A stretch of 37,559 nucleotides of DNA from Zetaproteobacteria bacterium CG1_02_55_237 (GTDB lineage: Bacteria; Pseudomonadota; Zetaproteobacteria; Mariprofundales; Mariprofundaceae). The DNA lies in contig MNXA01000005.1 in the NCBI GenBank assembly GCA_001871195.1, positions 1 through 37,559 of the forward strand. The letters are read 5' to 3'. The translations under genes and the position numbers were made by a program. Positions 1 to 37,559 of the stretch are shown piece after piece. Numbering within the stretch: position 1 is the first letter of the stretch; each line of letters starts with the position of its first letter. The notes under the pieces are model-generated. The model did not search any database. It was not told the origin of the DNA and saw nothing but the letters and a program-made list of their open reading frames with translations.

Positions 1-20
1 CTGTCGTTCGTCTCATCTCT

Positions 21-39
21 GATTACCTCTCGGGTAATC
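21..39. other. Short inverted repeat upstream of coq7
   Basis: A 7-bp perfect stem (GATTACC at 21-27 with GGTAATC at 33-39) encloses a 5-base loop. No run of T follows on either strand, so it is not a clear intrinsic terminator. It could be a 5' UTR hairpin of coq7 or the end of a gene outside the window. The rest of positions 1-67 shows nothing I recognise. Confidence 0.3.
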
Positions 40-145
40 TTCAGACCGGACAACTTATGAGCTACTGATGAGGACAGGTTATGTGCTGCCGACAAGACCC
101 GATTGGCAGGCTTGCACCCACCCTGACGAAGGGTATATTAAGACC

Positions 146-844
146 ATGTCGACAAGCCAGCCATCCCCCTCTTCCAAGCCCGATTCAGCAGCCTTCCGTC
201 ACTACTCGATCATTGATGTCATGATCGGTCAGGTTGACCATGTGCTCAACAACATCTTCTGCGAACAGTCGACAAGCCGGACATATCCTGCAGAGAAATT
301 GCCTTCCGACGAGCTGACAGCTTCCCCGCTCAGCCTGCAGCAAAAGCAGCTGGCTGCAGGCCTCATGCGCGTCAATCATGCAGGAGAGATTTCCGCCCAG
401 GCACTTTATCAGGGGCAAAGCCTGACTGCGCGCGACCCATCGCTGCGCGACAAACTCAGTCAGGCATCCATCGAGGAAAGCGATCACCTGAACTGGTGCC
501 GTCGCAGATTAAAGGAACTGGATGCCGAACCATCCAAACTCGATCCCTTCTGGTATATGGGTTCATTCGCTCTGGGTATGGCCGCAGGCATCGCCGGAGA
601 CCGCTGGAATCTGGGCTTCCTCGCCGAAACCGAATATCAGGTTGTACGCCATCTGGATGACCATCTGGCTGCACTTCCTGAAAATGATGCACGCAGCCGT
701 GCTATAGTCTCGCAGATGAAAGAAGATGAGCTTTGTCATGCCCATCTCGCCGAAGACCTCGGCGCAGCCGAGCTTCCCCCGCCGGTCAAGGCACTGATGA
801 AACTCACCTCCAAAATCATGACCAGCGTTGCCGAGCGTCTCTAA
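146..844 (+). CDS. coq7: Coq7-type demethoxyubiquinone hydroxylase
   Basis: A diiron hydroxylase that adds the C6 hydroxyl late in ubiquinone synthesis, peripheral to the inner membrane. The product is about 232 aa. The iron ligands of the ferritin-like fold are visible: the Glu in NHAGE, the ExxH of EESDH, the ETEYQ helix and the second ExxH in DELCHAH. The frame is open upstream to an ATG at 68, but that gives a low-complexity 26-residue extension. The family's conserved start (a short helix ending VDHVL) begins only about 20 residues after the ATG at 146, so 146 is preferred, although its Shine-Dalgarno sequence (AAGGG) sits about 12 bases away. It lies 150 bp before yebC on the same strand. 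The presence of ubiquinone synthesis points to a proteobacterium. Family call is firm; start is uncertain. Confidence 0.9.
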   Translation: MSTSQPSPSSKPDSAAFRHYSIIDVMIGQVDHVLNNIFCEQSTSRTYPAEKLPSDELTASPLSLQQKQLAAGLMRVNHAGEISAQALYQGQSLTARDPSLRDKLSQASIEESDHLNWCRRRLKELDAEPSKLDPFWYMGSFALGMAAGIAGDRWNLGFLAETEYQVVRHLDDHLAALPENDARSRAIVSQMKEDELCHAHLAEDLGAAELPPPVKALMKLTSKIMTSVAERL

Positions 845-913
845 GGATTCTTAACCCCAGGGAGCCAATTTTCCCGACTCACCATTTCTGATCTGCCACG
901 GTCATATCCAACC

Positions 914-943
914 ATGACGCAAGAGCCGATGCCATGCTAATAT
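914..943 (+). promoter_or_regulatory. Possible sigma-70 promoter for the yebC-ruv-tol run
   Basis: ATGACG (914-919) and TAATAT (938-943) are separated by 18 bases and each match the -35 and -10 consensus at four of six positions. They lie about 50 bases before the yebC start, in the only sizeable gap at the head of this gene run. The match is weak and is offered only as a candidate. Confidence 0.25.
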
Positions 944-995
944 CGGCCGCACATCACTTACAGGAACAATAAGCGCTTCAGAGGTAAAACGATTC

Positions 996-1751
996 ATGTC
1001 AGGACATTCCAAATGGTCAACCATCAAACACAAGAAGGCAGCAACCGATGCCAAGCGTGGGCAGATTTTCACCCGCTACATCCGTGAAATCACCGTAGCT
1101 GCGCGCATGGGTGGCGGCGATATCGATGCCAATCCGCGCCTGCGCTCAGCTGTAGCCGCAGCGCGTGCCGTAAATATGCCGAAGAACAATATCGACCGCG
1201 CCATCGAACGCGGTTCCGGCGGCGGTGAAGGCGACAACATCGAGGAAATCCGCTACGAAGGTTATGGGCAGGGAGGTGTTGCCATCCTTGTCGATTGCAT
1301 GACCGACAACCGCAACCGCTCTGTTTCCGATGTGCGCTCCGCTTTCAGCAAGGGTGGCGGCAATATGGGCGAATCTGGATGCGTATCGTGGATGTTTCAC
1401 CAGAAGGGCATGTTCATCTTCGATCGCACGGACACGAATGAGGATGCCTTGATGGACGCGGCGCTGGAAGCCGGCGCCGAGGATGTGCAGGACAAGCCGG
1501 ATGCCGGATGCATTGAGGTCACCTGCGAGCCGACGGATTTCGCGCAGGTACAGGATGCGCTGGAAGCTGCTGGGCTGACGGCTCAGGTTGCCGAGGTGTC
1601 GTGGATTCCTGAAAATACGGTTGCTATCGAGGGCGAAGCTGCCGGCAAGCTGCTAGCTCTGATCGAGCGTCTGGAAGATCTTGACGATGTACAGAATGTG
1701 TACGCCAATTTCGACATCTCCGATGCCGAAATGGAGCGGCTCAACAGCTGA
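996..1751 (+). CDS. yebC: YebC/PmpR/TACO1-family protein
   Basis: A 251-residue member of the YebC family, described both as DNA-binding regulators and, more recently, as ribosome-associated factors that help translation of proline-rich stretches. The signature start MSGHSKW, the [12 protein letters not shown] segment and the glycine-rich RGSGGGEG stretch are all present, and the length is normal. An AGAGG Shine-Dalgarno sequence lies about 11 bases upstream. Its TGA overlaps the ruvC ATG (TGATG), so the two are likely translationally coupled. A yebC-ruvC order is common in proteobacteria, where yebC heads the ruv operon. Which of the two proposed functions applies cannot be read from sequence. 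Confidence 0.95.
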
Positions 1752-2254
1752 TGCGTATTCTCGGGGTGGACCCCGGATCCCGACGCACCGGCTACGGTGT
1801 GGTGGATATCGACGGCAACCGCATCACGCATGTGGCACATGGCGTGATCGCAGTGGGCGATGGTGAATTCATCGCACGCTTGGGTATGCTGTTTACTGAT
1901 CTCTCTAGTCTTATCGCTGAACACAAGCCCGGCTGCGCCGCCATGGAGGATGTTTTCATGGCACGCAATGCCGCGTCGGCACTGAAGCTTGGGCAGGCCA
2001 GAGGCGCATTGATTGCCGCCTGTACGCATGCAGGCCTTGGTGTGACAGCCTACAGCCCCACCGCCGTCAAACAGGCCGTGGTCGGTTTCGGGCGTGCCGA
2101 AAAGGGACAGGTGCAACATATGATCCAAATGCTACTCAAGCCGCCCTCCCCTTTGCAGGAGGATGCGGCCGATGCCCTGGCCGTAGCCATCTGCCATGCC
2201 AACCATTCCAGAAGCCAGCAGCGTATGGCTGCAGCAATGGGAAGACAGGCATGA
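1751..2254 (+). CDS. ruvC: Crossover junction endodeoxyribonuclease RuvC
   Basis: A Holliday-junction resolvase that nicks two opposite strands of the junction as a dimer on RuvAB-bound DNA. The 167-residue product has the RNase H-like fold with its four acidic catalytic residues in the expected places: D7 (in GVDPG), E66 (in AMEDV), D138 and D141 (in QEDAADALA). Its length is slightly short, as the family usually runs 160-180. It overlaps yebC by one base and ruvA by four bases (ATGA). The tight overlap with ruvA and ruvB implies coordinated synthesis of the three resolvasome parts. Confidence 0.97.
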   Translation: MRILGVDPGSRRTGYGVVDIDGNRITHVAHGVIAVGDGEFIARLGMLFTDLSSLIAEHKPGCAAMEDVFMARNAASALKLGQARGALIAACTHAGLGVTAYSPTAVKQAVVGFGRAEKGQVQHMIQMLLKPPSPLQEDAADALAVAICHANHSRSQQRMAAAMGRQA

Positions 2255-2820
2255 TCGGCTGGCTGAAAGGCACGGTACGTGAACTCGACCCGGCGGGCTT
2301 TCTGGTGCTTGATGTCGGCGGTGTGGGCTACGATGTTGCGGTGAGCATGCAGACCTTATGCACCCTGGAAAATGGTGCCAAGACAGAATTATTCATTCAT
2401 ACCCACGTGCGTGAGGACCAGTTGATGCTGTTCGGCTTCGCCAACCAGCGCGAGCGGGCTGTGTTCCGCCAGTTGACCGGTGTTTCGGGCATCGGAGCCC
2501 GCATGGGCATGAATCTACTTTCCGGTATGAGTGTGGAGCAACTGCTGGCAGCCATCGAATCGGCCGACGATGCAGCTATCGCACGCACACCGGGCATCGG
2601 CAAGAAAACGGCGCAGCGCCTGATTCTCGAGCTGAAGGGCAAACTCCCCAGCGGAGAATCCGGAGCGGCAAGGCCGGCGGTAAACTCCGTGGCTGCCGAT
2701 GTGCGCTCGGCCCTTGCCAACCTGGGCTATAAACCGGCACAGATTGATGCCGCCATGAAGCATGTCGAAGACGGCGATCTTGAATCGATGTTCCGTGCCG
2801 CCATGAAGGCTGTGGCATGA
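2251..2820 (+). CDS. ruvA: Holliday junction branch migration protein RuvA
   Basis: RuvA binds four-way junctions as a tetramer and recruits the RuvB motor. The 189-residue product has an N-terminal OB fold (about 1-62), a middle domain with two helix-hairpin-helix motifs ([10 protein letters not shown] and [11 protein letters not shown]) and, after a linker rich in Gly, Ala and Pro, a C-terminal RuvB-binding domain ([12 protein letters not shown]). It starts within the ruvC stop (ATGA) and ends within the ruvB start (ATGA). Nothing is unusual apart from the very compact packing. Confidence 0.97.
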
Positions 2821-3878
2821 GCCCGAATGACATGATGCCTACCGATGAGGATCGGCTGCTAAATCCCGGCATTCGCGGCGAAGACGGCTGGGATGCAGCC
2901 CTGCGCCCCACAAGGCTTGATGATTATATCGGCCAGAAGAAAAACCGCGCCAATCTCTCCATATTCATCCAGGCGGCCAAAAACCGTCTGGAATCACTTG
3001 ATCATGTCCTGCTCTATGGCCCGCCGGGTCTGGGTAAAACCACGCTGGCCAATATCATCGCGCATGAAATGGGTGTGCATATCCGCACCACGTCGGGCCC
3101 CGTCATTGAGCGCGCCGGTGATCTGGCTGCCATGCTTACCAATCTTGAAGAAGGCGATGTCCTGTTTATTGATGAAATTCATCGCCTCAGCCCGCAGGTC
3201 GAGGAAATCCTTTATCCAGCCATGGAAGATTTTCAGCTCGATATCATCATCGGTCAGGGACCTGCTGCCCGCTCGATTAAAATGGACCTGCCGCGCTTTA
3301 CGCTGGTTGGCGCCACCACGCGCACCGGCCTGATCACCACCCCGCTGCGCGGTCGTTTCGGCGTGGTGGCGCGACTTGAATTCTACACCCCGGAAGAACT
3401 GGCACAGATCGTTACCCGCTCGGCCGGCCTGCTGAATATCAGTATCGAGGAAGCCGGGGCTATGGAAATCGCCCGCCGCTCGCGCGGCACGCCGCGCATC
3501 GCTAATCGCCTGCTACGCCGGGTACGCGATTTTGCCGAGATCGAACATGATGCCGTCGTCACCCGCGAGGTTGCGCATGCAGCACTGGTCAGGCTGGATG
3601 TCGATGAAATAGGTCTGGACTACATGGATACCAAACTACTCATCACACTGATCGACAAATTCAACGGCGGCCCCGCAGGACTCGACACCCTGGCCGCGGC
3701 CATTGCCGAGGAGCGGGATAGCATCGAGGATGTCATTGAACCATTTCTCTTGCAGGAGGGCCTGATCAACAGGACACCACGCGGCCGCGTGGCTACAGCA
3801 CTGGCCTATGCGCATCTGAAGCGTGAACTGCCGGGGGGTAGTTCGCAGGGCCCGGGCTCACAGGGTTCTCTGTTGTGA
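2817..3878 (+). CDS. ruvB: Holliday junction DNA helicase RuvB
   Basis: The AAA+ motor that drives branch migration. The 353-residue product shows Walker A (GPPGLGKTT), Walker B (LFIDEIH), sensor 1 (VGATTRTG), the arginine region [10 protein letters not shown] and the C-terminal winged helix (DALAA-type [12 protein letters not shown] and RTPRGRVAT). The N-terminal RxLDDYIGQ block is intact. A short Gly/Ser-rich tail follows the winged helix, as in many relatives. The start overlaps ruvA (ATGA) and the stop overlaps a GTG start of the next gene. It completes a full ruvCAB set in one operon. Confidence 0.97.
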
Positions 3879-4312
3879 GTAGCGGACGGCACAGCTTTGA
3901 ACTGCGCATCTACTACGAGGACACCGATCACGGCGGTGTGGTGTATTACGCCAACTACCTCAAATACATGGAACGGGCGCGCACTGAATTCATGCGCGGC
4001 TTCGGCATCAATCTGGATCAGTTGCAGTCCGATGCGGGCATATTGTTTGCCGTGACCGAAGCACATGTACACTATCGCCGTCCGGCACGTTTCAACGATG
4101 CACTGAGCGTATACTCGGAGCTCACCCATGCGCGCGGTGCGCGCCTCGGCTTCAGGCAGACAGTGATGCGCGACAACGAGATTCTGGTTGAAGGCAACAT
4201 CAATCTGGCCTGCATCGACACGCAAGGTCAGGCGCGCCGCATCCCGCAGGATGTGCTGAATAAAATCGGACAGGCCCTTTCCCCGGGCAAGGAAACAAGG
4301 AAGCAAACATGA
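3875..4312 (+). CDS. ybgC: YbgC-type acyl-CoA thioesterase of the Tol-Pal operon
   Basis: A 145-residue hotdog-fold thioesterase. The active-site block [17 protein letters not shown], with the catalytic Asp, is intact and the following helix YMERAR is typical. E. coli YbgC acts on acyl-CoA or acyl-ACP and heads the tol-pal operon; its role in envelope lipid handling is not settled. Translation appears to start at a GTG at 3875 that overlaps the ruvB stop (GTGA). The TGA overlaps the tolQ ATG. The position between ruvB and tolQ is the usual arrangement in many proteobacteria. Confidence 0.93.
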
Positions 4313-5001
4313 GTAATGATTTATCCATCCTGACCCTGATTATGAATGCCAGCGTTGTTGTGCAGGGCGTACTGGTGCTGCTGCTGGTTTTGTCAGTCAC
4401 CTCATGGGCCATCATCTTCAACAAGTGGCGCCTATACAGCAAAACCCGCCGCGAGGCCGAAGCCTTCTCCTCCGCCTTCTGGGGAGGCAAGGATATGGAC
4501 ACGGTGCTGGCCGGCATCCCGCAGCGCTACCCGAATAGTGCCCTGCCCAATATCTTTCAGGCCGGCTACCGCGAATTCATGCGCAACAGGCGCGATGCAT
4601 CGGCAACGGCCAGCGGCGACAAGATTACCGCCGGCGGCGGTCTTGAAGGCATCCGCCGTTCGCTCGATGCCGCTTTGTCGCGCGAACTGGAGCGCATGGC
4701 ACGCAATCTGGCCTTTCTGGCCACGGTCGGCTCTACCTCACCATTTATCGGCCTGTTCGGCACGGTGTGGGGCATCATGAATGCCTTCCAGAATATTGCC
4801 CTGACCAAGAACACCTCCCTGGCTGCGGTTGCACCGGGCATTGCCGAGGCTCTGGTTGCCACTGCTTTCGGTCTGGTTGCTGCCATCCCCGCCGTTGTCG
4901 CCTACAACAAGTTCACTTCCGATCTCAAGCGCATGGCCGCAAGCATGGAACAGTTCAGCTCAGAATTCCTGAACATTCTTTCCCGCCACATCAAGGAATA
5001 A
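4309..5001 (+). CDS. tolQ: Tol-Pal proton channel subunit TolQ
   Basis: A 230-residue inner-membrane protein of the TolQ/ExbB/MotA family, which forms the proton channel that powers TolA. One hydrophobic segment lies near residues 14-34. After a long cytoplasmic loop two more follow near 135-160 and 170-195, including the conserved GTVWGIMNAF stretch and the PGIAEALVATAFGL segment with pore-lining Thr and Ala residues. Its location after ybgC and before tolR supports TolQ rather than ExbB. An ATGA overlap couples it to ybgC; tolR starts 3 bases after its stop. Confidence 0.94.
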   Translation: MSNDLSILTLIMNASVVVQGVLVLLLVLSVTSWAIIFNKWRLYSKTRREAEAFSSAFWGGKDMDTVLAGIPQRYPNSALPNIFQAGYREFMRNRRDASATASGDKITAGGGLEGIRRSLDAALSRELERMARNLAFLATVGSTSPFIGLFGTVWGIMNAFQNIALTKNTSLAAVAPGIAEALVATAFGLVAAIPAVVAYNKFTSDLKRMAASMEQFSSEFLNILSRHIKE

Positions 5002-5004
5002 ACC

Positions 5005-5421
5005 ATGTGGGCCGGTAGCAGCAAATGGGACAAGGACACCGAACCGATGGGCGAGATCAATGTCACGCCACTGGTCGATGTCATGCTTGTTCTGCTCATC
5101 ATCTTCATGGTCACAGCTCCGCTGCTCACTCAGGGTGTGGATGTCGACCTGCCCGACGCTGCTTCGCCACCAATGCAGCAGAATGTTGAACCACTGATTA
5201 TATCCATCCGCAAGAACGGCGATCTTTTTCTGCAAAAAACGCCCGTTAAACTTGAGCAATTGGCGCCACGCATCAAAGCCATCCGTGAAGAAAAGAAAGA
5301 CCTGCCGGTCTTTATCCGTGGCGATGCAAAAACCCCCTATGAGCACGTGGCACGTGTTATGAGCTTGCTGTCTTCAGCCGGTATTGAGAAAGTTGGACTT
5401 GTCACCGAACCAAACCGCTAA
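5005..5421 (+). CDS. tolR: Tol-Pal proton channel subunit TolR (ExbD family)
   Basis: A 138-residue ExbD/TolR protein: a short cytoplasmic N-terminus, one membrane helix (about residues 23-43) containing the essential aspartate D25 in TPLVDVML, and a periplasmic domain. D25 carries the proton in homologues. It follows tolQ by three bases. Its 3' end overlaps the next gene by 38 bases if that gene starts at the TTG at 5384, suggesting coupling of tolR and tolA. Confidence 0.94.
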   Translation: MWAGSSKWDKDTEPMGEINVTPLVDVMLVLLIIFMVTAPLLTQGVDVDLPDAASPPMQQNVEPLIISIRKNGDLFLQKTPVKLEQLAPRIKAIREEKKDLPVFIRGDAKTPYEHVARVMSLLSSAGIEKVGLVTEPNR

Positions 5422-6142
5422 TCGCGGTGCTGATGATGCCGATCTGCAGTCGCTGGATGTCCTGTTCGCGATTTGCATGCATGTGCTTATTCTCGTCGTC
5501 ATTCTCATGCTCGGCCTGTGGAAAAAACCGTTCGAGTTTCATCCGCAAAGCGTGCAGGTCACTATGATTTCGGCGCAACAACTGGACAAGCTGATCAAGC
5601 GTGCCCGCCCCCCTGTCCAACCACCGAAGCCAGTCGTTCCACCCAAACCAATCACTCCACCCAAGCCAGCAGTCAAGCCGGCACCCGAAAAGCCACCGGT
5701 GCTTAAAGCTCCGCAGGCAAAGCCGAAGCCAGCGGCGAAGGCCAAACCAAGTCAGGCTGCCGACTTCGACCCGTTCAAGCCCATGGAATCCTCAACCGAT
5801 GTGAAATCATCGGCCCCACGCAACAATGCGCAGGCTGCCGATGTATTTACAGGCCAGCTCTCGGAGCAGGAGATCAACCACTATATCGCTCTGATTCAGG
5901 ATGCCGTGCAACGCCACTGGAAGGTGCCGACTGCCGGGAGCGACATGCAGGATCCGCTGGTTGAAATGGTACTCAACCCCGGGGGAAGCGTGAATCGTGT
6001 GAAAATACTGGAGTCATCCGGCAATGCTGCGCTTGATGCCTCGCTTGTTCGCGCTATCGAGGCTGCCGCACCATTTCAGGTGCCAACCAAACAATTTGAA
6101 CTGTTTCGTAACAACCGGATTCGTTTCCGGCCCTTGCGATAG
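5384..6142 (+). CDS. tolA: TolA-like protein with C-terminal TonB/TolA domain
   Basis: A 252-residue energy-transducing protein that would span the periplasm and link TolQR to the outer membrane. It has one N-terminal helix (about 27-46), a Pro/Lys-rich linker (about 72-125, many PPKP repeats) and a C-terminal TonB-like domain (about 155-252; HWKVP, NPGGSVNRVKI, FRPLR). The linker is much shorter than the long helical domain of E. coli TolA, and its Pro/Lys composition is TonB-like. The operon position argues for TolA. No ATG suits the N-terminus: TTG codons at 5384, 5393 and 5399 are the candidates and all lie inside tolR. tolB and pal do not follow. Confidence 0.82.
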   Translation: MRKLDLSPNQTANRGADDADLQSLDVLFAICMHVLILVVILMLGLWKKPFEFHPQSVQVTMISAQQLDKLIKRARPPVQPPKPVVPPKPITPPKPAVKPAPEKPPVLKAPQAKPKPAAKAKPSQAADFDPFKPMESSTDVKSSAPRNNAQAADVFTGQLSEQEINHYIALIQDAVQRHWKVPTAGSDMQDPLVEMVLNPGGSVNRVKILESSGNAALDASLVRAIEAAAPFQVPTKQFELFRNNRIRFRPLR

Positions 6143-6144
6143 CT

Positions 6145-6192
6145 AAAGGAGTAATAATGCTGTTAGGCTGGTGCACATGGGCAAGCTATTGA
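6145..6192 (+). other. Possible 11-codon leader ORF overlapping the rnd start
   Basis: The best Shine-Dalgarno sequence in this gap (AAAGGAG, 6145-6151) is spaced correctly for an ATG at 6157, not for rnd. That ATG opens an 11-codon frame (MLLGWCTWASY) ending in TGA at 6190-6192, about 16 bases into rnd. It could couple translation of rnd by termination and reinitiation, or be chance. No protein evidence is available. Confidence 0.3.
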
Positions 6193-7394
6193 AATCATTT
6201 ACCTATATCGACAACGAACAAAGTCTGGAAGAGGCATGTGCGGCACTGGCGAAAGCTCCAATGCTCTGTGTGGATACCGAATTCCATCGTGAATCCACCT
6301 ACTTTGCCGAATTTGCCCTGATACAGGTCGCCTCGCGAGAGGTCTGCTACCTCATTGATCCGCTGGCCATCAAGGATCTGGCACCGCTGTGGAAGGTGAT
6401 ACTGGACCCGGCAATTCTCAAGGTATTCCATGCCGCGCGGCAGGATGTGGAGATCATCGTCAACAAAACCGGGCAATTGCCTCTCCCCCTGTTCGACACG
6501 CAGGTTGCCGCAGCCCTGCTTGGCTACGGCCTGCAGGTCGGCTTCGGCAATCTGGTGCAGAAGGTCGTGGGCAAGACTCTGCCCAAGGGTGAATCATTCA
6601 CCAACTGGATGAAGCGACCACTGACCAGCGACCAGCTGACCTATGCCGCCGACGATGTCATTTATCTGATCCCGGTTTATCAGCACCTTAGCGAACAACT
6701 ACAGGCCACCAAACGCTCCGACTGGCTGGATGAGGAACAGGGCGTACTCTGCGATCCAGATACTTACGCCAATCATGCAGATCAGGTCTTCTGGCGCGTC
6801 AAAGGCGCCAATCGCCTCAAGCCACGCCAGCTTGCTGTGCTGCGTGAACTCGCCGCATGGCGTGAAGCAGAGGTGCAGCGCCGGGACATGCCGCGTCGCC
6901 GCCTGATTCAGGATGAACCACTCCTCTCTCTGGCGCGAAAAACTGATCTTAAAGAGGAACAACTGGCGCAAATACGTGGCCTGAATAGCGGCATTTCGAA
7001 ACGTTTCGGTGCCGACATTATTGCCGCATGGCAGCGCGGCTATAACTGCGATAAGGAGACCTGGCCACGCACTCCGCCAGCACCGAATCACAGCGAGGGC
7101 ACGGAAATGCGCATGGAGCTTCTCATGACGCTGGTACGCCTGCGTTCAGAGGAGGTCGAGATTGCCTCTAATATTCTGGCCAGCCGTTCGGATGTAGCCG
7201 CCCTCGCCTCATGGGCCAACCACGGCAAACATCCGGACTGGTCGCAATTACCGGACAACCCCTGCCTGCACGGCTGGCGGGGCAAACTGATTGGCGAGGA
7301 TCTGATTCGCATGCTGCAGGGAAAGCTCTGCCTGCGGCTGGACCCGGCAACTCGCATGCCTATCGTGGACTGTCCGAAGGGAAGTGATGAATAG
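6177..7394 (+). CDS. rnd: Ribonuclease D
   Basis: A 3'-5' exoribonuclease that trims tRNA precursors and other structured RNAs. The DEDD nuclease residues are visible: D and E in CVDTEFHRES, D in FHAARQDVEI, and the final D with Tyr in YAADDVIYL (DEDDy class). An HRDC domain follows (KPRQLAVLRELAAWRE, about 215-295), then a second C-terminal helical region. The length of about 405 aa is a little over that of the E. coli enzyme. A GTG at 6171 is two codons upstream; ATG 6177 is chosen, but neither has a well-placed Shine-Dalgarno sequence because the good one serves a tiny ORF at 6157. The stop overlaps the next gene's start. Confidence 0.93.
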   Translation: MGKLLKSFTYIDNEQSLEEACAALAKAPMLCVDTEFHRESTYFAEFALIQVASREVCYLIDPLAIKDLAPLWKVILDPAILKVFHAARQDVEIIVNKTGQLPLPLFDTQVAAALLGYGLQVGFGNLVQKVVGKTLPKGESFTNWMKRPLTSDQLTYAADDVIYLIPVYQHLSEQLQATKRSDWLDEEQGVLCDPDTYANHADQVFWRVKGANRLKPRQLAVLRELAAWREAEVQRRDMPRRRLIQDEPLLSLARKTDLKEEQLAQIRGLNSGISKRFGADIIAAWQRGYNCDKETWPRTPPAPNHSEGTEMRMELLMTLVRLRSEEVEIASNILASRSDVAALASWANHGKHPDWSQLPDNPCLHGWRGKLIGEDLIRMLQGKLCLRLDPATRMPIVDCPKGSDE

Positions 7395-8019
7395 GACCTT
7401 CAGCATTGATGCACTGGAAGCATCAGGAAAACACGCCTGGCGCCTGCAAAAAGATATGCAGCACTGGCGCAGCTGTACCTATGCCGAAGCGCTGATCGAT
7501 TCCGATGCCAGACTCGCTACACCCGATGAAGCCGAAAAGCTGAATGGTTGCCGCATGCAGCGCGACAAGGACCTTGGCCTGGTGATGCGCGGCAAGCCGG
7601 GCCCTTTTGATTTTCTGCTGCGCGGCATATACACCCACGCCGTCCAGCATCGCCTGACTGCTCCGCCTGTTCCTGAATTGAGCAAGATGCTGGATACCAT
7701 TGCCGGATTAAAGCCCGGTACGCCATGGCTGCTGTATCTTGATGCAGGCGCAAACTTCTGCGTATTGGACAGCAGTAGCGAACGCATCATCGGCAACCTG
7801 AACATCGCCGTGCGCGGCGAGATTGCCTCATCAGCCGCCTATGTCGGACCGCAGGCAGTGCTCGACGAAGCATTGATGGACAGGACATGGCGACAGTTCC
7901 TGGGCGGCTGGCTGGATCATCTGCAAAGCGGCAATATGGCCGTCTTCGTGCCTGATGTGGAAAAACTCAAAAGCGAAGCTGACTATCTCGCCCTGATTGC
8001 AAAGCAACAGCCCGAGTAA
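7387..8019 (+). CDS. Unrecognised 210-residue cytoplasmic protein
   Basis: I do not recognise this family. The product is soluble-looking, with no signal peptide or membrane helix. It begins with a Trp/Arg-rich stretch (HAWRLQKDMQHW), has a central motif RGKPGPFDFLLRGIYTH and a later segment TPWLLYLDAGANFCVLD, and contains several Trp and Asp residues. The start is GTG 7384 or ATG 7387, both inside the 3' end of rnd (8- to 11-base overlap), so it is probably translated from the same message. xthA starts 11 bases after its stop. Coding character is good: the frame is open for its full length and codon use matches its neighbours. A role with RNase D or exonuclease III is only suggested by position. 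Confidence 0.75.
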   Translation: MNRTFSIDALEASGKHAWRLQKDMQHWRSCTYAEALIDSDARLATPDEAEKLNGCRMQRDKDLGLVMRGKPGPFDFLLRGIYTHAVQHRLTAPPVPELSKMLDTIAGLKPGTPWLLYLDAGANFCVLDSSSERIIGNLNIAVRGEIASSAAYVGPQAVLDEALMDRTWRQFLGGWLDHLQSGNMAVFVPDVEKLKSEADYLALIAKQQPE

Positions 8020-8030
8020 GGCTTGCCGAA

Positions 8031-8819
8031 TTGAAAATCATCAACAGCAATGTGAACGGTATCCGCTCGGCTACCGCCAAAGGGTTCTGGGAATGGTTTG
8101 CTGCACAGGATGCGGATGTGCTGTGCCTGCAAGAGCTTAAGGCACAGGACGGGCAGATCCCCCCCGAGGCTTTGCCGGATGGCTACAGCCATTATTTTCA
8201 TTTCGCAGAAAAGCCCGGTTATTCGGGTGTTGCATTGTATGCGCGATGCAAACCTGATGCTGTGCATATCGGACTGGACGCACTGGATACGCAAACTGAC
8301 TGGCGCGACATGGATGCAGAGGGCCGCTTCATCATGGCTGATTTCGGCAAGCTTTCGGTGGCCAGCGTTTACTTCCCGTCGGGCTCCAGCGCCAGTGTTC
8401 GACAAGCTGTGAAAATGAGCTTTCTGGAGCGCTTTCTGCCCTTGATGCAGCGACTGAAAGCTGATGGGCGGGAACTTATTGTCTGCGGTGATATGAATAT
8501 CGCGCATCAGCGCATCGATCTGAAGAACTGGCGCGGCAATCAGAACCATTCCGGTTTCCTGCCCGAGGAACGGGCATGGCTATCAAGCTGGCTGGATTGT
8601 GGCTTTGTCGATGTTTTCCGGCATCTGAATCCTGAAAGCGAGGCCTATAGCTGGTGGTCAAATCGCGGGCAGGCACGTGCCAAGGATGTTGGCTGGCGCA
8701 TCGATTATCATATCTGCAGTGAGGGCCTTGCCCAATATGCCTGCACGGCTGGCATACTCGACAGAGAGAAACTTTTTTCCGATCACGCGCCCATTATCGC
8801 CGAATTTTCCAGCCTTTAG
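8031..8819 (+). CDS. xthA: Exodeoxyribonuclease III (AP endonuclease)
   Basis: A 262-residue exonuclease III-family repair enzyme that cuts at abasic sites and removes 3' blocking groups. The fold's catalytic blocks are all present: NSNVNGIR at the start, LQELK (metal-binding Glu), SGVALY, GDMNIAH (Asp/Asn pair), RIDYH and the C-terminal SDHAPI (catalytic His). Translation must start at a TTG at 8031, since the first residues of the fold follow immediately and no ATG is suitable. It ends two bases from the convergent apaH stop, leaving no room for a terminator between them. Confidence 0.95.
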   Translation: MKIINSNVNGIRSATAKGFWEWFAAQDADVLCLQELKAQDGQIPPEALPDGYSHYFHFAEKPGYSGVALYARCKPDAVHIGLDALDTQTDWRDMDAEGRFIMADFGKLSVASVYFPSGSSASVRQAVKMSFLERFLPLMQRLKADGRELIVCGDMNIAHQRIDLKNWRGNQNHSGFLPEERAWLSSWLDCGFVDVFRHLNPESEAYSWWSNRGQARAKDVGWRIDYHICSEGLAQYACTAGILDREKLFSDHAPIIAEFSSL

Positions 8820-8821
8820 CT

Positions 8822-9676
8822 CTACCCCTGCGACCTTCTGCCGGAAGGATTGCGACAGGCCTTGCACTCATAACTGACGGCAATCGCGTAGCGCCCGCGC
8901 GTGCCCAGTTGCGCCAGCGTTAAGGAACCTCCCCACACACAGCCGGAATCAAGCCCCAGCACATGCTCCTGATCCAGCACAAGCCCCTTCGCAGCCCAAT
9001 GACCGTAAATAAGCTTACAATCCCTCTGCCAGGCCAGACGACTAAAATTGAACCACGCCTTGTCGCGCCGGTTACGCGAGTCCCCGGAACTCACCGACCA
9101 GTTGAATTGCCCATCGCTGGTACAATAGCGGCTTCGGGTCAGCACTGCTGTTGAAAACACAGGCCGGAGCTTGTCTCCCTTGGGTGGCTCACGATCCGGG
9201 AATCTGGTGGCATGCAGCTTCAAACAAAATTTTTTCCACTTCTTACCGCGAAGCTTCTCCTCCACCTCGGCCGCACGTTTCTTCGCCTTCTTCAGACTCC
9301 AGTCCGGATGCAGGCCGGCATGCACCATGGCCCAACCAAGTTTGGCATCATGATGAAGCAATGGCCGACAGCGCAACCAATCTATCAAGGCTTCACTATC
9401 GGGTGCAGTAAGCACATTGGCCAAGCTGTTGCGCGTGGGAATATTGCCACTGGCAGCCAGCCCCAGCAGGTAGAGGTCATGGTTGCCCAGCACACAAATG
9501 CAGGCGTCTCCCAGAGATTTCAGAAAGCGCAGTGTCTCAAGTGATTCCGGACCGCGATTGACGAGGTCACCAACACACCACAAGACATCATGGTCAGGAT
9601 CGAAATGGACTCTTCTGAGCACACTTTTCAGCGCTCCCAGACATCCCTGAATGTCGCCAACTGCGTAAATAGCCAT
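8822..9676 (-). CDS. apaH: Symmetrical diadenosine tetraphosphatase
   Basis: A calcineurin-type metallophosphatase that splits Ap4A into two ADP and can also remove Np4 caps from RNA. The 284-residue product begins MAIYAVGDIQGC and carries the metal motifs GDxxG (GDIQGC), GDLVNRGP and GNHDLYL, then later His residues in the WAMVHAG and YGHWAAKG segments. Length is normal for ApaH. It is the last gene of the minus-strand group and is convergent with xthA, with stops two bases apart. Its start lies about 60 bp after the cyclase stop, so it may be co-transcribed with it. Confidence 0.95.
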   Translation of the reverse strand: MAIYAVGDIQGCLGALKSVLRRVHFDPDHDVLWCVGDLVNRGPESLETLRFLKSLGDACICVLGNHDLYLLGLAASGNIPTRNSLANVLTAPDSEALIDWLRCRPLLHHDAKLGWAMVHAGLHPDWSLKKAKKRAAEVEEKLRGKKWKKFCLKLHATRFPDREPPKGDKLRPVFSTAVLTRSRYCTSDGQFNWSVSSGDSRNRRDKAWFNFSRLAWQRDCKLIYGHWAAKGLVLDQEHVLGLDSGCVWGGSLTLAQLGTRGRYAIAVSYECKACRNPSGRRSQG

Positions 9677-9737
9677 GCATCAATGATAGCGGCCCGACTG
9701 ATGAAAAACACCTGCGATACAAGCCGTATGAACAGCT

Positions 9738-11858
9738 CTATTGAGGCGCTTCCAGCTGCTTCTTTGCCGCTTCCACCCCCGCTTCCAGATCGGGCAGGTC
9801 CAGATCTTTCAGGCCGTAAATAACCACCGCTTTGTTCTTGCCCTTCACCTTCACCTCGTCCAGGCGGTCCACCTGCAGATGCCCCAGCCCGGGTTTCGGC
9901 TGCACGCCGTTCTCATCGGGTAACAGATGCTTAATTCTTTCGTGTGTGAATTCGGTGATAATAAGATGCGTTGCGTAGTTGCGGGTCAGCGCCTCGACGC
10001 GCGCACCTAGATTCACGGCATCACCAATGACGGTGTAATCCATCTTCAGGCTTGCCGAACCGATATTGCCGACCACCATATCTCCGGTATTCAGACCGAT
10101 ACCGATATCCAGCTTGGGATTGCCCTCGGCTTCCCATTTGGCATGCAACTCCTGCAATCTTTTAAGCATATGCAGCGAGCAGCGCACGGCGCGCTCTGCA
10201 TGATCCGGCTGATCCAAAGGCGCGCCCCAGAAGGCCATAATTTCATCGCCGACGAATTTATCCAATGTACCGTCCCAGTGCATGATGACCTCTGTCATGG
10301 CATGCAGAATCTCATTAAGCATGGCCACCACTTCTTCAGGCGTATGCGCTTCGGAAAAGGTGGTAAAGCTGCGCACATCGGAAAACAACACCGTGATGTC
10401 CTTGCGCACACCACCCAGTTCGGCCAATTCCGGATGCTCAATCAGCTCATTCACCACCTTCTCGGTGGTATAGTGGGAAAATGTCTCCTTAATCAGACGA
10501 GAACGTTTTTCCTCGGTAAAGAAACGGTAGGATTCCAACAGGGAATAAAGAGCAATCAGCGAAGCCAGTGGCACCACGCCGTTGACCCACACGTTGTACT
10601 CACGGAACTGAAATTCGGCAAATGCGCCTTCCGCCAGCAACATGCCAATAAAAATAGCCGCACCTGTTAAAGGTCCCCAGCTCGATACAGCCAGCGTGAG
10701 CAACAAGGAGAAGACCACAATGGACACAACACCGAGCAGTAGTGTCATCTCCTCGCGCACCATGAAATTACCGTGCAGCAGGTTCTCAACCACGGTGGCC
10801 TGCTTCTCTACCCCGGGCATTGTGGAAAAAGGCGTGACATGAACATCGCCTGCACCCAGAGCTGTCAGGCCGATCAGCACCACTTTATCGGCCAACGCCT
10901 CCTCAGGTACCTTGCCTTGAATGACATCAATCGCCGACACCCTCGGGATTGTCCCGTCGGGACCGGCAAAATTAATCAGGCCCCGCCCCGAAGAATCGGT
11001 CAGAATGGCATGCTCCTCATCACCCAGCAGGATGCGATCACCGAGCATCACCATGATCTCATCTCTATGCAGGCCATAGTAGTTGCGCACCAGCTCAAAA
11101 CCGAATGAAGGATAATAATTACCATCCAACTGCAACTTCACATACAAGGGCTCCCAGCGAATCGCACCATCAGCCTCGTATTGCGTATAGACATGGGCCA
11201 GCGACAAAGCGCCATCGGCAAAGCGGGATAGCGGCGTCAATGCATGCGTGGCAATAATCGGGGTGTAATAGTCGGATGGGCGGAGGAGAACAAGGGCATT
11301 GCGCGAGAATTTGTCGGGCAGGTGAGTCTCCACCGCAGTAGCAGATTCAACATTAAACCGAGGCGCAAAGGCCAGCACAACATTGCCGGCATCGCGAATC
11401 GCTGTTTCCAGAGAAAGATCGGGGTCCACTTCGCGTCCCTGCTGCTCGACAAAGGACAACATCTCGGGGTCCGCCCGTTTTTCCTGCTTCAGATGCTGGT
11501 CTATCCGTTCGATAGCCAGCTGTCCCGGCGTAACCTCGGGCAACGGATAAAGGTAGTCGATGCCGATCACTGCCGGCTCGTATTTATCGGTCAGGGCACG
11601 TACCAGATCGGCCATCTGGTAGCGCGTCCAAACATTGATACCGAGATTATCCAGTGATTTGTCATCGATGCCGACAATAACCACTTCGTCACCCGGATCG
11701 CGCTCTCCGCGCAACAACACACGCACATCGAAGGCGGTTGCCTCAAGGTATTGCACAAACACCGGCGGCCAGAAGGTCAAATAAAGTGAAACACAGGCCA
11801 CGGAAAACCCGATGAGCAGGTAAGGAGCCCGCTTGCTCAGCCAGCTACGCACACCCAC
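9738..11858 (-). CDS. CHASE2-domain class III adenylate cyclase
   Basis: A 706-residue membrane receptor cyclase. An N-terminal helix (about 12-30) is followed by an extracytoplasmic CHASE2 sensor (about 35-365; FDVRVLLRGE and VIVGIDDKSLD are typical), three more helices (about 373-443) and a cytoplasmic class III cyclase domain (about 484-620). Metal Asp residues D494 and D538 are present. The substrate-selecting pair is K534 and D613, which predicts ATP rather than GTP, and the transition-state residues N616 and R620 are intact. All catalytic residues are therefore present and cAMP synthesis is likely. The start is a GTG at 11858 without a clear Shine-Dalgarno sequence. It ends a co-oriented group that also encodes a cNMP-binding protein. 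Confidence 0.9.
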   Translation of the reverse strand: MGVRSWLSKRAPYLLIGFSVACVSLYLTFWPPVFVQYLEATAFDVRVLLRGERDPGDEVVIVGIDDKSLDNLGINVWTRYQMADLVRALTDKYEPAVIGIDYLYPLPEVTPGQLAIERIDQHLKQEKRADPEMLSFVEQQGREVDPDLSLETAIRDAGNVVLAFAPRFNVESATAVETHLPDKFSRNALVLLRPSDYYTPIIATHALTPLSRFADGALSLAHVYTQYEADGAIRWEPLYVKLQLDGNYYPSFGFELVRNYYGLHRDEIMVMLGDRILLGDEEHAILTDSSGRGLINFAGPDGTIPRVSAIDVIQGKVPEEALADKVVLIGLTALGAGDVHVTPFSTMPGVEKQATVVENLLHGNFMVREEMTLLLGVVSIVVFSLLLTLAVSSWGPLTGAAIFIGMLLAEGAFAEFQFREYNVWVNGVVPLASLIALYSLLESYRFFTEEKRSRLIKETFSHYTTEKVVNELIEHPELAELGGVRKDITVLFSDVRSFTTFSEAHTPEEVVAMLNEILHAMTEVIMHWDGTLDKFVGDEIMAFWGAPLDQPDHAERAVRCSLHMLKRLQELHAKWEAEGNPKLDIGIGLNTGDMVVGNIGSASLKMDYTVIGDAVNLGARVEALTRNYATHLIITEFTHERIKHLLPDENGVQPKPGLGHLQVDRLDEVKVKGKNKAVVIYGLKDLDLPDLEAGVEAAKKQLEAPQ

Positions 11859-11982
11859 CCCATGTATCGGGATATCAACAGCCTAAGCACTCCACCAACC
11901 AGACAAACAAGGGGAAGAATCAAGGGTGAATCCCTCCTCTGGCAGAACATAATCTCCCGAAGCCCGTCATTTTCCTTGGAGC

Positions 11983-14136
11983 TTAATACAACACAATGCC
12001 ATTATGTGAGCCCGCAGCGCCAGCTGCGATGGTTCCTTGCGAAGTCAAAAAGCCAGATGCATTCATCGTGAAAAATTCAACAAGGTTTGTTGCCCCTGTT
12101 TCCGTGACATAAACCCATTGACCGTTGGGATGAACCGCAGAATAACCCTTAGAAGGACTTGCTGTTGTAAATGGGGAGCCCGAGACATCCGATAACTGCC
12201 CAATTGCGCTAACATTCAGGACTGAAACTATATTTTCAGCCCCTCCCCGGCTCCCACCACTGATAACCACCTTGGAACCATCCGGTGTGAAAATAACGGA
12301 TTGCTGGTTACCCGCAGCATTCACGGTAAATAGCGCAGAGTTTGTGGATGTCTGAGTTACCGACGTCAAACCACCTCCGGCAGCAACTGTGAAGCTTTCT
12401 ACTTTTCCTAATGTGCCGGCCGCTACAGCCACACCTACGGCCGCATCCAGATCGATGGATGTGGCTGCCGAAGCCGATGTGTAAGGCGATGATGCCAATG
12501 GTGTCAATGCGCCGCCTGCTGAGACGCTGAAAGCCCCGACAGTTGATCCAGATGGAGTGACATAAAGAACACTGCCCGCATCATTCAGGCGGATACCGTC
12601 AACGCCGGAAGCCATGGTAAGCCCGCCACTGGTGTGAATCGTCGTAAACGGAGAACCGGTCACTGCAGTGAGCGTGCCATTGGCAGCAACGGAAAACACA
12701 CTGATATTGTTCGTACTATCATTACCGACAAACAGCAATGTTCCCGATTGATTCACCACAACTGAGCCCCCACCACTCATTGTTGCTGTTGGATCATTTG
12801 CAAAAGGCGACCCCGGCGCAGCTGTCAGAACACCAGTGGAGGGATTGATACTGAATACGGAAATGGTATCACTGCCCCGGTTGGAGGCAAAAAGCAGGTT
12901 CTTCGTCTTTGAAACTGCGATATTATTGACAGCATAAAGACCTGACGAACCGCTACAACTACTACCTGGCAAACATGCCGGGAATGGTGAACCGGCAATC
13001 CTTGTAAGAGCACCGGTTGCCTGATTAATCGTAAAACCTGAAACCGTATTGGGGCCGCTGATATTATCATTTACATACACATAGGTAGCAGCGGATGAGG
13101 GCGCAACAACATTCACGGTCCGAGCAACCTGAGTTGCCGCATTTCCTGCGGCATCACTAACATCGTAGGTGACACTGTAGGCGCCAATCACTGAGGTGTT
13201 CACCGGATTGCTAACAACAATGCTCGCTGTGATCGTGCCATCAATATTATCCGTCGCAGTAGCTCCGGCATCGGCATAGTTCGTTCCTTGCGTTACCTGC
13301 ACCGGAGTCGTCCCCACCAGTGTAATCACCGGAGGGGTTGCATCGGTCACTTTCACAGGAATCGACACTGTACCGGTCAGACCGCCCTGATCGGTAACCG
13401 TTACGGTCAGTCTATCGGTGCCAACAAAGCCACTGGTCGGTGAATATCCCACCAGACCGGAGGCATTAACCCCCGCTGTGCCATTGGCTGGCTGCGTTGT
13501 GATGGCATAGGTATGTGTATCGCCTGCGTTTGGATCATTTGGTGCAATCTGAACACTCGCCGCCTGAATCGTTGTAGCGATAATGTCCGGAGACGTCGGT
13601 ACTGGCGGCACATTGATGAGCGGCGTCATCTGTACCGCAACAGGCACTGCAGCACCTGCTGTAGTATTGGCAAGATTAATCGTCGTCGGCGTGCTCTGAT
13701 ACACCTGAGTACCAGTGCCAAGTGGCCCGCTGAATGCCTTAATGCTTAGCGAGGGTACTGTGCCGACGGGAAGGTTATAGGTGCGCGAAACCAGTACGCC
13801 GGGGGTGACATTGAACACATCGTTCACCGCAGTCACACCGGTGCCATTGATGACCACTGCTGCTGATGCAATCCCGCCTGGAGTAATCGCTGCCAGCGCT
13901 TCGGGGATCAGAAAATCAATTGAACTTGAGGTGCTCGAGCGTGCGATAAAGTGACTTTCGGAGTGAGGAGCCATTGCCACCTGGCCTGGTACGGCAAAGC
14001 TAAGATTTACATGGGCCAGACTGTTCGATGAACTGACACCTATGGAATCGCCGCCACCGCCGCCGCAACCACTTGCCATGGCGATCAGTAACAGAAGTAG
14101 CACCCTCATCATCGAAATATCTCTCATATGCAACAT
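11983..14136 (-). CDS. Lipoprotein with Ig-like domains and a lactonase-type beta-propeller
   Basis: A 717-residue predicted lipoprotein. The lipobox ASGC puts the acylated Cys at residue 24, followed by a Gly run. A region near 180-265 resembles cadherin or Big-type repeats (SPTSGFVGTDRLTV). A DUF5011-like Ig domain follows (about 268-345; TDNIDGTITASI, YDVSDAAGN). The C-terminal half (about 350-717) consists of repeats of the form GALTxxxGSPF and TLFVGNDSTNNISVFSV, typical of YncE or 6-phosphogluconolactonase-like propellers. The start has a well-placed GGAGG. The gene sits 12 bases after the FecR stop. Function is unknown; surface or periplasmic ligand or polymer binding is an inference. 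The 124 bp after it show no terminator. Confidence 0.85.
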   Translation of the reverse strand: MLHMRDISMMRVLLLLLIAMASGCGGGGGDSIGVSSSNSLAHVNLSFAVPGQVAMAPHSESHFIARSSTSSSIDFLIPEALAAITPGGIASAAVVINGTGVTAVNDVFNVTPGVLVSRTYNLPVGTVPSLSIKAFSGPLGTGTQVYQSTPTTINLANTTAGAAVPVAVQMTPLINVPPVPTSPDIIATTIQAASVQIAPNDPNAGDTHTYAITTQPANGTAGVNASGLVGYSPTSGFVGTDRLTVTVTDQGGLTGTVSIPVKVTDATPPVITLVGTTPVQVTQGTNYADAGATATDNIDGTITASIVVSNPVNTSVIGAYSVTYDVSDAAGNAATQVARTVNVVAPSSAATYVYVNDNISGPNTVSGFTINQATGALTRIAGSPFPACLPGSSCSGSSGLYAVNNIAVSKTKNLLFASNRGSDTISVFSINPSTGVLTAAPGSPFANDPTATMSGGGSVVVNQSGTLLFVGNDSTNNISVFSVAANGTLTAVTGSPFTTIHTSGGLTMASGVDGIRLNDAGSVLYVTPSGSTVGAFSVSAGGALTPLASSPYTSASAATSIDLDAAVGVAVAAGTLGKVESFTVAAGGGLTSVTQTSTNSALFTVNAAGNQQSVIFTPDGSKVVISGGSRGGAENIVSVLNVSAIGQLSDVSGSPFTTASPSKGYSAVHPNGQWVYVTETGATNLVEFFTMNASGFLTSQGTIAAGAAGSHNGIVLY

Positions 14137-14148
14137 CTCATCCTCCAG

Positions 14149-15153
14149 TTAAAAGATAACCTGAATCGTTACCGGTGCGGTTAATATTGAGGGAGTTGTA
14201 GTGGTAATCGGCGGTGTAACGGGAACCACCGGAGCGACATTTACAACAGGTGCTACCGGAGCTGCTGGCGTCGCAGGCGTTGAGCTCACCCCCGGAAGTG
14301 TCGGTGTGCCTGTCAATGGCGCGGCATCACCGCCAGCTGACAAGGCCGGAGCCTCAGGCAAGGCAGGCAACGCACTAGCGGACGAGTCAACCTTGGTCTC
14401 AACCTTGGCCTTTACCTCAGTCTTGGTTTCAGTCTTGGTTTCAGTCTTTGCCTCAGCCTTGGCCTTGGTCTCAGTCTTGGTTTCAGTCTTACCCTTCTCG
14501 GAAGGAGCTCCACCTGCGGGTGCATCATTGAACAGGTTTTGCATCATCGCAGGAGGAATTGTTCTTGGCGGTGTCGGAGCAAATCCGACAGCAACCTGCG
14601 TGAACTGGTTGGCATTTATAAGCACGGGAGCACCGATATTCATTCTGTTGTGAACTTCCACCTGTCCGGTTTTGCAGGCAAAATAGCTCAAGGAACCGGA
14701 CCTCACATTCGATGAGTAATCGGTACCACGCACAGCAGCCACCGCTGTGGGTGTCTCCACCTTGAAATTAAATTCAGTGTCCGCTTTGTCGCGATGCACA
14801 ATGCTGCGCAATTGGCCACGGAACAGATGAAACATGCCATCCCGCTTCTTTTCAGCGCCACCGGCGAAAACAAAGCGACGAATTTCCATTCTCGAACTTT
14901 CGCCCAAATTCAACAGACTGCTATCAACCAAGGTGATCTGCGCCCGCGAATTGCTCTTGGTTCGCACGATATCACCAACACTGACCTCATCCCCAAGCTT
15001 AACAGGAATGGTCTTGTCACCTTTTTTTACCAGGACATCCACCCGCCCTTCAATCAGCGTAAAGTGGCCTGCTACTTTAGCCCATGCTTCTGCGCCACCT
15101 GTAAACAGAAAGGCAACCGCCATCATAATCATCATCAAATCACGCATACTCAT
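14149..15153 (-). CDS. FecR-domain periplasmic protein with KTETK repeat tail
   Basis: A predicted 334-residue exported protein. The start at 15153 is chosen because a GGGAG lies about 9 bases upstream and a signal peptide follows at once (MSMRDLMMIMMAVAFLF, then AEAWA). The frame is open upstream to 15366, but that stretch overlaps the neighbouring gene and has no export signal. The FecR domain spans about 30-190 (VGDIVRTKSNSRAQI, TPTAVAAVRGTDY). The C-terminal third is low complexity: K-T-E-T-K repeats, then Pro/Ala/Thr/Val-rich sequence ending in hydrophobic residues. Here FecR is not next to a sigma factor but to TPR-barrel and CHASE2-cyclase genes, so a structural or sensing role in the periplasm is more likely than ECF control. 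Confidence 0.85.
   Translation of the reverse strand: MSMRDLMMIMMAVAFLFTGGAEAWAKVAGHFTLIEGRVDVLVKKGDKTIPVKLGDEVSVGDIVRTKSNSRAQITLVDSSLLNLGESSRMEIRRFVFAGGAEKKRDGMFHLFRGQLRSIVHRDKADTEFNFKVETPTAVAAVRGTDYSSNVRSGSLSYFACKTGQVEVHNRMNIGAPVLINANQFTQVAVGFAPTPPRTIPPAMMQNLFNDAPAGGAPSEKGKTETKTETKAKAEAKTETKTETKTEVKAKVETKVDSSASALPALPEAPALSAGGDAAPLTGTPTLPGVSSTPATPAAPVAPVVNVAPVVPVTPPITTTTPSILTAPVTIQVIF
14390..14490 (-). repeat. Degenerate 12-bp coding repeats (K-T-E-T-K tract)
   Basis: Within the FecR gene, units of the form GTCTTGGTTTCA (plus strand) recur with small changes about eight times. They encode alternating Lys, Thr, Glu, Ala and Val residues. Such a tract can change length by slippage without shifting frame, since the unit is a multiple of three. 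Confidence 0.8.
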
Positions 15154-15316
15154 CAGACGTCTCCCTCGCCCATTCCTGGCTCGAAACCAGCCACAACAAC
15201 CAATAACCCAGACCGCAGCAAGATTCCGGATATCTTGCCGCATATATATTTCACCTTCAGGCTGCGATATAAAAGCATTAGAGGTGCCGATGCTATGATG
15301 CAGATCACAGACAACA

Positions 15317-16858
15317 TCAAAATCCCCCCTCGAAGCTGGCTGTGATAATACTCCGCCGATAGTCATACACTGAGATGCTAGATATCGATCGCATGTAGGA
15401 ATAATTAAGTTTCAGAATGCCGCCCATCTCCGGTTTCCATTCCAGTGAAGGAGAAAGCGTGGTAAGCACGTCATTCCGCTTAATATTGTAAAATGTATTA
15501 ATATTGCGATATACCTGCCGGTTTTGATCAGCCACTGCTGTTAACTGCACCCGATCCCAAACCGGATAGCTGAAAGACAACGTGGCATGATGCCCAAAAT
15601 AACTCCAGTTATTGCCACCGGCCTTTTCCACATCAAAAAAATAGGAAGCACTCAGGCTGGCTCCATTCGTCTGCAATACTTGGCTAAGCACCCTGCCCTG
15701 CTGCGGCGCATTCCAAACGTAGGTGTAGCCAATCAGAAAATTATTGGCATCGCGGTTTTCGCTCGGATCGAGGCTTATCGGGTCGCCATCCTTGGCAAAC
15801 GGATAAAACAACTTGCGCTGAAAGCCTACCAGTGTTGTCCCCTTCTGATTATCACCAAAGTCATGTACATAGCCCGGCATGACACCAAAACCGACCATAT
15901 AGCGCCGGTAATCCACCCCAATTCCATCCGCACTCAGACGCATAAAAGCCTGATCCGTTTTCAAACTAAGGTAAGGGGTGAAATCGACATGATGCGATTG
16001 CACATCATAGAAGGTTAATTTCCGGTGCAAGCTTTGACTGAACCCATAGGAGGCGGCAAAACCGATATGATTATCAACCTTTTGGTTATAAACCGCATTC
16101 AATGCCGCCGTACTAACATAATCGCGAGATCGTGACACCAGAAGTCCTGCGACATTACTTGCTGGTTGGAGCACCACATTGCTATCGTATTGCTCTCCCA
16201 AAGTCACACTTACATTAAAATTCTTCTGAGATGGAAGCGGCTGTCTGAGCATCGCATCCGCCTGCGTGGCTTCATAACTGTCGGGGGCTAATTGTTTTAC
16301 CTCGCTGAATTTTCTTGCAGAAGCTTGCTGATCCCCCATATTCCTATACGCCATCCCCGTCAGGTACAGCGCCTTGACCTTCATCGCCTCATCCAGCTGC
16401 ATGGCATGCTCGAACGATTCCACGGCCTGTGCATAGTTACCCTGGGCATATCGGGTCATGCCAAGGAAGTAATGCGCCCGCGCCGAATTGACTCCGCTGG
16501 CAATCGCCGTTTCCAGCGCCTTTTCGGCAGACTTGTAATCATGCAGATTGTAAAATGCCTCACCCAGGTAGACACCTAGCTTGGCATCGTCGGGCTGCAT
16601 GGTGGCCGCCTTTTCCAGGTAGACACGAGCCTTTTCGAACTCAAGCATCTGCATGTAGCTGATGCCCAGATAGAACACTGCCTCGTAATTGTCGGGGTGC
16701 TCCTTGTACGCCCTCTGCAGCGTGACAGCAGCCTCCTCGAAACTTTCATCCTTGTATTGTGCCACACCCTGCGACACCAAATTCTCCGCCGCATACAGTG
16801 GCTCAGCCCAAGGCAGCAAGACAAGCAAAAACAGCAATCGAAACATAAATATCTTCAT
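15317..16858 (-). CDS. TPR protein with C-terminal outer-membrane beta-barrel (Slam-like architecture)
   Basis: A 513-residue exported protein. A signal peptide (MKIFMFRLLFLLVLLPW, cut near AEPLYAAEN) precedes about five tetratricopeptide repeats (about 25-205; YEAVFYLGISYMQM, ARAHYFLGMTRYAQGNY). The remaining 300 residues look like outer-membrane beta-strands, starting near VTLGEQYDSNVV and ending with a terminal Phe (ITASFEGGF). ATG 16858 is chosen after a GGGAGAGGGG Shine-Dalgarno sequence; an in-frame TTG lies five codons upstream. TPR plus barrel is the layout of Slam-type surface-lipoprotein exporters, and a lipoprotein gene lies two genes downstream, but no Slam signature was confirmed. 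It could equally be a generic TPR-barrel protein of FecR/CHASE2 loci. Confidence 0.8.
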   Translation of the reverse strand: MKIFMFRLLFLLVLLPWAEPLYAAENLVSQGVAQYKDESFEEAAVTLQRAYKEHPDNYEAVFYLGISYMQMLEFEKARVYLEKAATMQPDDAKLGVYLGEAFYNLHDYKSAEKALETAIASGVNSARAHYFLGMTRYAQGNYAQAVESFEHAMQLDEAMKVKALYLTGMAYRNMGDQQASARKFSEVKQLAPDSYEATQADAMLRQPLPSQKNFNVSVTLGEQYDSNVVLQPASNVAGLLVSRSRDYVSTAALNAVYNQKVDNHIGFAASYGFSQSLHRKLTFYDVQSHHVDFTPYLSLKTDQAFMRLSADGIGVDYRRYMVGFGVMPGYVHDFGDNQKGTTLVGFQRKLFYPFAKDGDPISLDPSENRDANNFLIGYTYVWNAPQQGRVLSQVLQTNGASLSASYFFDVEKAGGNNWSYFGHHATLSFSYPVWDRVQLTAVADQNRQVYRNINTFYNIKRNDVLTTLSPSLEWKPEMGGILKLNYSYMRSISSISVYDYRRSIITASFEGGF

Positions 16859-16895
16859 CAACCCCTCTCCCAAAATCCCCCTCCCACCTACTTCA

Positions 16896-17978
16896 TCAGC
16901 TAAAACCGGTTTTTTGGGGGCCGAAGTGCTTGAATCCCCTTAACAGTTCGCTGTATATCACTTTCATCGAAAAAATAACAGGAACAGCCAGTATCAGCCC
17001 GATAAAACCATAGTAATAACCTGCCAGCATCACACCCAGCATAACGGTAAGCGGGTGCAAGCTTGCCGATTTGGCAACCACGCGCGGCATCAGATAGAGG
17101 TTGTCCACTGTCTGCGCCACAAAAACAACCAACAGGGCCAGTACCACGGATAAAAAGTCCGGCTGGTCGGACAGCAGCACCACCAGTACAGGTGGAATTT
17201 TGGCCAGTGAAATACCGAAGAAAGGAATCAAGTTGAGCAGGCCGACCAACAGACCCAGCACGGGTGCATATTCAATGCCTGCCAGCCAGAAACCTACGGT
17301 ACAGATCAAAGACATGGAAAGCGCCTGAATGAAGATGCCACGCGCATAATTCTGCAACTGGTTGGTTGCCACGTTATATACCATCCAGCCAAGCTCAAAA
17401 TATCGATTGGGCAGAGCCTGCATCGCCTCGCTGCGCAGCATGCGATAATCCTTGAGCAGGAAAAAGGTGACAAGCGGCACCAGCAGGAGGGAAAACGCAA
17501 CATCATTAAAATAGGAACTAACCGAGCTGCTCATTGCTCCGGCACGCATCGTCAGATCATGCACCGCATTCAGAGCCACCTTCTCGGGATCGAAACCGAA
17601 GCCCAGATGCGTGCGCACCCAGGTATCCACTTGCAGACACAATCCCAGAATACGTTCGTCCAACTGGCCGGCACGGCTCGAGAATGTCTCAAATTGGTGG
17701 CTGATCAGAGGATATAGCAACGCTGTCAGTGTCAGCATAAGAAGCACCACAACCACCATGACGATAGCGACAGCTGTTGATTTCTCAATATCGCGGCGCA
17801 CCAGGTTATCCACCGTAGGGGAAAGTGCTGCATAAAACATGGCCGACAAAGCAAGCGTGAACAGAATAGGAGAGGCAACAGAAAGAAAAATCCATGCCGC
17901 TCCCAGGCCGACAGCAAATACCATCGCCGCCAACGAGGCCGGGTGCATCAGAACGGCCATAACCATTCTATTCATCAA
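16896..17978 (-). CDS. AI-2E/PerM-family transporter
   Basis: A 360-residue polytopic membrane protein of the AI-2E transporter (PerM/TqsA/YdiK) family. It has paired N-terminal helices (about 12-60), one helix near 70-92, a soluble mid-region and about five C-terminal helices. The motifs AGIEYAPVLGLLVGLLNLIPFFG and DNLYLMPRVV are those of the family. Substrates vary widely between members (autoinducer-2, ions, unknown), so none is assigned. The start overlaps the stop of the cNMP-binding gene (ATGA), so the two proteins are probably made together, and a regulatory link between a cytoplasmic cNMP-binding domain and this permease is plausible but unproved. Confidence 0.88.
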   Translation of the reverse strand: MMNRMVMAVLMHPASLAAMVFAVGLGAAWIFLSVASPILFTLALSAMFYAALSPTVDNLVRRDIEKSTAVAIVMVVVVLLMLTLTALLYPLISHQFETFSSRAGQLDERILGLCLQVDTWVRTHLGFGFDPEKVALNAVHDLTMRAGAMSSSVSSYFNDVAFSLLLVPLVTFFLLKDYRMLRSEAMQALPNRYFELGWMVYNVATNQLQNYARGIFIQALSMSLICTVGFWLAGIEYAPVLGLLVGLLNLIPFFGISLAKIPPVLVVLLSDQPDFLSVVLALLVVFVAQTVDNLYLMPRVVAKSASLHPLTVMLGVMLAGYYYGFIGLILAVPVIFSMKVIYSELLRGFKHFGPQKTGFS

Positions 17979-18463
17979 TCACCCTGCTTTGTAATCATCT
18001 TGTTTTTTTCCATCAAGCGCTGAGCCAGCATCTTGGAAAGGTTCTGCAGCAGTCGGGCCGCCTCTTTAGGCATAATGGCCAGCCACTCCTGCAAATCGGA
18101 GCGCAAAAAGAAAACCAGTTCGCAATCCAGTACAGCCACCACCTCGGCTGTGCGCGGCAAATCCGCAGCCAGCGCCACCTCGCCGAACAGGTCACCACGG
18201 TGCATGCGTTCCAATTCCACGCCATTGGCTTGAACTGACACCTCGCCGGACAGAATCAATATAGCGCCGGCTCCCGCATTACCCATTCCGATGATCGGCT
18301 CTCCCGCACTGTAGCTGCGGGGATGCATGCGCGACACCAGCCAACTGATCGACTTGCGTGGCACCTTTTGAAACAACGGATTCTTCTCGCACAGCGCACA
18401 CGCATCCTCCACCCATTCAAGCTTGGGCCGGAAAAGTCGTAACCAAATTGCTTCATGTGCCAT
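17975..18463 (-). CDS. Stand-alone cyclic-nucleotide-binding domain protein
   Basis: A 162-residue protein made up mainly of one cNMP-binding domain (about 30-140) and no DNA-binding helix-turn-helix. The phosphate-binding cassette is intact: FGEVALAADLPRTAEVV contains the conserved Glu (E95) and Arg (R104) that hold the cyclic phosphate and ribose. A short C-terminal helix rich in Leu, Lys and Met follows. It is therefore likely a cytoplasmic effector subunit rather than a CRP-like regulator. Its stop overlaps the start of the permease gene, and a predicted cAMP-producing cyclase lies about 6 kb downstream on the same strand. It is the first gene of this group; no clear promoter was found in the roughly 200 bp upstream. 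Confidence 0.88.
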   Translation of the reverse strand: MAHEAIWLRLFRPKLEWVEDACALCEKNPLFQKVPRKSISWLVSRMHPRSYSAGEPIIGMGNAGAGAILILSGEVSVQANGVELERMHRGDLFGEVALAADLPRTAEVVAVLDCELVFFLRSDLQEWLAIMPKEAARLLQNLSKMLAQRLMEKNKMITKQGD

Positions 18464-18660
18464 AAACTCCCCTCATCTAATCAATACAGGTGCTGATTGT
18501 AAGGATTCTTCGACCCATTCGCCAGTAGGGTGAACTATTGAGCAGCATCCAGCAAACATGAAGTGATTGAATGCACAATATGATTTTCTGACACAGGCCG
18601 TGCAGTGATTCCTTTCATCGAAAATATGCTAAAGACGGTGGAATATGACTGCTTACACCT
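18464..18660. other. Intergenic gap with no recognised feature
   Basis: This 197-bp stretch separates the response-regulator gene from the cNMP-binding gene, both on the minus strand. It should hold the promoter of the downstream minus-strand group. I see no clear terminator, RNA gene or strong promoter, and no CRP-type palindrome that I would defend. Confidence 0.4.
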
Positions 18661-19305
18661 TCAAGGCTTGATCAGACGCAGACGCAAGCCCTCATGGGCC
18701 GCCTCAGCGCGCGAATGCACACCCATTTTTCGATAGATATGCTTGGCGTGCGTCTGCACTGTTGCGACACTGCAATGCAGAATACGCGCTGTTTCCTTAT
18801 AGCTATAGCCTTGCTGAAACATTTGTAGCACAGCCTTCTCACGAAGCGTCAAACCAGAAAAGGCCACTCCGGCGGCAGATATTTCCGAATTAGCAGAGAT
18901 TGATACATCCTTAAGCTGTTGAATCGCAGACAGTAATTCCTTGGATTTTATTGGTTTCAGAAAATAATCATCCACCCGCAGGCGAATGGCTTCAACAGCG
19001 GTTTCAGCAGTGTGATCGGAGGTTATAATCATCACCGCACACGCCGGCTGCTGAGCTCTGATCAATTCAACAAGATCGAAACCCGATACATCATCCCCGG
19101 GATACATCAGATCAATCAAAGTCAGGGAAAAAACCGCATCGCCCAAGGCCTTCCTTGCAGAAGATAAATCGCAAGCGGTGACTACCTCATAGCCCCACCT
19201 TTGCAACAACAAAGAAAGATAGTTACGGGTCAAAACATCGTCATCGACCACCAGAACGCGTGCCGCATCCGCCTGCTTCCGACCATGTGAGTACGCGCGT
19301 TGCAT
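18661..19305 (-). CDS. NarL/LuxR-family response regulator
   Basis: A 214-residue two-component regulator. The receiver domain (about 15-130) has the acidic pair D21-D22, phospho-acceptor D65 (in LTLIDLMYPG), T95 (in MIITSDH) and K117 (in YFLKPIK). A LuxR-type helix-turn-helix fills 150-212 (LTLREKAVLQMF, ATVQTHAKHIYRKMGVHSRAEA). The start at 19305 is chosen because GGGGGAG lies about 8 bases upstream. The frame is open further, but only by running into the tRNA terminator upstream. No histidine kinase gene is in the window, so it is an orphan here. It lies just upstream of the cNMP-binding and cyclase group on the same strand and could regulate it, which is inference. Confidence 0.9.
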   Translation of the reverse strand: MQRAYSHGRKQADAARVLVVDDDVLTRNYLSLLLQRWGYEVVTACDLSSARKALGDAVFSLTLIDLMYPGDDVSGFDLVELIRAQQPACAVMIITSDHTAETAVEAIRLRVDDYFLKPIKSKELLSAIQQLKDVSISANSEISAAGVAFSGLTLREKAVLQMFQQGYSYKETARILHCSVATVQTHAKHIYRKMGVHSRAEAAHEGLRLRLIKP

Positions 19306-19465
19306 CAGCATCTCCCCCTTAATCCCGTCCCTTGCGCAGAAAAAACCTTCGATATGCAAGTGGACGAAGCAAGGCCCATTCATCATCAGCGAATAACCAT
19401 AGTAAGAACCGCACGTCCAATCAACCTTGGCTGGCATTGCCGCGTGTTGCATGAGCACGAACAAC

Positions 19466-19500
19466 AATAAAAAAGGGCCTAGCATTTCTGCTAGACCCTT
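19466..19500 (-). terminator. Intrinsic terminator after tRNA-Arg
   Basis: On the minus strand an 11-12 bp stem (AAGGGTCTAGCA with TGCTAGGCCCTT, one G-T wobble) with a 4-base loop is followed by TTTTTT. It sits 9 bases after the tRNA-Arg CCA end and so ends the tRNA/lipoprotein transcript. Confidence 0.9.
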
Positions 19501-19508
19501 GATTTAAC

Positions 19509-19585
19509 TGGCGCGCCCGGAGCGATTCGAACGCCCGGCCCTCAGATTCGTAGTCTGATGCTCTATCCAGCTGAGCTACGGGCGC
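19509..19585 (-). tRNA. tRNA-Arg (anticodon ACG)
   Basis: A 77-nt cloverleaf with acceptor GCGCCCG/CGGGCGC, D-arm GCTC/GAGC, anticodon stem TCAGA/TCTGA around loop CTACGAA (anticodon ACG, expected to be edited to ICG), T-arm GGGCG-TTCGAAT-CGCTC, discriminator G and an encoded CCA. Its first 10 bases are also the last 10 bases of the upstream lipoprotein gene. Confidence 0.97.
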
Positions 19586-20139
19586 GTGCCTGTTGTTTCG
19601 GAAACTACTTCATCGTGTGGCTCATCTTTCTGGCTAATCACCAGTCCACGCAACCATAGTTTCCAGTTTTCCATATCAGGACCGAATAATTCGGGAAACT
19701 CCTGATACAGCCATCCACGGTAAATCTGCCGACCTTCCCGGCTGACCTCCACGAATGCGGCGGGATTATACACATTTTTATCGTCAATGTAAGACCCGGA
19801 CTTCATACGCAAGCCATTGGCCAAACCAAGAAGACGAAAATGCATGTCCTGGAAATCCACTTCCAGCCCGCTTTCAAGCTTTACGGCAAATAGACGCGCC
19901 GTATCCTTCTGCAGAAGCACAAGTTCTGCGCTTCCCACAGCAAGCTCAGCCCACTGTGGAAGCATCTGATTGGCCGACGCCCCATGTGGATCATTGGGCG
20001 CTGCAAGCGGTAACTGCCAATCAATCTGTGATGTTCTTTCATCGCTACAGCCATTCAGCAACATAGGCGTGGAAACGACAAGCAAAACAAAACACAGGTT
20101 TTTAAAATGACCGGCAATCCCGAGTAATGACAACATCAT
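19576..20139 (-). CDS. Small lipoprotein, DUF2155-like
   Basis: A 187-residue predicted lipoprotein with a hydrophobic signal and lipobox LNGC (Cys31). The mature part contains VEVSREGRQIYRGWLYQEFPELFG, which resembles the GW-containing C-terminal segment of DUF2155-type proteins, but this resemblance is by eye only. The gene is wedged between two tRNA genes on the same strand: it starts 22 bases after the end of tRNA-Ser(GCT), and its TAG stop is bases 8-10 of tRNA-Arg. It has no strong Shine-Dalgarno sequence. Alternative start: the next codon is also ATG. Function unknown; membrane anchoring in the periplasm is expected. Confidence 0.8.
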   Translation of the reverse strand: MMLSLLGIAGHFKNLCFVLLVVSTPMLLNGCSDERTSQIDWQLPLAAPNDPHGASANQMLPQWAELAVGSAELVLLQKDTARLFAVKLESGLEVDFQDMHFRLLGLANGLRMKSGSYIDDKNVYNPAAFVEVSREGRQIYRGWLYQEFPELFGPDMENWKLWLRGLVISQKDEPHDEVVSETTGTRP

Positions 20140-20161
20140 TCAGCAATCCCGGCCAGCAAAC

Positions 20162-20251
20162 TGGCGGAGAGAGAGGGATTCGAACCCTCGATACGGTAAC
20201 CCGTATAACACCTTAGCAGGGTGCCGCTTTCGACCACTCAGCCATCTCTCC
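20162..20251 (-). tRNA. tRNA-Ser (anticodon GCT)
   Basis: A 90-nt class II tRNA. Acceptor GGAGAGA/TCTCTCC, anticodon loop CTGCTAA (GCT), a long variable arm (TACGGGTTACCGTA), T-arm GAGGG-TTCGAAT-CCCTC, discriminator G and encoded CCA. It lies upstream of the lipoprotein gene on the same strand. Confidence 0.97.
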
Positions 20252-20378
20252 ATGCACTTATCTAACACCTCGTGCGAGGCGCGGCGCAGTTTAACAAGAA
20301 AAAACACTTTTGCACCCGCCGAACCCAAATTGTTTTGCCACCCAGCCCAACAGGGCCAGCGGCTAATGCCAAATCCAG

Positions 20379-20494
20379 CTGGCGGAAGGGGTGGGATTAC
20401 TCGGGCTTTGCCCTCGCCCTGCGGGCCGCCACAAGTGGCGTTCAAATCAGCATGCCGATTTGTCGAACCACAATCGCGGGTTCTCACCCACCCC
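20379..20494 (-). repeat. Four-hairpin element ending in a tRNA-Ser-like 3' end
   Basis: A 116-bp structured segment between the two tRNA-Ser genes. An outer stem (GGGGTGGG 20388-20395 with CCCACCCC 20487-20494) encloses four hairpins: GGGC/GCCC at 403-413, GCCC/GGGC at 416-426, CGCCAC/GTGGCG at 427-440 and CAAATC/GATTTG at 443-462 (all plus 20000). Its outer 20 bp (20379-20398) duplicate the 3' end of tRNA-Ser(TGA) at 20547-20566 exactly. It is not a functional tRNA: it lacks D and anticodon arms. The design suggests a small tRNA-targeted or tRNA-derived mobile element; I cannot name the family. Confidence 0.6.
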
Positions 20495-20547
20495 GCACCT
20501 TCTACCAAGCCTTCCGGCAATATATCCAACACTTTCTCAATCACAAC

Positions 20548-20635
20548 TGGCGGAAGGGGTGGGATTCGAACCCACGAAGAGTTGCCCCTTGCCGGTTTTC
20601 AAGACCGGTGCCTTCAACCGCTCGGCCACCCTTCC
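20548..20635 (-). tRNA. tRNA-Ser (anticodon TGA)
   Basis: An 88-nt class II tRNA. Acceptor GGAAGGG/CCCTTCC, anticodon stem CCGGT/ACCGG around CTTGAAA (TGA), long variable arm, T-arm GTGGG-TTCGAAT-CCCAC, discriminator G and encoded CCA. It is the first gene of the minus-strand tRNA group. The 171 bp between it and the next gene should hold its promoter. Confidence 0.97.
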
Positions 20636-20806
20636 ATCATCTGTGTCCCCTCATTCGCTGCTTCGCGAAAAGGTTGCGCAAGATATCACGCAACTTACGG
20701 ATGACAACGATAACGTCATCCCTTCATCCTACAGTCTTGTGAAGGCGCTTGTGTTTGCCAATAAAGCGATTGCCTCCACAATACGGAACAACAGGCTTGG
20801 CTCCGG

Positions 20807-21460
20807 TTACAGATCGTCGCTACTGGCTTTGAAACGCTTCATCACCGCATATATCTTTTTCGGATAACGCTGACTGCCAAGCGAACCGTTATAGGCAGCC
20901 AGCGCCCGCGTCAGGCTATGATAGCGATCCTTGTACATACGAAGAATAGCGCAGCCATAGCGAATATTCGTTTCAATCTCAAACAGATTGTCGGTTTTGC
21001 TGCCGAGTTCCTTTTTCCAGAATGGCATCACCTGCATCAAGCCGCGCGCCCCGACATTACTCACCGCAAAATGATCAAACTGTGACTCAACCGCAATCAA
21101 CGCCAGCACCAGCTCGGGCGAGAGATCGAAGCGCTGGCTATAGATATAAACCCAGCGGGCAATGGTCTCGGCCTCATGCTCATCCGGCACCTGCGGCAGG
21201 ATAAGCTGCTTCATATCCGTCAACCATACAGTCTCTTCGAAACTCGGCGGCTCAACCTGCTTGACCTGCAAATCATGCCGCAGGCGCTCCTCTTCCTCGG
21301 GTTGAAGCTCGATGTTGCCAACTGTCTTCTGGATCATCTGTATGGTTGTCGTGGTCTGCTCCATGCGCTGCTTCTGCTCCTGCGTTCCGGCCAGCCAGAG
21401 CGGCAGCGTACCCACAAACCCCAGGATCATGATGCCTGCCAGAATTGCCTTCGGAGGCAT
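20807..21460 (-). CDS. Membrane-anchored lytic transglycosylase (SLT domain)
   Basis: A 217-residue goose-lysozyme-type transglycosylase that would cut peptidoglycan glycan strands in the periplasm. A hydrophobic anchor (about 5-24) precedes a Gln/Glu-rich linker and the SLT domain (about 100-205) with catalytic E125 in AVESQF, the GARGLMQVMP motif and AAYNGS. The ATG at 21460 has a GGAGG only one base away. An in-frame CTG at 21496 overlaps the proS stop (CTGA) and would add 12 sensible residues (NADELRARL), so the true start may be there, coupled to proS. Enzyme family is clear; start is not. Confidence 0.9.
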   Translation of the reverse strand: MPPKAILAGIMILGFVGTLPLWLAGTQEQKQRMEQTTTTIQMIQKTVGNIELQPEEEERLRHDLQVKQVEPPSFEETVWLTDMKQLILPQVPDEHEAETIARWVYIYSQRFDLSPELVLALIAVESQFDHFAVSNVGARGLMQVMPFWKKELGSKTDNLFEIETNIRYGCAILRMYKDRYHSLTRALAAYNGSLGSQRYPKKIYAVMKRFKASSDDL

Positions 21461-21492
21461 GCCTCCGAGACGGGCGCGCAGTTCGTCTGCGT

Positions 21493-23211
21493 TCAGTGTG
21501 CCGCTCCGCGGATGGATTCTGCCAGTCCGACGAGTCTCGCCACGGCTTCCGTCAGCGGTACGCTCTCACGCGCACCACCGCGTGCTCCCAGTTCAACAAC
21601 CCCTTCCTTCAAACCGCGATCACCAACCACCAGCTGTAGCGGTAAACCGAGCAATTCAGCATCCTTGAATTTCACACCCGGACGTTCATTGCGTTCATCC
21701 CACAACACATCGAAACCTGCGGCCTGCAAATCCTTGTACAAGCCGGCGCATGCCTGCTCCACTTCCTCGCCCTTGCCCATGCCGATCAGGGCCACATGGA
21801 AGGGCGCCATATCCAGCGGCCAGGCGATACCATTCTCGTCGTTACACTGCTCGACAATCGCTGCCATCAGACGCGACACACCGATCCCGTAGCAACCCAT
21901 CGTCGCGGTTTCCTCTTTGCCTTCCTGACTGTGGAAGCGCACCTTCATCGGCTCTGTGTACCGCTTGCCCAGCGCGAACACTTGGCCAACCTCAATGCCG
22001 CGCGACAGCGCCATCGTTCCGCCGCATTTCGGACAGCTATCCCCTGCCCGCGTTTCACGCAAATCGGCGAATGTAGCTGCTGCCACATCACGAGCCATAT
22101 CCAGACCACACACATGCACATCGCGCTTATTGCCGCCGGCCACCAACCCTGTTCCGCCGCGCAGGCTTTCATCCACAAACACCTTGCAGGCAAGATTCTG
22201 CGGGCCGACAAAACCAGCCACGCCACCAATCGAAACAATGCCGGCTTCGTCCGCCATCTCGATGCTGTCGGCATCAAGTGCATGCAGCAGTTTCACTTCC
22301 TGCAACTGATCGTCGCCGCGCACGCAGGCGGCAAGCACCTGTCCATCCATCTCGCCGCCGGTAATGCGATACACCAGCGTTTTAACCAGCAAAGCAGCGT
22401 CCACTTTCAAAAACGCTGTCACATCTTCAATACTGCTCGCACCGGGCGTGGCCACGTCAGCCAGCTCGCCCGCCAAACCGCTCGCCGCATCGCGTCCGGA
22501 AACAGCCTTCTCGACATTGGCTGCATAATCGCAACCGCCGCAATGTGCGATCAAATCCTCGCCGGAATCGGCCAGCACATGGAATTCGTGCGAATCGTTA
22601 CCGCCGATGGAGCCGGTATCGGCCTCCACAGCACGGAAGGTCAGGCCAAAACGGCTGAAAATTCTTTGATAAGCCGCAAACATGCTCTGATATTCGCGCG
22701 CCAGATCAGCCTCATCGGCATGGAAGGAATATGCGTCCTTCATGATGAACTCTCGCCCGCGCAACAGGCCGAAACGGGGCCGGATTTCGTCACGGAACTT
22801 GGCCTGAATCTGATACAGATTCATCGGCAGCTGTTTGTAGGAGCGCAGTTCGCGCGCTACCAGATCGCAAATCACCTCTTCGTGCGTTGGCCCGAGACAT
22901 GAGGTGTGCTCATGCCGGTCGGTAAAACGCAGCAATTCAGGGCCATACTTCTCCCAACGCCCGGAGGTCTGCCACAGCTCAGCCGGCTGCACCATCGGCA
23001 TCAGCAATTCCTGGGCACCGGCAGCATTCATTTCCTCACGCACCACAGCCTCGATGCGGCGCATCACGCGCAGGCCGAGCGGCAGAAAATCGTAAACACC
23101 CGAGGTGACGCGGCGGATATAACCCGCACGTAGCAAGAGCTTGTGCGAGATAACCTCGGCGTCAGCCGGATCGTCGCGCAGGGTAGGGAAAAAGGACTGG
23201 GAATATCGCAT
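21493..23211 (-). CDS. proS: Prolyl-tRNA synthetase
   Basis: A class II aminoacyl-tRNA synthetase that charges tRNA-Pro. The 572-residue product is the long bacterial type with an insertion (editing) domain between motifs 2 and 3. Visible blocks include RRVTSGVYDFLPLG, LLMPMVQPAELW, CLGPTHEEV, the motif 2 region FRDEIRPRFGLLRGREFIMKD (read in two overlapping parts), the editing region near 225-400 and motif 3 GCYGIGVSR. The C-terminal anticodon-binding domain follows. It is divergent from nhaA, with about 196 bp between the starts. Confidence 0.96.
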   Translation of the reverse strand: MRYSQSFFPTLRDDPADAEVISHKLLLRAGYIRRVTSGVYDFLPLGLRVMRRIEAVVREEMNAAGAQELLMPMVQPAELWQTSGRWEKYGPELLRFTDRHEHTSCLGPTHEEVICDLVARELRSYKQLPMNLYQIQAKFRDEIRPRFGLLRGREFIMKDAYSFHADEADLAREYQSMFAAYQRIFSRFGLTFRAVEADTGSIGGNDSHEFHVLADSGEDLIAHCGGCDYAANVEKAVSGRDAASGLAGELADVATPGASSIEDVTAFLKVDAALLVKTLVYRITGGEMDGQVLAACVRGDDQLQEVKLLHALDADSIEMADEAGIVSIGGVAGFVGPQNLACKVFVDESLRGGTGLVAGGNKRDVHVCGLDMARDVAAATFADLRETRAGDSCPKCGGTMALSRGIEVGQVFALGKRYTEPMKVRFHSQEGKEETATMGCYGIGVSRLMAAIVEQCNDENGIAWPLDMAPFHVALIGMGKGEEVEQACAGLYKDLQAAGFDVLWDERNERPGVKFKDAELLGLPLQLVVGDRGLKEGVVELGARGGARESVPLTEAVARLVGLAESIRGAAH

Positions 23212-23398
23212 GGGTGCGTAGCTTAGCGGCGCAATCGGCGTTCAGGTAGTGGCAGCTGCGCATCTTTGCCCTGCGAGAGCTTAACAGCCGCCTTCTGACG
23301 GGCAGGCTTCAGCAACCCAGATCGTTCGACCACTTGTCACCAATTTTTTTAACTTAGCTTTAACCATATACAACGCAACATTCATCTTGCATGTTTGT

Positions 23399-23403
23399 GG
23401 AGG
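23399..23403 (+). promoter_or_regulatory. Ribosome binding site deciding the nhaA start
   Basis: GGAGG ends 4 bases before the ATG at 23408. The frame is open upstream to 23387, but the Shine-Dalgarno sequence would then lie inside the coding region, so 23408 is the start. Confidence 0.75.
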
Positions 23404-23407
23404 ATCA

Positions 23408-24580
23408 ATGGTTTCAGCGATTAAAGCATTTTTAAAGCTCGAATCAGCAAGCGGTATCCTTCTGATTATTGCTGCACTGCTTGCCGTAGCTCTGGCGAAC
23501 TCTCCATTCTCGAATTACTACGATTTACTGCTTGATACACCCGTAGAGATTCGCGTCGGAGCAATTCAGATTGCCAAACCACTATTGCTCTGGGTCAATG
23601 ATGGATTGATGGCAGTTTTCTTCTTTGTAGTTGGTCTGGAGTTGAAGCGGGAGATCCTCGAAGGTGAACTTGCCAGCGCACAGGCAATTGCACTTCCTGC
23701 ATTTGGCGCGCTTGGCGGGATGGTTGCACCTGCTTTAATCTATATTCTCATGAATGGTCACGATCCGGTTGCTCTGAAGGGGTGGGCTATTCCGACCGCT
23801 ACCGACATCGCATTTGCACTCGCCATTCTAACCCTGCTGGGCAAACGTGTTCCGCTGGCACTGAAGACATTCCTCGTATCGCTGGCAATCTTCGATGACA
23901 TCGGTGCAATTATCATTATTGCCATTTTCTTCACCAGTAACATCTCGGCCATAAGCCTAATCGTGGGTGCAGTTTGTATCGTAGCGCTGGCATTACTCAA
24001 CAGGATGAATATCTACAAGCTGACGCCATATCTACTTTTTGGCTTGGTGATGTGGGTGGCTGTGCTGAAATCAGGTGTACATGCCACGCTTGCCGGCGTG
24101 CTTCTGGCGATGTTTATTCCTCTGGCCCGTGAACCGAAGAGTGGTCGTTCGCCACTCAAGGACATGGAGCGCGATCTGCATAGCATTGTCGCCTTTGCGA
24201 TCCTTCCTATCTTTGCCTTTTCCAACTCAGGACTGAATGTAAGTGCGATGGGTATCGAAGAGATATTGCATCCGGCAACAATTGGTATCGCGCTTGGCTT
24301 ATTTATAGGCAAGCAGCTTGGTGTATTCACCTTTGCCTGGCTGGCGGTAAAAACAGGTCTGGCCAAATTACCAACCAACGTGAACTGGTCAATGATTTAT
24401 GGCGTTTCTCTGCTTTGCGGTATCGGTTTTACGATGAGTTTATTTATCGGTTCACTCGCTTTCGAAAGCAGTGGAGACAACCTCCTTTTCGATGAACGTC
24501 TAGGCATTATTGTGGCATCTACGCTCTCAGCCCTTTGTGGCTACTTCTGGCTTAATAAGGCTTTGAGTAAGGAAATATAA
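23408..24580 (+). CDS. nhaA: Na+/H+ antiporter NhaA
   Basis: A 390-residue inner-membrane antiporter that exports Na+ in exchange for protons, giving salt and alkaline tolerance. About 12 hydrophobic segments are visible. The ion-site residues are intact: the Asp of TATDIAFA (the D133 equivalent), the Asp pair in IFDDIGAI (D163/D164 equivalents) and the Lys in FIGKQLG (K300 equivalent). It stands alone between proS (divergent) and a decayed fragment. NhaA fits a marine or brackish organism. No convincing promoter was found in the A/T-rich stretch before it. Confidence 0.96.
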   Translation: MVSAIKAFLKLESASGILLIIAALLAVALANSPFSNYYDLLLDTPVEIRVGAIQIAKPLLLWVNDGLMAVFFFVVGLELKREILEGELASAQAIALPAFGALGGMVAPALIYILMNGHDPVALKGWAIPTATDIAFALAILTLLGKRVPLALKTFLVSLAIFDDIGAIIIIAIFFTSNISAISLIVGAVCIVALALLNRMNIYKLTPYLLFGLVMWVAVLKSGVHATLAGVLLAMFIPLAREPKSGRSPLKDMERDLHSIVAFAILPIFAFSNSGLNVSAMGIEEILHPATIGIALGLFIGKQLGVFTFAWLAVKTGLAKLPTNVNWSMIYGVSLLCGIGFTMSLFIGSLAFESSGDNLLFDERLGIIVASTLSALCGYFWLNKALSKEI

Positions 24581-24693
24581 GGCCGACTTACTAACCGGAG
24601 GGTGTAAAAAATAGTCTAAAACACTCCTGCTGAATTCTCTCTTGTGGTCAATTCTTGCCGTTCATTGTTGTATTAAAACGATTAAGAAGTAAA
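24581..24693. other. Short A/T-rich gap after nhaA
   Basis: No gene and no convincing terminator. A loose inverted repeat (GGAGGGTGT with ACACTCC, 24597-24629) has a bulge and a 15-base loop and I do not call it. Confidence 0.3.
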
Positions 24694-24873
24694 TCAGGCA
24701 TCCGCGGAAGGCAGGCCAAGATTCAAACGCCATGCCAGCAGGTACCGGAGGTGATGAGGACAACGCCCCAGATCACCCATCTATCGGATAAACCAAGCCG
24801 ACCAAGACCGAGATAGGCCAGCGCACCGAACAGGCTGGCCGAAGCATAGATTTCCTTTTTCAGGATGAACGGG
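24694..24873 (-). pseudogene. Decayed 3' fragment of a TRIC-channel gene
   Basis: About 180 bp that closely match the last 184 bp of the intact TRIC gene at 25841-26024. The shared protein segment is PFILKKEIYASASLFGALAYLG, continuing through WVIWGVVLIT. Relative to the intact copy, four bases are missing after GGTACC, which shifts the frame so the reading ends at WHGV. If the gap is restored, the original tail (LLAWRLNLGLPSADA and a TGA at 24694) reappears. The homology ends abruptly near 24873 and nothing of the first two thirds of the gene remains. It is a direct-repeat remnant, in the same orientation as the intact copy and about 1.15 kb from it. Confidence 0.85.
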
Positions 24874-24948
24874 ACACAAAGCGAACTAATCCTGCCTGAT
24901 CGACCGCCTGTCCACACTTGGACATTCAAATGTGCCAGTCAATTCAGG

Positions 24949-25686
24949 TCAAAAGTGATAATTAACGCCTAACCTGAGAGTATCTATTTTCTGCTTGAAA
25001 GAGAACGTCCATATACCGCCATCGCTATATACGATGGTCGCATTATGTGCCCCAAAATCCATGTGTTCATATTCAGCGAACAGCGATAGATTTTTCAGTA
25101 TCATTTGCTCAACACCAGCACCAACAAGCCAACCCGTGTGCGTCACATCAGTGCTTCCAGAGTATCCGGTGCCGCCCAGATTGTTAGGGAAGGCATTCGG
25201 ATCACCGTCTGAATGGCGTGTTTTCGTCCACGCAAATCCAGCCTTAACATATGGCTGAGTATTAGGTTGAATCAAATAACCGACCCGTCCGGTAAGCGTA
25301 CCCAACGACTTGATACGATCCTTAAGTATATTTGTTGGTGACGTACCGTTTATATACAGATGGCTCCCGGACATACGAGCATAATCCAGAGAAGTTGCGG
25401 CGCCCAGCACCCAATTGGCATATTGGAAATCACAGCCCAACTGACCACCAATCGCACCACCTTTGGCAGTGTCTCCACCAATTGCTTCGTTGTAGGTCAG
25501 GATAGCGCCCGGATTGGTTATATTCGATAAAGATGTCCCATCAACCTTGGCCCAACCATAGCCGACATTGACCCCCGCATAGCATCCCTGCCAGTCTGAA
25601 ATAGTCGCTGCATGTGCCTGACAAATGCCTCCTGTGACCAGCAGACAAGTGATGGCAGCAATTTTTAGCAATGCATTGCTTGTCAT
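24949..25686 (-). CDS. Outer-membrane beta-barrel protein (OmpA-like/Omp25 porin family)
   Basis: A 245-residue exported barrel. A signal peptide (MTSNALLKIAAITCLLV, cut near AHAA) is followed by the hallmark WQGCYAGVNVGYGW and a C-terminal strand ending in Phe (LRLGVNYHF). The pattern NLSLFAEYEHMDFG and the alternating hydrophobic strands fit the 8-stranded surface-antigen barrel family. ATG 25686 follows a GGGAGAG at a suitable distance; the frame is open to 25749 but without a signal peptide there. The gene looks more A/T-rich than its neighbours and lies between an intact TRIC gene and a fragment of the same gene, so it may have arrived or been rearranged with that duplication. Confidence 0.82.
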   Translation of the reverse strand: MTSNALLKIAAITCLLVTGGICQAHAATISDWQGCYAGVNVGYGWAKVDGTSLSNITNPGAILTYNEAIGGDTAKGGAIGGQLGCDFQYANWVLGAATSLDYARMSGSHLYINGTSPTNILKDRIKSLGTLTGRVGYLIQPNTQPYVKAGFAWTKTRHSDGDPNAFPNNLGGTGYSGSTDVTHTGWLVGAGVEQMILKNLSLFAEYEHMDFGAHNATIVYSDGGIWTFSFKQKIDTLRLGVNYHF

Positions 25687-25840
25687 GATTTCTCTCCCTC
25701 TGTCCATAGACCACAGCTTGATTGGTATGCATTTATAGCAAGTTTTCACGCATTAAGATAGTCAAAAACAGTATTAAAGAGTGATGCAAACTGCTGGTTT
25801 CGGCTGAATCTGGCCGTTTTAACCCGATGGGAAGAAAATG

Positions 25841-26476
25841 CTAGGCCTCGGCGGATGGCAGAGACAGGTTCATGCGCCAGGCGAGCAGGCGGGTGCCGGT
25901 GGTGATAAGGACAACGCCCCAGATCACCCATACGTCTGATAGTCCGAGTTGCACGAAGCCAAGATAGGCCAGCGCACCGAACAGGCTGGCAGAGGCATAG
26001 ATTTCCTTTTTCAGGATGAAGGGAATTTCGGCCACCAGCATGGCGCGCAACACGCCGCCGCCGGTAGCGGTGAGCATAGCGATGAACAGGATACCCACAG
26101 GACCGAGACCAGCCTGATCGGCCACCGTAGCGCCAACCAAAGTGAACACCCCCAGACCAACCGCATCGAAGGCAATCAGCCAGTTTTCCTGCTCGTGCAG
26201 ACGTCGACCCCAGAAAAAGGCCAGCACCCCTACCCCGGCAGCAATCAATAGATAAACCTGATCGGCAAAGGCCGCCGGCGGATGCCTGCCAATCAGCGCA
26301 TCGCGCATCATGCCACCACCAAGCGCTGTGACGATGGCCAGCACCACGGCACCCATCAGATCGAGCTTCTTGGTCAGGGCGCGCAGCGCACCGGTCAGCG
26401 CGAACACCGCCGTACCGAACAGATCAAGCGCATGAATGGCAAATGGCAGCTGAATCGCCGTCCCGCTCAGGCTCAT
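25841..26476 (-). CDS. TRIC-family cation channel (UPF0126)
   Basis: A 211-residue membrane protein of the bacterial TRIC channel family (YicG-like). Seven hydrophobic segments are expected, and two internally repeated halves carry the glycine-rich motifs TALGGGMMRD and TATGGGVLRAM, which are the family's signature. Homologues form trimeric cation channels. It begins inside the mpl stop (ATGA), so it is probably co-transcribed with mpl. A decayed copy of its 3' end lies 1.15 kb downstream. Confidence 0.9.
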   Translation of the reverse strand: MSLSGTAIQLPFAIHALDLFGTAVFALTGALRALTKKLDLMGAVVLAIVTALGGGMMRDALIGRHPPAAFADQVYLLIAAGVGVLAFFWGRRLHEQENWLIAFDAVGLGVFTLVGATVADQAGLGPVGILFIAMLTATGGGVLRAMLVAEIPFILKKEIYASASLFGALAYLGFVQLGLSDVWVIWGVVLITTGTRLLAWRMNLSLPSAEA

Positions 26477-27867
26477 GTGATTTGACCGAGTTTTTCAAGC
26501 AAGTGCTTATGAATACCGTCGAAGCCGCCATTGGAGAGGATCAGGATGTCGTCACCCGTCGCCGCATGTTTGGCGAGATAATCGATAATGGCCGCAGCAT
26601 CGGGCAAGACCTGCGCATGCGGGCCAATGGTGGCACACACGCCCTGCGCATCCAGCACCTCATCAGGGGCAAGGTTGCGGCTGGACGGCTGAGAGAAAAT
26701 AACACCATCGGCGGCATCGAAACACAGTGGCAGGCGCTTTTCGTGGATGCGCGTACGCATGGTATTGGAGCGTGGTTCAACGATCACCCACAGCTTGCCA
26801 TCAGACTTCATCGCCGCCTTGGCTGCCGATACGATGCCCGTGATGGCTGTGGGATGGTGGGCAAAATCATCGAAGATGCGAATGCCGCGCGCTGTGCCTG
26901 AAAGCGTCATGCGTCGGCGAACGCCGGAGAAGGTTGTGAAAGCCTCGCTGATCTGTGTTAGAGAAACGCCCAAATCACAGGCTGCTGCTGCAACCGCGCA
27001 GGCGTTGGCAACATTGTGCACACCGATCATGCCCCATGATGTTTCAATCACAGGCTCGCCATCCCGATAAAGCCGGAAGGCGGTGCCATCATTTTTCAAT
27101 GCCTCCCAATGCCAGTCGGCAGAGGCGTGACCCAAACGCGCGAAGAAGGTGCACGGCGCCCAACAGCCGCGTGAGAGCACATCGGCCAGATTTTCATCAT
27201 CGGCATTGACGATGATGTGACCGTTGGCCGGCACGGTACGCAGCAGATGGTGAAACTGTAGTTTGATGGCCTCCAGATTCGGGAAGATATCGGCATGATC
27301 GTATTCCAGATTGTTCAGAATCAGGGTGCGCGCATGGTAATGCAGGAACTTGCTTCGCTTGTCGAAAAAAGCGGTGTCGTATTCATCCCCTTCAAGCACC
27401 ACATGCTCGCCCTCACCCAATCGTGCCCCACCACCGAAATCCTCGGGGATACCGCCAATCATAAAGCCGGGCTTTCTGCCCGCGGTTTGCAGCACATGTG
27501 CCATGAGGCTGGCGCTGGTTGTTTTGCCATGCGTGCCGGCCACTACCACGCCATGCCGGCCGGACAGGATGTGATCACCGATGAACTGTGCGCCGGAGGT
27601 ATAGGGGATGCCGGCATTAAGCACCGCCTCAACCTCGACATTGCCGCGCGAGAGCGCATTACCGATAACGGCCAAATCGGGGACAGGCTCCAAATTCGCC
27701 GCATCAAAAGGGGCAATAGCAATACCCAGATCGCGCAGGTAATCCGACATCGGCGGATAGATACCCGCATCCGAGCCGCTAACCCTGTACCCCTGTTCTC
27801 TGGCCAGCGCCGCAATCGCCGCCATCGCAGTACCACAAATACCCAGAATATGGATGTGTTTTGACAT
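26473..27867 (-). CDS. mpl: UDP-MurNAc:tripeptide ligase Mpl (murein recycling)
   Basis: A Mur-ligase that joins recycled L-Ala-gamma-D-Glu-meso-DAP to UDP-MurNAc. The 464-residue product begins at the conserved HILGICGTAMA, has the ATP loop GTHGKTTSASL, the NLEYDHADIF block and the C-terminal RRRMTLSGTARGIRIFDDFAHHP segment. The start ATG 27867 matches the family; an upstream in-frame ATG at 27906 would add 13 unrelated residues. Its presence implies diaminopimelate-type peptidoglycan and recycling. It is divergent from the esterase gene. Confidence 0.94.
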   Translation of the reverse strand: MSKHIHILGICGTAMAAIAALAREQGYRVSGSDAGIYPPMSDYLRDLGIAIAPFDAANLEPVPDLAVIGNALSRGNVEVEAVLNAGIPYTSGAQFIGDHILSGRHGVVVAGTHGKTTSASLMAHVLQTAGRKPGFMIGGIPEDFGGGARLGEGEHVVLEGDEYDTAFFDKRSKFLHYHARTLILNNLEYDHADIFPNLEAIKLQFHHLLRTVPANGHIIVNADDENLADVLSRGCWAPCTFFARLGHASADWHWEALKNDGTAFRLYRDGEPVIETSWGMIGVHNVANACAVAAAACDLGVSLTQISEAFTTFSGVRRRMTLSGTARGIRIFDDFAHHPTAITGIVSAAKAAMKSDGKLWVIVEPRSNTMRTRIHEKRLPLCFDAADGVIFSQPSSRNLAPDEVLDAQGVCATIGPHAQVLPDAAAIIDYLAKHAATGDDILILSNGGFDGIHKHLLEKLGQIT

Positions 27868-27988
27868 CGCCGGATTGAACCACAACACCTGCCGCCGACA
27901 AAGCATTTTTGCTACGACTGTTTACTTACATCTGAAGCCTCAGTCAGGGAGTGCAGACAGAGGCATGCTGATTGGGCAATATCGCCCC

Positions 27989-28657
27989 ATGAACCTGCAC
28001 ATCCTGCCGCACCTGACCGTTGAAACAGTTCCCGAGCCCAATGCCGCCATCATCTGGCTGCATGGCCTGGGTGCCGACGGGCACGATTTCGAACCGATTG
28101 TACCGCAACTGGGATTAAAGCCCGAGGCGCGCATCCGCTTCATTTTCCCACATGCTCCGGCCATGCCGGTGACCATCAACGGTGGTTATGTGATGCCTGC
28201 CTGGTATGACATCCGCCAAACCGATCTCGGCATCGAGCACGACGAGGCGGGTATCGCCGCCTCAGCAAAGGCTGTGCAATTGCTTGTTGAGCAACAGCAA
28301 ATGAATGGCATTGCCGCCTCGCGCATCGTCCTGGCCGGCTTTTCGCAGGGCGCAGCCATGGCTCTGCATGTCGGGCTGGCTCAGGAAGAAGCACTGGGCG
28401 GCATCATGGCTCTGTCCGGCTATCTGCTTCTGCCAAACAAACTGAAGACACATCTATGCCGCGAAGCGCTGGGCACGCCATTGTTCATGGCGCATGGCAT
28501 CAACGATCCGGTTGTCCCCTTCAGCCTCGGTGAAGCCTCGCACGACAGATTGCAAAAGCTGGGCATGGCAGTGGATTGGCACAGCTATCCGATGGCACAT
28601 CAGGTCTGCCCAAAGGAAATCGCCGCCATCGGCGCATGGCTCAACAAACTTCTTTAG
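27989..28657 (+). CDS. Carboxylesterase/phospholipase of the alpha/beta-hydrolase family
   Basis: A 222-residue serine hydrolase of the YpfH/EstB type, acting on short-chain esters or lysophospholipids in homologues. Oxyanion motif HGLGADG, nucleophile S119 in GFSQG, acid D173 in INDPVVP and H204 in PMAHQV form a complete triad, and VTINGGYVMPAWYD is characteristic. ATG 27989 matches the family start; ATG 27965 is an alternative eight codons upstream, and neither has a good Shine-Dalgarno sequence. It is divergent from mpl and convergent with the next gene, 12 bases away. Confidence 0.9.
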   Translation: MNLHILPHLTVETVPEPNAAIIWLHGLGADGHDFEPIVPQLGLKPEARIRFIFPHAPAMPVTINGGYVMPAWYDIRQTDLGIEHDEAGIAASAKAVQLLVEQQQMNGIAASRIVLAGFSQGAAMALHVGLAQEEALGGIMALSGYLLLPNKLKTHLCREALGTPLFMAHGINDPVVPFSLGEASHDRLQKLGMAVDWHSYPMAHQVCPKEIAAIGAWLNKLL

Positions 28658-28669
28658 GTTTATGAACGA

Positions 28670-29470
28670 TCAGGTGAGCTTGGCAAGGTGCTCGAATTCT
28701 TCGGCTTCGACATAGATTGAGGACGGATAGATCGGACCGATATCCACCATGATCCACACCCCGCCCCGCTGACCCAATTCAACATCCAGCACATCGCCCT
28801 CATGCAGCAGCCCGGCAATCTCGGGAGAAAGCACAACGGGCCCGATGCGCTCCTCCTGTGAATCGAAGTGCAGCCAAAGCTGTTCGCCTTCCACTCTGGA
28901 AATGCGCGCATGCCCTTCGGCAAAGCGGGAAAAACCGGAACTGCGCGCATGCTCAGGCAACCCGTGTGCGAGTCGCACATAATGAAACAGGAGATGGGCG
29001 GCCTTAACCACGCGCACCACATCCGGTTCGGTATCGGCCAGCACGGAGAGAAAACCGATCTGCTGCGCTGCATCCATGCGCCCGCTCTTGTTCAGAAACA
29101 ACCACCAGTCGCGCATCACTGCGGCAAACTCAACCACAGCACCAACATCCCCACCCAGTTCACGCGGCAGATACCAGCCGAAGAATTCGCGGATATGGGT
29201 GGCTTCAAGCTGTTCGAGTTTAAGATCATACACCGACAGGGGCGGCTCGATATCACCGTCCATCAGCTCATTCATGTGCGAATCAAGCTGCTCTTCCCAT
29301 TCGTCGAGTTGCCAATCGTCGGATTCCACCACCTCTTCATCAAACAGGTCCGAGTAGGCAACCAGATAGTGTGTCAGATGTTCCATGCAGGCCTCGGCAG
29401 CCTGTCCATGGTCGGCGCTGTTCGAGTTCTGAGTGCGCACGAAGCCATCCACTGCATCCTGTAATAGCAT
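28670..29470 (-). CDS. Unrecognised acidic protein
   Basis: A 266-residue cytoplasmic protein that I do not recognise. The N-terminal third is very acidic (DLFDEEVVESDDWQ, DEWEEQLDSH), followed by a helical middle (FFGWYLPRELGGDV, ADTEPDVVRVVKAAHLLFHYVR). A C-terminal region (about 205-260) is predicted beta-rich (GEQLWLHFDSQEERIG, GDVLDVELGQRGGVWIMVDIG), which could be a small beta-barrel. ATG 29470 is chosen because GGAGG lies 6 bases upstream; an ATG at 29491 lacks one. It is convergent with the esterase and divergent from efp. No function is assigned. Confidence 0.7.
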   Translation of the reverse strand: MLLQDAVDGFVRTQNSNSADHGQAAEACMEHLTHYLVAYSDLFDEEVVESDDWQLDEWEEQLDSHMNELMDGDIEPPLSVYDLKLEQLEATHIREFFGWYLPRELGGDVGAVVEFAAVMRDWWLFLNKSGRMDAAQQIGFLSVLADTEPDVVRVVKAAHLLFHYVRLAHGLPEHARSSGFSRFAEGHARISRVEGEQLWLHFDSQEERIGPVVLSPEIAGLLHEGDVLDVELGQRGGVWIMVDIGPIYPSSIYVEAEEFEHLAKLT

Positions 29471-29582
29471 CAAGCCTCCACTTGCCCGCACAGGGCGTTC
29501 TGGCTATGGTCGCGCCCACACCTGATAGGCAGTAAAAGCGCTGTTTTTCGACGGTAAGGCTACGACACTAAGGAGCAAAACC

Positions 29583-30143
29583 ATGCAAATCAATGCCCCA
29601 AGTATTCGCAAGGGAATGATACTGGAAGTCGATGGCAATCTTTGGCGCGTCATGAAAACCCAGCATGTGACGCCCGGTAAAGGCGTGGCCTGTATGCAGG
29701 TTGAGATGCGCAACATCGAAACCGGAAATAAAACCAACAAGCGCTTCAATTCGACCGAGCGTGTCGAACAGGTCACCCTGTCACAACGCAATATGCAGTT
29801 CCTCTACGAGGATACCGGCAAATACCATTTCATGGATCAGGAAACCTACGAACAGATCGAGTTCGATGCTGCCTTTCTGGAAGATATCACCCCCTATCTG
29901 CTGCCGGAAACCGAGGTCATCGTCGAATTTCATGACGTGCGGGCACTGAACGTGCGACTTCCACAGACCGTGGTGCTGGAAGTGGTGGAATGCGATGCCA
30001 CCATCAAAGGTCAGACAGCAACCGGATCCTACAAGCCAGGCAAACTGGAAACCGGTGCGACGATCATGGTGCCACCGTATCTTGAAGCAGGCACGAAGAT
30101 TAAGGTCAACACTGAGACCGGCGAGTACATGGAAAGGGCCTAG
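29583..30143 (+). CDS. efp: Elongation factor P
   Basis: EF-P relieves ribosome stalling at consecutive prolines. The 186-residue product has the three beta-barrel domains. The modification loop reads TPGKG, with the target Lys at position 33, the lysine (EpmA-type or similar) class rather than the arginine class. The C-terminal signature ATGSYKPGKLETGA is intact. AAGGAG sits 7 bases before the ATG. No epmA or epmB modification gene is in the window. The tolC-like gene begins 31 bases after its stop. Confidence 0.97.
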   Translation: MQINAPSIRKGMILEVDGNLWRVMKTQHVTPGKGVACMQVEMRNIETGNKTNKRFNSTERVEQVTLSQRNMQFLYEDTGKYHFMDQETYEQIEFDAAFLEDITPYLLPETEVIVEFHDVRALNVRLPQTVVLEVVECDATIKGQTATGSYKPGKLETGATIMVPPYLEAGTKIKVNTETGEYMERA

Positions 30144-30174
30144 CACCCTGATCCTCGGCTGACAGACCAGATCC

Positions 30175-31659
30175 TTGATACGCTTCCCGTACATCCCACT
30201 CTGCCTGACGCTGCTCTGCTTTTCTGCCCAGGCTGATGCACAGGAACTCTCTCTGAGCAATGTCGTGCAGGCAGTACTGCAACAGAACCCTAATCTCAGC
30301 CTAAGCCGAACCGACACTGCCATTGCTGCTGCGGATGAGCAGCGGGTGCAGGGACTTCTGGACACCAGCATCAACGGCAGCATCAGCGGCAGCGACGAAC
30401 AGATACCGGTAGCCAGCGACTTTCAGGCTGCCGAAAACCGCATACTGCAAATCAATGGCGGGATCAGCCAACCGCTGAGCAATGGCGATACGCTGGGGAT
30501 ACAGGCCAGCTATTCGCGCAGCGGTCAGGCCTTTACTTCACCCCTGGCTGCTCAACTGGCCCGCTTCAACCCGGCCTACCGTTCGCAAATCGATGTCACC
30601 TACCGCCATGCCCTGCTGCGCGGTGCCGACCGCCCCGATTATTCGCTGGGCCTCGAATCGGTACAGGCGAAAACAGAGGCAGCCAGCCTAAGCGAGTATA
30701 TCGTCGCCCGTACGCTGGCCCTGTCGGCACTGAATGCCTTTTTCCGTCTGGCATCGGATGACATCAACGTCACCATCGCCCGGCAGGCTGTCGAGCGTGC
30801 CCGTCAGGTGTTGCGCTATCAGAAATACCGGCAGGAATTCGGTCTGATCGAACAGGCCGAGGCCTTGCAGGCCGAGGCACTTCTCGCGGCACGCCAGACC
30901 GACCTGCAACGCGCGCATGCGGCACGGCAAATGGATGCAAGCGCCCTAAGTCGCCTGATGCTGCGCAAAACAGGTCAGAATATTTCCCTGACCCTGCCAC
31001 CACTTTCGGCAAGCGCATCGACTCCCGACATCGACGCGGCTGAAAAAACAGCCCTCGTGCAGCGCCCCGATGTCAGGGCTGTGGATGCCCGCCTGAAAGC
31101 AGCCGAGGCCGATCTCGCCGCAGCACAGGATATCGACAGCACGCAACTGGATGTCGTGGCACAGCTCGGCACACGCTCCCTGGATGGCAAACCGGCCCCT
31201 GCTGCGGCACAAGGATTCTCGGTAAACGACCGCTTCGCATCCCTGTCGCTGGAGATGCAGGACAGTCTGGGCCGCAACAGCGCGAAAGCAGCCATCCGCA
31301 AGGCGGAGCTGGCACGACAGCGCCTGAGCGATCAGCGCCAGCAATCACTGGAACAAATCCGTGATGATCTGTCCGCAGCCATCAATGCCATCGATACCGG
31401 CATTCCGAGCCTGCGCATGGCACGCCTGCAGGCAATTGCCGAGCAGAAGAAATATCAGTCTGAACTGAGTCGTTACCGCGAAGGGCGCTCGAATACGGCA
31501 ACAGTGGTGCAATTCGAGGGCGAGCTGCGCAATGCCGAATTGCAGGAGCGACTGCAACAACTGACCCTGCAGTTGGCGCACTACCAGTTGGCCTGGGCTC
31601 AGGGCAGCCTGTTGAAAGATCTCGGCATCGAACTCCATGAAGGCGCAGGACAACCATGA
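30175..31659 (+). CDS. TolC-family outer-membrane efflux protein
   Basis: A 494-residue exit duct for an efflux or secretion system. A signal peptide (RFPYIPLCLTLLCF, cut near AQADA) is followed by two repeats with long alpha-helices, as in TolC, for example YSLGLESVQAKTEAASLSEY and DVRAVDARLKAAEADLAAAQ. There is no upstream in-frame start: a TGA at 30160 closes the frame, so translation must begin at the TTG at 30175. The stop overlaps the RND pump start (ATGA), so the two genes form a pair. Substrate unknown. Confidence 0.9.
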   Translation: MIRFPYIPLCLTLLCFSAQADAQELSLSNVVQAVLQQNPNLSLSRTDTAIAAADEQRVQGLLDTSINGSISGSDEQIPVASDFQAAENRILQINGGISQPLSNGDTLGIQASYSRSGQAFTSPLAAQLARFNPAYRSQIDVTYRHALLRGADRPDYSLGLESVQAKTEAASLSEYIVARTLALSALNAFFRLASDDINVTIARQAVERARQVLRYQKYRQEFGLIEQAEALQAEALLAARQTDLQRAHAARQMDASALSRLMLRKTGQNISLTLPPLSASASTPDIDAAEKTALVQRPDVRAVDARLKAAEADLAAAQDIDSTQLDVVAQLGTRSLDGKPAPAAAQGFSVNDRFASLSLEMQDSLGRNSAKAAIRKAELARQRLSDQRQQSLEQIRDDLSAAINAIDTGIPSLRMARLQAIAEQKKYQSELSRYREGRSNTATVVQFEGELRNAELQERLQQLTLQLAHYQLAWAQGSLLKDLGIELHEGAGQP

Positions 31660-34600
31660 AGACCGCCATTGCCTTCTTCGTGCGCCACGGCCTGCTGGTC
31701 AACCTGCTATCCCTGATGCTGCTGGCTGGTGGCATATACGCCGGCGCCAATATCCAGCGAGAGGCCTTCCCCAGCGTTAATTTCGATGTAATTGTCGTGG
31801 TAGCAGTCTACCCGGGCACTGCACCCCGCGAAGTTGAGCAACTGCTGCTCACTCCCATTGAGCGGGAACTCAAGGGCATCGACGGCATCAATGTTATTCG
31901 CGCCACGGCTTTCGCCGGCTCCATGCAGATAACCATCGAGGTGGATCCGAACTACAAGGATCGCTCGCGGCTGGTTTCCGATATCCAGCAGGCCATCAAC
32001 CGCGCTGATTTGCCGCTGGATCTACCTGCCGATCCGGTGATTACCGAGATTAAATCCGAGCAGGCGCCGGTGCTCACCTTCTCCATCTTCGGCGATTTCG
32101 ATCCGCTGACGCTAAAACGGCTGGGCGACAAAATTGAGGACGATGTGCTGGGTCTCAAGGGCGTTGCCAAAATACTCGTTCAGGGGGATCGCAAGGAGGA
32201 AATCCGCATCGTTCCCGACCCGGAAAAAATGCGTCAGCAACGCATCTCCACCAATGATCTGATTGCCTTGATTCGCGGCTGGAATATCAATGCGCCCGGC
32301 GGCCGCCTGAAAGCTCCCGATGGGCAACGCATTATCCGCATCACCGGCGAATTCACCTCGGCACAGGATGCAGCGAATCTTGTGCTGCGCGCCAACGACC
32401 TGGGCCAAGTGGTTCGCCTTGGCGATATCGCCGAGGTCACCCAGACGCTGGAGCGAGCAGAACGTTATGTCGGCGCGCAGGGTGATCCGGCGCTGAATAT
32501 GATCGTGCTGAAAAAAGGTGATAGCGATATCATTGAACTGGTGGATCGCGTGCGCGCTTACCTTGATACAGTGCCGGAGAAATACGGCGCAGGTGTGAAT
32601 GTCCGCGTGTACAACGACATGTCCACCATCACCCGCCTGCGCCTTGGCGTGCTCACCCAGAACGGCGCCATCGGCCTTGCCCTGGTATTGCTTACCCTGA
32701 TGCTCTTCCTGCGCCCTGCCGTGGCCCTGACCACGGCCTGGGGCCTGCCCATCATCTTTTTCTCCGGCCTGCTGGTGCTGTTTCTCTCCGGTGTGACACT
32801 GAACCTGTTGACCATGTTCGGTTTTATCATGGTGCTCGGCCTGATGGTGGACGATGCCATCATCATCGGCGAAAACGCCACCTGGCATATGGAACAGGGT
32901 CTGCCGCCCGAAGAGGCCGTGATCACCGGAACCCATGAGCTGCTCGGCCCCGTATCAGCCACAGTGCTGACCACCATCGTCGCCTTCCTGCCGCTGATGT
33001 ATATGGACGGCATCATCGGCAAGTTTATTTATTCCATCCCTGTGGTGGTGGTCACCCTGCTGCTGTTTTCCTGGGTGGAAGCCATTTTTATCCTGCCCAA
33101 TCATATCCGCGACATAGCCCATGCCAACAAACACCCCAAGGAAAGGGCTCTGTTTGTCTGGATTACAGATATCTATGCATGGTGGCTGGAAAAGGCGGTC
33201 AAACTCCGTTATCTAACCATTCTCCTGACCATACTGGGGCTTGCGGGTACAGCCATGCTGGCTTCGACAATGAAATTCCAGCTCTTCCCCTCAGGTGCCG
33301 AATCCACCTTCTATCTGCGTGTCACCATGCCCATCGGCACCACACTGGAAGAGATGCAGGCGCAGTTGAAGGTACTGGATATCGAGGTAAGGAAGCGCAT
33401 CGACCCGGCCCTGCTTGAAACCACTACCATGGTGGCCGGAGAAAACAGTGCCGATCAGCGCGAGTCGCTCAAGCAAATCGGTGACCGTTTCGGTTTTGAG
33501 CGGGTGATTCTGATTCCATTCACCGAGCGCACCATTTCAGCCTATAGCGCGATGGAAAAAATCGAAAAGGAAATACCGCCCCTGTTCCCCAATCTGGACA
33601 TCAGTTTCGCCGTGGAGCGTGCCGGACCGCCCGTAGGACGCGCCCTGCAGGTCGAACTGACCGGCAGCGACGAAGCGGCCATGGTTCGCACCGCCAAACG
33701 CCTGATGCGCGCATTGCAGGACATCCCCGGTGCGATGGCGATTGAAAGTGATCTGGAGCCGGGCGACCCGGAAATCCATATCGTGCTGGATCGCAAACTG
33801 GCTGCCTATGCAGGTGTCGATCTGGCTACGGTCGCCACGCATGTACGCGCCGCCTTCGATGGCCTGCGCATCTCAACGCTGAAACATGGCAAGGAAGAGG
33901 TGGATGTCACCATCCGTTTTGCCGAAGCAGCGCGCCACGATCCTGCAACCCTGATGCAGCTGGAGGTACCCAACCTTTTCGGCGGGCTGGTGCCGCTGTC
34001 GCGCATTGCGCATCTCGAGGAATTGCCCGGCACCACCAGTATCCGGCATAAGGATGGCGATCGTGTCATCAATGTCTCCGCCGAGGTCGATCACAAGCTC
34101 ATCACATCCAAGGAGTTGAACGACAAGGTTGCCGCCATGCAGGAGCAATGGCTGGGTGAGGATGCAGGCAGGCTGCACACGCATCTGGGCGGTGAGGAAG
34201 AACGCAGTCAGGAATCTGTGCGCGGTCTGGCCTTCAGCTTTCTGTTTGCGCTGGCCGGCATCTTTGTGATTCTGGCCATCCAGTTCAATCGCATCAGCTA
34301 TCCGATTCTGGTCATGCTGGCCATTCCCTTCGGCGCCATCGGCATCATCGTCGGCTTCTTCCTGCACGGACAGCCGCTGTCCTTCATGGCTCTGATGGGT
34401 TTTGTCGCTCTCACCGGCGTGGTGGTCAATGCCTCCCTGGTTATGGCGGTATTCATCCAGCGCCTGATTGATGACGGCGTGGCGTGGCGCGAAGCCATTC
34501 TCGAAAGCGGCAAACGCCGCCTGCGCGCTGTGCTGTTAACCGCCATCACCACCGTGGTTGGCCTTCTACCCACCGCCTATGGCTGGGGTGGCCACGATCC

Positions 34601-34763
34601 CTTTGTGGCACCGATGGCGCTGGCCCTTTCCTGGGGCCTGATGTTCTCCACCGTCATCACCCTCTTCTCGGTACCCGCAGCTCTCGGCATTGCGCTGGAC
34701 TGCAAGGACCTGTTGTGCAAAATTGCGCGCAAGCTTCGCCCGCAACGACAGCTGGCCAATTAG
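31656..34763 (+). CDS. RND-family efflux transporter (AcrB/MdtC-like)
   Basis: A 1035-residue inner-membrane pump. It shows the RND design: TM1, a large periplasmic loop, TM2-6, a second periplasmic loop and TM8-12. The proton-relay Asp pair is present in TM4 (D399 and D400 in LMVDDAI). The TM10 Lys seen in AcrB is not obvious: the matching helix reads LTGVVVNASLVMA. The porter motif (REAFPSVNFD) and the VYPGTAPREVE segment are typical. Its start overlaps the TolC-like gene. No membrane-fusion protein gene lies between or beside them, although RND pumps normally need one. Confidence 0.92.
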   Translation: MKTAIAFFVRHGLLVNLLSLMLLAGGIYAGANIQREAFPSVNFDVIVVVAVYPGTAPREVEQLLLTPIERELKGIDGINVIRATAFAGSMQITIEVDPNYKDRSRLVSDIQQAINRADLPLDLPADPVITEIKSEQAPVLTFSIFGDFDPLTLKRLGDKIEDDVLGLKGVAKILVQGDRKEEIRIVPDPEKMRQQRISTNDLIALIRGWNINAPGGRLKAPDGQRIIRITGEFTSAQDAANLVLRANDLGQVVRLGDIAEVTQTLERAERYVGAQGDPALNMIVLKKGDSDIIELVDRVRAYLDTVPEKYGAGVNVRVYNDMSTITRLRLGVLTQNGAIGLALVLLTLMLFLRPAVALTTAWGLPIIFFSGLLVLFLSGVTLNLLTMFGFIMVLGLMVDDAIIIGENATWHMEQGLPPEEAVITGTHELLGPVSATVLTTIVAFLPLMYMDGIIGKFIYSIPVVVVTLLLFSWVEAIFILPNHIRDIAHANKHPKERALFVWITDIYAWWLEKAVKLRYLTILLTILGLAGTAMLASTMKFQLFPSGAESTFYLRVTMPIGTTLEEMQAQLKVLDIEVRKRIDPALLETTTMVAGENSADQRESLKQIGDRFGFERVILIPFTERTISAYSAMEKIEKEIPPLFPNLDISFAVERAGPPVGRALQVELTGSDEAAMVRTAKRLMRALQDIPGAMAIESDLEPGDPEIHIVLDRKLAAYAGVDLATVATHVRAAFDGLRISTLKHGKEEVDVTIRFAEAARHDPATLMQLEVPNLFGGLVPLSRIAHLEELPGTTSIRHKDGDRVINVSAEVDHKLITSKELNDKVAAMQEQWLGEDAGRLHTHLGGEEERSQESVRGLAFSFLFALAGIFVILAIQFNRISYPILVMLAIPFGAIGIIVGFFLHGQPLSFMALMGFVALTGVVVNASLVMAVFIQRLIDDGVAWREAILESGKRRLRAVLLTAITTVVGLLPTAYGWGGHDPFVAPMALALSWGLMFSTVITLFSVPAALGIALDCKDLLCKIARKLRPQRQLAN

Positions 34764-34782
34764 TATAAAAACCAGCGCAAGT

Positions 34783-34801
34783 TGGTCTCTGCGGAAGACC
34801 A
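34783..34801 (+). other. Small hairpin in the 3' region of the efflux operon
   Basis: A 6-bp stem (TGGTCT at 34783-34788 with AGACCA at 34796-34801) and a 7-base loop lie 20 bases after the RND stop. No T-run follows, so it is not an intrinsic terminator; it may protect the message end. Confidence 0.4.
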
Positions 34802-34842
34802 TTTAACGTAAAGAAATCTTAATATGCATTTAATAACGAATT

Positions 34843-34957
34843 AAGCGCCACCCCCCTACTGTTCGGTCTGGTTCGGCGCCGCCCTCCTCTTCCCCTCCCT
34901 CCCCTTGGCGTCGAACGTTTGAATAAAGCTCCGGTATTTATACCGGAGCTTTTTCTT
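34843..34957 (+). ncRNA. Candidate small RNA with a C/U-rich anti-SD loop
   Basis: A stem of 10 bp (GTTCGGCGCC 34871-34880 with GGCGTCGAAC 34907-34916, one G-U pair) carries a 26-base loop made almost only of C and T, including CCTCC and CCCTCCC. Ten bases on, a perfect 12-bp hairpin with TTTT ends the unit. An A/T-rich stretch upstream has TAATAT (34820-34825) and TAATAA (34831-34836), possible -10 boxes, so transcription may begin near 34840. No open frame of interest covers it. C/U-rich loops that pair with Shine-Dalgarno sequences are known in several bacterial sRNAs; the present RNA is inferred. It might instead be only the 3' end of the efflux mRNA. Confidence 0.5.
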
Positions 34958-34958
34958 T
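34921..34958 (+). terminator. Strong intrinsic terminator
   Basis: A perfect 12-bp inverted repeat (AAAGCTCCGGTA at 34925-34936 and TACCGGAGCTTT at 34941-34952), loop TTTA, followed by a T-rich run (TTTTCTTT) on the plus strand. It would end the efflux operon and the candidate small RNA. Confidence 0.9.
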
Positions 34959-35010
34959 GTGGATAATGAGAACATTCATGACGGCTCTTGCGTGGGGACC
35001 CACACACAAT

Positions 35011-35040
35011 AAAAAACCCGGCTCGTCGGCCGGGCTTTTC
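35011..35040 (-). terminator. Intrinsic terminator of the SRPBCC gene
   Basis: CCCGGC (35017-35022) and GCCGGG (35029-35034) form a stem with a 6-base loop. On the minus strand it is followed by TTTTTTATT; on the plus strand by TTTT, so it may work in both directions. Confidence 0.85.
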
Positions 35041-35061
35041 AGGACTGTCATGTTCGACTCG

Positions 35062-35505
35062 TTACTGACTCTCGAGAATATCCTTGAGAATCTCAAAATC
35101 AGTCTCGAACTCACGACGGATGGTTCGCTCTACAACCGGTTCGGCAAGTTTGAAGAAGTGGCCAATATCCACCTTCAACGAACGTGTCACGCGCGTGCCT
35201 CCATCAATCTCGGTATAGCGCATCTCGGCTTCCATCTTCAGCGGGCCCGAAGTGGTGCGCGATTTCCAGTAATGTTCATTGGCTGTGTGTTCGATTACCT
35301 CCCAGTCCTGCTCCCACAGACGACCGAGAAATTTCGCCTTCACATGGTAAATCGTGCCAACCTGAACCGGCCCGCCCGTGCTTCGCCTGGATTCCATCAC
35401 CGAGGACTGCCACAGAGGATCGTTATCGCTGTCATCCAGAAAATCGTGCACCTCTGCAAATGGGCGCTTGATATCAACACTTACTTCAACCTTGCTTTTC
35501 GACAT
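35062..35505 (-). CDS. SRPBCC (START-like) ligand-binding protein
   Basis: A 147-residue protein of the SRPBCC/polyketide-cyclase superfamily, whose members bind small hydrophobic ligands in a helix-grip fold. Typical features are the N-terminal strand with DIKRPFAEVHDFLDDSDND, the WQSSV helix region, a central run of strands (KFLGRLWEQDWEV, YTEIDGGTRVTRS) and the long C-terminal helix (ERTIRREFETDFEILKDIL). ATG 35505 is preceded by GGAGGAGAGGG, a good Shine-Dalgarno sequence. It has its own terminator. The ligand and role are unknown. Confidence 0.85.
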   Translation of the reverse strand: MSKSKVEVSVDIKRPFAEVHDFLDDSDNDPLWQSSVMESRRSTGGPVQVGTIYHVKAKFLGRLWEQDWEVIEHTANEHYWKSRTTSGPLKMEAEMRYTEIDGGTRVTRSLKVDIGHFFKLAEPVVERTIRREFETDFEILKDILESQ

Positions 35506-35592
35506 CCCTCTCCTCCTCATTATATGACTCTTCTTGTTGCCATAGAGCCAAAACCATTCCCACGCATATGATGAAACTTTCCAAATGCCAAC

Positions 35593-36231
35593 TCAACCAC
35601 CCTCAATTGCAACATCTAATCCTTCCACCAGCAGGTCCAGAAAATGCAAACGGGAAATCTCCAGCGCACCCAAACTGGCTAGATGAGTAGTGTGAAACTG
35701 GCAGTCGATCATCAGCCAATCCTGTGAAACGAGATAGGCCAGAGCCATTTTGGAGGCGTCGGTAACACGGGAAAACATCGACTCGGCAAAAAAGACACGC
35801 CCCATGTACACGCCGTACAAGCCGCCGACCAGTTCATTCCCCTGCCAAACCTCTACGGATTTGGCGTGCCCCAGTGAAAACAGCTTTTGATATGCCTCTA
35901 TCATCTCAGGATGAATCCATGTTCCCTCAGGGCGGGCGGCACATCCTTTCATCACTTCGTAAAACGCTGTATCTGTGGTGATATGCGTGCCGCTTTGCTT
36001 CAAGCGCCGCGCCAGCCTGCGTGAGCAGTGAAAGTTGGCAGGAAACAACACCATGCGGGGATCGGGACTCCACCACAGAATGGGGCCATCCAGCTCATAC
36101 CAGGGGAAGATGCCAGCGCGATAAGCGGTCAGTAATGTTTGCGGCTCAAGGTTGCCCCCGGCCGCTAGCAGGCCATCGCTGTCTGCATCGCAGGGATCGG
36201 GGAAGACAAGTTGCGATGTGGGTGCCGACAT
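35593..36231 (-). CDS. aat: Leucyl/phenylalanyl-tRNA-protein transferase
   Basis: The N-degron enzyme that adds Leu or Phe from aminoacyl-tRNA to proteins with N-terminal Lys or Arg, marking them for ClpAP. The 212-residue product has the family blocks LLAAGGNL, YRAGIFPWY, WWSPDPRMVLFP, TWIHPEMIEAY, GGLYGVYMGRVFFAESMFS and IDCQFHTTHLASLGA. It is divergent from map; their starts are about 46 bp apart at the preferred map start. Confidence 0.95.
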   Translation of the reverse strand: MSAPTSQLVFPDPCDADSDGLLAAGGNLEPQTLLTAYRAGIFPWYELDGPILWWSPDPRMVLFPANFHCSRRLARRLKQSGTHITTDTAFYEVMKGCAARPEGTWIHPEMIEAYQKLFSLGHAKSVEVWQGNELVGGLYGVYMGRVFFAESMFSRVTDASKMALAYLVSQDWLMIDCQFHTTHLASLGALEISRLHFLDLLVEGLDVAIEGG

Positions 36232-36277
36232 GTCTCAAGACTTGCAATCCGCAGGCTCGACATCAAGCATGCGGGCC

Positions 36278-37030
36278 ATGGTAAACATCAAAACTCCAGC
36301 TGAAATCGATGCGATGCGTCCGGCCTGCCGCCATGCGGCGGATACACTGGTCATGATCGAACCGCATATCCGGCCCGGCATCACCACCGACGACATCAAC
36401 GATCTGGTGCATGAATTCACCATCAAGGCAGGCGCCATCCCGGCACCGCTGAATTATCACGGCTTTCCGAAATCGGTGTGCACATCGGTCAATCACGTGG
36501 TCTGCCACGGCATTCCAACCAACAAGGTTCTGAAAGACGGCGACATCATCAATGTCGACGTCACCAGCATCATCGACGGCTGGCACGGCGATACCAGTAA
36601 AACCTTCTTTGTCGGCGAACCAAGCATCAAGGCACGCAAAGTCACCGAGGTTGCAGAGAAGGCTCTGGATATCGGTATCAGCATGGTTCGCCCCGGCGCG
36701 ACACTGGGCGATATCGGCCATGCCATTCAGGTCTATGTCGAAGCTGAACGCTGTTCGGTGGTACGCGAATACTGCGGTCACGGCATTGGGCGTTCCTTCC
36801 ATGAAGAGCCGCAGGTGCTGCATTTCGGCAAAGCGGGTAGCGGCATGAAACTGCTTCCGGGCATGGTGTTCACCATCGAACCGATGGTGAATATCGGTAA
36901 ACATGCCATCAAACTGCTCGGCGATGGCTGGACGGTGGTCACACGCGATAAATCCCTCTCCGCCCAGTTCGAGCACACCCTCGCCGTCACCAAAGACGGC
37001 GTGGAAATCCTCACCCTGCCTACCGCCTGA
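36278..37030 (+). CDS. map: Methionine aminopeptidase type I
   Basis: Removes the N-terminal Met from nascent proteins. The 250-residue product aligns with E. coli MAP from MVNIKTPAEI onward. The pita-bread metal ligands are visible: His in NYHGFP-type segment, Asp pair in INVDVTSIIDGWHGDTSK, His in CGHGIGRSFHEEPQ, Glu in FTIEPM and Glu in QFEHTLAV. ATG 36278 is preferred; in-frame ATGs at 36269 and 36230 exist but add residues the family lacks. Neither has a strong Shine-Dalgarno sequence. Confidence 0.94.
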   Translation: MVNIKTPAEIDAMRPACRHAADTLVMIEPHIRPGITTDDINDLVHEFTIKAGAIPAPLNYHGFPKSVCTSVNHVVCHGIPTNKVLKDGDIINVDVTSIIDGWHGDTSKTFFVGEPSIKARKVTEVAEKALDIGISMVRPGATLGDIGHAIQVYVEAERCSVVREYCGHGIGRSFHEEPQVLHFGKAGSGMKLLPGMVFTIEPMVNIGKHAIKLLGDGWTVVTRDKSLSAQFEHTLAVTKDGVEILTLPTA

Positions 37031-37049
37031 TTTCTCCTTCCTGACAATA

Positions 37050-37088
37050 CAAAACGGCCGGCGCTGTGGAAGCCGCCGGCCGTGTGTT
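37050..37088. terminator. Likely bidirectional terminator
   Basis: A 10-bp stem (ACGGCCGGCG 37054-37063 with CGCCGGCCGT 37074-37083) and a 10-base loop lie between convergent genes. On the minus strand TTTTGTATT follows, so it can end the minus-strand gene. On the plus strand only GTGTTTA follows. Confidence 0.75.
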
Positions 37089-37104
37089 TACAGATCAGAA
37101 ACGC

Positions 37105-37559
37105 TTAGCTGCGCTTCTTGTCCTTTTTGCTATCGGACTTCTTGCTGTCCTTGTGCTCGACCTTGGCCTTGCCCTCGGACTTGTGATTGCCGCTATCGGC
37201 GTGCTTGTCTTCCTTGTCGTTGCCACGATGGATGCCATGATCCTCGTGTACAGGGAAGGCATAGCTTGCCGAAGCCGTACCCGTGTTGCCCGAGAAGTCG
37301 GTAGCCGAAACATCCAGGGTGAAGCTCATACCCTCGACCTGCAGCTTGCCATGCTCAAACTCAACCTCGGCCTTCTTGCTCTGCTTCAGCTGGACGATCT
37401 GACCGTTGGTCACCGTCGCACCATTGAGCGTAGCAGTCAGCGCAGGGTTCGCATCGACAATATCGGAGGCTGTGAACACCACCTGGAACAGGCCCTTCTT
37501 GGCATGTTCCTCATTCTTGCCGTGGTGATCGTCGTCATCACTCACCACTACCGGTACCA
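37105..37559 (-). CDS. C-terminal part of a secreted Ig-like protein (5' end outside the window)
   Basis: The frame stays open to the window edge (the residues before MVSDDDDHH are VPV), so this is only the end of a longer protein. The visible 150 residues hold a beta-rich, Ig-like or Big-type segment (LFQVVFTASDIVDANPALTA, LQVEGMSFTLDVSATDFSGN) similar in style to the Ig-like domains of the lipoprotein at 11983. The last 50 residues are a highly charged tail rich in His, Asp, Lys, Ser and Glu (HEDHGIHRGNDKEDKHAD, DSKKSDSKKDKKRS). It ends in front of an intrinsic terminator. A calcium-, metal- or polymer-binding tail is speculation. Confidence 0.65.
   Translation of the reverse strand, partial: VPVVVSDDDDHHGKNEEHAKKGLFQVVFTASDIVDANPALTATLNGATVTNGQIVQLKQSKKAEVEFEHGKLQVEGMSFTLDVSATDFSGNTGTASASYAFPVHEDHGIHRGNDKEDKHADSGNHKSEGKAKVEHKDSKKSDSKKDKKRS

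Follow-up and report, generated by a model that had tools for sequence, protein, structure and literature searches.

In Firmicutes, RsaE/RoxS and the other UCCC-motif sRNAs direct C-rich exposed seeds against Shine-Dalgarno (SD) regions, and a C/U motif is also carried by the CcsR sRNAs of Rhodobacter sphaeroides. To our knowledge, Helicobacter pylori, the host of the sRNA RepG, has no Hfq. RepG uses a C/U-rich loop to pair with a G-rich mRNA leader (PMC8295292). CcsR1-4, encoded at the CIN1 locus, are stress related, occur as tandem sRNA copies and are processed from one RpoHI/HII transcript together with the DUF1127 gene ccaF1 (PMC10253847). In Alphaproteobacteria, the cuckoo RNAs, or alpha-r14 family, include SmelA075, SmelA099 and NfeR1. 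These RNAs have conserved CCUCCUCCC anti-SD loops, share a promoter motif and are under the control of stress, and NfeR1 is Hfq-independent (PMC10746234, PMC3927594, PMC7143759). More generally, sRNAs of other bacteria use anti-SD loops to block ribosome-binding sites (PMC10746234, PMC3927594).

The locus considered here lies in a stretch of 37,559 nucleotides, hereafter the window, from the genome of Zetaproteobacteria bacterium CG1_02_55_237 (2.33 Mb). It is bordered by a gene for an RND efflux transporter (PF00873 ACR_tran; 31656-34763, + strand) and by a convergent SRPBCC-type gene (35062-35520, - strand), and no protein gene is evident between 34763 and 35062, in agreement with the initial annotation. 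Judging from sequence comparisons, the hairpin at 34870-34957 belongs to an sRNA family that had not been catalogued before and that has members in almost all iron-oxidising Zetaproteobacteria sequenced. The preferred reading, to which we give a probability of about 0.66, is that 34870-34957 encodes a trans-acting anti-SD sRNA of about 88 nt, belonging to a multicopy family that would be induced by a two-component response regulator and whose loop would repress translation.

The unit comprises two hairpins on the + strand. The first, the seed hairpin, has a 10-bp stem with one G-U pair (34871-34880 / 34907-34916) and a 26-nt pyrimidine loop (34881-34906) with copies of CCCUCC and CCUCC, which is the predicted seed against GGAGG-type ribosome-binding sites. 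Every base of the loop is C or T apart from the initial G, and the 25 nt at 34882-34906 form the sole all-pyrimidine or all-purine run of at least 18 nt in the 37.6-kb window; among random 26-mers from related loci, 0.04% are at least 90% pyrimidine. The second hairpin, a perfect 12-bp stem at 34925-34952, forms an intrinsic terminator with its T tract (34925-34957), as the initial annotation had recognised. The stem and C/T loop that it had also reported are indeed present at 34871-34916, and the folding energy of 34843-34957 (-39.1 kcal/mol, z = -4.6) lies below that of all 200 shuffles.

Three other species of the genus carry the element. The loop, CCCTCCTCTTCCCCTCCCTCCCC, is unchanged in three species and lacks a single base in the fourth, so that its loss in close relatives, which would have spoken against the sRNA, is not observed; it is the best-conserved part of the four-species alignment, in which the flanks diverge. 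Across homologues the loop ranges from 17 to 29 nt, with CCTCCC or CCCTCC inside it in 67 of 69 homologues and TCCCCTCCCT in 46 of the 69; the motif of the window loop is CCCUCCUC..CCCCUCCCUCCCC.

Covariation was evaluated on an alignment of 69 homologues. Compensatory changes, in which both sides of a pair differ, were found at 17 of 19 pairs over both helices: 9 of the 9 counted terminator pairs and 8 of the 10 stem pairs, where a lack of such changes had been named beforehand as a sign against the structure. In the seed stem, 98.5% of cells are paired. Over both helices, 143 cells changed on both sides (30.5 in shuffles) and 97.7% of cells were paired (33-48.5% in slid controls), cell counts that overstate the independent events, many homologues being close relatives. 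The four genus sequences alone contain compensatory change at three stem pairs. Covariation thus shows the hairpin and the terminator to be selected RNA structures. It also bears on the idea that the functional strand is the G-rich complement, as a G-quadruplex in DNA or as an antisense RNA. The - strand does read GGGGAGGGAGGGGAAGAGGAGGG, but the covariation belongs to the + strand RNA hairpin, and the promoter, its -10 element and the T tract all give the unit a + strand orientation, which makes this explanation very improbable.

The distribution of the family was explored with two covariance models. The first (R1), built from the window sequence and those of the three other species of the genus, detected homologues in 65 of the 74 genomes of the bacterial family, often several per genome and sometimes in tandem. 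The second (R2), built after alignment of the 69 curated homologues, found them in 71 of the 78 genomes of the order, spread over all three families and 16 of the 18 genera, mostly with E below 1e-8, E-values from models built here being rough. The match of R2 to the window (34870-34960, 68.9 bits, E 6e-13) concerns one of its own building sequences. Outside the order, in a phylum-wide genome sample, the best E was 6.6e-6, with weak, chance-like scores. These matches are treated as background and may be chance matches to terminators, although the boundary of the family is not sharp. Two matches were discarded on inspection: in one genome (G057) the match was merely a C/T-rich stretch with the element absent, and in another (G020) it covered the terminator only. 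An exact 20-mer scan of 84,980 genomes returned 8 stretches, of which 3 are Zetaproteobacterial homologues; the other 5 are in unrelated organisms and were taken as chance.

No Rfam 15 family matched 34764-35062 at its gathering score, nor did any match the sRNA in 20 homologous loci, and a search at E up to 10 returned sub-threshold matches only. The best of these on the + strand was RsaE/RoxS (RF01820), whose 22.9 bits against a cut-off of 79 led us to reject membership. Elsewhere in the window, an RtT RNA (RF00391) was detected at 20380-20507 (- strand; 66 bits, cut-off 45), flanked by tRNA-Ser genes at 20548-20635 and 20162-20251 (- strand). RtT was originally reported from the tyrT locus of E. 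coli, and its occurrence between serine tRNAs in Zetaproteobacteria is curious.

Genomes of the order harbour several copies, often in tandem and sometimes in arrays of two or three. In the window genome, a second full copy (G000:C14:20827-20909, - strand; locus L052) lies near a tRNA gene and is convergent with an endonuclease/exonuclease/phosphatase-like gene, a context that, with the same downstream gene, is common to the three genus relatives. A divergent subfamily with the stem GTCCGGAGC..CCTCCGGAC occurs in L136, L138, L142, L156, L148-L150 and L154 (at about position 1500). Copy numbers are lower bounds, because this subfamily turned up through the promoter pattern described below rather than through R1; some of its copies score with R2. 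Multiple copies, sometimes in tandem arrays, are also what a mobile or repetitive element of the REP or MITE type, spreading as hairpins, would leave behind. Such an origin is disfavoured and would be quite surprising: there are just a few copies per genome, almost all genomes of the order have them, the same gene context is found across genera, and promoter, stem and loop are all kept.

The gene context raises another alternative, that the element forms the conserved 3' terminus of the mRNA of the RND efflux operon, with a terminator and a stabilising hairpin perhaps processed into an sRNA. The same RND gene is the upstream neighbour in 27 of the analysed neighbourhoods, in at least eight genera, mostly about 50-160 nt away, and the element stands behind it in all four species of the genus. 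A search of the window for further + strand terminators between the RND stop codon and 34925 found none, and the sRNA terminator may therefore also end the efflux operon. Nevertheless, many copies do not stand behind an RND gene. Their neighbours vary and, as named by eye, include genes resembling an antiporter and HflC, among others; 14 or more copies lie downstream of a substantial opposite-strand gene and thus need a promoter of their own. In addition, a promoter of fixed geometry separates the gene from the hairpin. The suggestion of the initial annotation that the RNA could derive from the efflux mRNA by 3'-end processing is therefore a poor fit as the main explanation, as many homologues lie behind opposite-strand genes and nearly all have their own promoter; we regard it as improbable.

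This promoter was delineated by aligning the upstream regions of 73 homologues. The predicted -10 element of the window copy is TACTGT (34857-34862, + strand), for a family consensus of TAnnnT, often TATAGT, TAATGT or TAAAGT, and in nearly all aligned promoters it sits 7-8 bases ahead of the stem. From this position, the predicted start is at about 34870, and with the end given by the terminator the predicted transcript spans 34870-34957 (+ strand, about 88 nt). The start at 34843 that had been proposed earlier falls inside the promoter and is too early: conservation and promoter both give about 34870. The proposal of a discrete sRNA, on the other hand, is strongly supported, with a stem that covaries and a loop that is conserved in the genus.

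Upstream of the -10 element is a predicted response-regulator box of direct repeats 11 bp apart (34818-34845, + strand), seen in the sequence, in the family logo and as a matrix peak. Its half-sites in the window are CTTAAT (34818-34823), TTTAAT (34829-34834) and ATTAAG (34840-34845), and the family logo has conserved T-A/C-A cores at -47, -36, -25 and -14 from the -10 element, exactly 11 bp apart; the distance from box to -10 element is one base longer in the window copy than in the family consensus. The matrix peak of the window lies at the box, with a score of 16.9, whereas five shuffled windows reached 5.7 at most; the window copy is, however, one of the 68 training sites of the matrix. 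A pattern made from the promoter alone found 25 sites in 12 genomes, compared with 3 for the reversed control, and 21 of the 25 are directly followed by a C/U-loop hairpin, including divergent members with other stem sequences that were not used in the alignment. Although the pattern was derived from these same loci, the concordance depends little on the RNA model. Taken together, the aligned upstream regions show that the family possesses a promoter of its own at a fixed position.

Half-sites spaced by 11 bp in place of a -35 box are the arrangement of sites for response regulators of the OmpR/PhoB family, and the direct repeats found here likewise stand at a fixed distance from the -10 element. 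Since the 11-bp half-sites replace the -35 element, we infer that a response regulator of this family activates transcription. The PhoB box consists of CTGTCAT-like repeats, which have the same spacing as the family box and different letters. PhoB itself was not adopted as the regulator: the porin-pstS promoter of the window genome has TGTCAT/TGTCAC half-sites, and the family promoter matrix, run over pstS regions, found nothing upstream of pstS. In this genome (contig C2, L166) and in another (G002, L160), a porin-like gene precedes a PstS-like gene and has TGTCATACGGGTGTCA(C/T) ten bases ahead of TAAT(C/G)T, which makes this motif a good Pho-box candidate for the lineage. The PmrA box has been defined as CTTAAG-N5-NTTAAT or CTTAAT-N5-CCTAAG (PMC3973317). 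The window sequence CTTAAT-N5-TTTAAT-N5-ATTAAG resembles it, and the family consensus is nearer TTTAAT..TTCAY. In two genomes of one genus (L135 and L155, both at about position 1500), the family promoter pattern precedes a short ORF whose product begins MKK(F/L)..LFAGFMMLA and which likely encodes a secreted or membrane protein; it is a candidate co-regulated gene that could reveal the regulator.

The function of the loop was approached by searching for complementary sequences. The initial annotation had taken GGAGG to be the SD sequence of many window genes; with a crude choice of starts, it precedes 5 of 36 ORFs, and any of AGGAG, GGAGG or GAGGA precedes 8 of 36. The interaction with ribosome-binding sites, which it had suggested predicting, was computed for the loop: start regions of window ORFs, with guessed start codons, gave a mean loop duplex energy of -13.5 kcal/mol versus -8.9 kcal/mol for coding interiors, but the reversed loop did almost equally well on the start regions (-13.0 kcal/mol), so these energies reflect purine-richness and not targets. 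Exact complements of the conserved core are mildly enriched (47 versus 25), but roughly one in three of the 47 is simply the antisense strand of an sRNA gene of the family; they are rarely at start codons, and no specific target emerged from them. The leader of the neighbouring SRPBCC-type gene (35497-35520, - strand) is unusually purine-rich, GAGGAGGAGAGGGATG, with about 7 bp complementary to the loop.

An alternative is an RNA that is real and regulated, but whose C/U loop binds a protein, as a sponge or a cofactor RNA, instead of pairing with SD sequences. The target tests, which gave no specific target, would agree with it, as would the variation of the loop between 17 and 29 nt and the rearranged order of CCUCC and CCCUCC, both reminiscent of a composition-based protein site. 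Conversely, hardly a base of the loop differs among the species of the genus, and its CCUCC core is the 16S anti-SD sequence; we also know of no C/U-binding regulator in Zetaproteobacteria. This alternative is thus rather unlikely, and pairing of the loop with SD sequences is the interpretation that we retain, on the grounds of complementarity. According to the corresponding model, a response regulator would switch the sRNA on under an envelope, metal or nutrient signal, and the exposed C/U loop would then pair with purine-rich SD regions, block 30S binding and lower translation of the target mRNAs. Paralogues with slightly different loops might divide the target set or reinforce it.

Neither classic sRNA chaperone was detected above cut-off in the 78 genomes of the order: Hfq (PF17209) was found in 0 of 78, with positive controls, and ProQ (PF04352) in 0 of 78, with a positive E. 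coli control. The class thus appears to be without both proteins, and the sRNA probably works without them. A rigid stem presenting a long G/C-rich seed would suit pairing under such conditions. It also follows that Hfq co-purification, put forward in the initial annotation, is inapplicable in this lineage.

A broader proposal, which we consider doubtful, is that of a class-wide regulon in which one response regulator drives sibling anti-SD sRNAs that lower ribosome binding broadly, and in which the family would be the principal base-pairing sRNA system of these bacteria. Given that many copies are located downstream of an RND efflux operon, the signal might be connected with metal or envelope stress. 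As a marker of almost the entire class with a regulator signature of its own, the family offers an entry to gene regulation in iron oxidisers, and it bears on how base-pairing sRNAs act without Hfq or ProQ.

Functionally, the family is nearest to the cuckoo/alpha-r14, CcsR, RepG and UCCC-motif RNAs, and its architecture differs from theirs. The cuckoo RNAs too are multicopy trans-acting sRNAs presenting anti-SD loops on variable stems; here, an unpaired anti-SD motif is present in 67 of 69 loops, on stems that covary. Cuckoo RNAs have three or four hairpins, each with the 9-nt motif CCUCCUCCC in its loop, whereas the present family has one hairpin with a 17-29-nt loop, which in the window lacks CCUCCUCCC, and a separate terminator; the stem sequences are different, the activator box is an 11-bp direct repeat, and no covariance-model link exists between the two. 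The CcsRs share the tandem organisation, but zetaproteobacterial copies each have their own promoter and terminator. RepG shares the C/U loop, which in its case is the loop of the terminator itself and mainly addresses the homopolymeric G tract of one operon, while here the loop belongs to a separate hairpin and matches an anti-SD sequence. Given this differing architecture, the failed assignments to alpha-r14 and to Rfam families, and the literature on Mariprofundus and Zetaproteobacteria, in which no description of an sRNA, small RNA or Hfq was found, the family would be a new variant within the anti-SD sRNAs. Its long G/C-rich pyrimidine loop, which a rigid stem holds open, suggests a convergent solution, given the resemblance to RepG and to the cuckoo and UCCC-motif RNAs.
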